Shown piece by piece: positions 1-54,678 of a stretch of DNA of 54,678 nt. The stretch spans positions 1-54,678 of the forward strand of contig CACOIH010000008.1 of the NCBI GenBank assembly GCA_902627245.1. Direction: 5' to 3'. A model generated the notes under the pieces. That model made no database searches, was not told where the DNA came from, and saw only the letters and a list, made by a program, of their open reading frames with translations. Made by a program: the position numbers and the translations under genes. The stretch's first letter is position 1, and each line of letters begins with the position of its first letter. The DNA comes from an uncultured Alphaproteobacteria bacterium. Its GTDB lineage: Bacteria; Pseudomonadota; Alphaproteobacteria; HIMB59; GCA-002718135.

Positions 1-219
1 AAAGCAAAAAATGGTTTTATTCAAGGCAACTTTGATGAAAAATTAATGCTTTTAAATACAGATCAATTTAAACAAGAGCTTAATAAATATACTGAATTTA
101 TGAAAACTATAGAAAATAGAGATGGATGGGTTTGTGGTCTTGGGCACGGCATAAACAAGAAAACACCAGAAAAAAATGTTCATTTATTTGTAGAAAATAT
201 AAGAAAAGAATTTAGCTAA
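1..219 (+). CDS. hemE: Uroporphyrinogen decarboxylase, C-terminal fragment (runs off the left edge)
   Basis: Reading frame 1 is open from base 1 to a TAA at 217-219 and gives about 72 residues. It carries the family's C-terminal signature: an NGFIQGNFDE-like stretch, GWVCGLGHGI, then TPEKNVHLFVENIRKEF. HemE decarboxylates uroporphyrinogen III to coproporphyrinogen III in the cytoplasm. The hemH start lies 5 bp downstream, a normal hemE-hemH arrangement. A second piece of hemE, the N-terminal half, sits in opposite orientation at about 445-1036. The two pieces do not overlap in protein coordinates, so whether this copy is complete to the left cannot be seen. Confidence 0.9.
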   Translation, partial: KAKNGFIQGNFDEKLMLLNTDQFKQELNKYTEFMKTIENRDGWVCGLGHGINKKTPEKNVHLFVENIRKEFS

Positions 220-224
220 TAAAT

Positions 225-445
225 ATGGTTAAATATATTGGTGAAAAAAACTATGAACATGGAACCAAGGAAGCTGTAGGTATTTTAATCACAAACTTAG
301 GAACTCCTGATGCCCCTGAGAAAAAAGAATTAAAAGTATATCTAAATCAATTTCTTTCTGATCCAAGAGTTATTGAACTCCCAAAAATACTTTGGCAAAT
401 TTTACTAAAACTTGTAATTTTACAAATAAGACCTGCTAAATCATA
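225..445 (+). pseudogene. hemH: Ferrochelatase N-terminal fragment, cut by an inverted junction
   Basis: The ATG at 225 begins a typical ferrochelatase N-terminus: GILITNLGTPDAPEKKELK, then YLNQFLSDPRVIELP and an IRPAKS segment at about residue 73. Homology stops there. The frame stays open to 686, but those residues are the antisense of hemE, not ferrochelatase. A whole enzyme is about 320-350 residues, so this fragment cannot insert iron into protoporphyrin. The break lies at roughly 438-460. The gene is probably intact in the real genome and broken here by a chimeric or inverted join. Confidence 0.8.
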
Positions 446-1036
446 TAATGAACTGTCAAATATCATAACAATTTCTGCCCCAGCTTCTAATTGCAATTTA
501 ATATTTTGCTTTAATAAAGGTACAAGAGTTGAAGATAAAAAATCAAAATATAATTTTTTGTTATCATTATTAAAATGGTCCTTACCAAATGCATATCTAA
601 TTAATGTCCATGGACCACCAACAAAACCAATAAGGCTTTTTGAATTTGGTATACTTTCTCTAGTAAATTTAATCGCTTCTGCCTGAAATTTTAAATGCTC
701 AATAGCTTTATTTATATTGTTATAATTTTTGTAATTATTAGCATTTATAAATGAGCTAAATTTTGGAGCAGGATCGAACTTCAATTCAAGTCCCAATCCT
801 TCTAAAACAAAAAGTATATCACTAAATAAAATAGCTACATCAAAATCAAATTCATCTATTGGACCCTTCGCAACTTCTGCTGCAAGTTCAGGTGTTTTGC
901 ATAATTGTTCAAAAGTGTATTTCTCTTTTAATTTTCTATAATGAGAATGATATCTGCCTGCTTGTCTCATAAACCATATTGGAGGTACAGCTTGTCTTCT
1001 CTTTAAAAGAGCATTTTGGAATAGAATATTTGCCAT
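445..1036 (-). pseudogene. hemE: Uroporphyrinogen decarboxylase N-terminal fragment, cut by an inverted junction
   Basis: ATG at 1036. The first ~197 residues are clear HemE: PPIWFMRQAGRYHSHYR (substrate-site segment), DVAILFSDIL, GFVGGPWTLIRYAF and LEAGAEIVMIFDS. After IFDS the frame runs to 347 through sequence that is antisense hemH, so the true homology ends at about 445-460. The remaining C-terminal third is absent on this strand, and a C-terminal piece lies at 1-219 on the other strand. The start overlaps the 3' end of the hemD-like region (1003), giving the order hemCD-hemE, which hemH would normally follow. Confidence 0.85.
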
Positions 1037-2545
1037 TTTATATTTTTATTTTTTTTTTTCCAACTATCATAAGATAACTCAACAAATAGATTTTTATCAT
1101 TACCTAATATTGAGTATATCTCATTATAGGTATTTCCTGGGCCACAATAGTGGTATCTTTCTTTTAATTCTGGATACTTTTCAAGCGTATATTTAAACGC
1201 AGAAGAACTCATCCAGTAAAAGTGTTTTTTTTCATTAATATTAATTTCAAAATCTAGTTTTTCGAGCTGGTAACTGATTATTCTATCACCAATTTTTGAA
1301 ATTGGCGCATCTTTATGTGTTAATTTTATCCAAGAAAAAGTTGTTAGAGATGAAATATCATTATCAAAATCTTCCCCAAGACCATCTGAACTTCCATTCA
1401 CCCATATGCCTTTAGAAGCGAGTTGTTTCCATGTTTTTTAAACCACTCGACCAAACAATATTTTCTGAATTAATTTTGGTTTTATTGGGGAGCGAACTAA
1501 CTCGAGATATAAATATACACTTATTTTTTAAATTGCTTATTATGTCTATAGAGTCACTTATTTGTTTTCGATTAAAAATTTTATAATTATTTAGTTTCTC
1601 AGGATATATTTCTTTGTAACTATTCAAAATAATTTCATTCTTTTTATTTGGTTTTAAATACCAATCTTCAAAGTGATTGCCATCTTCGTCTTCACCTCTT
1701 TTAGAAACTACTGTTCCGTGACTATGATTTATGTAAGACACACCAATTTTTTGATGACAACCACCTCCATATTCTTTTAATACTCTTCTCTCATTTTCAA
1801 CACTATCAAAATCTATTTTAAAATTTATTTTTTTTAATACGGAATTTAGATCATTATCCTCTGTTCTTGTCTCTATTGCCAGAGCTCCTTGTCCAGGAGA
1901 ACAAGGATTAATAGATAGTGGAACAATTGTCCAAAAACATTGATCAATATATTTTTTTAGTTCTATTTTTAAGTCTTGGAATTTTGGTATTTGATTTGAC
2001 ATTATTCTATCAATTGCAGCTTTGGCAACAATGAAGCCATCGTTTTCAGGATCATTTAGAAATTTTTTAAAACGAGTTGGGATATTCCCTCTTATATTGT
2101 TGAAAGTAATTTTATTATATTTTATTGGAAGATAATTTCTTATAAAATTTTCTAAATTATACTTTCTTCTTGGTGAAGAACATAAAATGCTTATCGAGTT
2201 ATCTTTATGAGTCTTGTTTTTTTTTATAAATAAAATATCTCGTTTGTCGGATCTTTTTAATGTTGCAGAAATTATAGTTTTGTCTCCAACTTCAATAGGT
2301 AAATCTTTCCATGAATGTACTATTAAATCACATTTTTTATTTATTAGTTCATCTCTTAAGTCATTAGTAAATACTCCTTCAGATGACATTTCTGATAAAG
2401 GTGTAATTAAATCTTTATCACCTGAAGTACTTTTAGCAACATACTCGATTTCTATTTTTGGGTATTTAATCATTAAATTATCTCCAAACTCATGAGCTTG
2501 GATGATAGCTAAATCACTTTTTCTTGATAATACTCGTATTTTCAT
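1003..2545 (-). CDS. hemC: Fused hydroxymethylbilane synthase / uroporphyrinogen-III synthase, frameshifted
   Basis: Residues 1-310 are porphobilinogen deaminase. SRKSDLAIIQA and VHSWKDLP are visible, and the dipyrromethane-cofactor cysteine is C263 in GGGCHQK. The frame ends at 1412, but the next frame (from about 1436 down to 1003) continues as a HemD-like domain with WKQLASKGIWVNGSSDGLGE, FYWMSSSAFKY and a CGPGNTY motif. Removing one base from the T run 1434-1439 (plus strand) joins them into about 513 residues. HemC-HemD fusions of this look are known from Leptospira, and the HemC part resembles that type more than usual alphaproteobacterial HemC. The 11-T run at 1049-1059 may also hide the true stop. 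Either a sequencing error or a real pseudogene; error is more likely. Confidence 0.8.
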
Positions 2546-2617
2546 GGATTATAATTTCTCACATAACACTATATAATAATTATATGAATTTATCATATAC
2601 GAAGCTAAAAAGAAAAT

Positions 2618-3179
2618 ATGGTTAATTTTAAGGGCACAAAGACATCATGGGGTTTAATTGCCAAATTATTTCATTGGTCTATAGCGCTTTTATTATTTTG
2701 GCAGGTTGCAACTGGGATAAGTCTTCATAATATGGAATTTTCTCCATTGAAAATTGGGATTATTGGCTCTCATAAATTTTTTTGGAACTGTAATTTTTAC
2801 TTTAGTAGTTCTTAGGCTACTTTGGCGTTTTTTTAATACTCATCCAAGATACAATAATATTCCTGCGCACCATAAAATCATATCTAGCCTGGTTCATTTA
2901 GGTCTTTATTTTCTGGTAATTTTTATTCCAATACAAGGAACATATATGACCTGGGTTGGAGGCGGAGATGTATTTCTTTTAGGAATAATTAAGATTCCAG
3001 CATTAGTGGAAATGGATTTTTTTTTATATGATACAGCGCTAAATGTTCATTATTACAGTGCTTTACTTCTAACTGCATTATTTTCAGTACATATTTTGGC
3101 TGCACTTTATCATAGATTTTTAATTGGCGACCCCTATGGAGTTTGGGGCAGAATGGCTTTTAAAAATTGGAAGGTGTGA
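2618..3179 (+). CDS. Cytochrome b561 family protein, frameshifted
   Basis: The N-terminal part (2618-2815) has KLFHWSIALLLFWQVATG, with the first haem histidine. The rest (in frame from about 2784 to 3179) has HHKIISSLVHLGLYFLVIF, an FFLYDTALNVHYYSA segment and FSVHILAALYHRF with further haem-ligand histidines. Removing one T from the run 2777-2783 fuses SHKFF with GTVIFTLVVLRLLWR and gives about 186 residues, the usual size for this four-helix dihaem membrane protein. Such proteins pass electrons between membrane quinols and periplasmic or other acceptors. It stands alone between hemC (divergent) and hemA (55 bp downstream). The break is most simply a homopolymer error. Confidence 0.8.
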
Positions 3180-3234
3180 CAATTCATCAAATTAATTACT
3201 TACAATAAACCTTTGCATGAGATAACTATAAATA

Positions 3235-4467
3235 ATGGATTACAGGAAGTTTTTTAATACAGAAATAGAAAAATTTAAAGATCAAGGTCTTTATAGAAAA
3301 TTTAGAAATATCGATAGACCAATCAAAAGTTTCCCTAGTGCAGACGAAAAAGCTCTTGATAGTGAGAGAGAAGTTGAAGTTTGGTGCTCAAATGATTACC
3401 TCAATATGAGTCAACACCCTGAAGTTGTTAATGATATTGTTAAAACTCTTCTTGAATACGGATCTGGCTCTGGTGGTACAAGAAATATTTCTGGAACATC
3501 AACTTTTCACACGGATTTAGAAGCAAAATTGGCAGATGTGCATAACAAAGATGCATCTCTTTTATTTGCTTCAGCATATACTGCAAACCAATCGACTCTA
3601 TGGACTCTTGGTAAAAAAATTAAGGATATTGAAATATTTTCTGATGAACTAAATCATGCTTCACTTATTCAAGGAATAAAAAACAGTGGTGCTAAATGCC
3701 ATATTTTTAGACATAATGATGTAGACCATTTAGAAAGTTTACTTAAAGAAGTTAAAAAAAGCACTCCAAAAATGATAGTTTTTGAAAGCTTATATTCTAT
3801 GGAAGGCATAAGATCTCCAATAATAAAAATTGTTGAACTTGCAAAAAAATATAATTGTATGACATATTTAGATGAAGTTCACTCAGTTGGTCTATACGGC
3901 GAAGACGGCAAAGGTATTGCTGTCGAGATGGGAGTCGAGGATCAAATTGATATAATTAATGGTACGCTTGCCAAAGCCTACGGTCAAATGGGAGGATACA
4001 TTGCATCAAGTTTTGAAATCATTGATTATATTAGAAGCTTTTCACCTGGGTTTATATTTACAACTTCAATATGTCCTTCAATAGCTGCAGGATCTTTAAA
4101 AGCAATTGAAATCGTTTCTATGGCTGAGCAATTAAGAATAAGGCTCAAGGAAAACTCTTCATATATTAGACAATTGTTAGACTCAGTAGCAATACCCTAC
4201 ATAGATACTAACTCCCATATTGTAGCTGTTATGGTCAATGATCCTTTTTTATGCAAAAAAGTCTCTCAGGATTTAATTGATGATCATAAAATTTATGCTC
4301 AACCAATATTCTATCCAACTGTTCCAAAAGGTTTGGAAAGATTAAGGGTTACAGTAACACCTAAACATAGAAAAGAGCATATAGATAAGATGGTAAGGGC
4401 TTTAGATAAAGTTTGGGCTAAAAATAAGTTACCCAGAAGAAATATTAGTAAAATATCGACAATCTAA
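3235..4467 (+). CDS. hemA: 5-aminolevulinate synthase
   Basis: 410 residues, the usual length. It condenses glycine and succinyl-CoA to 5-aminolevulinate, the first step of the C4 tetrapyrrole route, with PLP. Visible features: EVWCSNDYLNMS near residue 50, the glycine-rich GSGSGGTRNISGT (77-89), YLDEVHSVGLYG with PLP-contacting D213 and H216, and the PLP lysine K247 in TLAKAYGQMGGY. Its presence together with hemCD/hemE nearby makes this a haem locus. The C4 pathway is characteristic of alphaproteobacteria. It is followed after 5 bp by a convergent EamA gene. Confidence 0.95.
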   Translation: MDYRKFFNTEIEKFKDQGLYRKFRNIDRPIKSFPSADEKALDSEREVEVWCSNDYLNMSQHPEVVNDIVKTLLEYGSGSGGTRNISGTSTFHTDLEAKLADVHNKDASLLFASAYTANQSTLWTLGKKIKDIEIFSDELNHASLIQGIKNSGAKCHIFRHNDVDHLESLLKEVKKSTPKMIVFESLYSMEGIRSPIIKIVELAKKYNCMTYLDEVHSVGLYGEDGKGIAVEMGVEDQIDIINGTLAKAYGQMGGYIASSFEIIDYIRSFSPGFIFTTSICPSIAAGSLKAIEIVSMAEQLRIRLKENSSYIRQLLDSVAIPYIDTNSHIVAVMVNDPFLCKKVSQDLIDDHKIYAQPIFYPTVPKGLERLRVTVTPKHRKEHIDKMVRALDKVWAKNKLPRRNISKISTI

Positions 4468-4472
4468 GATTT

Positions 4473-5366
4473 CTAATTAATTTCACCTTTTCTTGTCGCG
4501 TATCCATAATAAATTACAGCCATAGTAATTATTATACCACCGATTATTACTGTAATACTAGGTACCTCGTTTATACCAAAAATTGGCATCCATACCCACA
4601 ACACACCTCCTACAACCTCCATTAAAGACAATAAAGCAAGTTCTGCTGAAGGCAGATATTTCGCTCCTAAACTATAAAGAATTAGCCCCGAAGCAACCAG
4701 AAAACCGTGAAGTAAACTTAGATAAGAATTTATTGTAGGCATTTTCCTAAATGGCTCAAGTGAAAAGTTTAAAATAAAAAATGCAAATAATGCACAAAAC
4801 ACTCCTGCTAAGACTACAGTAGTAAATTTTGGGGTTTCAGGTTTCCATCTAATAGTAACAGTATACAGTGCAAAGCCTGTAGCTGATATAAAACCAATTA
4901 TAGCACCTAAAGCTGAGCCAGAAATACTATCATTAATTATCATTATACATACACCTACAAAAGCTATAACCATCGCCAGCAAAGTTGATTTTTTAAGAAT
5001 TTCACCAAGAACAAAATAACCTACAATGGCAGCTATGAATGGCATTGCTGCTAACATAAACAGAGTTACTGCCGCTGTTGTCATTGTTATTGAAAATATA
5101 AATCCAGTAAATGCAGTTGCTAAAAATACACCTCCAAGAATAGATGATAATCCGATCTTAAAAAAATTTTTATAAAATGAAAATCCTTCTCTTAAAAATA
5201 AATAAATTATTAAAATTGTGGCTATAGCAAATCCTCGATAAAACAAATATTGAAAAACATAATCATGACCATCAATCATATACCTTACAGTAAGTGCGCC
5301 AAAGCTCCAAAAAATGCCTGCAAGAAATACTATAATAAAAGCATATAAATAAGTGTTTTTGCTCAT
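4473..5366 (-). CDS. EamA/DMT-family permease
   Basis: 297 residues, about ten hydrophobic segments in two EamA repeats. The first repeat includes FWSFGALTVRYMIDG and AAMPFIAAIVGYFVLGE; the second ends with LLSLMEVVGGVLWVWMPIFG before IIGGIIITMAVIYYGY. The position of the E in the final loop before the last helix is typical of drug/metabolite transporters. These are inner-membrane exporters or importers of small metabolites, and the substrate cannot be read from sequence. It converges with hemA. ATG at 5366; no partner gene. Confidence 0.85.
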   Translation of the reverse strand: MSKNTYLYAFIIVFLAGIFWSFGALTVRYMIDGHDYVFQYLFYRGFAIATILIIYLFLREGFSFYKNFFKIGLSSILGGVFLATAFTGFIFSITMTTAAVTLFMLAAMPFIAAIVGYFVLGEILKKSTLLAMVIAFVGVCIMIINDSISGSALGAIIGFISATGFALYTVTIRWKPETPKFTTVVLAGVFCALFAFFILNFSLEPFRKMPTINSYLSLLHGFLVASGLILYSLGAKYLPSAELALLSLMEVVGGVLWVWMPIFGINEVPSITVIIGGIIITMAVIYYGYATRKGEIN

Positions 5367-5412
5367 TCAAAAGAGTTCAAATCATTAATTTAGTCAAATG
5401 TAAATTGATATT

Positions 5413-5574
5413 TTAGTTATTTATTTGAACTCCAACATCTTTACTAATAGAAATCTTATAATCAGCTTTATTATTATCTTTTCCACTGATTTTAGAGGTT
5501 GTCGACATTTTGCAACTTAGAAGAATTGATAATATAAATATTACTGACAAGTACCTATTGAGCCTAGAGAACAT
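5413..5574 (-). CDS. Small putative lipoprotein overlapping the pentapeptide gene
   Basis: A 53-codon frame. ATG at 5574 lies inside the 3' end of the pentapeptide gene (34-nt overlap) and the TAA is at 5413-5415. The N-terminus MFSRLNRYLSVIFILSILLS is basic then strongly hydrophobic and is followed by Cys21 in LLSC, a good lipobox for lipidation and diacylglyceryl anchoring. The rest is a short polar, lysine-rich tail (KISGKDNNKADYKISISKD). I do not recognise the family. Shortness and the lack of a clear ribosome site keep confidence moderate, but an in-frame signal sequence with a correctly placed cysteine is unlikely to arise by chance. Confidence 0.5.
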   Translation of the reverse strand: MFSRLNRYLSVIFILSILLSCKMSTTSKISGKDNNKADYKISISKDVGVQINN

Positions 5575-6044
5575 TTTTTACCATCAATCCATATAGTATT
5601 TGATAAGTTAGCTTCATCAAATATTGCACCAGAAATATTAGCTCCTAATAAGTTAGCTTCATACAAATTTGCACCTTTAAAAGAAGCACCAAATAAATTA
5701 GATCCCTCAAAATTTACATTGGCTAAATTTGCATTATCGAAATTTGCATTATTACAATTTGCACCCTGCAAATTTGATGCATATAAATTTGAATTACTAA
5801 AATTTGAGAAAATAAAATTGCCAATCGATAAATTTGAATTATTTAGTTGCGATTTTTCAAAGTTTGAAAGAGATAAATTCACACCTGACATTTCTGATTT
5901 TGCCATTCCTGCACCCGATAAATCTAAATTTTCAACAAAATTGCAATTGGTCCAGTCAACTTCATTCGCAGGTTGATCATCACAAGCTCCATAAGATTGT
6001 GAAGAATAAAATATTAGAAATATTATTATGTAGAATTTATTCAT
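5541..6044 (-). CDS. Secreted pentapeptide-repeat protein
   Basis: 167 residues. A signal peptide MNKFYIIIFLIFYSSQSYG ends before ACDDQP. From about residue 37 there are roughly twenty tandem A(D/N)LxX units (for example NLQGANCNNANFDNANL, ANLYEANLLGANISGAIF), which would fold as a right-handed quadrilateral beta-helix. The C-terminus has two cysteines (KKCSLGSIGTC) that could pair with the two near residues 21 and 34. Periplasmic or surface location is inferred from the signal peptide. The exact role is unknown; pentapeptide repeats only indicate a scaffold or binding fold. The next gene downstream is the small lipoprotein overlapping its end. Confidence 0.85.
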   Translation of the reverse strand: MNKFYIIIFLIFYSSQSYGACDDQPANEVDWTNCNFVENLDLSGAGMAKSEMSGVNLSLSNFEKSQLNNSNLSIGNFIFSNFSNSNLYASNLQGANCNNANFDNANLANVNFEGSNLFGASFKGANLYEANLLGANISGAIFDEANLSNTIWIDGKKCSLGSIGTCQ

Positions 6045-6085
6045 TGGTAAACATTAGTTTTCTTTTATGTTTTATTTAAGGCACA

Positions 6086-7937
6086 TTATCTTGATGTTAA
6101 TTTTAGTTCAATCCTTCTATTTTGCTGTAGATCGCTCTCAGTTTCTCCATCACTTATAGGAAAAAACTCTCCATATCCTGCCGATGCTAATCTATTTGGT
6201 GGAAAACCAAGATCAAGAAGAAGTTTTAAAACTGTATTAGCTCTTGCTGAAGATAATTCCCAGTTAGATGGATATCTGATTGTCTGTATAGGGTTTTTGT
6301 CTGTGTGTCCTTCTACCATTATAATCCAATCAATATCTGAAGGAATATCATTAGTAGTCTCTTTTAAAGTAAGGCCAATTTCACTTAACTTTTCTTTACC
6401 AGATAGTTGTAAATCTGCTGAAGCAGAATCAAATAAAAGCTCTGATTCAAAAATAAATCTATCTCCTACAATTTTAATATCTTTTCTATCGCCTAAAATA
6501 GATTGTAGTTTTCCAAAAAACTCAGATCTATATTTTTGAAGTTCAAATACTTTTGATGTAAGGGCTTTATTTAACTTTTCACCTAGCACCTCTATTTCTA
6601 AATCTTTAATCAAAGCCTGACTTTCACTAGCTTCTAGAGCACTATTAAGCAAAGCAATTTCTTTTTGCAGAGTGTCAATTTGATTAGATAGAATTTCTAC
6701 CTGTTCTAATGTTTTTGAAGATTGTATTTCCATATTTTTAATTTCTTCAAGCGATGTTTCTTTTTGTGTTTGATTTTCTTGCTCTAATAATGCAATTTGA
6801 TTTTGAAGTAGCTCAAGTTTATCAAGTTGTTGTTTTTGTTTATCTTCAGACAAAGAGAGTACATTATTCAGTTCAGATATTTTTCCTCGCAAATTGAAAA
6901 TGGTGCTATCTTTCTGAATTAAATCTTTATTTAACCTTGCTAATTCTTCATTTTTAAACCTAATTGCATCAAGTTGTTCATTAAGTGATGCATCTTTTAA
7001 ACCCAGACTATCATTAATTTCTAAAAGATCATTCATTAGTTCTTGATATTGGGATATTTGACTTTGTAATTCTTCATCCCTTAATGAAAGTTCAACATTC
7101 GTCTTTTCTAATTCATCATTTAAACTTAGAAGTTTTTCATTTTGATTTTGTAATTCTTCATCTCTTAATGAAAGTTCGATGTTTGTTTTTTTCCAATTCA
7201 TCATTTAAACTTAGAAGCTTTTCATTTTTATTTTTAATTGCAAGCAATTGCTCTTCAATTCCACCTTCCTCTAAACCAAGACTATCATTAATTGCCACTA
7301 AATTTTTATTCTTCTCATTTAATTCAGCAATTGTAGATTTGAGAGATTTTTCACTTTCAAGTAGTTTAAAATTCGCATTATCTAATTCTTGATTAAGTAT
7401 TTTTAGTTGATCAATTCTTGTTGCAAGTGCTTTATTAATTCGTTCTCCGAGCCCCTCGGTTTCAAGTAAAGTAATTTCTTGTCCTTCATAAGTTTCTAAT
7501 GCATTTGCAACTATTCTCAGTTCTTTTAAAAGACTACTAATTTGCTCGGATAAAGCTATTATATTTTGTTCCTGAACAAATATTTCTGATCGTTTTTTTG
7601 CAATATCAGTTTGTAATTGCTCACTTAATAATTGCTCACTTTGTAAATTTAATTCTGTATCTTCAAGCTTTTTCTCTGTTTCAGAAAGAGTTGAAAGAGC
7701 TATTTCTTTATCTTTAGTTTCAATAACAAGTATTTTAGATAATTCATTTATTTGTGTTCTTAAATCTTGAAGCGCCTTATCTCGGCCAGATATAGCATCA
7801 CTCAGATATATTTGCGAAACAGTAAAAACCATTAGCACAAATATGATTACTATTAAAAGAGTAGCTAGAACATCAACAAAACCGGGCCAAATATTTGTTG
7901 TATCAGCAAGTCTATTTCTTAAAGACCTAGTAGACAT
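6086..7937 (-). CDS. MotB/OmpA-like protein with long coiled coil, frameshifted
   Basis: From ATG 7937: a MotB-type membrane anchor (WPGFVDVLATLLIVIIFVLM, residues 18-37), then more than 350 residues of heptad coiled coil, then an OmpA-like peptidoglycan-binding domain at the end (VEGHTDKNPIQ, WELSSARANTVLKLLLDLG, GYGEFFPISDGE, NRRIEL). The frame breaks at the T run 7186-7192. Dropping one T restores about 616 residues. An internal 84-bp repeat supports this, since the copy with the break is 85 bp. It should form an ion-driven complex in the inner membrane with the MotA/ExbB-like protein 2 bp upstream in the operon. Not flagellar: no flagellar gene is near. Confidence 0.8.
7063..7230 (-). repeat. 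Tandem 84/85-bp coding repeat in the coiled coil
   Basis: Two adjacent copies encode a 28-residue unit beginning NEKLLSLNDELEKTN and ending SLRDEELQ. On the plus strand copy one spans about 7063-7146 and copy two about 7147-7230. Matching landmarks are 84 bp apart at one end of the copies and 85 bp at the other, the extra base being in the T run at 7186-7192. The repeat thus directly shows the single-base insertion that breaks the frame. A looser, older duplication flanks it (INDSLGLEEGG and INDSLGLKDAS modules). Confidence 0.85.
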
Positions 7938-7939
7938 TA

Positions 7940-8965
7940 TTATTTTTTAATTTTCTTTAGTTCTTTTTCAATTTTCTGAAAATACTCTTTAACTTTTTTT
8001 GCTTCTAATATTCCATTTTTGCTTAAAGCTTCCGTAAGGTTCATTAGTGTAGATTGTGTGTTTAATTGTGAAGATAAGAAATTTGATAATTGCTTATCAA
8101 GATTTGAAGAGTTGGAATTGATTTTGTTAAGTATTTCATTAAACTTCTCTAAATTGTTTGAAATTTTAGTTTGATTGTCAGATGATTTCTTAAAAGCATT
8201 TAGGAGGTTTTCTAAGTTGTCATAGATTTTTTGAATTGCTTCACCTGTAGGCTTATCTTCTACTTTAGAAAAATCTGGAGAAGAATTGCTATTAAGTATT
8301 TTTTCAAAGTATTGACTAAATTTATTTTGAGCTTGTCCAAGATTTAAATCAAGTAATCCTAATATTAAAGAGCCAGCTAAACCTAATAAAGAACTGCTAA
8401 ATGCAATACTCATTCCTTCAAGTGGAGCATTTAATCCATCTTTAAGAGAATTAAAAAAACCTGCAACATTTGTATCATCTATACCTAAGCCGCTGATAAC
8501 ATTGCCAACAGATCCAATGGTTTTTAGAAGTCCCCAGAAAGTTCCAAGGAGTCCTAAAAAAACTAGCAAACCTACCAGGTAACGAGAAGTTTCTCTTATG
8601 CTTATCAAAGTCATATCAGAATTCTCTATCAATCTATTTATTGATGAACTTTTAAAAACAAATTTTCCGTCAAGATTTTTTAATTCAAGAGAAATGTTTT
8701 TGTCTTGCCCTCTTAAAGTAGAGAATGCTTCTATAGAATTTGTAATATTAAAGTTCGAGAAAGATATATATTTATAATTTAAGTTAATGAGATGAAAAAA
8801 ATTAAATACAATTCCAGTTAACAGTGCTAATAAAATTATAATGTTAATAAAAATATTTGATAAAAAAGCATTTTGTAAAACTGGGTATAATAAAACAACA
8901 ATAACAAAGACAGCAACTAAGAAAATTGATGCTCTAATTATATAATTATTTAGGGATAGCGCCAT
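7940..8965 (-). CDS. MotA/TolQ/ExbB-like proton channel protein
   Basis: 341 residues. Two hydrophobic segments lie near the N-terminus (about 12-30 and 37-55). A second pair carries the family core: YLVGLLVFLGLLGTFWGLLKTIG (with the G-T-x-x-G channel motif) and GMSIAFSSSLLGLAGSLILGLLDL. The last ~120 residues are polar and predicted coiled coil. It would pair with the MotB/OmpA-like protein encoded immediately downstream to form a peptidoglycan-anchored, ion-driven motor. Non-flagellar pairs of this type are common in alphaproteobacteria, with roles not firmly known. Coiled-coil tails on both partners suggest a long cytoplasmic or periplasmic extension. Confidence 0.8.
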   Translation of the reverse strand: MALSLNNYIIRASIFLVAVFVIVVLLYPVLQNAFLSNIFINIIILLALLTGIVFNFFHLINLNYKYISFSNFNITNSIEAFSTLRGQDKNISLELKNLDGKFVFKSSSINRLIENSDMTLISIRETSRYLVGLLVFLGLLGTFWGLLKTIGSVGNVISGLGIDDTNVAGFFNSLKDGLNAPLEGMSIAFSSSLLGLAGSLILGLLDLNLGQAQNKFSQYFEKILNSNSSPDFSKVEDKPTGEAIQKIYDNLENLLNAFKKSSDNQTKISNNLEKFNEILNKINSNSSNLDKQLSNFLSSQLNTQSTLMNLTEALSKNGILEAKKVKEYFQKIEKELKKIKK

Positions 8966-9015
8966 AAACGAAAGATTATATTACATGTCTTGGAAATTCA
9001 ATAAATATAAACTGT

Positions 9016-10200
9016 TTAGTTGTAGATATAATTTCTTGTGAGAGGCAAATTGTTAATATTTTTTGCGATTTGTATTTGAAAAACAACATTACCCATATTA
9101 ATGAAGGAATATTTACTTGCAAGAAGATAGAATTCCCACATTCTATAAAAACGTTCATCAAACATATTAATAATTTTATCTCTATTTAATTTTACATTTT
9201 TATACCAATGTGAAAGAGTGTGAGCATAATGTAATCTTAAAATTTCTACATCTGTTACATTTATGTTAAGTTTTTGAGTTGCTTTTAAAATTTCAGATAA
9301 GGAGGGTATATATCCTCCCGGAAATATATATTTCCTTATCCATGGGCTTGTAGCAGTAGGCTTGCCTCTTTGACCAATTGTATGCAGTAAGAAAACACCA
9401 TTATCTTTTAAGATGTCATTAGCTTTCTTAAAATATGTATTAAAATATTTAACACCAACATGCTCAAACATACCAACCGAAACTATTCTATCATAAGTAT
9501 CTTTTTCATTTCTGTAATCTTGAAGGACAAATTTTACTTTATCACTTAATCCTTCTTGCTGAGCTCTTTCTGATGCTGTTTTAAATTGGTTTTCCGATAA
9601 TGTTATACCTTTAACTTTAGCTCCTGTTAATTTTGCAATTTCAATTGCCATACCGCCCCACCCACAGCCTATATCTAATACTTTCATATTTTGATTTATT
9701 TGAAGTTTATTAATAATATGTTGTTTTTTATCTTTTTGAGCCTGATCTAAATTAATATTTTCATTATGAAAATAAGCACAAGAATATTGCATATCTCTAT
9801 CAAGAAATAACTTATAAAGATTTTCATCAATGTCATAGTGGTGTGCTACATTGTTTTTTGAATTAACCAATTTATTGATTTGTTGAAAATGCATAAAAAA
9901 AGAGGATAAATACTCATAGAACTTATAAAAATTATTATTAGATATAAAATCATCATAACAGTTTGTAATAAGATTTATTAAATCTTCTATAGAACCATGC
10001 TCAATTACAAGCTCTTTATTCATATAAGCTTCACCGATATGAAGGCTTGGATTTAAAAAAATTTTTCTTTCAATGGACTTATTTATTAAATTGATTCTAA
10101 CTAATGGATCGCCATTTCCATATTTATGATTTACACCCTTTGAGTCGATAACTTCAAGAGTTCCATTAAATCTAAGTTTACCTAATATATTATAAAGCAT
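9016..10200 (-). CDS. cfa: Cyclopropane-fatty-acyl-phospholipid synthase family methyltransferase
   Basis: 394 residues, full length for the family. Features: an N-terminal domain with NPSLHIGEAYMNKELVIEHG, the YSCAYFHN segment with C141, the SAM-binding LDIGCGWGG (175-183), and FEHVG followed by an LHTIG segment. It methylates unsaturated acyl chains of phospholipids at the inner membrane, using S-adenosylmethionine, to make cyclopropane rings. Members of the family can instead carry out other lipid methylations. Monocistronic by position; neighbouring genes are unrelated in function. Confidence 0.9.
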   Translation of the reverse strand: MLYNILGKLRFNGTLEVIDSKGVNHKYGNGDPLVRINLINKSIERKIFLNPSLHIGEAYMNKELVIEHGSIEDLINLITNCYDDFISNNNFYKFYEYLSSFFMHFQQINKLVNSKNNVAHHYDIDENLYKLFLDRDMQYSCAYFHNENINLDQAQKDKKQHIINKLQINQNMKVLDIGCGWGGMAIEIAKLTGAKVKGITLSENQFKTASERAQQEGLSDKVKFVLQDYRNEKDTYDRIVSVGMFEHVGVKYFNTYFKKANDILKDNGVFLLHTIGQRGKPTATSPWIRKYIFPGGYIPSLSEILKATQKLNINVTDVEILRLHYAHTLSHWYKNVKLNRDKIINMFDERFYRMWEFYLLASKYSFINMGNVVFQIQIAKNINNLPLTRNYIYN

Positions 10201-10288
10201 TAGTAATATTATTAAAAAATTACAGTTAATGTCAATATGATGACATTAACTTTTTTTAAAATATTATGCTAATAAGTGAAAAATAACG

Positions 10289-10513
10289 TTATGCAGCTAT
10301 TCGACGATTTTTTTGAGCATCTTTTTCTTTTTTCAGCTCTTTTTCATCAATATATGCAACATCACAATGACTCTGGCAATAAGGCTTGCCAGCTACTGTA
10401 TTGGCTTCACAAAAATGAAATTCTTTTTCCTGTGGATCACCAATTGGCCACTGACAGCTTGAAAAACTGTGCATAACACTGTTTTGCTTAAAATAGTTTT
10501 TAATAATAGACAT
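10289..10513 (-). CDS. Short GcrA-family protein (C-terminal domain only)
   Basis: 74 residues from ATG 10513; a TTG at 10525 would add four. The core CQWPIGDPQEKEFHFC plus GKPYCQSHCDVAY matches the cysteine-rich C-terminal domain of alphaproteobacterial GcrA, the cell-cycle regulator that binds sigma70 and methylated GANTC promoters. The usual N-terminal helix-turn-helix domain (about 60 residues) is absent. The tail KELKKEKDAQKNRR is basic. It may work as a sigma-interacting adaptor only, or be a reduced GcrA. Family assignment is firm; function is inferred. Confidence 0.75.
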   Translation of the reverse strand: MSIIKNYFKQNSVMHSFSSCQWPIGDPQEKEFHFCEANTVAGKPYCQSHCDVAYIDEKELKKEKDAQKNRRIAA

Positions 10514-10673
10514 ATTTTGTTCCAATATTTAATTTCGATGTAGTTTATAATTATCAAAAAACTAGTATTCAATATAAAATGTTAAAAAGTTGTTAATTAT
10601 CAATATGTTAGTACTCATTTTTTTTTGGCATACTATATGTTGATATTATTAATTTGAAAAAAACGAATCGGTT

Positions 10674-10856
10674 CTATTTAAATAAATAAATACCTAATAA
10701 TAATATCAAAAAAACAATAAAAGACTTCAAAATAGTGCTATTTTTGAGATTAGAGTTTGGTGGCTTTCTAACATAAATAAAGATTATTATTATTGACCAA
10801 AATATAACTAAAATAATCCAACCAGTAAGGAAGGCATAAAAAAAATCTTCTGACAT
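10674..10856 (-). CDS. Small two-helix membrane protein, unknown
   Basis: 60 residues with two strongly hydrophobic stretches, AFLTGWIILVIFWSIIIIFI (8-27) and LKSFIVFLILLLGIYLF near the C-terminus, joined by a basic loop (YVRKPPNSNLKN). It lies 24 bp upstream of msrA on the same strand and is probably co-transcribed with it. I do not recognise a family. The ATG, length and context make it plausible as a real gene. Confidence 0.5.
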   Translation of the reverse strand: MSEDFFYAFLTGWIILVIFWSIIIIFIYVRKPPNSNLKNSTILKSFIVFLILLLGIYLFK

Positions 10857-10880
10857 TTGCTGATTGTATAAAATTAAAAC

Positions 10881-11342
10881 TTAGCTAGCACAAAACAAAC
10901 CAGTTTTTTGAATATATTTTTGATGATATTCTTCTGCTTTATAATACTCTTCTGCTTGTTTAATTTCAGTTACAATATGAATTTGATGTTTTTTTGCATA
11001 TCTTGTTTTTGATTCATTCGATATTTTTTCCTGATGTTCATTAAAATAAAATATTGCAGATCTATATTGTGTTCCAATATCTGGACCTTGTCTGTTTAAT
11101 GTGGTTGGGTCATGACATTTCCAAAAATGGTCAACTAACTCTTTAAAAGAGATTATATTTTCATCAAAAAATACTAATACAACTTCAGCATGGTTTGTAT
11201 CTCCAATACATACAGACTCGTAAGTCGGATTTAAAGTATTCCCACCTGAGTAGCCAACTTCAGTATTTACAACACCGGGTAGTTTTCTAAATGATTCTTC
11301 CACACCCCAAAAACATCCAGCTCCAAATAATGCTTTTTCCAT
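10881..11342 (-). CDS. msrA: Peptide-methionine (S)-S-oxide reductase
   Basis: 153 residues, a short standard MsrA. The catalytic motif GAGCFWGVEE places the nucleophile at C10. GVVNTEVGYSGG, YESVCIGDTNHAEVV and HDPTTLNRQGPDIGTQYRS are family signatures. It reduces the S-epimer of methionine sulfoxide in proteins and free amino acids using thioredoxin. A C-terminal cysteine (C151, FCAS) could act as resolving residue. It is divergent from the Nudix gene at 11386. Confidence 0.95.
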   Translation of the reverse strand: MEKALFGAGCFWGVEESFRKLPGVVNTEVGYSGGNTLNPTYESVCIGDTNHAEVVLVFFDENIISFKELVDHFWKCHDPTTLNRQGPDIGTQYRSAIFYFNEHQEKISNESKTRYAKKHQIHIVTEIKQAEEYYKAEEYHQKYIQKTGLFCAS

Positions 11343-11385
11343 ATAATTTTAAATATATATTTATTTTAAATATTATCAATTTTTT

Positions 11386-11967
11386 ATGAAATCAAATTTT
11401 AAGATTATTAGTAAGAAAAATATATACAGTGGTTTTTTTGAAATGAATGAAGTAATTTTGAAATATAAAAAATACAATGGTAGTTGGAGCAAGGAAGTGA
11501 AAAGAGAGTTATTTGGTGGATCGCAAGTAGCTGCTGTTTTACCTTATGATCCAATAAAAAAAGAGATAGTCCTTATTCAACAATTTAGACCAGGAACAAT
11601 ATCAAAAAATTTAAACAATTATCTCAATGAAATTGTTGCAGGTATTATTGATCATGGAGAAGATCCCGAGGTTGCAGCAAGTAGAGAGTGTTACGAAGAA
11701 ACTGGGTGTGAAGTTAATAAATTAATTCCTATTCAAGGATATTTTCCTGCTCCTGGTTCTTCTGAATCATACTATCATTTATTTTTAGCTGAAATAGAGT
11801 CATTCGAAGGAGATAGAATAATGGGCTTAGAAACTGAAAATGAAGATATTTTAGTGAAAAGTTATAAATCTTCTCAAGTTGAAAAAATGTTAAAAAAAGG
11901 TGAAATTTTAAATGGACTAAGCTTGATTGCACTTCAATGGTTTTTTTTAAACATTAATAAGTTCTAA
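11386..11967 (+). CDS. nudF: Nudix hydrolase, ADP-ribose pyrophosphatase type
   Basis: 193 residues. The Nudix box GX5EX7REUXEEXGU is complete at about residues 86-108 (GIIDHGEDPEVAASRECYEE, then TG). Upstream QQFRPGT and downstream FPAPGSSES fit the ADP-sugar diphosphatase subgroup (NudF/TrgB-like), which cleaves ADP-ribose to AMP and ribose 5-phosphate. The last codon overlaps the convergent gene at 11964 by 4 bp. Confidence 0.85.
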   Translation: MKSNFKIISKKNIYSGFFEMNEVILKYKKYNGSWSKEVKRELFGGSQVAAVLPYDPIKKEIVLIQQFRPGTISKNLNNYLNEIVAGIIDHGEDPEVAASRECYEETGCEVNKLIPIQGYFPAPGSSESYYHLFLAEIESFEGDRIMGLETENEDILVKSYKSSQVEKMLKKGEILNGLSLIALQWFFLNINKF

Positions 11968-12299
11968 GTGCCAACACCTCTCTGGTATGGTTGGACTAAT
12001 TGTTTACATACTAGTGTCATATCAAGAGTTTCTAAACTTTGATCCATTGTTTGATATTCCTGACATTCGTATAAGTCTTTATCTTTTTGCAAAACTGTAA
12101 CGAAAAGAATTAATAATAAACCGTTACTTGTATTGATATCACTAATAGAGTAGCTTTTAACCTCATATCCTTCATTAATTAAGTCTTTATATGTTTTTTC
12201 AGAATCTAACCACTGATCAAGATTTGGATTAGATATAGCTGATGTGCTAAGTAGTATTTGAAATAAAAAAGCAAATATAACTAATTTTCTTTTAACCAT
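11964..12299 (-). CDS. Hypothetical secreted protein
   Basis: 111 residues. N-terminal MVKRKLVIFAFLFQILLSTS is a classic signal peptide with cleavage probably after SAIS. The mature part has a WLDSEKTYKDLINEGYEVKSY segment and two cysteines (YECQEY and LVCKQL) that could form a disulphide in the periplasm. I do not recognise the family. The start overlaps the 3' end of the peroxiredoxin gene by 19 bp, so the two are one transcript. Confidence 0.65.
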   Translation of the reverse strand: MVKRKLVIFAFLFQILLSTSAISNPNLDQWLDSEKTYKDLINEGYEVKSYSISDINTSNGLLLILFVTVLQKDKDLYECQEYQTMDQSLETLDMTLVCKQLVQPYQRGVGT

Positions 12300-12835
12300 T
12301 CTAAAATACTATCTATATGTTTGCTTATAGAATCAATAGGATAGAATACTTTTTTTATTATATTTTTTTCCACAATTATTGTTAGTTTTTTTATAAAAGT
12401 TCTTTCATCTACACAGAAAGTTGGCAAAGAAAGTTTTTGTACGCAAAGTAAATTTGAGTCACTTAATATATCATATTGAATGCCTAGTCTGTTTGTCATT
12501 TCTTTAATATCTTCTATAGTTTGTGTTGAAATACCTATTGGTATTGCATTCAGTTGTATTAACTTTTCATAATTATCTCTGAAAATACAATTTTCTAAAG
12601 TGCATCCTTTTGCACCAGGAATACTGTCCCAGTTTGTAGGTAATTTTTTTTTTGGATGTCCAGTTAATGAATAAAAATAAATTACTAATCTAAAACTATC
12701 CTTTCTTTTTAATTGTAATAAATTACCAGTTTGATTTGGCAATAAAATTGATGGTAGTGGTTTGTAAAGGAGTTTATTTAATAAAGTTTTATTCTCATGT
12801 ATTAGTTGATCTTTCATGAATTTAGTGTCATCCAT
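12281..12835 (-). CDS. Peroxiredoxin (AhpC/TSA, Bcp-like)
   Basis: 184 residues. The thioredoxin-fold core has VIYFYSLTGHP and then SIPGAKGCTLENCIFRD, with C78 as likely peroxidatic cysteine and C83 five residues later as resolving cysteine, the Bcp spacing. Further on LGIQYDILSDSNL and LPTFCVDERTFIKKLTIIVE match the family. It would reduce H2O2 or organic peroxides in the cytoplasm at the expense of thioredoxin. Organised with the small secreted protein downstream. Confidence 0.75.
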   Translation of the reverse strand: MDDTKFMKDQLIHENKTLLNKLLYKPLPSILLPNQTGNLLQLKRKDSFRLVIYFYSLTGHPKKKLPTNWDSIPGAKGCTLENCIFRDNYEKLIQLNAIPIGISTQTIEDIKEMTNRLGIQYDILSDSNLLCVQKLSLPTFCVDERTFIKKLTIIVEKNIIKKVFYPIDSISKHIDSILEWLKEN

Positions 12836-12873
12836 AATATTAAATTTATATAAATTTTAAAAGAAAAATTCTA

Positions 12874-13812
12874 ATGACTAAAATTAAACCATTATCAAGT
12901 ATGACAACTCCGCGTTTTGCAGATATTGCAACATTTTTCAGATTACCAATTGAAAAGGACCTTTCTAAACTTGACTACTGTATTTGTGGCGTACCTTGGG
13001 ATGGTGGCACAACAAATAGACCTGGGGCAAGACATGGTCCTAGGGAAATAAGAAATGCATCCTCTCTTGTTAGATTATATCATCCTGTTTCACTTAAAAG
13101 TCCATATGATAAATATAATGTTGCTGATATTGGAGACTGTCCAGTAAACCCTGCCGATCTAAATAATTCTTTAGAAAAAATTAAAAGTTTTTATTTTAAT
13201 ATTAAAGAAAATAATACAATACCAATTTCAATTGGAGGTGACCACCTTATTAGTCTTCCAATATTGAGAGGTATCAATAGAGATAAGCCAATTGGACTTT
13301 TTCAATTTGATTCTCACTCTGATACATGGGATACTTACTTTGGTGGCTATAAATACACACATGGAACACCCTTTAGAAGAGCAATTGAAGAAAATTTAAT
13401 TGATCCACACAAATATGTTATTCTTGGACTAAGAGGATCTTTATATGATCCAAATGATTTAAAATGGGCTAAAGAACAAGGTGTAACTTTAATAACAATT
13501 GATGAGTATTATGATATGGGTTTTAATAAGTGCATGCAAAAAATTTTTAATGTTCTTAAAGATGCGGAAACTTACTTTACTTTTGATATTGATGGTATTG
13601 ATCCAACATTTGCACCTGGCACTGGTACTCCAGAAGTAGGAGGTTTCTCAGTGCGAGAAGCTCAATTGATTATTAGAGCATTAAACAAATTAAACTTTGT
13701 AGGAGGAGATGTAGTGGAAGTTTCACCGCCATTTGATGTAAATAATTTAACTTCTCATGTAGCCGCAACAATCGCATTTGAAATGCTTTGCACAATGACT
13801 AAAACGAACTAA
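12874..13812 (+). CDS. speB: Ureohydrolase (agmatinase/guanidino-acid hydrolase family)
   Basis: 312 residues with all binuclear manganese motifs: GGDH (121-124), FDSHSD (145-150, where most members have DAHxD) and DIDGIDP (238-244). The substrate-side segment GVPWDGGTTNRPGARHGPREIR is agmatinase-like. It hydrolyses a guanidino compound to an amine or amino acid plus urea. Agmatine is only one possibility; guanidinobutyrate and guanidinopropionate hydrolases look the same at this level. It sits 10 bp upstream of a mannonate-dehydratase-like gene, an odd operon partner. Confidence 0.8.
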   Translation: MTKIKPLSSMTTPRFADIATFFRLPIEKDLSKLDYCICGVPWDGGTTNRPGARHGPREIRNASSLVRLYHPVSLKSPYDKYNVADIGDCPVNPADLNNSLEKIKSFYFNIKENNTIPISIGGDHLISLPILRGINRDKPIGLFQFDSHSDTWDTYFGGYKYTHGTPFRRAIEENLIDPHKYVILGLRGSLYDPNDLKWAKEQGVTLITIDEYYDMGFNKCMQKIFNVLKDAETYFTFDIDGIDPTFAPGTGTPEVGGFSVREAQLIIRALNKLNFVGGDVVEVSPPFDVNNLTSHVAATIAFEMLCTMTKTN

Positions 13813-13822
13813 AGGATGTTTT

Positions 13823-15007
13823 GTGGAACTGTCATTTAGGTGGTATGGACCAAAAGATCCAGTAACTTTATCTGATATAAGACAATCAAATGCAGAGTTT
13901 GTTGTAACATCATTACATCAAATACCCACTGGAGAAAAATGGAAAATTGATTCAATAAAAAAAAGAATCAATTTCATTAATAAGTACAATTCAAAATTTA
14001 ATGTAAATTTAAAATGGAATGTTGTTGAAAGTATCCCTGTTCATAATAATATTAAATTGAGAGATAATAACTTTAGGAAACTAATAGATAATTACAAGGA
14101 CACTGTTGCCAATATTGCAAAAAATAAGATTCATACTGTATGTTATAACTTTATGCCAATTGTTGATTGGACTAGGACGCAATTAGACTATAAGCTTCCT
14201 ACTGATGGTTTGGCACTTAGGTTTAACTATATTCAAATTATAATTTTTGAAAAATTTATTCTAAAATTGAAGAACCTTGAAAAGAGATATAAGCCAAAAG
14301 AATTAGATGTAGCAAAAAAATTATATAAAATTATGACTCAAAAAGATCTTAATAACTTAAAAAAATCAGTAATGGGTGGTTTACCAGCGGCTGAAAAGAA
14401 ATATTCCATAACTGAATTCAAAAAAATGCTAATTTCTTATAAAGATTTTACCGATGAAGATTTAAAACAAAACTTAAAAGAATTTTTAAATGAAATTATA
14501 CCAGTTGCCGAAGAAAATAATGTGAAAATGGCAATTCATCCAGATGACCCTCCAATTCCATTATTTGGGGTTCCAAGAATAGTTTCAAATTTAGATGATT
14601 ACAAATATATACTAAATTCTTATAAATCAGAATCGAACGGTATGACATTTTGTGCTGGTTCTCTGGCTTCTAATATTAATAATGATGTTTATAAGATATT
14701 TGAAACCTTTAAAAATAAAATTAATTTTATTCATTTAAGAAATGTAAAAATAGAAAAAGATAAGAAAAGTTTTTACGAAACTAATCACTTAAATGGTGAT
14801 GTTGATTTTGTTAAGTTAATAAAAATGATTAAGAGTGAAGAAAAACGCAGATCTACTAACAAAAAAACTCATATACCTATGAGACCTGATCATGGGCATT
14901 GTTTATTAGATGATCAAAAAAAGAAAAATATTAATCCTGGTTACACTGCAATTGGTAGAATGATGGGATTGTCAGAATTAAGAGGTATTATTTCAGCAAC
15001 TAAATAA
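13823..15007 (+). CDS. uxuA: Mannonate dehydratase
   Basis: 394 residues, full length. GTG start at 13823, chosen because AAAGGA (13811-13816) is 6 bp upstream. Family motifs: SLHQIPTGEKW, FMPIVDWTRT, HPDDPP (metal His), CAGS (metal Cys), HLRN (metal His) and RPDHGH (metal Asp). UxuA converts D-mannonate to 2-keto-3-deoxygluconate, a step of hexuronate breakdown. No KdgK/KdgA or uronate isomerase is nearby, so the pathway is only partly here. Convergent with comE. Confidence 0.9.
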   Translation: MELSFRWYGPKDPVTLSDIRQSNAEFVVTSLHQIPTGEKWKIDSIKKRINFINKYNSKFNVNLKWNVVESIPVHNNIKLRDNNFRKLIDNYKDTVANIAKNKIHTVCYNFMPIVDWTRTQLDYKLPTDGLALRFNYIQIIIFEKFILKLKNLEKRYKPKELDVAKKLYKIMTQKDLNNLKKSVMGGLPAAEKKYSITEFKKMLISYKDFTDEDLKQNLKEFLNEIIPVAEENNVKMAIHPDDPPIPLFGVPRIVSNLDDYKYILNSYKSESNGMTFCAGSLASNINNDVYKIFETFKNKINFIHLRNVKIEKDKKSFYETNHLNGDVDFVKLIKMIKSEEKRRSTNKKTHIPMRPDHGHCLLDDQKKKNINPGYTAIGRMMGLSELRGIISATK

Positions 15008-15033
15008 TATAGATGCATTACTAAATAAAATAA

Positions 15034-15588
15034 TTAATTTATTAGTTTTCTAAATCTATCCCTAATTGTTATTGGATTTAGAGGTATTGGTTTAACTTTT
15101 ATATTTCCAGATTTTACTTTTGCAATAATAACATATGAATTTTTTTTATCTTTAAATGCTTTTAATAGCTCACTTGCTGTTTTTTTACCACTACACTCAA
15201 TTACTTTCTTACAACCAGAAGCTATTGCAACTTCTTTCAATGAAGTTTTTTCACTTGTAAATGTCCTTTGATCTCCTGTTGATCCATATGAACCATTATC
15301 TATAATCAACAGAGTAAAGTTATTTGGGGCTCTGTTTCCAATAGTAGAAAGAGTGCTCATGTTCATTAAGACTGAACCATCTCCATCAATACTTATAACA
15401 TTTTTTTTTTGAGAAATAGCTAATCCCAAACCTATAGAGGAAGATAGACCCATGCTACCTAACATATAAAAATAATTTGGTTTGTCATTTATTTTGTAAA
15501 GTTCTTGTGAAGGAAGTCCGATATTGCAAATGACAAGCTTGTTTTTTAATTGGCTTTGTATTGTTTTTAAAAGGTCAAACCTATTCAT
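15034..15588 (-). CDS. comE: Sulfopyruvate decarboxylase, beta (TPP-binding) subunit
   Basis: 184 residues forming the TPP pyrophosphate-binding half of a split decarboxylase. GDGS (69-72) begins the TPP/Mg motif that ends at N98 (IIDNGSYGSTGDQ). LGSMGLSSSIGLGLA is also characteristic. With the alpha subunit encoded by the preceding gene (ATGA overlap) it decarboxylates 3-sulfopyruvate to sulfoacetaldehyde, the substrate of Xsc encoded at 52-53.8 kb. Phosphonopyruvate decarboxylase is the closest alternative, but that enzyme is usually one fused chain. Last gene of the operon starting at 24313. Confidence 0.8.
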   Translation of the reverse strand: MNRFDLLKTIQSQLKNKLVICNIGLPSQELYKINDKPNYFYMLGSMGLSSSIGLGLAISQKKNVISIDGDGSVLMNMSTLSTIGNRAPNNFTLLIIDNGSYGSTGDQRTFTSEKTSLKEVAIASGCKKVIECSGKKTASELLKAFKDKKNSYVIIAKVKSGNIKVKPIPLNPITIRDRFRKLIN

Positions 15589-16085
15589 TTATCATCTTTC
15601 ATTAATTGAAAATCACATAGTATTGCTACTGGACTCTCCATGATTTTAGCATGGTCAGTATAAGTTTTAATATTGTCTAAATCTTTTTCTGTCGAGCAAT
15701 GTAATGTTGGTATTTTAAGTGTATCTAAGATTTCTTTTGTTATTTTAGCCATTCCTCCTTGAGCACTAACTTGTTCACCTGGCATTCCTCTATAACTTAC
15801 AAGAAAAATAACAGGAAGATTATATAATTGTAGCAAAGAAACGATTGCATTTACTGAGTTCCCAAGTCCAGTATTTTGCATCATTATGCATGGCAATTTT
15901 CTGCCTAAATATGCCCCCGCACATATACCCATGCCCTCTTCTTCTCTTGGAACTGATGAATAATAAATACTTTTATCTTTTTCTAAAATTTCAATCATAT
16001 TCGCAAGTAATTTACATGGAACACTAAGATAAAAATTTACGCCACCCATTTTAAGATTTTTTATTATTTTTTTACTAATTTTCAT
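15585..16085 (-). CDS. comD: Sulfopyruvate decarboxylase, alpha (Pyr-domain) subunit
   Basis: 166 residues, the pyrimidine-binding half of a TPP decarboxylase: FYLSVPCKLLANMIEIL, VPREEEGMGICAGAYLG with the TPP-activating glutamate among E48-E50, and QNTGLGNSVNAIVSLLQLY followed by SYRGMPGEQ. It pairs with ComE to turn sulfopyruvate into sulfoacetaldehyde and CO2. It starts 3 bp after the galM stop, so it belongs to the transporter/epimerase operon. ComDE names come from coenzyme M synthesis in methanogens; bacteria use the same pair in sulfolactate/DHPS breakdown. Confidence 0.8.
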   Translation of the reverse strand: MKISKKIIKNLKMGGVNFYLSVPCKLLANMIEILEKDKSIYYSSVPREEEGMGICAGAYLGRKLPCIMMQNTGLGNSVNAIVSLLQLYNLPVIFLVSYRGMPGEQVSAQGGMAKITKEILDTLKIPTLHCSTEKDLDNIKTYTDHAKIMESPVAILCDFQLMKDDK

Positions 16086-16087
16086 TT

Positions 16088-17146
16088 TTAAATTTCAATA
16101 AAATCATTTCTTAACTTAATTTTAGTTAATGATTTATAAGTATCTCCTTTTTTTAATATTGGTGATGGAAAGTTAGGATTATTGATTGCATCTGGAAAAT
16201 TTTGAGTCTCTAAACACATACCAAATTGAATACCATAAGTCTTATTGTATTTTCCATTATATTTTTTATTCATCATATTACCTGTATAAAATTGAATACC
16301 TGGTTGGTTCGTAAAATATTCAACTCCCATTCCTGTTTTATTGCTATAAATTTGTGCCACTGAATTATTATGTTTTATATCTAATAGTGAATAATTATTA
16401 TCAATTCCTCCAGAATTTAAGAAATCATCATCTATTAAAAAAAAATTATTTAAATCAAATTTAGTTCCAGTTACCTCTAGTACTTTTCCAGTTGGAATTG
16501 AATTTAAATCATTTTCACAAATGTATTTTGAGTCTATTTTGACAAGATGGTTAGTTATATTTTGATATAAATTTTTGTGACCATGAAAGTTCCAGTAGTT
16601 GTGATTAGTTAAATTAATTATTGTATCTCTATCTGTAGTAGCTTCAAATATAATTAATATTTCATTGTCATTATTTAATTCATAAATTGTTTTACATTCT
16701 AGATTTCCAGGATAATTCTCTTCTAAATGATTAGACAAATAACTTAAGGTACATCTTATAAAGTTTTTGTCTTTAATTACTTCCTCTAAATTCCATATTT
16801 TTTTATTAAAACCTACCTTACCACCATGGAGATGGTCTGGAGGAGTATTTGGAAACAAATTATATTCTTTATTATTAAGAGTAAATTTACTATTTCCAAT
16901 TCTATTACAAACTCTTCCAATAATTGAATTGAAATAACCATCTGCCTCAAAGATTTCATCAGTCGAACCATATCCAAGAAGTACGTCTTCACAGTAAGAA
17001 GGATCACTAATAGAAGGAATAAATACTTCATGTATATAGCCACCATAAGTAATGAAGCTAATTTTATAATTATTAGAGTTTTTAATTTCAATTGTTTCAA
17101 TGTCATAATCACGATCATTATTAAATTTTGAAATTTTATATTGCAT
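16088..17146 (-). CDS. galM: Aldose 1-epimerase (GalM family)
   Basis: 352 residues. Catalytic signatures are present: FNSIIGRVCNRIGNSKF, then DHLHGGKVGFNKKIW with the active-site histidine, INLTNHNYWNFHG with the second, GIDNNYSL, and LETQNFPDAINNPNFPS with the terminal Glu region. It interconverts alpha and beta anomers of a sugar in the cytoplasm. Located between a permease (TAATG overlap) and comD. YihR, a GalM homologue, acts on sulfoquinovose in E. coli, and the neighbouring sulfopyruvate decarboxylase makes a sulfosugar substrate conceivable, but ordinary galactose/glucose mutarotation is equally possible. Confidence 0.85.
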   Translation of the reverse strand: MQYKISKFNNDRDYDIETIEIKNSNNYKISFITYGGYIHEVFIPSISDPSYCEDVLLGYGSTDEIFEADGYFNSIIGRVCNRIGNSKFTLNNKEYNLFPNTPPDHLHGGKVGFNKKIWNLEEVIKDKNFIRCTLSYLSNHLEENYPGNLECKTIYELNNDNEILIIFEATTDRDTIINLTNHNYWNFHGHKNLYQNITNHLVKIDSKYICENDLNSIPTGKVLEVTGTKFDLNNFFLIDDDFLNSGGIDNNYSLLDIKHNNSVAQIYSNKTGMGVEYFTNQPGIQFYTGNMMNKKYNGKYNKTYGIQFGMCLETQNFPDAINNPNFPSPILKKGDTYKSLTKIKLRNDFIEI

Positions 17147-18045
17147 TATAATTTTCTCTCTCTTTGTTTTTTATAATAGTTTTGCCGAAGATAAATAATA
17201 ATTCCCCCAATAATAATAAAAAAAGCACCAGGAAATAATTGATCAACAGGCCATTCTCTAAAAAAAATCCAACCTAAGATTAACGCAAAGAAAATTTCAA
17301 TATAATCAAAAGGCATTATTTTACTTAATTCAGCTCTTCTAGATCCATAAATTAAAAGTAAAGTTCCAGTTCCTCCTGCAAGTCCCATAATCAATAATAT
17401 AAAAACATCATAAGTATTTTTAAAACTTTCCCACATATTAAAAATCACTACAAGTAGTAATGAGCAAATCATGGTCCCAACTTGACCATACAAGTTTATA
17501 AGAGGTGTTGGTGTATCTAACGTAAAATTAAGTGCAGTAACTCTTGCTAGCGAATAACCAAATGCAGCAAGGATAGGTAATAAAATAATTATATTAAAAT
17601 TTTCAGACCAAGGTTCCATAATGAACAAAATGCCTACAAAACCAGAAATAACTGCTAATGATTTATACCAACCAAATTTTTCACCTAATAATGGAATTGC
17701 TAATAATGTTACCATCATTGGTCCAGTATATTCCATTGTAGCAACTAGTGCGAATGGTATATATAGGTATGATGTGTAAAGACATAACTGGGCTACTGAC
17801 ACAAATACACCTCTAAATAATCCAAGTCTCCATTGTTTAATAATTATCTGTTTTCCGGTGTCATGCCAGTCTTTAGAAAAATATAGAGCAATAAAACAAG
17901 GTATCATTCCAAAAAGATTTCTAAAAACAGATAACTGCGCTGCAGGATAATCATTTCTTAAATATTTTATAGCTAATCCCATACAATCTAATAAAAAAAG
18001 ACCTGAGAGAGATAGAGTTACAGCAAGTAAAAGATTACTTTTCAA
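17146..18045 (-). CDS. EamA/DMT-family permease
   Basis: 299 residues, ten hydrophobic segments in two EamA halves (FRNLFGMIPCFIALYF, ATMEYTGPMMVTLLAIPLLG, MPFDYIEIFFALILGWIFF). The only upstream start is TTG at 18045 (MKSNLLLAVTLSLSG); the first internal ATG would remove helix one. The stop overlaps the galM ATG (TAATG), and it follows the ABC ATPase after 12 bp, so it is part of the same operon. It may export a by-product of the imported compound or take up a related one. Substrate unknown. Confidence 0.8.
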   Translation of the reverse strand: MKSNLLLAVTLSLSGLFLLDCMGLAIKYLRNDYPAAQLSVFRNLFGMIPCFIALYFSKDWHDTGKQIIIKQWRLGLFRGVFVSVAQLCLYTSYLYIPFALVATMEYTGPMMVTLLAIPLLGEKFGWYKSLAVISGFVGILFIMEPWSENFNIIILLPILAAFGYSLARVTALNFTLDTPTPLINLYGQVGTMICSLLLVVIFNMWESFKNTYDVFILLIMGLAGGTGTLLLIYGSRRAELSKIMPFDYIEIFFALILGWIFFREWPVDQLFPGAFFIIIGGIIIYLRQNYYKKQRERKL

Positions 18046-18057
18046 AATTTTTTAAAT

Positions 18058-19050
18058 TTAGTTACAATTTACACAACATTGATCAACCCAATGTCCTGGT
18101 GATACCTCAATTAGACCCATTTCAACACTTCCTTCTTTACAGCTGTTGCAAGGATTTGGACATCTTGTTCTAAATACACACCCACTGGGAGGGTTCATTG
18201 CACTTGGTATTTCACCCTGTAATTCAATAGCTCGTGATTTTTTTTCAGGATCAATAGATGGTATGGATGATAACAATGCTTTTGTATATGAGTGCCTAGG
18301 ATTAGAAAATAACTCTCTTGAGGGTGCCATTTCGACGATATGGCCTAAATACATAACTGCAACAATATCGCATACGTGCGCAACGACGCTTAAATCATGA
18401 CTTATAAACAGATAGGTCAGATCTAGTTGATCTTGAAGTTGTTTAAGAAGATTTAATATATCAGCTTGAATAGATACATCTAGTGCTGCTACACTTTCAT
18501 CTGCAACTATAAAATTAGGCTGGCTTACTAAGGCACGTGCGATAGAAATTCTTTGCCTTTGTCCACCAGAAAAAGCATGTGGGAATCTTCTTAAATGCTC
18601 TAAGTTAAGTCTACATTTTGATGCAATGTCCCTAACTCGTTGATCAGTTTCATCTCGAGAACTTGTAATACCCATAACCTCAAGAGGCTCAGCTATAATG
18701 TCCCTTACTGTCATTCTTGGACTGAGAGCAGCGTAAGGATCTTGAAAAATTAATTGAGCTTTTTTTCTATATTCTTTCATTTCTTTTTTAGTTATGTCAG
18801 CTAAATTATAATCTTTTCTATCATCATGATAGATTACATTTCCGGAGCTAATCTTATTTGCGCCCAATATTGCTCTACCAAGAGTTGTTTTACCTGAACC
18901 AGACTCTCCAACGAGGCCAAAGAATGAACCTTTTTTTATATTTAAATTTATATTGTTGACTGCTTTAATCTTTTGTTTTTTTGACAAAAAATTTTCTTGA
19001 TAATCAAATGAAACTGATAGGTTATTTATTGATAAGATATTTTTTTTCAT
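18058..19050 (-). CDS. Dpp/Opp-type ABC transporter ATP-binding protein (second)
   Basis: About 330 residues; ATG at 19050 chosen, though a GTG at 19059 is in frame. Walker A GESGSGKTT, LIFQDPYAAL (Q-loop), signature SGGQRQRISIARAL, Walker B FIVADESVAALD and the H-loop SHDLSVV are all present. The C-terminal oligopeptide-type extension has CVFRTRCPNP and ends with HWVDQCCVNC. It energises import together with the other ATPase upstream (1 bp gap) and the two permeases. Substrate inferred for the whole system is an oligosaccharide or peptide-like solute. Confidence 0.9.
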   Translation of the reverse strand: MKKNILSINNLSVSFDYQENFLSKKQKIKAVNNINLNIKKGSFFGLVGESGSGKTTLGRAILGANKISSGNVIYHDDRKDYNLADITKKEMKEYRKKAQLIFQDPYAALSPRMTVRDIIAEPLEVMGITSSRDETDQRVRDIASKCRLNLEHLRRFPHAFSGGQRQRISIARALVSQPNFIVADESVAALDVSIQADILNLLKQLQDQLDLTYLFISHDLSVVAHVCDIVAVMYLGHIVEMAPSRELFSNPRHSYTKALLSSIPSIDPEKKSRAIELQGEIPSAMNPPSGCVFRTRCPNPCNSCKEGSVEMGLIEVSPGHWVDQCCVNCN

Positions 19051-19051
19051 A

Positions 19052-20032
19052 TTAACCACAATTTATACAACATTGATCAACCCAATGACCTGGTGATACT
19101 TCTAATAAACCCATTTCAATGTGACCTTCCTTACATTCATGAGTTGGATTTGGGCATCTCGTTCTAAACACACATCCACTCGGTCGATCGAGAGGACTTG
19201 GAATATTTCCTGGAATGGGCCTTAAAGGTGCATCTAAATTATTAATATCAGGTAAAGCATTTAGCAACCCTTTTGTATATGGATGTTTTGGATTTTTTAA
19301 AATTTCATTTACTGGCCCTTTTTCTACAATACTGCCTAAATACATCACAGCAACATCATCTGCTACTTGAGCTATTACACCCAAATCATGAGTTATAAAT
19401 ATAACACCCATATTATATTCTTTGATAATATCTTTAATCAGATTTATTACTTGAGCTTGAATAGTAACATCTAAAGCTGTGGTAGGCTCATCTGCTAACA
19501 GTAATTTAGGCATTGTGGATAGTGCCATTGCAATCATGGCTCTCTGCCTCATACCACCAGATAATTCAAATGCATATTGGTTAAATCTCTTTTCAGCATC
19601 AGCAATACCTACTCGATTCAGCATATCTATAGAAATAGATTTTGCTTCTTTTTTGTTTAATGATTTATGTAGTAATAATTGTTCTACCATTTGATGACCG
19701 ATTTTTATTGCAGGTGCAAAACTTGCCATCGGTTCTTGGAAAATCATTGAAACTTTTCCACCTCTAATTTTTTTTAGATCATTCTTTGAGTGGTATTTCA
19801 AAACATTTTCTTCATCTATAATTATTTCTGCATTATCATTATAAATTGTGTTCCCGGGATTGAGTTGCATAATTGATTTTGCTGTAACTGATTTGCCAGA
19901 TCCTGATTCACCAACAATACCAAGAACTTTTCCTTGATCTAAAGATAATGATACATTCTCAATTGCTGTAATTCTTCCTTCATCAGTATCGAATTTTACA
20001 TCTAGATTATTAATTTCTAAGAGATGTTTCAT
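19052..20032 (-). CDS. Dpp/Opp-type ABC transporter ATP-binding protein (first)
   Basis: 326 residues from ATG 20032, chosen because MKHLLEINNLDVKFDTDEG is the normal family N-terminus; the frame extends to 20140 through permease sequence. Walker A GESGSGKSVTAKS, Q-loop MIFQEPMASFAP, signature LSGGMRQRAMIAMAL, Walker B LLLADEPTTALD and H-loop THDLGVIAQ are intact. The C-terminal tail again has CVFRTRCPNP and HWVDQCCINC, nearly the same as in the second ATPase, so the pair arose by duplication or tail exchange. It starts 5 bp after the permease stop. Confidence 0.9.
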   Translation of the reverse strand: MKHLLEINNLDVKFDTDEGRITAIENVSLSLDQGKVLGIVGESGSGKSVTAKSIMQLNPGNTIYNDNAEIIIDEENVLKYHSKNDLKKIRGGKVSMIFQEPMASFAPAIKIGHQMVEQLLLHKSLNKKEAKSISIDMLNRVGIADAEKRFNQYAFELSGGMRQRAMIAMALSTMPKLLLADEPTTALDVTIQAQVINLIKDIIKEYNMGVIFITHDLGVIAQVADDVAVMYLGSIVEKGPVNEILKNPKHPYTKGLLNALPDINNLDAPLRPIPGNIPSPLDRPSGCVFRTRCPNPTHECKEGHIEMGLLEVSPGHWVDQCCINCG

Positions 20033-20037
20033 ATGAT

Positions 20038-21198
20038 CTATTTTGTTTTGTGAGGATCTGCTGCATCTCGGAGACCATCTCCTACATATACAAATGATAA
20101 AATCAAAACTACTAAAAACACAACTGGTATAAAGTACCATTGGTAATTTAATAATACATCAGCTTTAGTAGCATTTTGTAATAAAACACCTAATGAATTA
20201 ACAGGCTCTCTTAAACCTAATCCTATGAAACTTAGTGCGGTTTCAGATAACAACATATATGGGAAGCTAATAACTAAATCGACAATAATGTAGCTCGTAA
20301 AACTTGGAAGAAGGTGTCTAATTATAATATGAGCTGAAGAGGCGCCACACATTTGTGCAGCTAAAATATATTCCTGACTTCTTTCACTCAATAAATGTGT
20401 TCTCACTCTTCTTGCTAATGTTGGCCATCCAATAAATCCTAAGAGTGATGCAATAAAAAAGAACCTTATTTCGGAACTCCAAGTATCTGGAGCAAAGGCT
20501 GCTAGCACCATAAACAATGGAATTGGTGGTATCGTTCGAACAGCATCTGTAAACATTTGAAGCAAACTATCTATCCAGCCACCATAGTATCCAGCAATCC
20601 CTCCTATAATCAGAGATAATACAAATGAAATAAAAACTCCTAATGTTCCAACTGCTAAAGATATATAAATTGCATTTAATGTTCTACTGAATAAATCTTT
20701 ACCTGCTTTATCAGTACCAAATAAATGAATGCCTCCTTCATCAACTCCAAATAAATGTGTATTAAAAGTAAATCCTGGAATTTTAAAATCTAAAGCTTCA
20801 CCTGGTAAATTGAAATTAAAATTAAATACTTTGTATTCCCAACCCTCTACAAAAAATTGAACATACCTTCTCTTTTCTTTGTCTTCTTTGTATACCCATC
20901 TAAAGTTCGTGTCAGCACCTCTATACTTGGTCATTCCATAAAGAAAAGGTCTTGCTGAAAAACCGTTTTCATCCCAAAACATTGGAATTTGAGGCGCGCC
21001 ATTTTCATACTCTTTATCTCTTCCTGCAATAGTTGGATCATAAGGTGATAAAAATTCTGAAAACAAACTACAAAGTATCATAAAAATTAAAATTGATCCT
21101 GCAATCATAGCAGTCCTGTTTCCAAAAAATCTGTTTCTTACTAACTGCATTTGAGTAGCAGTAAAGTAGGCTTCTTTCTTTTTTATATCAACTTCCAC
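20038..21198 (-). CDS. ABC transporter permease (DppC-like, with large periplasmic insert)
   Basis: 386 residues from a GTG at 21198 that overlaps the preceding permease by 11 bp. After helix one (MIAGSILIFMILCSLFSEFL) there is an insert of roughly 100 residues rich in aromatics (MTKYRGADTNFRWVYKED and following) before HLFGTDKAGKDLFSRTL, the usual DppC entry. The EAA loop region is AAQMCGASSAHIIIRHLLP. The insert is known in permeases paired with large (about 650-700 residue) oligosaccharide-type binding proteins. Inner membrane; partner of the permease at 21188-22201. Confidence 0.9.
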   Translation of the reverse strand: MEVDIKKKEAYFTATQMQLVRNRFFGNRTAMIAGSILIFMILCSLFSEFLSPYDPTIAGRDKEYENGAPQIPMFWDENGFSARPFLYGMTKYRGADTNFRWVYKEDKEKRRYVQFFVEGWEYKVFNFNFNLPGEALDFKIPGFTFNTHLFGVDEGGIHLFGTDKAGKDLFSRTLNAIYISLAVGTLGVFISFVLSLIIGGIAGYYGGWIDSLLQMFTDAVRTIPPIPLFMVLAAFAPDTWSSEIRFFFIASLLGFIGWPTLARRVRTHLLSERSQEYILAAQMCGASSAHIIIRHLLPSFTSYIIVDLVISFPYMLLSETALSFIGLGLREPVNSLGVLLQNATKADVLLNYQWYFIPVVFLVVLILSFVYVGDGLRDAADPHKTK

Positions 21199-22201
21199 CC
21201 ATAACCCCTTTACGAATTCTTGGATCTATTATTGCTAAAATTATATCAGTAACAAAATTAACAAAAACAATTGTTGCAGTTAGTAAAAATATAATTGCCC
21301 CAGCAAGTTGCTGGTCATTAGAGCGAGCTAAAGCTTCAATTAAAAGTGCCCCAGATTCAGTTAAAATTAGAATCAAAGCAACAATTGGAAGTGCACTAAA
21401 AATTCTATTTAAATCAAAACCCAAAGAATTTATTACTGGTCCCAAAGAATGTTTAGCTGGATAACGTAATAATAAACTCATTCCTGAAATTCCTCTTGCT
21501 CTAGCTGCCATTACGTATAATTTATCACTTTCATCCAACATTAACGCCCTAACTGTTTGTAAGGCAAAAGCTGTTGCATTCCATCCTAAAACAAAAATAG
21601 GAAGCCAAGCTCTGCTAAGAAAATCTTTTACTCTATCACTTGACCAAGGAACATTTTCAAATTCTTCAGAAAAAAGACCTGTCATGGTATCACCGTAGTA
21701 AATTGTCATAAATAGCATAATACATAATGCTACTAAAAAATTTGGTAATGCGATTCCTAAATAACTTACAAATTTTAATGCATTATCGAGTGATCTGTAT
21801 TTTGTGGTAGCAGATATAATTCCAACAGGAATGGCTATCGCATAAGAAAATATTAATGCTGTTATACATATTAGCAAGGAGAGCATGAATCTCCCACTTA
21901 GTAATTCATTTATATCCATTCTTAATATACAACTTTGTCCAAACTCGCCTTTCAAAACAATATTTGATATCCAGCTACTGAACCTTACAACAAATGGCCT
22001 GTCTAAACCTAATTTTTTTTCTTCAGCTTCAATATCTTCTATTGTAATGTTTGAACCTTGAGTGTTCTTAAATGCTAAGTATCTTTCTGCACAATTTGAG
22101 GGCACAAATTCCATTAATGAGAAAACTATTAGACTAACTAGAAAAAGAGTTAAACATGCCAATAATGCTCTTGTTACAGTGAACTGAATAAAATTAATCA
22201 T
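21188..22201 (-). CDS. ABC transporter permease (DppB-like)
   Basis: 337 residues. RALLACLTLFLVSLIVFSLM is helix one. Then come the family's periplasmic domain with LGLDRPFVVRFSSWISN, helices around LLICITALIFSYAIAIPVG and the coupling loop MAARARGISGMSLLLRYPAKHS. It forms the membrane channel with the DppC-like subunit. A strong hairpin (22229-22256) separates its start from the binding-protein gene, so its expression is probably lower than that of the binding protein. Confidence 0.9.
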   Translation of the reverse strand: MINFIQFTVTRALLACLTLFLVSLIVFSLMEFVPSNCAERYLAFKNTQGSNITIEDIEAEEKKLGLDRPFVVRFSSWISNIVLKGEFGQSCILRMDINELLSGRFMLSLLICITALIFSYAIAIPVGIISATTKYRSLDNALKFVSYLGIALPNFLVALCIMLFMTIYYGDTMTGLFSEEFENVPWSSDRVKDFLSRAWLPIFVLGWNATAFALQTVRALMLDESDKLYVMAARARGISGMSLLLRYPAKHSLGPVINSLGFDLNRIFSALPIVALILILTESGALLIEALARSNDQQLAGAIIFLLTATIVFVNFVTDIILAIIDPRIRKGVMGGS

Positions 22202-22228
22202 TCTTAAATATTTTTAATTAAATAGAAT

Positions 22229-22256
22229 AAAAGCGGCAATTAAATTTGCCGCTTTT
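22229..22256 (-). terminator. 11-bp hairpin between binding-protein and permease genes
   Basis: Perfect inverted repeat: left arm 22229-22239, right arm 22246-22256, loop of six bases 22240-22245. The arms are GC-containing (AAAAGCGGCAA / TTGCCGCTTTT) in a very AT-rich setting, and on the minus strand the stem is followed by a T-rich stretch. This position, after the solute-binding gene and before the permeases, is typical of a partial terminator or mRNA 3'-end stabiliser that keeps binding protein in excess. Confidence 0.85.
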
Positions 22257-22276
22257 ATATATATTATTATCCTTGA

Positions 22277-24313
22277 CTAATTAGAAAAATACCACTGTTG
22301 TGGTAAGTAAGGATAAGTTCTGTAATATTCATATGATGCAGTCGTAAACTCTGTAAAGTTTCCTAGTGCATTTCTATGATAAACAGGGAATGGAGGAGCA
22401 ACAGTTCCAATGAACAGAAGATTTCCTGTCATTGTTGCAACTAATTTTTCTCCTAAAGCTGCATTCTCTGCTGAGCCTATTGGTGCAGCTTGAAATGCAG
22501 CAATATCTTCTATCATTTCATAAGCATAACCTGGAGGTTGAACACCAGATTCACCATTTGAGTCAATGTACTCTGACCATAGCATAGCATTTCTATGAGC
22601 AAAATAATCCTCATATGGTGGCACAAAAAGTTTACCTTCACCCATTATTAGAGCTAATGGCATACCTTTTTTCCATGCACCTACATCAAGTTCGTTAGCT
22701 GATTGTGATGATCTGTACTCATCAGGCGTTATTTCTTTAAAGTTAGTTTTTACACCTACCTCATTCCAATAACGTGCAACAAGTTCTACCTCACCGCCTC
22801 CGATACCTTGTGTAGCAAAGTCAATATTTAGAACTAAAGGATCACCATTTGGTAATTCTCTAAAACCATCGCCGTTTGTATCAACAGCGCCAGTTTCATC
22901 TAAAAGTGATTTAGCTAATTCAGGATCATACTGAGCGAAATGTTGAGACCATTTAGCGTCAACAAAGTCAGGTCTTGGTGAAAAACCAATATACTGTTGA
23001 GGAGTACCTAATCCATAATGAATTACATCATTAATTTCATCTCTATTAATAGCAACAGACATTGCCTGACGGAAACGAAGATCGCGGAATAAGCCTCTTT
23101 TAGCTTCATCAGGGTGAGTTAGGTTTAAGCTAAATGCAGCTGATCCAACACCAGGTTTAATTTGAACATTGTATTGTCCAGCCTCAGACCCATCCATTAA
23201 TTGAGGAACTGATTCAAGATTAAGTGATTGCGCTTTGTAATCAACTTCTCCATTAACAAGTTTTAAAATTCTTATTTCATTCTCATTAATGTATCTTTCA
23301 TTTTGATAATCAATGTAAGGTAATTGATTACCAGCAGTATCAACCATATGGAAATAAGGATTTGCAGCATACTTTCTTCCTTCAGTAGTATCTTCAATAG
23401 TAACAAAAGACTCTAATGATGGATAAACGTCAGAAGGAAGATTCGCTACTTTATCTGGAGTTGCTAACAATGGTGATGGTGTATCAGTCCAACATGAATT
23501 ACCATAGTAAGCTTTTAATACATCATATCCATTTTCATATCCTGCTGCCTGAGCTAAAGCATCTGCACCTGAATTTATATCTGGGTGAAATTGACCTAAA
23601 TGATGTTTTGGTGCAAAACCTTGACAATAAGAGTTTGCAAACATTGCAGTTAAACCTGGCTTAGGTGCTGGAAGATTAAATACAACTGTTTGCGCATCAA
23701 CCACATCTACAGTCATTCTTTCACCACCAACCAACAAATAGCCGTAAGGTTTTTCACGGATATTTGAATCCATCATTAAATGATCATACCAAAACTTTAC
23801 ATCATCTGCAGTAAATGGAGCACCATCTGACCACTTATGACCTTTTCTTAAAACAAAAGTCAATTGAGTGTAATCATCATTCCATTCATAAGATTTTGCA
23901 ATGTTAGGAACAATTTGTTGAAGATCATCACTGAAACGTACGAAGTTTACATGTCTAGTTGATAATAAATCTGATGTTCCTGCTTCGGTAGCATTTGATA
24001 GCATTTTAAATGTTCCACCATAACTACCAATTGAATCATAAGGTGAAATAACAAGTGGTTCATCAGGAAGTCTGCTATCTACACTTCCTAATTCACCGTT
24101 ACCTCTAATAGTTGCATTAATAGAAGCTACATTTGGATTTTCTTTAAAGCTCATAGTACATCCAGCTAAACTTTCATATTCTGAAAGTTCAAACTGCATT
24201 GGAAAAGCTCCTCCATCAACCTTTTTGCCTGAGCAATCAGCTGCATAGGTATTAGAGCTTAAAATTAAAGCTGAAAAAGAAAATACCAATGTTAAAAATA
24301 ATTTTTTAAACAT
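22277..24313 (-). CDS. Large extracytoplasmic solute-binding protein (SBP_bac_5 family)
   Basis: About 678 residues from ATG 24313, chosen because GGGAGG (24322-24327) is 8 bp upstream; the frame also allows a TTG at 24328, which lies in that site. Signal peptide MFKKLFLTLVFSFSALILSS, mature from about ADCSG. Family motifs: FVLRKGHKWSDGAPFTADD, LRFRQAMSVAINRDEI and QYDPELAKSLLDETG. It is far longer than the 520-540 residues of peptide-binding relatives; this size class includes oligosaccharide binders such as AgpA. It feeds the permease/ATPase genes downstream. Confidence 0.9.
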   Translation of the reverse strand: MFKKLFLTLVFSFSALILSSNTYAADCSGKKVDGGAFPMQFELSEYESLAGCTMSFKENPNVASINATIRGNGELGSVDSRLPDEPLVISPYDSIGSYGGTFKMLSNATEAGTSDLLSTRHVNFVRFSDDLQQIVPNIAKSYEWNDDYTQLTFVLRKGHKWSDGAPFTADDVKFWYDHLMMDSNIREKPYGYLLVGGERMTVDVVDAQTVVFNLPAPKPGLTAMFANSYCQGFAPKHHLGQFHPDINSGADALAQAAGYENGYDVLKAYYGNSCWTDTPSPLLATPDKVANLPSDVYPSLESFVTIEDTTEGRKYAANPYFHMVDTAGNQLPYIDYQNERYINENEIRILKLVNGEVDYKAQSLNLESVPQLMDGSEAGQYNVQIKPGVGSAAFSLNLTHPDEAKRGLFRDLRFRQAMSVAINRDEINDVIHYGLGTPQQYIGFSPRPDFVDAKWSQHFAQYDPELAKSLLDETGAVDTNGDGFRELPNGDPLVLNIDFATQGIGGGEVELVARYWNEVGVKTNFKEITPDEYRSSQSANELDVGAWKKGMPLALIMGEGKLFVPPYEDYFAHRNAMLWSEYIDSNGESGVQPPGYAYEMIEDIAAFQAAPIGSAENAALGEKLVATMTGNLLFIGTVAPPFPVYHRNALGNFTEFTTASYEYYRTYPYLPQQWYFSN

Positions 24314-24470
24314 ATTTTTTCCTCCCAAATAAGTTTAGTAATAAGTAATTTTTAAACGATTATAAAATAATTACAAAAAATTTATGACGTTTTTATTAAC
24401 TTTTTAGATAGATATTGTATGTATAACTTCAATAAAAGCTATATTTAGTGTTATTTATGCAGTTATATTA

Positions 24471-26003
24471 ATGAAAAAATCAGTTTTATTTATTAGTGTT
24501 GATCAGTGGCGATGGGACTGCTTTGGATTTATGAAAAACAAATATGCTGTTACGCCAAATATAGATAAGTTAGCAAAGCAAGGTGTTTATTTTAAATCAC
24601 ACTTTGCTGGGATAATTCCTTGTGGTCCAGCAAGAACAACTATGCTTACTGGTCTTTATCCATTTATTCATAGATCAACTAGAAATGGCTCTCCATTAGA
24701 TAAAAGATTTACCAATATTGCTAAAGAAATAAAAAGAGCTGGTTATACACCTAAACTATTTGGATATACGGACACAACTTGGGATCCTAGATATTTAAAT
24801 GATAATGATAAAAAAAAATTTACTTACGAATCTCCTATGGAAGGGTTTGATCCTGTTTGTCATTTACCTGAAAGTAATCCTGAGCCTTGGTATAAATATT
24901 TATTATCGAAAGGTTATAAATATAAAAATGCTAAACAACTATATAAAAGAGATTATCCAAAAAAAGGTGAAGCGTTTACTTATAAAGCATGGGATATTAA
25001 AGCAGAAGATTCTGATACTTCTTTTTTAGCAAATCAAGTAATAAAACATTTAAAAAAAACAACAGATCCCTTTTTTTATCATGTATCTTTTTTAAGACCG
25101 CACCCACCTATGTTTGTTTCAGAACCTTGGCATAGCTTAATTAATCCATCAAAAATAAAACTACCATTAAATAATTTAAATTATAAAAAAATGTTATCTG
25201 GGCATCCTATGTTACGAGAGATTGGCAGAAAATTTATGGATGAAAAAAAATATAAAGAAATAAGGTTTAATGAATTAAAAAGTGAAGATGTTAAAAAAAT
25301 AATAGCAGTTTACTTAGGAATGTGTGCTGAAGTCGATTACAATATAGGAAAAATACTTGATACACTTAAAATAAAAAATATTGAAAAGAATACACTAGTA
25401 ATATTTACAAGTGATCATGGAGAATTATTGGGTGAAAATAATTTATGGGGAAAATTAGGATGGTGGGACTCTGCATACAGAATTCCTCTAATTTTTTTCA
25501 ATAAAAATTTAAAAGCTAGAAAGATAAATGATTTTACTGAATCAGTTGATTTAGCGCCAACTATATTGGAATGGCTAGGTTTGAATACGCCAATTAATTG
25601 GAGTGGTATCTCACTTTTACAATATCTAAAAACAGGTAAAAATAAGTTTAACAAAAATTTTGTTATATTTGAGTTTGATTTTAGAGAAAGTAATTATAGT
25701 AAATTTGTTGAAGAAAAAATATTAGAGCCTGAAGAATGTAATTTAGTATGTATAAGAGATAAAAAATGGAAATATGTACATTTTCCAACTCTACCATCAT
25801 TATTATTTAATTTGAAGAAGGATCCCCTTGAAAAGAAAAACTTATCAAATATCAAAAAATATCAAAAAATTAAAAATGAATTACTTTCTAAGCTTTTAAG
25901 TCATAGGTTATTACATCAAGAAAGACAGTTATCAAGCATGCAAGTTTCCTCTAGTGGTGTAAGCACTTCATATGGAAATTCATTGAGAAAGATGGTAAAA
26001 TAA
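24471..26003 (+). CDS. Sulfatase-superfamily phosphonate/phosphate ester hydrolase (PMH type)
   Basis: 510 residues, no signal peptide, so cytoplasmic. The formylglycine motif CxPxR is present as C51-G-P-A-R, so it needs a formylglycine-generating system. Metal ligands: D11 in SVDQWRWD and the D-H pair near residue 314 in FTSDHGELLGENNLWGKLGW. HRSTRNGSPLDKRFTNIAKE and GYTDTTWDPR match the phosphonate-monoester hydrolase / phosphodiesterase branch (Rhizobium PMH is about 514 residues) better than secreted arylsulfatases. Those enzymes are promiscuous for phosphonate, phosphate and sulfate esters. Divergent from the binding-protein gene; 4 bp upstream of a MetE-like gene. Confidence 0.8.
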   Translation: MKKSVLFISVDQWRWDCFGFMKNKYAVTPNIDKLAKQGVYFKSHFAGIIPCGPARTTMLTGLYPFIHRSTRNGSPLDKRFTNIAKEIKRAGYTPKLFGYTDTTWDPRYLNDNDKKKFTYESPMEGFDPVCHLPESNPEPWYKYLLSKGYKYKNAKQLYKRDYPKKGEAFTYKAWDIKAEDSDTSFLANQVIKHLKKTTDPFFYHVSFLRPHPPMFVSEPWHSLINPSKIKLPLNNLNYKKMLSGHPMLREIGRKFMDEKKYKEIRFNELKSEDVKKIIAVYLGMCAEVDYNIGKILDTLKIKNIEKNTLVIFTSDHGELLGENNLWGKLGWWDSAYRIPLIFFNKNLKARKINDFTESVDLAPTILEWLGLNTPINWSGISLLQYLKTGKNKFNKNFVIFEFDFRESNYSKFVEEKILEPEECNLVCIRDKKWKYVHFPTLPSLLFNLKKDPLEKKNLSNIKKYQKIKNELLSKLLSHRLLHQERQLSSMQVSSSGVSTSYGNSLRKMVK

Positions 26004-26007
26004 TCAT

Positions 26008-27057
26008 ATGTTGACAACTGTGATTGGGGCATATCCAAAACCTAATTATATAAAAATAACTGATTGGTTTAATGCTACTGGTGGTACAGATACAGAATAT
26101 CCTACAAAATTCTATAAAGATGAGATTGGTAAAATGGGAAGTAATGTTGAAGATTTATTTGACAAGGCAACAAAAGAAATAATTAAAGATCAAGAAGAGT
26201 GTGGAATTGATATATTGACAGATGGTGAAGTTAGAAGAGAAAATTACATTCATTATCATTGCAGACATTTGGATGGAATTGATTTTGAAAATCTTACAGA
26301 AAAGATGGCAAGAACTGGAAACTATAAATGTTGGCTTCCTACTATTACTTCAAAGATTAAAGCTCGTGAACCATTCTTAGTTAATGAATTTTTAAAAAAC
26401 CAGAATTTGACTTCTAAACCATTGAAAATAACTATACCCGGACCAATGACTATAACAGACACAATAGCTAATGTGTTTTATAATTCAGACGAAATAATGG
26501 GTGAAGATATAGCTGATGCAATAAACGAGGAAATCAAAAGATTGGTTAACGCTGGATGTAAATATATTCAAGTTGATGAACCTTTATTTGCTAGAAAACC
26601 AATAGATGCTCTAAACTTTGGAATTAAAAATTTAGAAAGATGTTTTAAAAATTTAGAAGATCAAAATGTTGAGAAAATAACTCATATTTGTTGTGGCTAC
26701 CCAGACAAACTAGATGCAATTAATTACCCAAAAGCTCCTTTAGATTCTTATAGTAAAATCAGTAAGGCTCTTGATGAATCAATATTAGATACTGTATCTA
26801 TTGAGGATGCTCACCGATATAATAATCTCGAGTTTCTTAATGATTTTAAAAGTACAAAAATTATTTTTGGTTTAGTAAAAATTGCAAGCTCTAAAATAGA
26901 AACAAAAGATGAAATAATTTCAAGAATAAATGAGGCTTTAAAATTCATAGATAAAACACAGATTATTGTAGCTCCAGATTGTGGACTTGGTCATTTACCT
27001 AGAGATTTAGCAAAAACAAAATTAAAAATAATGGTAGAAGCTTCAAATAATTTCTAG
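26008..27057 (+). CDS. MetE C-terminal-like zinc methyl/alkyl-transferase
   Basis: 349 residues, corresponding to only the catalytic (C-terminal) barrel of cobalamin-independent methionine synthase. The zinc site is complete: H226 and C228 in THICCGYPD, E266 in VSIEDAHR and C325 in APDCGLGHL. GEVRRENYIHYHCRHLDG and YIQVDEPLFAR also match. Such short MetE-like proteins transfer methyl or alkyl groups to thiols (methionine synthesis, epoxyalkane:CoM transferase); the substrate is unknown. It is probably co-transcribed with the PMH-type hydrolase. A second, distant member lies at 41934-43061. Confidence 0.75.
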   Translation: MLTTVIGAYPKPNYIKITDWFNATGGTDTEYPTKFYKDEIGKMGSNVEDLFDKATKEIIKDQEECGIDILTDGEVRRENYIHYHCRHLDGIDFENLTEKMARTGNYKCWLPTITSKIKAREPFLVNEFLKNQNLTSKPLKITIPGPMTITDTIANVFYNSDEIMGEDIADAINEEIKRLVNAGCKYIQVDEPLFARKPIDALNFGIKNLERCFKNLEDQNVEKITHICCGYPDKLDAINYPKAPLDSYSKISKALDESILDTVSIEDAHRYNNLEFLNDFKSTKIIFGLVKIASSKIETKDEIISRINEALKFIDKTQIIVAPDCGLGHLPRDLAKTKLKIMVEASNNF

Positions 27058-28169
27058 TTAACAAGTGTTTCAGGGTCAATATATTCATAATTTAAGTCAT
27101 CTGCAATTGCTTTATATGTAACTGCGCCTTTGAAAATATTTAATCCATTCATGAAATTTTTATCATTTTTTAGAGCTTTAGTCAGGCCATTTAGAGCCAA
27201 GTTTTGGATAAACGGAAGTGTAACTGCATTTAGAGCAAGGGTGGATGTTCTTGGAACACCTCCTGGCATGTTTGCAACACAGTAATGAACTACATCATCA
27301 ACAATGTATGTAGGATTTGCATGAGTTGTAGGCCTACTTGTTTCAACACAACCACCCTGATCAATTGCAACATCAACTATTACTGATCCACTTTTCATGT
27401 CCTTAATCATTTCTTTTGATATAATTTTAGGTGCATTAGAGCCTGGAACTAATATTCCACCAACTAATAAATCACATTCAGAAATATAATCTTTCAAATT
27501 AACTTTATCACTATGAAGAGGGTCTATTTTATCTCCAAATTTTTCTTGTAATTCTTCTAGTCTTTCTTCTGATTTATCCACTATGAAAACTTTTGCTTGC
27601 ATGCCTGTAGCTATAATAGCTGCATTTTCACCAACAACACCTCCTCCTAAAATTAATACATTCCCTGGCAAGACACCAGGTGCGCCACCTAAAAGTAGTC
27701 CACTTCCACCTTTGTGTTTTTCAAGTGCGTAAGCACCAGCTTGTATCGACATTCTGCCGGCAACAGCGCTCATTGGAGCTAGAAGAGGTAATTTATTATT
27801 ATGATCAGTTACGGTTTCATAAGCAATACAGATCGAGTCTGAATCAACCAAACCCTTAGTTAATTCAGGAGCGGCCGAAAGATGTAGGTAGGTAAAAAGA
27901 ATTTGGTTTTCTTTTAACATTTTTACTTCATTTAATTGAGGTTCTTTTACCTTAATAATCATGTCAGAATCTTTAAAAATATCTTCTGCTGAATTTACAA
28001 TTTTAGCACCTGATTTTTCATAATCAATATTCGAAAAACCAGCGCCTAAACCTGCATCAGTTTGAATGTAAACTGTGTGTTTATCTTTTATTAATTCTTT
28101 GACACTTTGCGGTGTAAGCCCAACTCTGGACTCTTGGGCTTTAATCTCAGAAGGAACACCTATTTTCAT
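27054..28169 (-). CDS. ald: Alanine dehydrogenase
   Basis: 371 residues. IIKVKEPQ with K75 and FTYLHLSAA with H96 are the pyruvate-binding/catalytic residues; the NAD site is VLILGGGVVGENAA near residue 171. It interconverts alanine and pyruvate plus ammonium with NAD. The start overlaps the aminotransferase stop by 1 bp (TAATG). The pair makes sense as a cycle: the transaminase uses pyruvate as amino acceptor and makes alanine, and Ald regenerates pyruvate and frees ammonium, as in taurine and other omega-amino acid degradation. Confidence 0.95.
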   Translation of the reverse strand: MKIGVPSEIKAQESRVGLTPQSVKELIKDKHTVYIQTDAGLGAGFSNIDYEKSGAKIVNSAEDIFKDSDMIIKVKEPQLNEVKMLKENQILFTYLHLSAAPELTKGLVDSDSICIAYETVTDHNNKLPLLAPMSAVAGRMSIQAGAYALEKHKGGSGLLLGGAPGVLPGNVLILGGGVVGENAAIIATGMQAKVFIVDKSEERLEELQEKFGDKIDPLHSDKVNLKDYISECDLLVGGILVPGSNAPKIISKEMIKDMKSGSVIVDVAIDQGGCVETSRPTTHANPTYIVDDVVHYCVANMPGGVPRTSTLALNAVTLPFIQNLALNGLTKALKNDKNFMNGLNIFKGAVTYKAIADDLNYEYIDPETLVN

Positions 28170-29509
28170 TATCTATCATGCATATAATTTGAGATACCAG
28201 TTCTTAACTTTTCAATTATCTCATCAATGTGTTTTTTCTCACAAATAAATGGGGGAGCTACAATTAAACAATCACCAGTTGCTTTTAAACTTAAACCTGA
28301 ATCAAATAATTTTTTAAAGCAAGCATAGCCAGCTTTACCTAATCGCTCATCCATCTTAATATCAATTCCACCCATCATTCCATACCCACGTATGTCTGTA
28401 ATAATATCTAAATCTTTTAAAGAAAATAGACCATCTAAGAAATATGGAGACATCTCTTTAGCTCTATTAAACAAATCTTCTTTTTCAATAATATCTTGCA
28501 TTGCTAATCCAGCTGCCATTGAAACGGGAATAGCGGAATAAGTATAACCATGAAAAAATTCTATAGCTCCAGTAGGTGAAGCATCAACTATTGTATCATA
28601 AATATGATCTCTTGAAGCTACTGCACCTAATGGCACAACTCCATTTGTGATCGCTTTAGCCATTGTCATAATATCAGGACAAACTCCGAACGCTTGTGCT
28701 CCAAACGGAGCTCCCATTCTTCCCCATCCTGTTATGACTTCATCAAAAATTAAAAGTATTCCATGTTTATCGCATATTTCTCTTAACCTCTTCAAATAGC
28801 CCTTAGGTGGAACTAGAGTTCCAGTTGAACCAGCTACAGGTTCCACAATACAAGCAGCAATGTTTTCTGCTCCTATATTTCCGGCTATTCTTTCTAAATC
28901 ATCTGCAAGATCTGCCCCGTGATCTGGCTCACCTTTAACATATAAATTTTCGGGTAAATGAGTGTGACGCAAATGATGAACATTTGGCATCAATATATTT
29001 GAGAAAGTTTTTCTATTAGCAATCATTCCGCCAACAGATATTCCTCCTATATTCATGCCATGATAACCTCTTTCTCTTCCAACAATATGAGATCGATGCC
29101 CTTCTCCTTTAGCTTTAAAATATGCTATCGCTGTTTTGATAGCTGTTTCAACAGCAGATGATCCACAAATTGTAAAAAATATTTTATTTAAATCTTCAGG
29201 TGTGTGTTTTGAAACTTTTCTTGCAAGATCAAATGATCCTCCAAATCCCTGTTGAAAAGGCTGTACGTAGTCCAATTGTTCTAATTGATTTGAAACTGCT
29301 TCACGGATTTCTGGTCTTGAATGACCTGCAGGACTACAAAATAATCCAGAACTTGCATCTATAAGTTTGTTTCCATAATGATCAGTGTAATAAACACCTT
29401 CCGCTTTAACCATTAATCTTGGACTGTTTTTATAATCCCTATTAGATGTAAATGGCATCCAATGTTCTTCTAAAGAATTTGGTATTTCCGTTCTTTTTTC
29501 TAAATCCAT
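28169..29509 (-). CDS. Class-III omega-amino acid:pyruvate aminotransferase
   Basis: 446 residues. The PLP lysine is K285 in MTMAKAITNGVVPLGAV and the PLP-contacting aspartate D256 is in IFDEVITGWGRMG. The opening EEHWMPFTSNRDY and AGHSRPEIREAV are typical of beta-alanine/omega-amino acid:pyruvate transaminases. Next to ald and a phosphate acyltransferase, and with xsc and comDE in the window, taurine (or a related sulfonated amine) is a reasonable substrate, but beta-alanine and similar amines fit as well. Its ribosome site (AAAGGA) lies at the foot of a 13-bp inverted repeat (29517-29560). Confidence 0.85.
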   Translation of the reverse strand: MDLEKRTEIPNSLEEHWMPFTSNRDYKNSPRLMVKAEGVYYTDHYGNKLIDASSGLFCSPAGHSRPEIREAVSNQLEQLDYVQPFQQGFGGSFDLARKVSKHTPEDLNKIFFTICGSSAVETAIKTAIAYFKAKGEGHRSHIVGRERGYHGMNIGGISVGGMIANRKTFSNILMPNVHHLRHTHLPENLYVKGEPDHGADLADDLERIAGNIGAENIAACIVEPVAGSTGTLVPPKGYLKRLREICDKHGILLIFDEVITGWGRMGAPFGAQAFGVCPDIMTMAKAITNGVVPLGAVASRDHIYDTIVDASPTGAIEFFHGYTYSAIPVSMAAGLAMQDIIEKEDLFNRAKEMSPYFLDGLFSLKDLDIITDIRGYGMMGGIDIKMDERLGKAGYACFKKLFDSGLSLKATGDCLIVAPPFICEKKHIDEIIEKLRTGISNYMHDR

Positions 29510-29516
29510 AAAGTTC

Positions 29517-29560
29517 CTTTGATTTGATATGACTATATGAGAAAACTTATCAAATCAAAG
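29517..29560. promoter_or_regulatory. 13-bp inverted repeat covering the aminotransferase ribosome site
   Basis: Perfect arms 29517-29529 and 29548-29560 (CTTTGATTTGATA / TATCAAATCAAAG) with an 18-bp spacer. In the minus-strand transcript the 3' arm ends in CAAAG, and the next bases complete AAAGGA, the Shine-Dalgarno for the ATG at 29509. It can act as an RNA hairpin hiding the ribosome site, or as a DNA operator between the divergent aminotransferase and phosphate acyltransferase genes. Confidence 0.75.
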
Positions 29561-29627
29561 AATTTTTCATACAGATATTAGAAATATCATAGGAAAAAAT
29601 GTAGCAGTGGTGTACAGATACAAAAAA

Positions 29628-30527
29628 ATGAACTCAATACCAACAGATCTTAAATCTAAAGCATTAGAAACCCCTAACTTAGCTGCTGGAGTCGTTTGTG
29701 CAGATCAAATAAGCATATTAAGTGCTGTAAAAGACGGGGCTGATATAAATCTAATAACCCCTATTCTTATAGGTAATAAAAATCTTATTATTGATAAAGC
29801 TAATGAAGCTGATCTCAATGTAGAAAATTTTGAGATAATTAATACAAAAGATGACCAAGAAGCTGCTGGTGTTGCTTGCAGTTTAGCAAATGATAATAAA
29901 ATAAAAATTATAATAAAAGGTAATCTACACACTGATGTTTTAATGAGATCTTATTTAAAAAAGGAACATAATCTTATTGAAGGAAAAAGGCTGAGTCACA
30001 TTTGGCACATGACATCGCCAAAATTAAATAAACCTTTATATATAACAGATGGTGCTCTTAACGTTTTACCAAGAATTGATATTAAGTTACAAATTCTTAA
30101 AAATGCAGTTGATTTTTATAAAAAATTGCACAGTGCGAAACCAAAAGTTGCACTACTTTCAGGAACTGAAGATCCAATTGAAAGTATGCCAAGCTCAATA
30201 GATTCAAAAAAAGTAATGGACTTATCTAATAAAGAAAATGTAGATGCCATAGTGTTTGGTCCACTTGCATTTGATAATGCAGTTTCATCTGAAGCTGCAA
30301 AAATAAAAGGTATAACAAACGAAGTAGCAGGAAATGCAGATATAATCCTTGTGCCAAATTTAGAAACCGGAAATTCACTTTCTAAAATTATGGTCTATTA
30401 CATGGATGCATGTGCGGCCGGTATTGTTATTGGAGGTAAAACACCAGTTGTAGTTCCTAGTAGAGCTGATAATAAAGTATCAAAGCTAGCATCAATTATG
30501 GCTGCTGTTGTTGCATCACAAAAGTAA
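29628..30527 (+). CDS. pta: Phosphate acetyl/butyryltransferase family protein
   Basis: About 299 residues from ATG 29628; a GTG at 29607 would add seven. Family features are LITPILIGNK, IIIKGNLHTDVLM, ITDGALNVLP, FGPLAFDNAVSSEAAKIKGI, and near the end NADIILVPNLETGNSLSKIM followed by GIVIGGKTPVVVPSRAD. It exchanges phosphate and CoA on an acyl group. In sulfonate degraders Pta turns the acetyl phosphate made by Xsc into acetyl-CoA, and this gene is divergent from aminotransferase/ald as in several taurine loci. The sequence is close to phosphate butyryltransferases, so acyl specificity is open. Confidence 0.8.
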   Translation: MNSIPTDLKSKALETPNLAAGVVCADQISILSAVKDGADINLITPILIGNKNLIIDKANEADLNVENFEIINTKDDQEAAGVACSLANDNKIKIIIKGNLHTDVLMRSYLKKEHNLIEGKRLSHIWHMTSPKLNKPLYITDGALNVLPRIDIKLQILKNAVDFYKKLHSAKPKVALLSGTEDPIESMPSSIDSKKVMDLSNKENVDAIVFGPLAFDNAVSSEAAKIKGITNEVAGNADIILVPNLETGNSLSKIMVYYMDACAAGIVIGGKTPVVVPSRADNKVSKLASIMAAVVASQK

Positions 30528-30551
30528 ACAAATTTAGAAATTAATTATTAT

Positions 30552-31409
30552 ATGATTTTAAGGCACTATTTTCTAATATTGATAATTGTTGTTTTATTTG
30601 GTAGTGCATACCCTCTTCAAAAAATAATTTTCAATGAAAATGTTCCTCCTATCTTAATGGGTAGCTTGAGAATGTTAGTTGTGTTTATATGCTTAGTACC
30701 ATTTTGGAAATTTAAAATACCAAACAAAAAATATTGGTTACCTCTTTTTTTCTTTTCGTTGTGTATGGGATTTCTTGTTAATTTTTTTATGAATTTGTCT
30801 TTAAGTAAATCTGCAATTGTATCACCTATAATTATTGGCTCACAATTAGCTATACCTTTTGCAATTTTGCTTAGTTCATTATTCCTTAAAGAAAAAGTTT
30901 CATATAAAAAATGGATATTAATATTTATTTCATTTTTTGGTGTTATATTACTCGGCTTTGATCCGTTAATAAGAAATGAACTACTTGCATTATTTTTAAT
31001 AAGTTTTATGGCTTTTTTTTATGGCTCTGCCCAAGTATTTTCACGTTATCTTAAAGAACTCGAAGTAACACAGACAAATGCAATAATGGGACTTTTTGGA
31101 TGTATATTTTTAATAATTACTTCTTATTTCTTTGAAGGAGATACTGTTAATAATATTACAAATATTAGTTTTCAGTCGTGGATATTGATACTGCATTCTG
31201 GAATACTTGTTTCAATAGGTGCTCATATGTCAATGTTTTATCTTTATAGAATTTATCCAGTTAATAAGATCTTTCCATTTTACGCCCTTTTTCCAGTTGT
31301 AGGTATAATTTTAACATTTATAATTTTTTACGAAATTCCAACTTTAATTACAATCACTGGGGGATTGATTGTTATAATTGCCACTTATTTAATTAATAGA
31401 GAAAGTTAA
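30552..31409 (+). CDS. EamA/DMT-family permease
   Basis: 285 residues, ten hydrophobic helices. FGSAYPLQKIIFNENVPPIL, SLRMLVVFICLVPFW and IPFAILLSSLFLKEKVSYKKW in the first half, and SMFYLYRIYPVNKIFPFYAL in the second, are typical of this family. It starts 24 bp after the phosphate acyltransferase stop, so probably co-transcribed. It may move a substrate or by-product of that pathway; no specificity can be read. It overlaps the metzincin gene by 4 bp at the 3' end. Confidence 0.8.
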   Translation: MILRHYFLILIIVVLFGSAYPLQKIIFNENVPPILMGSLRMLVVFICLVPFWKFKIPNKKYWLPLFFFSLCMGFLVNFFMNLSLSKSAIVSPIIIGSQLAIPFAILLSSLFLKEKVSYKKWILIFISFFGVILLGFDPLIRNELLALFLISFMAFFYGSAQVFSRYLKELEVTQTNAIMGLFGCIFLIITSYFFEGDTVNNITNISFQSWILILHSGILVSIGAHMSMFYLYRIYPVNKIFPFYALFPVVGIILTFIIFYEIPTLITITGGLIVIIATYLINRES

Positions 31410-32338
31410 TAATCTTTTAGATAGGTACTATGCATTAAGTCATCACAGTTTGGATTATTATGATCGTAATAATCATCATTATTATAATCCAAATAAATAC
31501 CACCTGAAAATTTATTCATAATATCATGTTCTGAGTCATTAACATGAAAAGAATTTTCAGTATCTTTATTAGGTGAACAATTTTTTGGAAAACCTAATAA
31601 GTGAATTAACTCATGAAGAATTGTTTGTTCCTCACTTCCCAATTGCATTACTTTTTCAACACTAAGCTCTACACAAGATCCAGTCTTGAGATACTTATTA
31701 TTAGTATAAAAAATAGATACTTGACCATTAAATCTTGCTCTGCCACAAGTTGTATTGAATAAGCTCTTTCTTTTTTCCCAACCTTCAAAAAAGATAATAA
31801 ATTTTTTACTATTAAAATTATTAAATTTATTTTTATTAGACAAAATAATCTTTTCAACTCTTGACGCTGTATCTTCTTTTTGATTTTGAAGAGAAGAGTA
31901 CTCATTAAACCAATTAAGTGTTTTATTAACTCTTATAAATGTTATGTCTAATGAATCTAAATATTGATCAAATTTTAATTTTTGTTTATTACTTTTTTTG
32001 TAGAGCCATTCATTTATATTGTTTGTTATCTTCATTATTTTTCCATTGATATCAAAATCTCTGCTAGAGACATCACATGGAACAAAATAAATTATATGAA
32101 TATTGTTTTTTTCAATATCTGATTTATCTTTAAAACTTCTGTTAGGCTTCAAATCTTTATCAAGTTTAATTATAGTTTTTTTATAGTTTTCGTTTTTGTC
32201 ATTACAGTATTCAGGAATTATTTTTTCTTCAGCTTTATAAAAATATTTCCATTCATCATCTATGAATTGAAAATAGAGAACGAGCAGAATAATAAATATA
32301 AAAAATACAAATACTGGAATTATAAAATATCGATGCAT
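31406..32338 (-). CDS. Membrane-anchored metzincin-like metalloprotease
   Basis: 310 residues. A single N-terminal membrane segment (FIIPVFVFFIFIILLVLYFQF) is followed by a soluble, lysine- and asparagine-rich region. The zinc motif HELIHLLGF starts at H242 (HExxHxxG) and a methionine-turn candidate HDIMN follows about 29 residues later. Cysteines at CNDKNEN, PCDVSSRD, TCGRARF, GSCVELS, KNCSP and PNCDD suggest disulphides, hence a periplasmic catalytic domain. The C-terminal acidic LDYNNDDYYDHNN could bind calcium. I do not recognise a named family. It is not clearly linked to either neighbour. Confidence 0.65.
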   Translation of the reverse strand: MHRYFIIPVFVFFIFIILLVLYFQFIDDEWKYFYKAEEKIIPEYCNDKNENYKKTIIKLDKDLKPNRSFKDKSDIEKNNIHIIYFVPCDVSSRDFDINGKIMKITNNINEWLYKKSNKQKLKFDQYLDSLDITFIRVNKTLNWFNEYSSLQNQKEDTASRVEKIILSNKNKFNNFNSKKFIIFFEGWEKRKSLFNTTCGRARFNGQVSIFYTNNKYLKTGSCVELSVEKVMQLGSEEQTILHELIHLLGFPKNCSPNKDTENSFHVNDSEHDIMNKFSGGIYLDYNNDDYYDHNNPNCDDLMHSTYLKDY

Positions 32339-32356
32339 TACTTGAATTAAATTTTT

Positions 32357-33430
32357 TTAAATTAATTTATCTAAACCATCAGATAGTTTAATCTCACCTG
32401 TTTGTTTAGCTTTATTAAATTCTTTAATTCTATCAAAAATATTAATTCCAATTTGACGATAAATATCAATTAGATCTATTAAAACCCAATTTTCTCTTAT
32501 GAGACCATTTTCTAGTCTCCAAAAATCTAAACTTCTCATTTCAAGTGGCTGATTCGATGGTGCTATACCCATCCAACCGTCATTTGTTATGGTTAATCTC
32601 ATATTAGGCCAACCTGTTTCACATACGTAATTTCCTTCATGTATCCAGTGTGTTTGGAGATCTTCCATACCATCAATTGCTAACTTTTCATTTGATGAGC
32701 CACCTTTTCGATCCGGCATTGCTCTTAAAAAAGGTATTTGGTGCCAGTGTCTAAATCCAGCTATTCCTCTTCCTGTACCAATACCTGCGGGTCCGTACCA
32801 ATTAAGATTTGGATGCCAATATTTTTCTAAATTCATAATCTTTGGATCTGGATTTTTAGGATGCAAACATAAATCATGGAGCATATCAATTACATGGTCA
32901 AAGTTTTTAGAATTTTCTCTACTAATTGTTAAGCCGTCACCAGTCATTGGCGCTGGTGTACATAGAAAAGCCCCTAATTGAGGAGCCATAGGCCATGAGT
33001 TTGCTTGCATCATAAGTTCTGGCAAATCCCAAATACTTTGTATCTCAGTAATTTTATTATCTTCAATTTGAAAGAATTCATGATAACGCATGTGGACTAA
33101 ATTACCCGTTGGTTGAATATGTAGATATGGTTTTAAAAAAGTTCCCATATAATTTCCCATGGTACCAATCCAATTTTTACCCTCTGGTGTTGTACCTGCC
33201 ATAACGATCATATCTCTTCTCTCTAGATCAGGTAAACTTTCCATTAATGGAAATAAACATTTAGAAAGAAAATTATTCAAACCTTTAAAAGTCCCAAAAG
33301 GATGACAAAAGTGAATTAAAGTATCTGTATTAAAGTATTTATTTAATAATGATTCAATTTTATCTTTTTTACATGTTTGAGTTGCAATTTGATAATCAAC
33401 AAAATATTTTTTTAGTTCAGTTGAATTCAT
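32357..33430 (-). CDS. Two-domain SnoaL/NTF2-like protein (subfamily A)
   Basis: 357 residues from ATG 33430, which overlaps the SDR stop by 1 bp (TAATG); an earlier in-frame start at 33445 lies inside the SDR gene. Two tandem SnoaL-type halves are visible: one with FCHPFGTFKGLNNFLSK, RRDMIVMAGTTPEGKNWIG and YMGTFLKPYLHI, the other with NLNWYGPAGIGTGRGIAGF and HWHQIPFLRA. Both contain the VxxxxFxxIEDNKI/WxxENGLIxENWVLID type ending. SnoaL folds act as cyclases, isomerases, hydrolases or binding proteins. It is the last gene of the importer operon and has paralogues at 40917 and 45139. Confidence 0.7.
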   Translation of the reverse strand: MNSTELKKYFVDYQIATQTCKKDKIESLLNKYFNTDTLIHFCHPFGTFKGLNNFLSKCLFPLMESLPDLERRDMIVMAGTTPEGKNWIGTMGNYMGTFLKPYLHIQPTGNLVHMRYHEFFQIEDNKITEIQSIWDLPELMMQANSWPMAPQLGAFLCTPAPMTGDGLTISRENSKNFDHVIDMLHDLCLHPKNPDPKIMNLEKYWHPNLNWYGPAGIGTGRGIAGFRHWHQIPFLRAMPDRKGGSSNEKLAIDGMEDLQTHWIHEGNYVCETGWPNMRLTITNDGWMGIAPSNQPLEMRSLDFWRLENGLIRENWVLIDLIDIYRQIGINIFDRIKEFNKAKQTGEIKLSDGLDKLI

Positions 33431-34197
33431 TATTTCGCAGTCCAACCCCCATCAATAACTAATGAAGAACCAGTCATCATAGAAGAAGCATTTGATGCAA
33501 GATAAACTACAGCAGTCGCTATATCACTTTCTGTTGCTACTTTACCTAAAGGTATATTTTGAATTACAGATTTTTTAAAATTTTTATCTTTAAAGAATCT
33601 TTTTACCATTGGTGTTTCTACAAATGTCGGACATACAGAATTAACACGGATGTTATGTTTTGCTAAATCTACAGCCATACCTTTTGTTAAACCCTCAATA
33701 CCAAATTTGGTCATATTATAAACACTTCTTAATGGAGCCCCAACCTTCCCTAGTTGTGATGAGATATTGATAATTGATCCACCAATTTTTTTTCTGTCTT
33801 TAGATTTTAACATTATGCGAGTTGCAAATTGAGCAATATCAAACGAAGCTTTGATATTTAAATCAACTACCTCACTCATATCTTTTCTGTTAATTTTAGT
33901 AAAATATTCTGGTCTGTTAGTACCTGCATTATTGACTAAGATATCTAATTTAGAAATTTTAGAAAATATTTTTTTTATATCTCCTAAGTTTGTGACATCA
34001 CAAACATAATAAGTACATTGCTTTTTTAGTTTATTAATTTCTTTTTGAACTTGTTTAAGATCTTTCTCTGTACGACTTATTATTATTAAGTTCGCTCCAG
34101 CTTCAGCCAATGCTATGGCGCATGCTTTACCAATACCCTTACCTGAACCAGTAACAAGAGCTGTTTTGTTTTTAACATTTAATTTTTTTAAAAACAT
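33430..34197 (-). CDS. Short-chain dehydrogenase/reductase
   Basis: 255 residues. The cofactor site is TGSGKGIG (16-23) and the NNAG motif is at 89-92. The catalytic S146/S147, Y160 and K164 (ISSQLG, SVYNMTK) are all there, with the C-terminal LVIDGGW. Classical SDR that would oxidise or reduce a hydroxyl/keto group with NAD(P). Overlaps the SnoaL gene by 1 bp and is 12 bp downstream of the HAD gene, so its substrate should be the compound imported by the ABC system. The closest functional type looks like gluconate/sugar-alcohol dehydrogenases. Confidence 0.85.
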   Translation of the reverse strand: MFLKKLNVKNKTALVTGSGKGIGKACAIALAEAGANLIIISRTEKDLKQVQKEINKLKKQCTYYVCDVTNLGDIKKIFSKISKLDILVNNAGTNRPEYFTKINRKDMSEVVDLNIKASFDIAQFATRIMLKSKDRKKIGGSIINISSQLGKVGAPLRSVYNMTKFGIEGLTKGMAVDLAKHNIRVNSVCPTFVETPMVKRFFKDKNFKKSVIQNIPLGKVATESDIATAVVYLASNASSMMTGSSLVIDGGWTAK

Positions 34198-34209
34198 CTC
34201 TGCAATTAT

Positions 34210-34869
34210 TTACAATGAAAAAATGGATTGATCTAATAAATTTATTTTTTTGATACACATCTTAAATTGATCATCTACATGAAATTCACCTGGAAAGGCA
34301 ATACATTTAATACCTGCTCTAACTGCAGAGGTACTACTTTCCTCAGTATCTTCAATGGCTAGGCATTCCTCTTTTTGTAAATTTAGTTTTTCAAGAGTTA
34401 CATTGTATATTTCAGGATGAGGTTTCTCATTTATAACAAAAGATTTATTGCCTATAAAATCAAAATCTTCTTTTGATATTTGTCCGGAGAGACTTTGAAA
34501 TACTGCATTTACATTATTTATTGTTGTAGATGTTGCAAATCCAAGCCTAATATTATTTTTTTTTGCATATTGTATTATTTCATGAACACTAGTTCTTAAT
34601 TTTTGTTTATTTTGAATTATAAAAGAACTAAAAATTTCAGTTTTCCTATTTCTAATTTTTGTAGCATTAACATTAACATTATTTTTTTCAGCAAAATCTT
34701 CGACCCTTTTTGTGCCCCCTGATTTTTTTAATAAAATCTTGTAATCTTGTTCATCCCAATACCACTCTAAACCTGCTTCTTTAAAAGCTTCATTAAAAGA
34801 ATTTCGTTGAATATTTGAAGACTCTATAAGTGTGCCTATTGAACCAAAAAGTAATGCCTTGTATTTCAT
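34210..34869 (-). CDS. HAD-superfamily protein lacking the catalytic motif-I aspartates
   Basis: 219 residues from ATG 34869 with AAAGG upstream. Overall CbbY/beta-phosphoglucomutase-like: the cap region, FATSTT (motif II), EKPHPEIY (motif III lysine) and CLAIEDTEESSTSAVRAG (motif IV). Motif I, normally FDxDGT, is FGSIGT at residues 8-13, so both the nucleophile and the general acid/base aspartate are replaced by Gly and Ile. Standard phosphatase or mutase chemistry should not be possible. Sits between the permease and SDR genes of the importer operon. Confidence 0.75.
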   Translation of the reverse strand: MKYKALLFGSIGTLIESSNIQRNSFNEAFKEAGLEWYWDEQDYKILLKKSGGTKRVEDFAEKNNVNVNATKIRNRKTEIFSSFIIQNKQKLRTSVHEIIQYAKKNNIRLGFATSTTINNVNAVFQSLSGQISKEDFDFIGNKSFVINEKPHPEIYNVTLEKLNLQKEECLAIEDTEESSTSAVRAGIKCIAFPGEFHVDDQFKMCIKKINLLDQSIFSL

Positions 34870-34896
34870 ATGCAACCTTTATTAATTAATTTTGAA

Positions 34897-35778
34897 TTAA
34901 CCTTTTACTGCACCAGCAGTTAAACCACTTATTAGTTGTCTTTGGAAAAACATTATTATCATAAATAATGGTGCAGTTGCTGATACAACACTAGAAACAG
35001 CCCACATGTAATTTCCACTATGTTCGATAGTGCCTAGATATGCATTTATTTTTGGAACCATCGTATAATTTTGTTGATTAAGAAGAAGTGACGTAACTGT
35101 AAAGTCATTATAAGCTAGCATCATACTAAATAATCCTGCTGTCACAACTCCAGGCCACATAACTGGCATTATGACATAACGAAATGCTTGAAAATAACTG
35201 CATCCATCAATGAGCGCACTTTCATCAAGTTCTTTAGGTACAGTTTTAAAGAACGAATAAAGTAGCCATAAGGTAAAAGGTTGATTTATTGCAACTAAAA
35301 CTATTATTGTCGTTGGAAGTATTCCCCATACATTTAATTGAAAGAAGGGAAATAAATAACCAGATACTAAAGTAATATGTGGCATAGCTCTAAATATTAG
35401 AGCAGCTATCAAAATCCAAAAAGTATATTTATATGTTGATCTAGACAATGCATAAGCACCTAAAGTTCCAAGAAATAAAGAGATGGTTACAACAGATACA
35501 GTAATAATTATTGTATTCATTGTAGCTTTCCAAAACTCACCTTCAGTCCAAGACTCTACATATGCTTTTACAGTTGAAGTATCTCCAGTTTCAATTAGAG
35601 TATTGACACCTGTAACCGCAAACATCCAGTCAGCTCTTGAAAAAAAGTCAGCTTTAACTTTAAAGGATCCCCAAAATGTCCATATGAAAGGAAAAACAGA
35701 GATTACTAACCAAACTAATATAAACAAACTATTTATTAAAATTAGTTGTTTTGAATATCTGTTTATTTTTGATTCCAT
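34897..35778 (-). CDS. Carbohydrate ABC transporter permease (MalG type)
   Basis: 293 residues, about six helices. FIWTFWGSFKVKADFFSR is the typical start of the family. The coupling loop is ELDESALIDGCSYFQAFRYVIMP, and the C-terminus SATAPLFMIIMFFQRQLISGLTAGAVKG is diagnostic of MalG/UgpE-like CUT1 permeases. It sits 1 bp after its partner permease. The operon has no ATPase gene, so a shared MsmX/UgpC-like ATPase must be supplied from elsewhere. Confidence 0.9.
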   Translation of the reverse strand: MESKINRYSKQLILINSLFILVWLVISVFPFIWTFWGSFKVKADFFSRADWMFAVTGVNTLIETGDTSTVKAYVESWTEGEFWKATMNTIIITVSVVTISLFLGTLGAYALSRSTYKYTFWILIAALIFRAMPHITLVSGYLFPFFQLNVWGILPTTIIVLVAINQPFTLWLLYSFFKTVPKELDESALIDGCSYFQAFRYVIMPVMWPGVVTAGLFSMMLAYNDFTVTSLLLNQQNYTMVPKINAYLGTIEHSGNYMWAVSSVVSATAPLFMIIMFFQRQLISGLTAGAVKG

Positions 35779-35779
35779 A

Positions 35780-36808
35780 TTATCTTTCTGTTCTAAATTC
35801 TCTCCATGTTCTGATTAGAACTGGTGTTAATAAAAAGGCGACACCGATAATAGTTAACATAGATGTGGCTCCAGCAGATCCAAATAACATTTTATTTTCA
35901 CTTCTTAAGTCGTTGTAAATCATCCAAGAAAGTGATTGAGCAACTCCCTCTGCGGCAAAACCAATTATAGGTTCAAGAACTCTAAAATTATCCATAAGAC
36001 AAATTAAAATTATAAATGTTGCAACTGGATAGAGATGCGGAATAACTATGTGTCTTACTCTATCATACCTTGACGCTCCATCTATAATTGCTGCTTCAAT
36101 AGGATCCTGAGGCACAGTTTGTAATGCTGCATAAAATACAACAAAAGCGAAAGGTGTATTATGCCAAATCCCATAAATAATTAATGTAATCCATGTTAGT
36201 TGACTTGATGACTTTAGTGATAAATTGGGATCATCAAATAAATATTGAATTGTTGCTCCTAATATTCCTTTTGCATCTATCATCCAAAATAAAACAAGTG
36301 ATCCAATTAAAGGTGTAACAATCATTGGAAGGATAACACCAAAAATAGTTGGGCCTTTTAAACTTTTCGTAATCGTATTAATGCTCAAGGCGACTATAAA
36401 ACCTAAAATTACAACTGGAGGTGTTACAGCAAAACAAAATGTAAGAGTAAATAAAAGTGCTTTGTAAAATGGGAGATTAAGTAAAATATCTGTAAACTCG
36501 CCAATTGAAGAAGAATTACTCCAAGCCTCTTTAATTTCTTCAAAGGCTAAGTGATTTCTATCTCCGTATGTTCCTAAACCATTAAATCTTCCAAGAGGTT
36601 GTTCTTCTTGTAATTTTGTAGTTGCCTCAATATCTACCTTGGTTTCAGTTTTGCATCCGAAAGGATCACATTTTTCTACTTCCATTAATATTTGCTCAGG
36701 TTCAATATGCAGTGATTGAAAGAAACTTGAGATAATTGGGAGACCTATAAACAATAGCATGGCTAAGCCACTTGGAAAGAAAAACCAAAAAAATGTTTTA
36801 TGAGGCAT
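35780..36808 (-). CDS. Carbohydrate ABC transporter permease (MalF type)
   Basis: 342 residues. Helix one FPSGLAMLLFIGLPIISSFFQ is followed by a periplasmic insert of roughly 75 residues with a CDPFGC pair, then the usual six helices and the coupling loop EAAIIDGASRYDRVRHIVIPHLYP. It pairs with the MalG-type permease. The cysteine-bearing insert is longer than in most UgpA-like permeases and might contact the binding protein. Separated from the binding-protein gene by a strong hairpin. Confidence 0.9.
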   Translation of the reverse strand: MPHKTFFWFFFPSGLAMLLFIGLPIISSFFQSLHIEPEQILMEVEKCDPFGCKTETKVDIEATTKLQEEQPLGRFNGLGTYGDRNHLAFEEIKEAWSNSSSIGEFTDILLNLPFYKALLFTLTFCFAVTPPVVILGFIVALSINTITKSLKGPTIFGVILPMIVTPLIGSLVLFWMIDAKGILGATIQYLFDDPNLSLKSSSQLTWITLIIYGIWHNTPFAFVVFYAALQTVPQDPIEAAIIDGASRYDRVRHIVIPHLYPVATFIILICLMDNFRVLEPIIGFAAEGVAQSLSWMIYNDLRSENKMLFGSAGATSMLTIIGVAFLLTPVLIRTWREFRTER

Positions 36809-36826
36809 TTAAATCTTATTAAAAAA

Positions 36827-36854
36827 AAAGTGGAACATATTTATGTTCCACTTT
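36827..36854 (-). terminator. 13-bp hairpin after the sugar-type binding protein gene
   Basis: Perfect arms 36827-36839 and 36842-36854 (AAAGTGGAACATA / TATGTTCCACTTT) separated by two bases. On the minus strand the stem is followed by a run of T (opposite the A run 36821-36829), as in an intrinsic terminator. It lies between the binding-protein stop (36875) and the permease start (36808), the same layout as at 22229-22256, and should reduce read-through so that binding protein is made in excess. Confidence 0.85.
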
Positions 36855-36874
36855 ATCATATTTAATTATAAGGT

Positions 36875-38110
36875 TTATAGAAAACCTTGCTCAGTAGCTT
36901 TTGCTACGTAAGCAGCTTCTACATCAGCTAATGCTTTTTCAGCAGACTCATTACCTTGAAGGAATTCTACAAGTTCTGTGCTTAAAGCACCATGTAATAA
37001 TGCCATATAAGGTAAACTTGGGTAAGGTGTTGCGCCTCTGTTAGCTGCGTCAACAACTGGTCCAGCGGTATCTCCAGGAGTATAGCCATCAATTAACCAA
37101 ATTGTTGCATTTGGATTAGCGTTCGCCATCTCTGTTGAAGTTGCTGCACCTAGAAGAGCTCTAAAAGAAGCTTCTGCGTTCGCATCAGAAGTATTTGTTG
37201 CAATACCAAATCCATCCCACCAAAGTGTAGTAGCTGGTTTACTTCCACCACCAACTGTTGGAGAGTTAGCTAGTCTAGTGTCTGCTTTGATCATTTGGTC
37301 ACCTTCATCATCTAATAATGATGCTGCACCAGAATTCCAAACATGCATTAATGCTACATTACCTGACTCCCATTCTTCTTTAACTGCATTTGTATCTTGA
37401 GTTAAGAAATCCGGGTTACTAACCTCTGTTAATCTTTTAAGCATATTAAGAGCAGCTACACCTTTGTCATTATTAACGCTTACTTCTGCAGTTCCTGCTT
37501 TAAAGAAATCACCGCCATGACCTAGATACATATTTACAAACTCTTGACCAAGGTTCCATCCAGATTTGAAAGCACCAGCATATGGATTAGCCATTTTTCC
37601 AGAAGCCTTAATTTTTTCTGCAGCTGCAATTACTTCTTCGTAAGTTGAAGGAACTGCTATACCTAAATCGTTAAGAATGCTTTCTCTATACCAAAGATGC
37701 TGTGCGTTAGCCATAAAAGCTATTGCATATATCTTGCCATCAATCACAATCTTTTGATTGTCTTGTAATGCACTTCCGTATTTAGCAACTAAATCATCAA
37801 GTGGACGAATTAGGTTATCATTCATTAAAGTTGTAATTGAACCATTAGTTACAAGTTTTGCAGAAAACTCAGCTGGGTTAGCAGATAATGCTGCAACTTG
37901 TAATTTATTATGGTCAACGGAATGAGTTACAGAAAAATCTGCTCCATCTCCTGCACAACTTTTTACTTCATCCATGAAAATTCTGTATGTTGTAAATTCG
38001 TTTGCTAAAATCTTTATTGATCCATCTGTTACTCCACAAGGTGAGTGGCCATCAGCATATGCACCTGTGCTAACAAAAGAGAATAATAAAGCTATTAATA
38101 GTTTTTTCAT
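36875..38110 (-). CDS. Carbohydrate ABC transporter substrate-binding protein
   Basis: 411 residues. The signal peptide MKKLLIALLFSFVSTGAYA is cleaved before DGHSPCG. Family 1 extracellular solute-binding features: LVTNGSITTLMNDNLIRPLDDL, YAIAFMANAQHLWYRESILND, VPSTYEEVIAAAEKIKA, then WNSGAASLLDDEG and TLWWDGFGIATNTSD. It delivers a sugar-like solute to the two permeases downstream. Promoter region shared with the divergent LacI gene and carrying palindromes, so LacI regulation is likely. The substrate is unknown. Confidence 0.9.
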   Translation of the reverse strand: MKKLLIALLFSFVSTGAYADGHSPCGVTDGSIKILANEFTTYRIFMDEVKSCAGDGADFSVTHSVDHNKLQVAALSANPAEFSAKLVTNGSITTLMNDNLIRPLDDLVAKYGSALQDNQKIVIDGKIYAIAFMANAQHLWYRESILNDLGIAVPSTYEEVIAAAEKIKASGKMANPYAGAFKSGWNLGQEFVNMYLGHGGDFFKAGTAEVSVNNDKGVAALNMLKRLTEVSNPDFLTQDTNAVKEEWESGNVALMHVWNSGAASLLDDEGDQMIKADTRLANSPTVGGGSKPATTLWWDGFGIATNTSDANAEASFRALLGAATSTEMANANPNATIWLIDGYTPGDTAGPVVDAANRGATPYPSLPYMALLHGALSTELVEFLQGNESAEKALADVEAAYVAKATEQGFL

Positions 38111-38133
38111 ATATTTCCCCTTATTAATTAAAG

Positions 38134-38146
38134 TGTGAAATTCACA
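38134..38146. promoter_or_regulatory. Palindrome upstream of the binding-protein gene
   Basis: TGTGAA-A-TTCACA, perfect six-base arms around one central base, 24 bp before the binding-protein ATG (38110, minus strand) within the LacI/binding-protein divergent gap. Size and symmetry fit a repressor or activator operator. It shares the TGAA/TTCA half-site core with the 38196-38209 palindrome. Which protein binds is not shown by sequence. Confidence 0.55.
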
Positions 38147-38195
38147 TTTATCTATAAATGCTTTATATTAGCATTATAAAAATATTGCAATAATA

Positions 38196-38209
38196 TGAAT
38201 TAATATTCA
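38196..38209. promoter_or_regulatory. TGAAT-N4-ATTCA palindrome, candidate LacI-type operator
   Basis: TGAAT TAAT ATTCA, 34 bp before the lacI ATG (38243). A second perfect palindrome, TATTGCAATA, is at 38183-38192. The same TGAAT...ATTCA arms recur in the divergent gaps at 40866-40879 (N4) and 45072-45084 (N3), which makes a shared operator plausible, with the autoregulated LacI protein the obvious binder. Confidence 0.55.
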
Positions 38210-38242
38210 ATAAATTGCATAATTTAAACAGGGGATAAAACC

Positions 38243-39247
38243 ATGAATTTTACTAAGACTGCGACATCACAAGACGTAGCAAAACTGGCTGGAGTGTCTC
38301 AATCTGCTGTTTCACGATGTTTTACTAAAGGCGCAAGTATTTCAAGTAGAACAAAATTAAGGGTATTAGAAGCTGCAAAAAAATTAAAATATAAAGCTCC
38401 TAATATCTCTAATGGTATAGTAATAAATGAAGATAGTGGCTTGGTGGCCGTTATACTACCATATGTAACAAGCAGATATTATCCTGAAGTGCTTACTGAA
38501 TTACACGAAGCTTTAAGATTAGGAGGTTTCAGAATTCTTCTAATTACAACTGATGACGGAGAGGAATTAGATGAAAAGTTAATTCAACCTTATCTAAAAG
38601 ATAAATTGATTGCGATTGTTTCTGCTACTAAACCTACTGATAGTTTTGTTGAGAGTTGCAATGCAAAAAGAATACAGTTTATTGCATATAACAGATCTTG
38701 GAATATACCAACATTAAGTTCAGTTGCGTGCGATCACAGAAATGGTGGTCAAATGGTGGCTGAATATTTTATAAAAAATAAACATCAAACTATTGGACTA
38801 ATTGAAGGTCCTAAGGGCTCATTTGTAAGCGATGAAAGATCAAAAGGTTTTAAGCAATATTTAAAGAGTTTAAAAAAAATAAAGTTGAATATTGAAAAAG
38901 GTTTTTTTACTTATGATGGAGGTTATCAAGCTACAGAAAAAATTTTGAAAAACAAAAATATTACAGCTATTTTTTGTGCTGATGATACAATGGCCTTTGG
39001 AAGTATGGATTATATTAAACAAAATACAAATTTAAAAATACCAAAAGAAATTGAGTTAATAGGCTATGATGACATTTCTATGTCAAATTGGAAATCTTAC
39101 GATCTTACAACTGTTAGACAGCCAATTAGACAAATGTCCAAATTGGTAACTCAGTTAATTGATGAATATATAAGAGACCCTGATTACGAAGCTATTAACC
39201 ATATTGTTCAAGGCAGATTAATAAAAAGAAAAACAACAAATAATTAA
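38243..39247 (+). CDS. LacI-family transcriptional regulator
   Basis: 334 residues. N-terminal helix-turn-helix: TSQDVAKLAGVSQSAVSRCF followed by RTKLRVLEAAKKLKYKAPN. Then a periplasmic-binding-protein-like effector domain from about residue 60 (LVAVILPYVTSRYYPEVLTE, IFCADDTMAFGSMDYI, ELIGYDDISMSNWKSYDLTT, VRQPIRQM). Most such proteins are repressors released by a sugar-like ligand. Divergent from the importer operon and next to the SnoaL genes, so it probably controls the island from 32.4 to 47.6 kb. Confidence 0.9.
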   Translation: MNFTKTATSQDVAKLAGVSQSAVSRCFTKGASISSRTKLRVLEAAKKLKYKAPNISNGIVINEDSGLVAVILPYVTSRYYPEVLTELHEALRLGGFRILLITTDDGEELDEKLIQPYLKDKLIAIVSATKPTDSFVESCNAKRIQFIAYNRSWNIPTLSSVACDHRNGGQMVAEYFIKNKHQTIGLIEGPKGSFVSDERSKGFKQYLKSLKKIKLNIEKGFFTYDGGYQATEKILKNKNITAIFCADDTMAFGSMDYIKQNTNLKIPKEIELIGYDDISMSNWKSYDLTTVRQPIRQMSKLVTQLIDEYIRDPDYEAINHIVQGRLIKRKTTNN

Positions 39248-39264
39248 TTTAATTTAGATTAATT

Positions 39265-39684
39265 TTATTTAAATTTTAAACCCATTTGTTCAAACACACC
39301 GTGGTTATCAACCATGACGTAATTATCTAAAAACTTTCCTTCTTTAATTGTCCAAAAATCTGAAAATTGCATTTTAATTGCTTTTCCAGTAGGCTCTACT
39401 CCTAAGTATGTTCCGCTATGTGTACCTGTTAGAAAACCTGTTGCGCTTATCCACTCACCTTCAGCAACGACAATATCATTTTTTACATGATAATCTGGGA
39501 ATGCATCATAAAAAGGTTTTAGAACTTTATATTTAAAGTTTTCTATACCATGGATATCACCAAAACCTGGAGGGCCATGCCAAACCATATTATCATGCCA
39601 ATATTTATGTTGAGCTTCTAGATCTTGCGCATTGAGTGCATCATACATATCAGCTAATAATTTTTTACTTTCATCTAAAGTCAT
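39265..39684 (-). CDS. Single-domain SnoaL/NTF2-like protein
   Basis: 139 residues, one SnoaL fold: LLADMYDALNAQDLEAQHKY at the N-terminus, WHDNMVWHGPPGFGDIHGIE, HVKNDIVVAEGEWISATGF, GTHSGTYLGVEPTGKAIKMQ and FSDFWTIKEGKFLDNYVMVD. H and D residues in the pocket-lining strands are conserved relative to the two-domain members. It starts inside the stop of the upstream two-domain gene (ATGA overlap). Predicted ester cyclase/isomerase-like; reaction unknown. Confidence 0.7.
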   Translation of the reverse strand: MTLDESKKLLADMYDALNAQDLEAQHKYWHDNMVWHGPPGFGDIHGIENFKYKVLKPFYDAFPDYHVKNDIVVAEGEWISATGFLTGTHSGTYLGVEPTGKAIKMQFSDFWTIKEGKFLDNYVMVDNHGVFEQMGLKFK

Positions 39685-40820
39685 TTTGTATCTCCTAAAA
39701 TTTGCATTAGAATTGCTAGCTCATTAAAACCAGTCCATTCTTTGACAATTTTATTATTTTTAATTTGCCATTGAGTAATTCCCCACAAATACACCTCTCT
39801 ATTAGTTGGTTTGCCATATGAGCCATTTCCTTTGTGCGTTCCTACTGCGCCCCAACGCACTGATACTAAGAAACCATCTTTTGTATTTCCCATCCAGTAT
39901 AAATCTTCGATACTTAATGCAAGATCAGGAAATGAAGCTAAAATTGATATTATAAATTTTCTTAATTGCAAAGCTCCTTTAAATTTACGACCAGTTGAGC
40001 CTTCAAATTCTACATTACTAGAGTATGCTTTATTTATCGCAGAAAAGTTTCGTCTATTCCAAATTGTATCATAAACTGCATGAACAAATTCTCTTACATT
40101 TGTAATTTTATCCGGAATATCAAAACTAATTGGTTTTAATTTAGTAATATTTCTAGTTGGCTTAGAGTTTTTAAAATGAGGTGTATAGGGCCCTGCAATT
40201 CCTTCATCGACAAGTTGTTTAGCAACTTGATGTAAATCTAAACCGAGTTGTTTAATTAAGCCTGCTGTATCGTAGACAACGTTTTCGTAATAAATTTCAT
40301 TATCTTTTGCTACACAGTTTGCAATACAAAATAATCTTACTTTTTTCCCGGTTGGTTTGGAAAATTTACTAAATCCAGTATTGGTCCCAGTAATAATTGT
40401 TCTGTGCGATGTATGAAAACTAGCATTTTCATCTCCTGCCCAGATAACTTCATCAGCAAATAATCTAATATCTGGGAAGGCATTGTTGGTGTGAACAGTA
40501 TCAGCAACTATTTTTTCAGATCCGGATTGCAAACCAAATTCATCCCAAACTCTGCAATCTTTACTGTAGGTATCATAAATGTATCCGATATTTTTTTCTT
40601 CCCATATTTGATAAGTAATTCTCACTATGTAATCGATTATATTTTTATACTGATCCTCAAACCCCTTCATTGATTGATGTTTAAGTTTTTTTGCTTTTGG
40701 ATTTAGTGATTTTGCTGTTCCTCCACCTCCATATGCTTTTAATGAAATATCATAACTCTTTGGCATATGATGGTCTTCAAGGGCTTGTGGTCTTTTATCT
40801 GTAATTTTATTAAATTTCAT
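39681..40820 (-). CDS. Two-domain SnoaL/NTF2-like protein (subfamily B)
   Basis: 379 residues. After a ~50-residue N-terminal extension, MKGFEDQYKNIIDYIVRITY begins the first SnoaL half; SHRTIITGTNTGFSKFSKP and IANCVAKDNEIYYENVVYDT follow. The second half has VHAVYDTIWNRRNFSAINKA, SSNVEFEGSTGRKFKGALQL, GTHKGNGSYGKPTNREVYLW and WQIKNNKIVKEWTGFNELA. The gene at 43071 is clearly a paralogue (MKGFDNQFKNLPDYILKITY). Divergent from the SnoaL gene at 40917, with a TGAAT-N4-ATTCA palindrome in the gap. Confidence 0.7.
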   Translation of the reverse strand: MKFNKITDKRPQALEDHHMPKSYDISLKAYGGGGTAKSLNPKAKKLKHQSMKGFEDQYKNIIDYIVRITYQIWEEKNIGYIYDTYSKDCRVWDEFGLQSGSEKIVADTVHTNNAFPDIRLFADEVIWAGDENASFHTSHRTIITGTNTGFSKFSKPTGKKVRLFCIANCVAKDNEIYYENVVYDTAGLIKQLGLDLHQVAKQLVDEGIAGPYTPHFKNSKPTRNITKLKPISFDIPDKITNVREFVHAVYDTIWNRRNFSAINKAYSSNVEFEGSTGRKFKGALQLRKFIISILASFPDLALSIEDLYWMGNTKDGFLVSVRWGAVGTHKGNGSYGKPTNREVYLWGITQWQIKNNKIVKEWTGFNELAILMQILGDTK

Positions 40821-40865
40821 AATCCGTATTTGTTATGAAATACATTTAAAAATATTTCAATGCAA

Positions 40866-40879
40866 TGAATTTTTATTCA
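40866..40879. promoter_or_regulatory. TGAAT-N4-ATTCA palindrome, candidate operator
   Basis: TGAAT TTTT ATTCA in the 96-bp gap between divergent SnoaL genes (starts at 40820 and 40917). It matches the palindrome upstream of lacI at 38196-38209 in arms and spacing. A further ATGAAT half-site follows at about 40885. Most likely an operator of the LacI protein encoded nearby. Confidence 0.5.
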
Positions 40880-40916
40880 AAAAAATGAATATTGTTATTT
40901 TATTTTAATTAATATA

Positions 40917-41933
40917 ATGATTCAAACGATGGTTAATTTTCAAAAAGAAAAAAAATTAATTCTCGATTTTTTTAGTGATCTAGATAGTGCTAAAAATGAA
41001 GAGCTTATTGATATAATTTATAAATATACATCAGATAATTTTTATATGAGATGTACTCATCCTTTTAATGAAATAAATGGAGTTGAAAATGTTGCTAAAC
41101 ATTTATGGGAACCAATTAAAAATTCATTCAGACCAATTCAAAGAAGAATGGATATTTTTTATGCCGGTATAAATTCTCATGACACAAATCAAGGAATATG
41201 GGTTTCTAGTATGGGTCACTTAATGGGTGTATTTAATAAAAGTTTTTTTGGACTACAGCCAAATAATAAATCTGTTTTATTGAGATATGCTGAATTTTAT
41301 AAAATAGAAAATAATAAAATAACTGAAGGTGCATTTTTTTTAGATCTAATGAATTTTATGCAACAATTAGGTCTCTCCATTATTCCGGAATCAACAGGAT
41401 TTGTATGTGTAACTCCAGGACCAATGAATCATCAAGGTTTAAAATTTAATTTGTCTGATCAAAATGAAGGAGAGAAGACATTAAAACTTATTCACAGAAT
41501 GCGTGATCGATTAGTTGAAGGATCAAAGATGAAGTCTTTCAAAGATGAATTAGAGCTTGATTGGAAAAAAGATATGATTTGGTGGGGACCAGGTGGAATA
41601 GGTGCGTCTTATACTATAGATGGTTACATAAAAGGTCATTCAGGACCTTTTGAAGAAGGCTTAGAATTTGTTAAATTTAATGGACATATTCTTAGTAGTG
41701 CTGAAGATGATTTGGGAGGTTGGTTTGGTTGGCCAAATCTGATTATGAAACCAAAAGATGGATACTTAGGTTTAACTAAAGCTAGTAATACTGAGTCTGA
41801 AATGAGAGTTGTTGATTTATATAGAAGAGACGGCGATAAAATTGCAGAAAATTGGATTTTTATTGACCATCTACATTTCTTAAAAAATCTAGGTATTGAT
41901 TTATTAGATCAAGCTAAAAATAGTAACAATTAA
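40917..41933 (+). CDS. Two-domain SnoaL/NTF2-like protein (subfamily A)
   Basis: 338 residues. First half: MRCTHPFNEINGVENVAKHL, then RRMDIFYAGINSHDTNQGIW, SSMGHLMGVFNKSFFGLQPN and FYKIENNKITEGAFFLDLM. Second half: DMIWWGPGGIGASYTIDGYI, FNGHILSSAEDDLGGWFGWP and VVDLYRRDGDKIAENWIFID. The WGPxGIG motif is shared with the members at 32357 and 45139. It overlaps nothing and ends 1 bp before the convergent MetE-like stop. Enzymatic activity unknown; an isomerase, cyclase or hydrolase role is inferred only from the fold. Confidence 0.7.
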   Translation: MIQTMVNFQKEKKLILDFFSDLDSAKNEELIDIIYKYTSDNFYMRCTHPFNEINGVENVAKHLWEPIKNSFRPIQRRMDIFYAGINSHDTNQGIWVSSMGHLMGVFNKSFFGLQPNNKSVLLRYAEFYKIENNKITEGAFFLDLMNFMQQLGLSIIPESTGFVCVTPGPMNHQGLKFNLSDQNEGEKTLKLIHRMRDRLVEGSKMKSFKDELELDWKKDMIWWGPGGIGASYTIDGYIKGHSGPFEEGLEFVKFNGHILSSAEDDLGGWFGWPNLIMKPKDGYLGLTKASNTESEMRVVDLYRRDGDKIAENWIFIDHLHFLKNLGIDLLDQAKNSNN

Positions 41934-43061
41934 TTAAATTATTTTAGAGGCAAGTTTAGTTCCCGTAACTAATGCATGAAGTTTTTCATAACATATATTT
42001 TCATCGATCTTACCAAAACCAGCAAAGGTACTAAAACCACAATCAGTTCCAGCCATCAATTGATCTTTTGGAATAACAGTTGAAAATTGTATTAATCTAT
42101 CAGCAACAACTTCAGGATGTTCAACAAAGTTTGATGTTGAATCGATTACACCAGGTACTAAAACTTTATCTTTGGGTAATTTTATTTCTTCAAAAACTTT
42201 CCACTCGTGTGCGTGACGAGGATTTGATGACTCAATAAGAAAATATTTAATTTTTGATTTCAAGATTATTGGTAGAATTTTCTCAAGGGCAATATCATGT
42301 GTGTGAGGACCTTCATAATTACCCCAACAAATATGCATTCTTGTCATTTCACTATCAACATTTTCTAAAGCGGTATTTAAACACTCAATTTGAATTTCTG
42401 CTCTTTTTAAAAACTCGTCTTCTGCAAGATCTTTAAAATTCATATGTCTAGCTAGTGCCAAATCAGGGCAATCTAATTGTACTTGAATATTAGCCGCAGT
42501 AATCTTTTCATATTCAAGAGCCATTATACTTGATAGCTTGTTTAAATAATCATCATCACTATTATAATATTTATTTGGCATAAAAACGTTTATCACCCCT
42601 GGTGATGCTGCATTCATAAATGCTTTTGTATGATTAAATTTTTTCAATGAAGTGTTAAAATTAGCAATGTCATTTAGTAGAGATATTTCATCTTTAATTT
42701 TTAGTTCATGTGTACAGCACGGTCTTGAATAAGTTGGGGTCCCACCACTTTTAGCTATTTTATCTTTATACTCTGGAAAATCATCTAGATCAGCTGGTGC
42801 TCTTCTCTCACTTTCACCTGAAAAACCATCAATCCTATCTTTGATATAAGTTGCATAACTTATTTTACTCATCTCTCCATCACTAATAAAATCAATCCCT
42901 ACTTCGAGTTGCCTTTTTACTATTTGGTCAACATTTAAGGATAATACTTCGTCAAATTTTTCTTTACTATACTCTTCACCTTTATCTTTAGCAAAAAGCA
43001 ATTCTGATAGTTCTTTTGATCGAGGAAGACTTCCTACATGTGTTGTTAAGATAGATGTCAT
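41934..43061 (-). CDS. MetE C-terminal-like zinc methyl/alkyl-transferase (second)
   Basis: 375 residues. Starts with TTHVGSLPRSKELSELLFAK, the classic opening of this family. The zinc site is H243 and C245 (MHICWGNYEG), E277 (FLIESSNPRHAH) and C341 (AGTDCGFSTFAGFG). It is longer than the member at 26008 and close in length to epoxyalkane:coenzyme M transferases (about 377). A thiol-alkylating or methyl-transfer reaction on the island's substrate is inferred. Between SnoaL genes, with a 9-bp gap after the upstream gene at 43071. Confidence 0.75.
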   Translation of the reverse strand: MTSILTTHVGSLPRSKELSELLFAKDKGEEYSKEKFDEVLSLNVDQIVKRQLEVGIDFISDGEMSKISYATYIKDRIDGFSGESERRAPADLDDFPEYKDKIAKSGGTPTYSRPCCTHELKIKDEISLLNDIANFNTSLKKFNHTKAFMNAASPGVINVFMPNKYYNSDDDYLNKLSSIMALEYEKITAANIQVQLDCPDLALARHMNFKDLAEDEFLKRAEIQIECLNTALENVDSEMTRMHICWGNYEGPHTHDIALEKILPIILKSKIKYFLIESSNPRHAHEWKVFEEIKLPKDKVLVPGVIDSTSNFVEHPEVVADRLIQFSTVIPKDQLMAGTDCGFSTFAGFGKIDENICYEKLHALVTGTKLASKII

Positions 43062-43070
43062 TTCTTAATA

Positions 43071-44063
43071 TTACCCAGTCTTTAATAAAATTTGTTTCCA
43101 AACCATAGTTTCATCATAAAGAACCCATTCATTCTTAATGCCCATAGATCCAAATTCAACATGATTAATTCCCATAACGTAAATTTTTGCGTTGGATGGC
43201 TGTCCAAAAATTCCATTTCCTTGATGTTTCCCATTAAGCGACCATCTAATTGCTGCTTTTTTAGCTTGAGATTCCTCTTCTGTAAAAGCAATATGTTCTA
43301 TTGTAAATAGCGCGTCTGGAAAAGATGATCGGAGTTGTTTCCAAAATTTAATACATTCATCCCGTCCATAGTGAAGTTGACCACCAGGTTGAAATTGTTG
43401 GATTGATCTGTCATAATTATCATTAATTGTTTTTTCAGCATTTACATTCATGATTGAAGTTAATATATTTCCATATGTTTCTCCAATATTTCCTGATGGA
43501 AGAATTGGTGATGTATAAATTGATTTAACGGGGGTATTTTCATTAAAGGGTTTTGAGGATTTATCTGGCCCACCTTCTTGTAAAATTAAATTATTAGCAA
43601 ATATTTTTGGCTCGATTCCAATTTGCCTAACTATTGCTCCCTGATCTCGAACAAGCCATTCATCATAAACTTGGTTATTCATACAAGCACAATCTGCTAT
43701 TGTTCTATAATATAACTTCTTACCAGTAGGCTCTCCATATAAGCCGTCATTATTGTGAGTAGAGGTTGATAATATCCGATGTGAAGAAAAATACCCCTCT
43801 TTATCATTGCCAATCCATATTACATCTTCACCGAGCAGGGTACGATCTGGAAAAAGTTTCTTACTTTCTTTTGTGGTTTTTATTACCGGGTCTGCACCGT
43901 AAATTACTCCTCCAGGTGATCTTGTGGGAGTTGGTAAACTTACTTGAGGTGTATCAGCATAATATTTCTTTATTGATTCAACATCATTATTTTCCCAAAT
44001 CTGATAGGTTATTTTTAAGATATAATCGGGTAAGTTTTTGAATTGATTATCAAAACCTTTCAT
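43071..44063 (-). CDS. Two-domain SnoaL/NTF2-like protein (subfamily B)
   Basis: 330 residues. MKGFDNQFKNLPDYILKITY opens the first half, followed by YFSSHRILSTSTHNNDGLYG, EPTGKKLYYRTIADCACMNN and DEWLVRDQGAIVRQIGIEP. The second half has NDNYDRSIQQFQPGGQLHYG, RSSFPDALFTIEHIAFTEEE and GKHQGNGIFGQPSNAKIYVM. It lacks the N-terminal extension of its paralogue at 39681. Operon order: bicupin, this gene, MetE-like, all minus strand with gaps of 8-9 bp. Confidence 0.7.
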   Translation of the reverse strand: MKGFDNQFKNLPDYILKITYQIWENNDVESIKKYYADTPQVSLPTPTRSPGGVIYGADPVIKTTKESKKLFPDRTLLGEDVIWIGNDKEGYFSSHRILSTSTHNNDGLYGEPTGKKLYYRTIADCACMNNQVYDEWLVRDQGAIVRQIGIEPKIFANNLILQEGGPDKSSKPFNENTPVKSIYTSPILPSGNIGETYGNILTSIMNVNAEKTINDNYDRSIQQFQPGGQLHYGRDECIKFWKQLRSSFPDALFTIEHIAFTEEESQAKKAAIRWSLNGKHQGNGIFGQPSNAKIYVMGINHVEFGSMGIKNEWVLYDETMVWKQILLKTG

Positions 44064-44071
44064 GAAGTTTT

Positions 44072-45043
44072 TTAATTTGTCTGTCTAATAATAAATAATT
44101 TACCATCGGTATCACCTATCTGCTTGATTGAGCGCACAGAATTTTTTGGCACTGAAAAAGTATCTCTTGCACCAATTACTACTTTTTCTCCATCACATTG
44201 AATTTCCCATTCACCATCTAAACAGTTAAATACTTCAGATTTTTCTAGTGCATATTCATGAATATGAGCATTTTTTCCTTGCAAAAGAGATAAACTGAAA
44301 CCAGTTTTATGGGGAATATAAGGTTCAAATGTTTTGTTGTGAATATTAAGATTATCAATGTAATTAATAATTTTATTAGAATTATAGTGCTCGTCATCAA
44401 CAAAATATTTTTCAGAATCATTTAATCTTATCACATATTTTTCAATTTCAGATGAAGTATAATGATCAAATGTTTCAAGCTCTTGTTCTTTTAAGGGTTG
44501 AATTATTTTGTCTTCATCAGGAATTTGTTGCTTTGCAGTATCAATTAAAGAATTATCATTCATTAATACCATACCTGAGTCTTTAGCATCTTTTAACAAT
44601 TTTGGTGTCCACGTAATAACACCAGGATCATTTTCACCAAGTACTACAAACATTAATGCTTCATCCTCACCTACATTTTGAAAACCCCTAAACATATTGG
44701 TGGGAAAAGAAGCTACATCACCACGATTAAGAATTACTTCGCCTTCAGTTCCATCAACACCCCAGTAAAATCTCCATGATCCAGCATGAATAACAAAAAC
44801 TTCTGCTGTGGTATGACTGTGTAATCCTGAGCCATTCATTGGTGCAGCACTAACAGCTCCAATATTAAATCCATGTTCTTCTGCAATTTTTACATTTTGC
44901 TTTGCATCTTCACTTACTCCTGGTCCAATAACTGAATAATTTTTTCTATCTTGATGGCCTTTTAGTTTACCCTCAACGAAAGGTATATTACTTGGAACCA
45001 GTTCATCAAATTTAGCTAATCTTGAGTTAATATTAGTTGACAT
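44072..45043 (-). CDS. Bicupin protein
   Basis: 323 residues with two cupin barrels. The N-terminal one has the metal motif GSGLHSHTTAEVFVIHAGSW (H75, H77, E81) and FPTNMFRGFQNVG. The C-terminal one has AHIHEYALEKSEVFNCLDGE and a weaker second motif (FSVPKNSVRSIKQIG). Cupins of this shape are dioxygenases, isomerases or sugar-binding proteins. First gene of a minus-strand operon with SnoaL and MetE-like genes, divergent from the SnoaL gene at 45139. Substrate unknown. Confidence 0.8.
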   Translation of the reverse strand: MSTNINSRLAKFDELVPSNIPFVEGKLKGHQDRKNYSVIGPGVSEDAKQNVKIAEEHGFNIGAVSAAPMNGSGLHSHTTAEVFVIHAGSWRFYWGVDGTEGEVILNRGDVASFPTNMFRGFQNVGEDEALMFVVLGENDPGVITWTPKLLKDAKDSGMVLMNDNSLIDTAKQQIPDEDKIIQPLKEQELETFDHYTSSEIEKYVIRLNDSEKYFVDDEHYNSNKIINYIDNLNIHNKTFEPYIPHKTGFSLSLLQGKNAHIHEYALEKSEVFNCLDGEWEIQCDGEKVVIGARDTFSVPKNSVRSIKQIGDTDGKLFIIRQTN

Positions 45044-45071
45044 ATTACAATGATATTTTATTCATTTTTTT

Positions 45072-45084
45072 TGAATAATATTCA
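45072..45084. promoter_or_regulatory. TGAAT-N3-ATTCA palindrome in a cluster of TTCA/TGAA inverted repeats
   Basis: TGAAT AAT ATTCA lies in the 95-bp gap between the divergent bicupin and SnoaL genes. It is embedded in further symmetric elements: TTATTCA (45058-45064) against TGAATAA (45072-45078), and TTATT-G-AATAA (45087-45097). The arms equal those upstream of lacI and at 40866, with one base less spacing. Probably operators of the island's LacI regulator. Confidence 0.5.
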
Positions 45085-45138
45085 TATTATTGAATAAATC
45101 AAATACTATTTAATTTATTGGTGTGTGTATATATACAG

Positions 45139-46236
45139 ATGACTGGAATAAACAAAGATTTTGAAACGGCGCAAAAGAATAATAATAACATTATTCATTT
45201 AGATTTAGATCCAAAACAAAATATTAAGAATAAAAAATACTTCAAAAATCTTTTAAATAAAATTGCTGAAACATCCATAGAAAATTTAGATGAACTGTTA
45301 GCTAAATTTTATCATGATGAAGCTGAGCTTAATGCTTTTCATCCTATAAATGAAATTAAAGGTATTGATGAAATTAAATATAAACTATGGTTACCTTTAA
45401 AGAAATCTTTTCCTGATTTAGAAAGAAGGAACAATCTAGTCATTGGAGGCTCATTTCAAGATAAAATTTTTGTTTCTTTTATTAGTCATTTAACTGGAAC
45501 ATTTGTAAACCAATGGCTTGGAGTACCCCCGACAAACAAAACAATTTATTTAAGAACCTGTGAGGCTCATCAAATTACTAATAATAAAATTATAAAATCA
45601 TATATTTTAATAGATACTGTTGATTTTATTCGTCAAGCTGGTCATTGGCCTATAAATAAATCTTTAGGAACTGAAGGAATGTGGCCAAGTCCGATTACGG
45701 GAGATGGTGAAAATAATGAAAATCTAGACAAAGACTTATCATTAAAATCACTTCATTTAGATTTAACAATGCAAAAAAGTCTTGATATCAAACCTGAAAA
45801 AGAACCAGGTCTTAACAAAGATCAGATAAGAGAAAAACTTATGAATCATCCACAAAAACAATATTGGCACCCAAAAATGATGTGGTACGGTCCATCGGGT
45901 ATTGGAACTGCAAGAGGTTTATCTGGTTTTGTTGATCATCATCAACTTCCGTTTAGACTAACTTTTAGAGAAAGAAATTATAATACTATCGGACACTATA
46001 TTAGAATTGGAGATGGTAACTTTTCAATGACAGGTGGCTGGCATAGTATCAAAAGCAAATATGGCACTAATGATTGGTTAGGCTTTGATGCGAAAGATAA
46101 AATGGTAGAAATGAGAGTTATGGATTTTTATTTAAATCATGAGGGTTTAATTAGAGAAAATTGGGTGCCTATTGATATTGCTCATATTTTAAACCAAATA
46201 GGTATTGATATATTTAAATTAATTCATACAAAATAA
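45139..46236 (+). CDS. Two-domain SnoaL/NTF2-like protein (subfamily A)
   Basis: About 365 residues from ATG 45139; a TTG at 45118 would add seven. First half: FHPINEIKGIDEIKYKLWLP, FPDLERRNNLVIGGSFQDK, ISHLTGTFVNQWLGVPPTNK and THQ-like TCEAHQITNNKI. Second half: PKMMWYGPSGIGTARGLSGF, DHHQLPFRLTFRERNYNT, IRIGDGNFSMTGGWHSI and VMDFYLNHEGLIRENWVPID. It is most like the member at 32357 (shared WYGPxGIGTxRGxxGF). Only 2 bp separate it from the dehydrogenase gene downstream, so the two are translationally close. Confidence 0.7.
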   Translation: MTGINKDFETAQKNNNNIIHLDLDPKQNIKNKKYFKNLLNKIAETSIENLDELLAKFYHDEAELNAFHPINEIKGIDEIKYKLWLPLKKSFPDLERRNNLVIGGSFQDKIFVSFISHLTGTFVNQWLGVPPTNKTIYLRTCEAHQITNNKIIKSYILIDTVDFIRQAGHWPINKSLGTEGMWPSPITGDGENNENLDKDLSLKSLHLDLTMQKSLDIKPEKEPGLNKDQIREKLMNHPQKQYWHPKMMWYGPSGIGTARGLSGFVDHHQLPFRLTFRERNYNTIGHYIRIGDGNFSMTGGWHSIKSKYGTNDWLGFDAKDKMVEMRVMDFYLNHEGLIRENWVPIDIAHILNQIGIDIFKLIHTK

Positions 46237-46238
46237 AT

Positions 46239-47561
46239 ATGGCTATAGAATATTTAAAAAAAGGAATAGATGAAAAACAAAGATCTGAAGATAACGAGAA
46301 AGTAAAAAAAGTTGTTGAAGATACATTACATAGAATTGAAGCAAAAGGAGATGAATACATTAGAGAATTATCAAATAAATTTGATAACTATTCCCCGCCA
46401 AGTTTTAAATTATCTGAAGATCAAATCACTCAACTAATGAGTGAAGTATTAGATGAAGATATAGAAGATATTAAATTTGCTCAAAAACAAGTTAGATCGT
46501 TTGCTGAAGCACAGCTAAAAACATTAAACGAACTAGAAGTGGAAACGCATCCTGGTGTAATCCTAGGTCATAAAAATATTCCTGTTCAAGCTGTAGGTTG
46601 TTATGTACCTGCTGGAAAATTTCCTATGGTGGCATCTGCCCATATGTCTGTTGTTACAGCATCTGTTGCTGGAGTACCTAGAATAGTTGCAACAACACCT
46701 CCTTTTCAAGGAAAACCAAATCCAGCTGTTGTCACAGCAATGAAACTAGGTGGAGCACATGAGATATATGTATTAGGTGGTATGCAAGGTGTTGGCGCAA
46801 TGGCAATAGGAACTGAGACTATAAAACCAGTTGATATGTTGGTTGGACCAGGTAATGCATTTGTGGCTGAAGCTAAAAGACAACTATATGGAAAAGTAGG
46901 TATCGATCTTTTTGCTGGTCCTACTGAAACTATGGTTATTGCAGATGAAACAGTAGATGGTGAAATTTGTGCAACAGATTTATTAGGTCAAGCAGAGCAC
47001 GGTTATAACTCACCTGCAGTAATGATTACAAATTCAAGAAAACTTGCGAATGAAACAATTAATGAAATTAAAAGAATATTGGAAATTTTACCAACAAAAG
47101 ATACAGCGAGTGTTAGTTGGAGAGATTATGGTGAAATAATCCTATGTGATACTTATGAAGAAATGTTGGGTAAGGCAAATGAAATTGCTTCAGAACATGT
47201 CCAAGTAATGACAGATAGAGATGATTGGTTTTTGAATAATATGACTGCTTATGGAGCTCTCTTTTTAGGAGCTCGAACAAATGTTGCTAATGGTGATAAA
47301 GTAATTGGAACTAATCACACATTACCAACAAAAAAAGCTGGTAGATATACTGGAGGTCTTTGGGTAGGTAAATTTATTAAAACACATACTTACCAAAAAA
47401 TAATGACTGATGAAGCAGCAACTAAAATTGGAGAGTATGGATCTAGACTATCATATCTTGAAGGATTCATTGGTCATGCAGAACAATGTAATGTTCGAGT
47501 AAGAAGATTTGGTGGTGTCAATGTTGAGTATGGTAAACCTGCTGCTAAATTAAAGAACTAG
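46239..47561 (+). CDS. HisD-family dehydrogenase, HpsN-like (sulfopropanediol/polyol type)
   Basis: 440 residues. The family's zinc and catalytic residues are kept: Q251 and H254 ([10 protein letters not shown]), E319-H320 (IASEHVQV), D353, H360 ([13 protein letters not shown]) and H413 (LEGFIGHAE). The opening MAIEYLKKG and the absence of any his gene make histidinol dehydrogenase in histidine synthesis unlikely. HpsN, a homologue, oxidises 2,3-dihydroxypropanesulfonate to sulfolactate. The gene is 2 bp from a SnoaL gene and convergent with cysNC. The substrate could be a sulfonated or plain polyol. Confidence 0.75.
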
Positions 47562-49429
47562 ATTTTATTATTATTTTTTAAATATTGTAAAACTTGCTCA
47601 GCTAAATCCTCTGCGTTGTTGTTTTCTGTTTTCAAAATAATTTCTGGAGAATGAGGTTTTTCATAATTTGAATCAATACCAGTAAAATTTTTTAATTGTC
47701 CAGCTCTTGCTTTTTTATACAATCCCTTTGGATCTCTTTTTTCACATTCATTAATTGATGTATCGACAAAAATTTCAATAAACTCATGCTCCTCTACTAA
47801 TGCACGTGCCATTTTTCTTTCAGATTTAAATGGTGATATAAAAGAAACAATTGTAATTAAACCAGCATCAACCATTAGTTTAGATACTTCTGCAATACGT
47901 CTAATATTTTCTACACGGTCTGTGTCAGTAAAACCAAGATCTTTATTTAATCCATGTCTCACATTATCGCCATCTAACAAATAAGTATGTTTACCTAACT
48001 GATGTAATTTTTGTTCAATTATATTTGCTATAGTAGATTTTCCTGATCCTGAAAGTCCCGTAAACCACAATATACATGGTTGTTGTCCGTTACTAGAAGA
48101 TCTTAAATTTTTATTTATAGACATATTTTGCCATGAAATATTTGAAGCTCTTCTGAGTTCGTGATCTATAACACCTGCCGCTAAAGTCTGATTGTTAAAT
48201 TGATCAATTATTACAAAACTTCCCAATTTTTTATTATTTTTATAAGAATTAAAAATTGTATTTTTATTTAATGCAACTTTACAGTAACCAATTTCATTCA
48301 AGCTTAATGATTTAGAGGCAATTTTATCAAATGTATTAATATTTACTTTATGAACAAGATCTGTAATTTTTCCAAGTATTTGAGAATTTATAAATCTAAA
48401 AATATAATTCCTCTCCGGTAACATTTCCTCTTTGTTCATCCAAATAATATGGGAAGCAAATTGATCTGAAGAAAAATAATTATGTTTTTCATTTGAGCAT
48501 ATCAGATTACCCCTTGAAATATCTATCTCTTTATCAAATGTAAAAGTTACTGCTTGGTCTTTGATTGCAAAGTCTTTCTCACCACTAGGTGTTAGAATTT
48601 TTTTAATTCTATTTTTTTGTTTGCTAGGTAAAACTTGAACTTCGTCATTAATTTTAACTTTTCCAGAAGAAATTGTACCACTAAAACCTCTAAAATTTGA
48701 ACTTAGTCTATTTACCCACTGAACAGGCATGGAAAAATCATCTTCTTCTGCATCAACTAAATTTATTTGCTCAAGTTCTTCGATTAATGTTTTGCCTTTA
48801 TACCAATGTATATTTTTTTTTCTTATGAATACATTGTCACCTCTTAGGGCCGAAATTGGAATAAATTTTTCTGTTTTAAAGTTAAATTGACTTGAGATTA
48901 ATTTGAAAAACCTGATTATTTCTTTGTAAGTTATTTCATCATAATCAATTAAATCCATTTTATTAATTGCCACAATTATGTTCTCAATTCCAAGAAGTGA
49001 TAAAATAAAAGTGTGTCTTTTTGTTTGATCTAATATACCCTTTGAGGCATCAACTAATATAATACCTATATCGGAGTTAGAAGCTCCAGTTGCCATATTT
49101 CTTGTATACTCCTCATGACCAGGAGTATCTGCAACAATAAATTTGCATTTTTCAGTCTCAAAATAACGGTAGGCTACATCAATTGTTATTCCTTGTTCTC
49201 TTTCAGCTTGAAGACCATCAATTAATAATGCCAGATCAACTTCTTTTCCTTGAGTTCCATACTTTTTACTTTCAGTCTGTGTTTGACTTAATTGATCACT
49301 ATAAATATTTTTAGAGTCATACATAAGTCTGCCAAGCAAAGTTGACTTACCATCATCAACAGAACCACAAGTTAAGATTTTTAACTGTTTTTTCTCATTT
49401 TGATTTTTAAAAAAGGCTTCTAAATCCAT
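47558..49429 (-). CDS. cysNC: Bifunctional sulfate adenylyltransferase large subunit / APS kinase
   Basis: 623 residues. The N-terminal GTPase has G1 at GSVDDGKST (22-30), G3 [18 protein letters not shown] and G4 NKMDL. The C-terminal APS kinase has the P-loop [29 protein letters not shown] and [20 protein letters not shown]. With CysD it makes APS from sulfate and ATP, then PAPS. Its start overlaps the cysD stop by 1 bp. Convergent with the HpsN-like gene (4-bp overlap). Confidence 0.95.
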
Positions 49430-50328
49430 TAAAAATATCCATCTTGTTTTTTTCTCTCCATTGAACCGATTTGATCATTATCTATCAAACGTCCTTGTCG
49501 TTCTGAGAATTTAGTTTCTAGAAGCTCAATAATTATTTCTTCAACACTTGATGCTGATGACTCGACAGCAGCAGTTAATGGATAGCAGCCTAAAGTCCTA
49601 AATCTCACCTTTATTTCTTCTACCGTTTCATTTTGTTTTAATTCTAATCGATCATCATCGATCATTATCAACATATTATCTCGCTTAATTATTGGTCTAG
49701 TTTTTGCAAAGTATAAAGGAACTATCGGTATTTTTTCTTGGTATATATATTGCCATACATCAATTTCTGTCCAATTAGATAATGGAAAGACTCTAACACT
49801 TTCGTCTTTATTTATTTTGGTGTTAAATAAGTTCCAAAGTTCTGGTTTTTGATTTTTAGGATCCCACCGATGGTTTTTATCACGAAAAGAAAAAATTCTC
49901 TCTTTTGCTCGGGACTTTTCCTCATCTCTTCTAGCTCCTCCAAATGCTGCATCAAATTGATATTTATCTAGTGCTTGCTTCAAAGCTTGAGTTTTCATTA
50001 CATCTGTATGTATTTTTGAACCATGAGAAATTGGACTTATTTTGTCACGCACTCCATCCTCATTGATATGGACTAGTAAATCTAAGTTATGTTTCTGTAC
50101 AGTTTCATCTCTGAATAAAATCATTTCTTTAAATTTCCAAGTTGTGTCTATGTGCATTAATTTAAATGGAATTTTATTTGGATAGAAAGCTTTTTGAGCT
50201 AAGTGGAGCATTACTGATGAATCTTTTCCAATCGAATAAAGCATTACAGGATTTTCAAATTCAGCAACAACTTCTCTTATTATTTGAATGCTCTCAGATT
50301 CTAGTTTTTCAATATGTGATAATTTCAT
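49429..50328 (-). CDS. cysD: Sulfate adenylyltransferase small subunit
   Basis: 299 residues. ATP pyrophosphatase motif SIGKDSS (32-38), followed by [35 protein letters not shown] and [18 protein letters not shown], all typical. It adenylates sulfate to APS with CysN. One base separates its start from the cysQ stop, and its stop overlaps the cysNC start. No APS or PAPS reductase (CysH) or sulfite reductase is in the window. Confidence 0.95.
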
Positions 50329-50329
50329 A

Positions 50330-51133
50330 CTAATCTACTTTAGATAAATTACCATAAGCTATAAAATAAGGATTTAAAATATCTTCTTTAGTATTGTATA
50401 AAATATCTTTGTTATCAATTGTTTTCAATTTTCCTCCTGCTTCTTCCAATATAATATGACCAGCTGCTATATCCCATTCAGAAGTTGGTCCCAATCTTGG
50501 ATATATATCAGCTTTACCTTCAGCAAGAATACAAAACTTAAGAGAACTTCCAATTGTAATTAATTCAAAATTTTTAAATTTATTTTCTATCCAAATCTCA
50601 AATTCTTTACTTGAATGTGACCGACTACCAATAACTTTTATAGTTGAGTTATTTACGTTATTTATATTTATTTTATTAAAATCTTTTAAAGTTTTTAAAT
50701 TTGAATTAGTTTGTAATTTATAACAACCATTATTTTTAAGTGCATAGTATAGTAAAGATTTTACAGGAGAATAAATTATTCCAAAAATTGGATTGTTATT
50801 TTCAATCAATGAAATATTAACCGTAAATTCTCCATTTCTATTTATAAATTCCTTGGTTCCGTCCAAAGGGTCTATGAGCCAATACGTACCCCAATTTTTT
50901 CTTTTTTCCCATTCAACTAAACTTTCTTCACTTAAAATTGGAATATTTGGCTCCAGTTTTTTTAGTCTGCTAACTATTAAATTATTTGAATTTATATCTG
51001 CTTGCGTAATTGGTGATTTATCTTCTTTAGAATTAATAGCAATTTCTTTATCATAAATGTTAAGTATTTCTCTTCCTGAATCTATTGCAATGTTTAAGAA
51101 TTCTAAAATTTTTTTTTCATTATTAAGTTTCAT
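50330..51133 (-). CDS. cysQ: 3'(2'),5'-bisphosphate nucleotidase
   Basis: 267 residues of the inositol-monophosphatase fold. Metal motifs: [11 protein letters not shown] and [20 protein letters not shown]; also a [10 protein letters not shown] segment and [16 protein letters not shown] near the C-terminus. CysQ removes the 3'-phosphate of PAP, recycling the by-product of PAPS use. Together with cysD and cysNC it points to PAPS being made and consumed. 7 bp downstream of the antiporter gene. Confidence 0.9.
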
Positions 51134-51140
51134 TCTTGAA

Positions 51141-52052
51141 TTAAATAAAAATAAAATACATATAACAAGCGTATAATATTAAACTTATACTTCCAAAAAT
51201 TCTTCCTATTTTTTTTACAAAGAACATAAAGCCTAGAGTTATAAAAGTAATTAAAAGCATGAAAAGTAAGTCTTGTTTGGCGATAATTTCTGGCATTGAA
51301 AATGTCCCAAAAAAAGAACTAATACCTAAAACACCAAGTACATTGTAAATATTTGAACCTAAAATATTACCAAGAGCAAAATCAACTTTTTTCTTTATAG
51401 CTGACATTATGCCTACAACTAATTCTGGTAGTGAAGTTCCAAAGGCTATTATAGATAATCCAATTACAGCTTCTGAAACATTAAAATAATTTGCAATACT
51501 AATAGCTGAGTTTACAAATAGGTCAGATCCATATATTAAAAAAATAATTCCTATTAAAATTAAAAATATAGATAAAAGAGTTGAATACTCACTTTTATTT
51601 ATTTCTTCTAAGTATAATGTACCTTTTTTAAATTGTTGATACATAATTAAAATTAGCAAAATCATTGAAACAATCCCAAATATGTAATTAAAATATAAAA
51701 AGCTCATAAGAATTAAAGCAACTCCAAGACCTATATTTATCCAGGCTTGATTAATTTGATTTTTAGTAATGTTAGATATTGGAAGAATGACGGTGGTAGC
51801 TGCCATAACTAATATTAAATTTGCTATATTACTTCCAACTACAGCTCCAACCGCTAGATCTGCATGATTACTAATAACAGCATTAATGCTACTAGCCAAT
51901 TCAGGTAATGAAGTGCCACCAGCAACAATAACAACACCAACTGCAAATAATGAAATATTTAATTTTTTTCCAAAACTAACTGAGCCTCTTATAACTATTT
52001 CAGCCCCAGCAACTAAAAGCAACAAACCTATAATTAAATGTAAAAGATCCAC
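51141..52052 (-). CDS. CaCA-family Na+/Ca2+-type antiporter
   Basis: 303 residues, about ten helices with the two inverted alpha-repeats of the family. Repeat one is GGTSLPELASSINAVISNHA, then VVGSNIANLILV; repeat two is AFGTSLPELVVGIMSAIKKK, then ILGSNIYNVLGVLG. It exchanges a cation (usually Ca2+) for Na+ or H+ across the inner membrane. Placed between xsc and cysQ with 7-bp gaps, so co-transcribed, but why a cation antiporter is in this operon is unclear. Confidence 0.9.
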   Translation of the reverse strand: MDLLHLIIGLLLLVAGAEIVIRGSVSFGKKLNISLFAVGVVIVAGGTSLPELASSINAVISNHADLAVGAVVGSNIANLILVMAATTVILPISNITKNQINQAWINIGLGVALILMSFLYFNYIFGIVSMILLILIMYQQFKKGTLYLEEINKSEYSTLLSIFLILIGIIFLIYGSDLFVNSAISIANYFNVSEAVIGLSIIAFGTSLPELVVGIMSAIKKKVDFALGNILGSNIYNVLGVLGISSFFGTFSMPEIIAKQDLLFMLLITFITLGFMFFVKKIGRIFGSISLILYACYMYFIFI

Positions 52053-52059
52053 TAATATT

Positions 52060-53829
52060 TTATTGAATAACTGTATCTTTAGGATCTATGCCAGCAACCT
52101 CAACAGGAGCTTTCATAGCATCTCTTCTAAATGGTTCTCCAAGCTCTTGATTAAGCATTACTTCTATAAAGGTGGTTGTACCTTTCATCTGCTCTTTACA
52201 TGAAAGTTGTAAAGCTTCAGTCAATTCTTCCTGTGTATTAACCTTAATTCCCTTAAAGCCACAAGCATTGGCTATTTTTGCATAGCTGAGTTTAGGATCA
52301 AGTTCAGTACCAACAAAATTATTATTATACCAAAGAGTTGTATTTCTTTTTTCTGCTCCCCATTGATAGTTTCTAAAAATAATCATTGTTATGTTTGGCC
52401 ACCCTTCTCTATTACAAGAAGTCATTTCACTCATACTAATGCCAAAAGCGCCATCTCCTGCAAATCCAACAACAGGGGTATCAGGACAACCAATTTTAGC
52501 ACCTATAACGGAGGGAAAGCCGTAGCCACAAGGACCAAATAAACCTGGAGCCAAATATTTTCTTCCATTTTCAAATGTAGGATATGCATTTCCAATTGCA
52601 CAATTGTTTCCTATATCACTAGATATAATTGCATCTTCAGGCAATCCTGCTTGAATAGCTCTCCAAGCCATTCTTGGAGACATTTTTTCCGGCTCTCTAT
52701 CTCTTGAGTCTTTATTCCAAGAAGTTCCCGGGTCATCATCTTCGTGGTCAAGACCTGTCAAAGTTTGAAGCCAAGATGATTTTGTTTTGTGTATCAATTC
52801 CTCTCTTTCTTTTCTATTTACTTTTCCAGCATCTGAGGAAAGATTTTCTAAGATTTGTTTTGAAACTAATTTAGCATCTCCACAAATACCAACGCTTATT
52901 TTTTTTGTAAGACCAATTCTATCAGAGTTAATATCTACTTGAATTACTTCAGCATTTTTTGGCCAATAATCGATTCCATATCCCGGAAGAGTTGAGAATG
53001 GATTAAGTCTAGTTCCGAGAGCTAGAACAACATCTGCTTTAGATATAATCTCCATTGCAGCTTTCGAGCCATTATAACCTAATGGACCAACTGAAAGAGC
53101 ATGCTTACCAGGAAAACTATCATTATGTTGATAACCACATGCAACTGGTGCACTTAATTTTTCTGCAAGATTTTTACAGTCATCGATTGCATCTGCCAGA
53201 ATAACTCCAGCTCCAGATAAAATAACTGGAAATTTTGCATTTGATAGTAAATCAGCAGCTTTTTTGATTGCCTCTGATCCTCCTGAAGGTCTTTCAAATT
53301 TAATTATTGGTGGAATTTCAATATCTACAACTTGTGTCCAAAAATCTCTAGGTATATTTAATTGTGCAGGCGCTGAACCCTTAATAGCTTTTGAAATAAC
53401 TCTATTAAGTACTTCAGCAACTCTTGAAGGATCCCTAACTTCCTCTTGATAACAAACCATGTCTTTAAACAAGTTCATTTGTTCTACTTCCTGAAAACCG
53501 CCTTGACCCATTGTCTTATTAGCAGCCTGTGGTGTAACTAATAACATAGGAGTGTGATTCCAATATGCGGTTTTTATTGGAGTGACTAATCCTGTGATAC
53601 CAGGTCCATTTTGAGCAATACACATAGCAATTTTTCCGGTAGATCTTGTATAACCATCAGCCATAATTCCACCGTTAGACTCATGAGCAACATCCCAAAA
53701 TGTTATACCAGCTTTAGGAAATAAATCAGAAATCGGCATAAAAGCTGATCCTATAATACCGAAGGCATGTTGTATTCCATGCTTTTGTAATACTTTAACA
53801 AAAGCTTCTTCAGTAGTCATTTTAGCCAT
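52060..53829 (-). CDS. xsc: Sulfoacetaldehyde acetyltransferase
   Basis: 589 residues. The N-terminus MTTEEAFVKVLQKHGIQHAF followed by GIIGSAFMPISDLFPKAGI is characteristic of Xsc. E50 (HESNGG) activates TPP. Further signatures are QNGPGITGLVTPIKTAYWNH, GQGGFQEVEQMNLFKDMV, EVRDPSRVAEVLNRVI and the TPP motif GDGAFGISMSEMTS. It splits sulfoacetaldehyde plus phosphate into acetyl phosphate and sulfite. First gene of the operon with the antiporter, cysQ, cysD and cysNC. The start codon at 53829 is an ATG, and the upstream 130 bp hold no other gene. Confidence 0.95.
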   Translation of the reverse strand: MAKMTTEEAFVKVLQKHGIQHAFGIIGSAFMPISDLFPKAGITFWDVAHESNGGIMADGYTRSTGKIAMCIAQNGPGITGLVTPIKTAYWNHTPMLLVTPQAANKTMGQGGFQEVEQMNLFKDMVCYQEEVRDPSRVAEVLNRVISKAIKGSAPAQLNIPRDFWTQVVDIEIPPIIKFERPSGGSEAIKKAADLLSNAKFPVILSGAGVILADAIDDCKNLAEKLSAPVACGYQHNDSFPGKHALSVGPLGYNGSKAAMEIISKADVVLALGTRLNPFSTLPGYGIDYWPKNAEVIQVDINSDRIGLTKKISVGICGDAKLVSKQILENLSSDAGKVNRKEREELIHKTKSSWLQTLTGLDHEDDDPGTSWNKDSRDREPEKMSPRMAWRAIQAGLPEDAIISSDIGNNCAIGNAYPTFENGRKYLAPGLFGPCGYGFPSVIGAKIGCPDTPVVGFAGDGAFGISMSEMTSCNREGWPNITMIIFRNYQWGAEKRNTTLWYNNNFVGTELDPKLSYAKIANACGFKGIKVNTQEELTEALQLSCKEQMKGTTTFIEVMLNQELGEPFRRDAMKAPVEVAGIDPKDTVIQ

Positions 53830-53962
53830 ATTTACTCCCTTAAATTTAAAACATCCCTATATTATATTAAACAATAAATGAACTATAATAATTTCATTCT
53901 TTAAATAGATTGTTATATTAAACTGTATTTAGAGAAATATTGACTATTTTACGACTGCTAAA

Positions 53963-54678
53963 ATGACGCTTCAAGGACAAGAAATAATACGTTCTACATC
54001 TAAGACACTACCCTCTCAACCAGGTGTCTATCAAATGGAAGATATCAAAGGCAATATTTTATATATTGGTAAAGCAAAGAATTTATCAAATAGAGTTAAA
54101 AATTACTTATCAACTAATAACCTTACTAGAAGAATTCAAAGAATGGTTAGTTTAACAAATTCTATGAGCTTCTTTGTTACTAATACTGAATTGGAAGCAA
54201 TTATATTAGAGTGTAATTTAATCAAGAAATATAAACCAAGATTTAATATATTATTAAGAGACGACAAATCGTTCCCATATATCTTTATTTCTTCTGAACA
54301 TGATTTTCCAAGAATCGAAAAACATAGAGGTGCTAAAAATAAGCCGGGAAGATATTATGGGCCATTTGCAAGCCCAGACGCTGTAAATAGAACTATAAAT
54401 ACACTACAAAGAATTTTTTTACTTAGATCATGTACCGATAAAGAAGTATCAGCTGGAAACAAATTGTGTTTTAATTACTATCTAAAAAGGTGTTCAGGAC
54501 CATGTGGAAGTAAAATAACGAGAGAAGCCTATTCAAAACTTATTGAGTCAGCCGATGAATTTTTAAGTAGTGGTAATACAGAGAAAATTCAAAAAAGTTT
54601 TTTAGTACAAATGTATAAAGCATCTAAAAGTAGGAACTTTGAATTAGCAGCATCTCTAAGGGATAGATTAAAAGCTTT
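53963..54678 (+). CDS. uvrC: UvrABC excision nuclease subunit C, N-terminal part (runs off the right edge)
   Basis: ATG at 53963; 238 complete codons are visible. The GIY-YIG nuclease domain is clear: LPSQPGVYQMEDIKGNILYI, GKAKNLSNRVKNYL, LECNLIKKYKPRFNILLRDD, SFPYIFIS and GRYYGPFASPDAVNRTINTL. LCFNYYLKRCSGPCG with the conserved cysteines follows, and the UVR-motif region begins at about residue 195. UvrC makes the two incisions in nucleotide excision repair. Divergent from xsc. Confidence 0.95.
   Translation, partial: MTLQGQEIIRSTSKTLPSQPGVYQMEDIKGNILYIGKAKNLSNRVKNYLSTNNLTRRIQRMVSLTNSMSFFVTNTELEAIILECNLIKKYKPRFNILLRDDKSFPYIFISSEHDFPRIEKHRGAKNKPGRYYGPFASPDAVNRTINTLQRIFLLRSCTDKEVSAGNKLCFNYYLKRCSGPCGSKITREAYSKLIESADEFLSSGNTEKIQKSFLVQMYKASKSRNFELAASLRDRLKA

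Follow-up and report, generated by a model that had tools for sequence, protein, structure and literature searches.

An inverted hemE-hemH join at a contig end of an uncultured alphaproteobacterial assembly, most probably an amplification chimera

The stretch of DNA analysed here (the window) is 54,678 nt long and is a complete contig, C8, of the assembly of an uncultured alphaproteobacterium (G000:C8:1-54678), so that its position 1 is a contig end. The assembly totals 1,188,358 bases in 47 contigs, with a completeness of 62.42%. The left edge of the window carries parts of hemE and hemH together with a hemC-hemD gene (Table 1). The preliminary description had read there a plus-strand hemE stopping at 219, a hemH starting at 225 and a minus-strand hemE, and the ORF coordinates and profile matches bear this reading out. 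ORF 1-219 matches the URO-D family (PF01208, E 3.1e-11) over profile positions 282-345 of 346 and TIGR01464 over positions 275-338 of 338, the latter under its cut-off, as a fragment; it leads into the start of hemH with the two genes in natural order. The plus-strand ORF at 225-686 (153 aa) matches ferrochelatase only in residues 18-80 (PF00762 profile positions 2-61 of 317), and its remainder past the join is a read-through of antisense hemE. On the minus strand, ORF 347-1036 (229 aa), whose start codon lies at 1036, has a URO-D match limited to residues 3-196 (PF01208 profile positions 3-208 of 346), and its tail outside that match is a false extension into antisense hemH. The 153-aa "hemH" and the 229-aa "hemE" are false composites, as had been suspected. 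The hemC part of the neighbouring gene scores 176 bits against TIGR00212 (cut-off 164), and the hemD part, for which neither profile search matched any family, is named from its position and its counterpart in the relative locus L044.

Table 1. Coordinates of the features at the fold-back and of a second fused frame in the same assembly
Feature	Position	Strand	Basis or remark
hemE 3' end (uroporphyrinogen decarboxylase, last 72 codons)	1..219	+	ORF of 72 aa, cut by contig start
hemH 5' end (ferrochelatase, ~72 of 341 codons)	225..442	+	PF00762 and alignment to hemH of L033/L044
Join AAATC	438..442		Found at both switch points in the nearest relatives, L033 and L044
hemE 5' part (~200 of 332 codons)	438..1036	-	PF01208, BLASTN to L044 and split tblastn matches
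hemC-hemD gene	1003..2545	-	Lies before hemE, as in the natural order; reading frame broken in two
gltX::kdsA fused open frame, 448 aa	639-1982 of contig C38 (L129, G000:C38)		C38 is 3,189 bases long

BLASTN to L044 and L033 places the two arms of the heme block on opposite strands, which agrees with the fold-back originally proposed. Window positions 5-433 (against L044) or 5-442 (against L033) align on one strand, at 80-81% identity, and cover the end of hemE and the start of hemH, while the window from 437/438 onward aligns on the opposite strand and covers the 5' part of hemE, then hemD and hemC. Since both arms are long homologous alignments (about 430 bases with E ~1e-112 for the first; more than 2,000 bases with E 0.0 for the second), the fold-back is not a chance match. 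The strand switch at 438-442 falls at the low edge of the range of 438-460 given for it in the preliminary description. Both arms match the natural hemCD-hemE-hemH block of L033, L034 and L044 at about 73-83% DNA identity, but in the window the block turns back on itself near codon 200 of hemE and codon 72 of hemH. Measured on L044, the distance from one switch point to the other is 618 bp, and 180 bp of hemE are absent from both arms; the codon sum of hemE closes, since about 200 codons on the minus strand, 60 missing and 72 on the plus strand make up the 332 of L044. The middle of hemE and most of hemH are missing, as first described. GC is 0.27-0.29 in three windows spanning positions 1-1000, with no composition break seen at the join, as is expected where both arms derive from one locus.

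To place this arrangement among relatives, the L044 copies of hemE and hemH served as queries against the full set of 41 loci retrieved by hemE searches (L004-L044, L044 itself included). HemE is present in all 41 loci and hemH in 38; the comparison with L044 hemH did not find it in L039, L040 and L041. Wherever both genes occur they are on the same strand (38 of 38 loci, none opposite), and in 36 of the 41 they are adjacent, with a gap of -3 to 22 bases; in two distant relatives they are on the same strand but separated by about 1.4 and 2.5 kb. The strand pattern in relatives thus supports hemCD-hemE-hemH as the natural order, in line with the order assumed at the start. In addition, tblastn with the false 229-aa protein gave matches in 52 of 61 genomes, its own included. 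A match over residues 1-229 was found in its own genome only, the longest other single match covering residues 1-217 (G001), and 24 other genomes gave two matches, to hemE and to the hemH-derived tail, on opposite strands of the same contig. The inverted join is therefore absent from the relatives examined (38 loci with both genes; all others of the 61 genomes searched), a comparison to which a change confined to this cell would be invisible.

The bases at the join itself are few. A pattern listing of 29 loci of the lineage caught the hemH-side site in 23, of which 4, including L033 and L044, have AAATC and most have AAGTC; on the hemE side it caught only L033 and L044, both with AAATC. Because most hemH sequences have AAGTC, the case for shared bases in the window strain comes from L033 and L044. 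Judging from these two nearest relatives, AAATC appears to be shared at the join, the exact shared length in the window strain being uncertain. The two matches of C8 to the comparison genome G063 overlap by 8 bases at the join. A scan of positions 1-2600 gave 20 inverted pairs of 14-35 nt with 71-93% complementarity, the nearest of which to the join (I12, 17 nt, 82%) has its centre about 45 bases away. A palindrome at the join was rejected, as none of these short pairs is centred there, and the same scan found neither a long inverted repeat centred on the join nor a long repeat at it.

The missing segment and what follows it were sought in the rest of the assembly. Apart from nine contigs that read N, it held no further DNA match to the middle of hemE, to the remainder of hemH or to the next two genes of L044, and family searches of this 62%-complete assembly found no ferrochelatase or URO-D match besides those in C8. 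Another contig, C16, is from its base 11 onward collinear with L033 from 9541, in natural orientation. By this collinearity, C8 and C16 are neighbours at one natural locus, of which a stretch of about 2.3 kb separating them is unassembled. The start of C16 that does not align comprises the first 10 bases against L033, the first 299 against L034 and the first 1,026 against L044, so gene content at this point differs among relatives.

An assembly-wide survey of inverted joins compared the 47 contigs with 1,295,914 bases of G063 and aligned 768,392 bases, excluding nine contigs (C39-C47) and 2,500 bases of C7, which read N. It detects inverted joins with alignable arms, as neighbouring opposite-strand pieces within 15 kb. 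Six rows resulted, one each in C8, C38, C2 and C11 and two in C1 (one gene-sized segment), and only in the C8 row do the pieces overlap. The reverse survey, of G063 against the assembly, gave five rows, namely the joins of C8 and C38 again, together with those rows that lie in C1 and C11. The rows of C1, C2 and C11, which have 128-762 unaligned bases at their boundaries and an odd piece of 67-79% identity, were left uncounted; they resemble the differences that any two genomes ordinarily show.

In C38 the gltX frame continues into kdsA, and both genes are broken. In G063 the two arms map to different strands, at sites some 9.4 kb from each other; the 52 bases that separate the arms in C38 do not align and, on visual inspection, are diverged gltX. 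AATAAAAA is present on both sides of the join. Among the matches listed in a search of 61 genomes, the fused protein has a whole-length match in its own genome only, and in at least 24 genomes gltX and kdsA share a contig, where about 10 kb separates them and their strands are opposite. We take the C38 fusion for another inverted chimera of this assembly. One of the genomes with this arrangement, G034, has an extra second copy of gltX. Its contig C13 (25,974 bases) carries a 3,705-base inverted duplication, at 426-4130 and 21845-25549 (L215, L214), with 99.87% identity; the copies lie near both contig ends, each with a gltX, and kdsA is near the centre. This duplication is perhaps another fold-back product.

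The assembly is incomplete, and the nearest named relatives of its genome (AG-457-A08, AG-404-B13 and AG-447-P14) bear AG-numbered names, which we take to be those of single-cell genomes. On these two grounds, we infer that the assembly was made from DNA of a single cell amplified by multiple-displacement amplification (MDA). We conclude, with a probability of about 0.95, that the left edge of C8 is a chimera of such whole-genome amplification and not a real feature. The short-range inversion with deletion, the few bases apparently shared at the join, its position at a contig edge, the incompleteness of the assembly, the natural order in relatives, the continuation of that order in C16 and the second, similar fusion all favour this reading. 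In its account of chimeric junctions, one study of MDA (PMC1855051) lists 475 from an MDA reaction, of which 406 were inverted, 337 of them joining segments separated by less than 10 kb. Of the inverted junctions below that distance, 93.5% had complementary bases, and more than 70% of junctions had 2-21 of them. The model given there is that a displaced 3' end re-primes on a nearby displaced strand, which yields an inversion with an intervening deletion (PMC1855051). The C8 join resembles these phi29 chimeras, as far as that account describes them, in its inverted segments from one natural locus less than 10 kb apart, its deletion and, to judge from L033 and L044, a few shared bases, and among the genomes compared it is private to its sample; one further join of like kind, that of C38, was found in the sample, and both have the form of an inversion with intervening deletion. 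However, the chimeras of PMC1855051, as described there, were in raw reads, whereas the window join is in a contig assembled from DNA that was probably prepared by MDA.

Regarding mechanism, the strand-displacement steps that we infer are as follows. A strand being copied from hemCD into hemE would have had its 3' end displaced near hemE codon 200; this end would have paired, by AAATC or a little more, with a second displaced strand close by, at a site in hemH some 618 bp further downstream, and would then have been extended back through the 5' part of hemH and the 3' part of hemE. The assembler would have followed the chimeric molecule, and the contig would end inside hemE at position 1. The frequency of such joins counts against a chimera, since two inverted joins per 768,392 aligned bases is less than the yield expected from the rate of 1.5 misassemblies per 100 kb (beside 3.0 indels and 5.0 mismatches) given for single-cell genomes in the benchmark portion of PMC11247762, although the survey detects inverted joins with alignable arms only and covered 38 of the 47 contigs. 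The predominance of AAGTC on the hemH side and the variation among relatives at the start of C16 also weigh against it.

The alternative that this cell's lineage carries a real chromosomal inversion with deletion, destroying hemE and hemH, has in its favour the sequence as assembled and the fact that no other hemE or hemH match turned up in the 62%-complete assembly. It would, however, mean that two steps of heme synthesis were lost while hemC-hemD was kept, and it must contend with the lack of such a join in every relative examined, with the resumption of natural order in C16, with a like fusion that breaks gltX and kdsA in the same assembly and with the location of the join at a contig edge, about 440 bases from the end of C8. 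Together these make a real inversion very unlikely; that it marks a lineage without hemE and hemH, sustained by import of heme or of late porphyrin intermediates, is extremely unlikely. Of the two origins offered by the preliminary description, a template switch in MDA is supported by the geometry, the contig edge, C16 and the second fusion, whereas for the other, a real palindromic rearrangement, the inverted repeat arms that would speak for it were not found around the join in positions 1-2600. A pure assembler error, that is, a wrong path or false link with no chimeric molecule behind it, has a certain appeal at a contig end, where errors of this sort tend to arise, and shared bases at a join are expected under either reading. 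Nevertheless, assemblers ordinarily use words far longer than a handful of shared bases, so that reads crossing the join probably existed, and no long repeat was found there to mislead them; we regard such an error as exceedingly improbable beside an amplification chimera.

For annotation, the 153-aa hemH ORF and the 229-aa hemE ORF should not be recorded as gene products, and loss of hemE or hemH should not be deduced from this assembly. Automatic annotation would give truncated versions of ferrochelatase and uroporphyrinogen decarboxylase, one on each strand, from which a reader of pathways might wrongly infer a broken heme pathway. The significance of the join is one of data hygiene only, and it implies nothing new about the organism. 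Contig ends of amplified single-cell assemblies merit a check for fold-backs against relatives, and a single alignment survey exposed two such joins in one assembly. Two frame splits were also noticed. The hemC-hemD gene, a single 502-aa ORF in L044, is divided into ORFs 1412-2545 and 1003-1401 by an extra T in the T run at 1434-1439 (T6 against T5 in L044), which is probably a sequence error. A cytochrome b561-like gene at 2618-3179, which peptide patterns did not find in L033 or L044, is split by a T-run one T longer than in G063 (T7 against T6), and in L034 it is one open frame.
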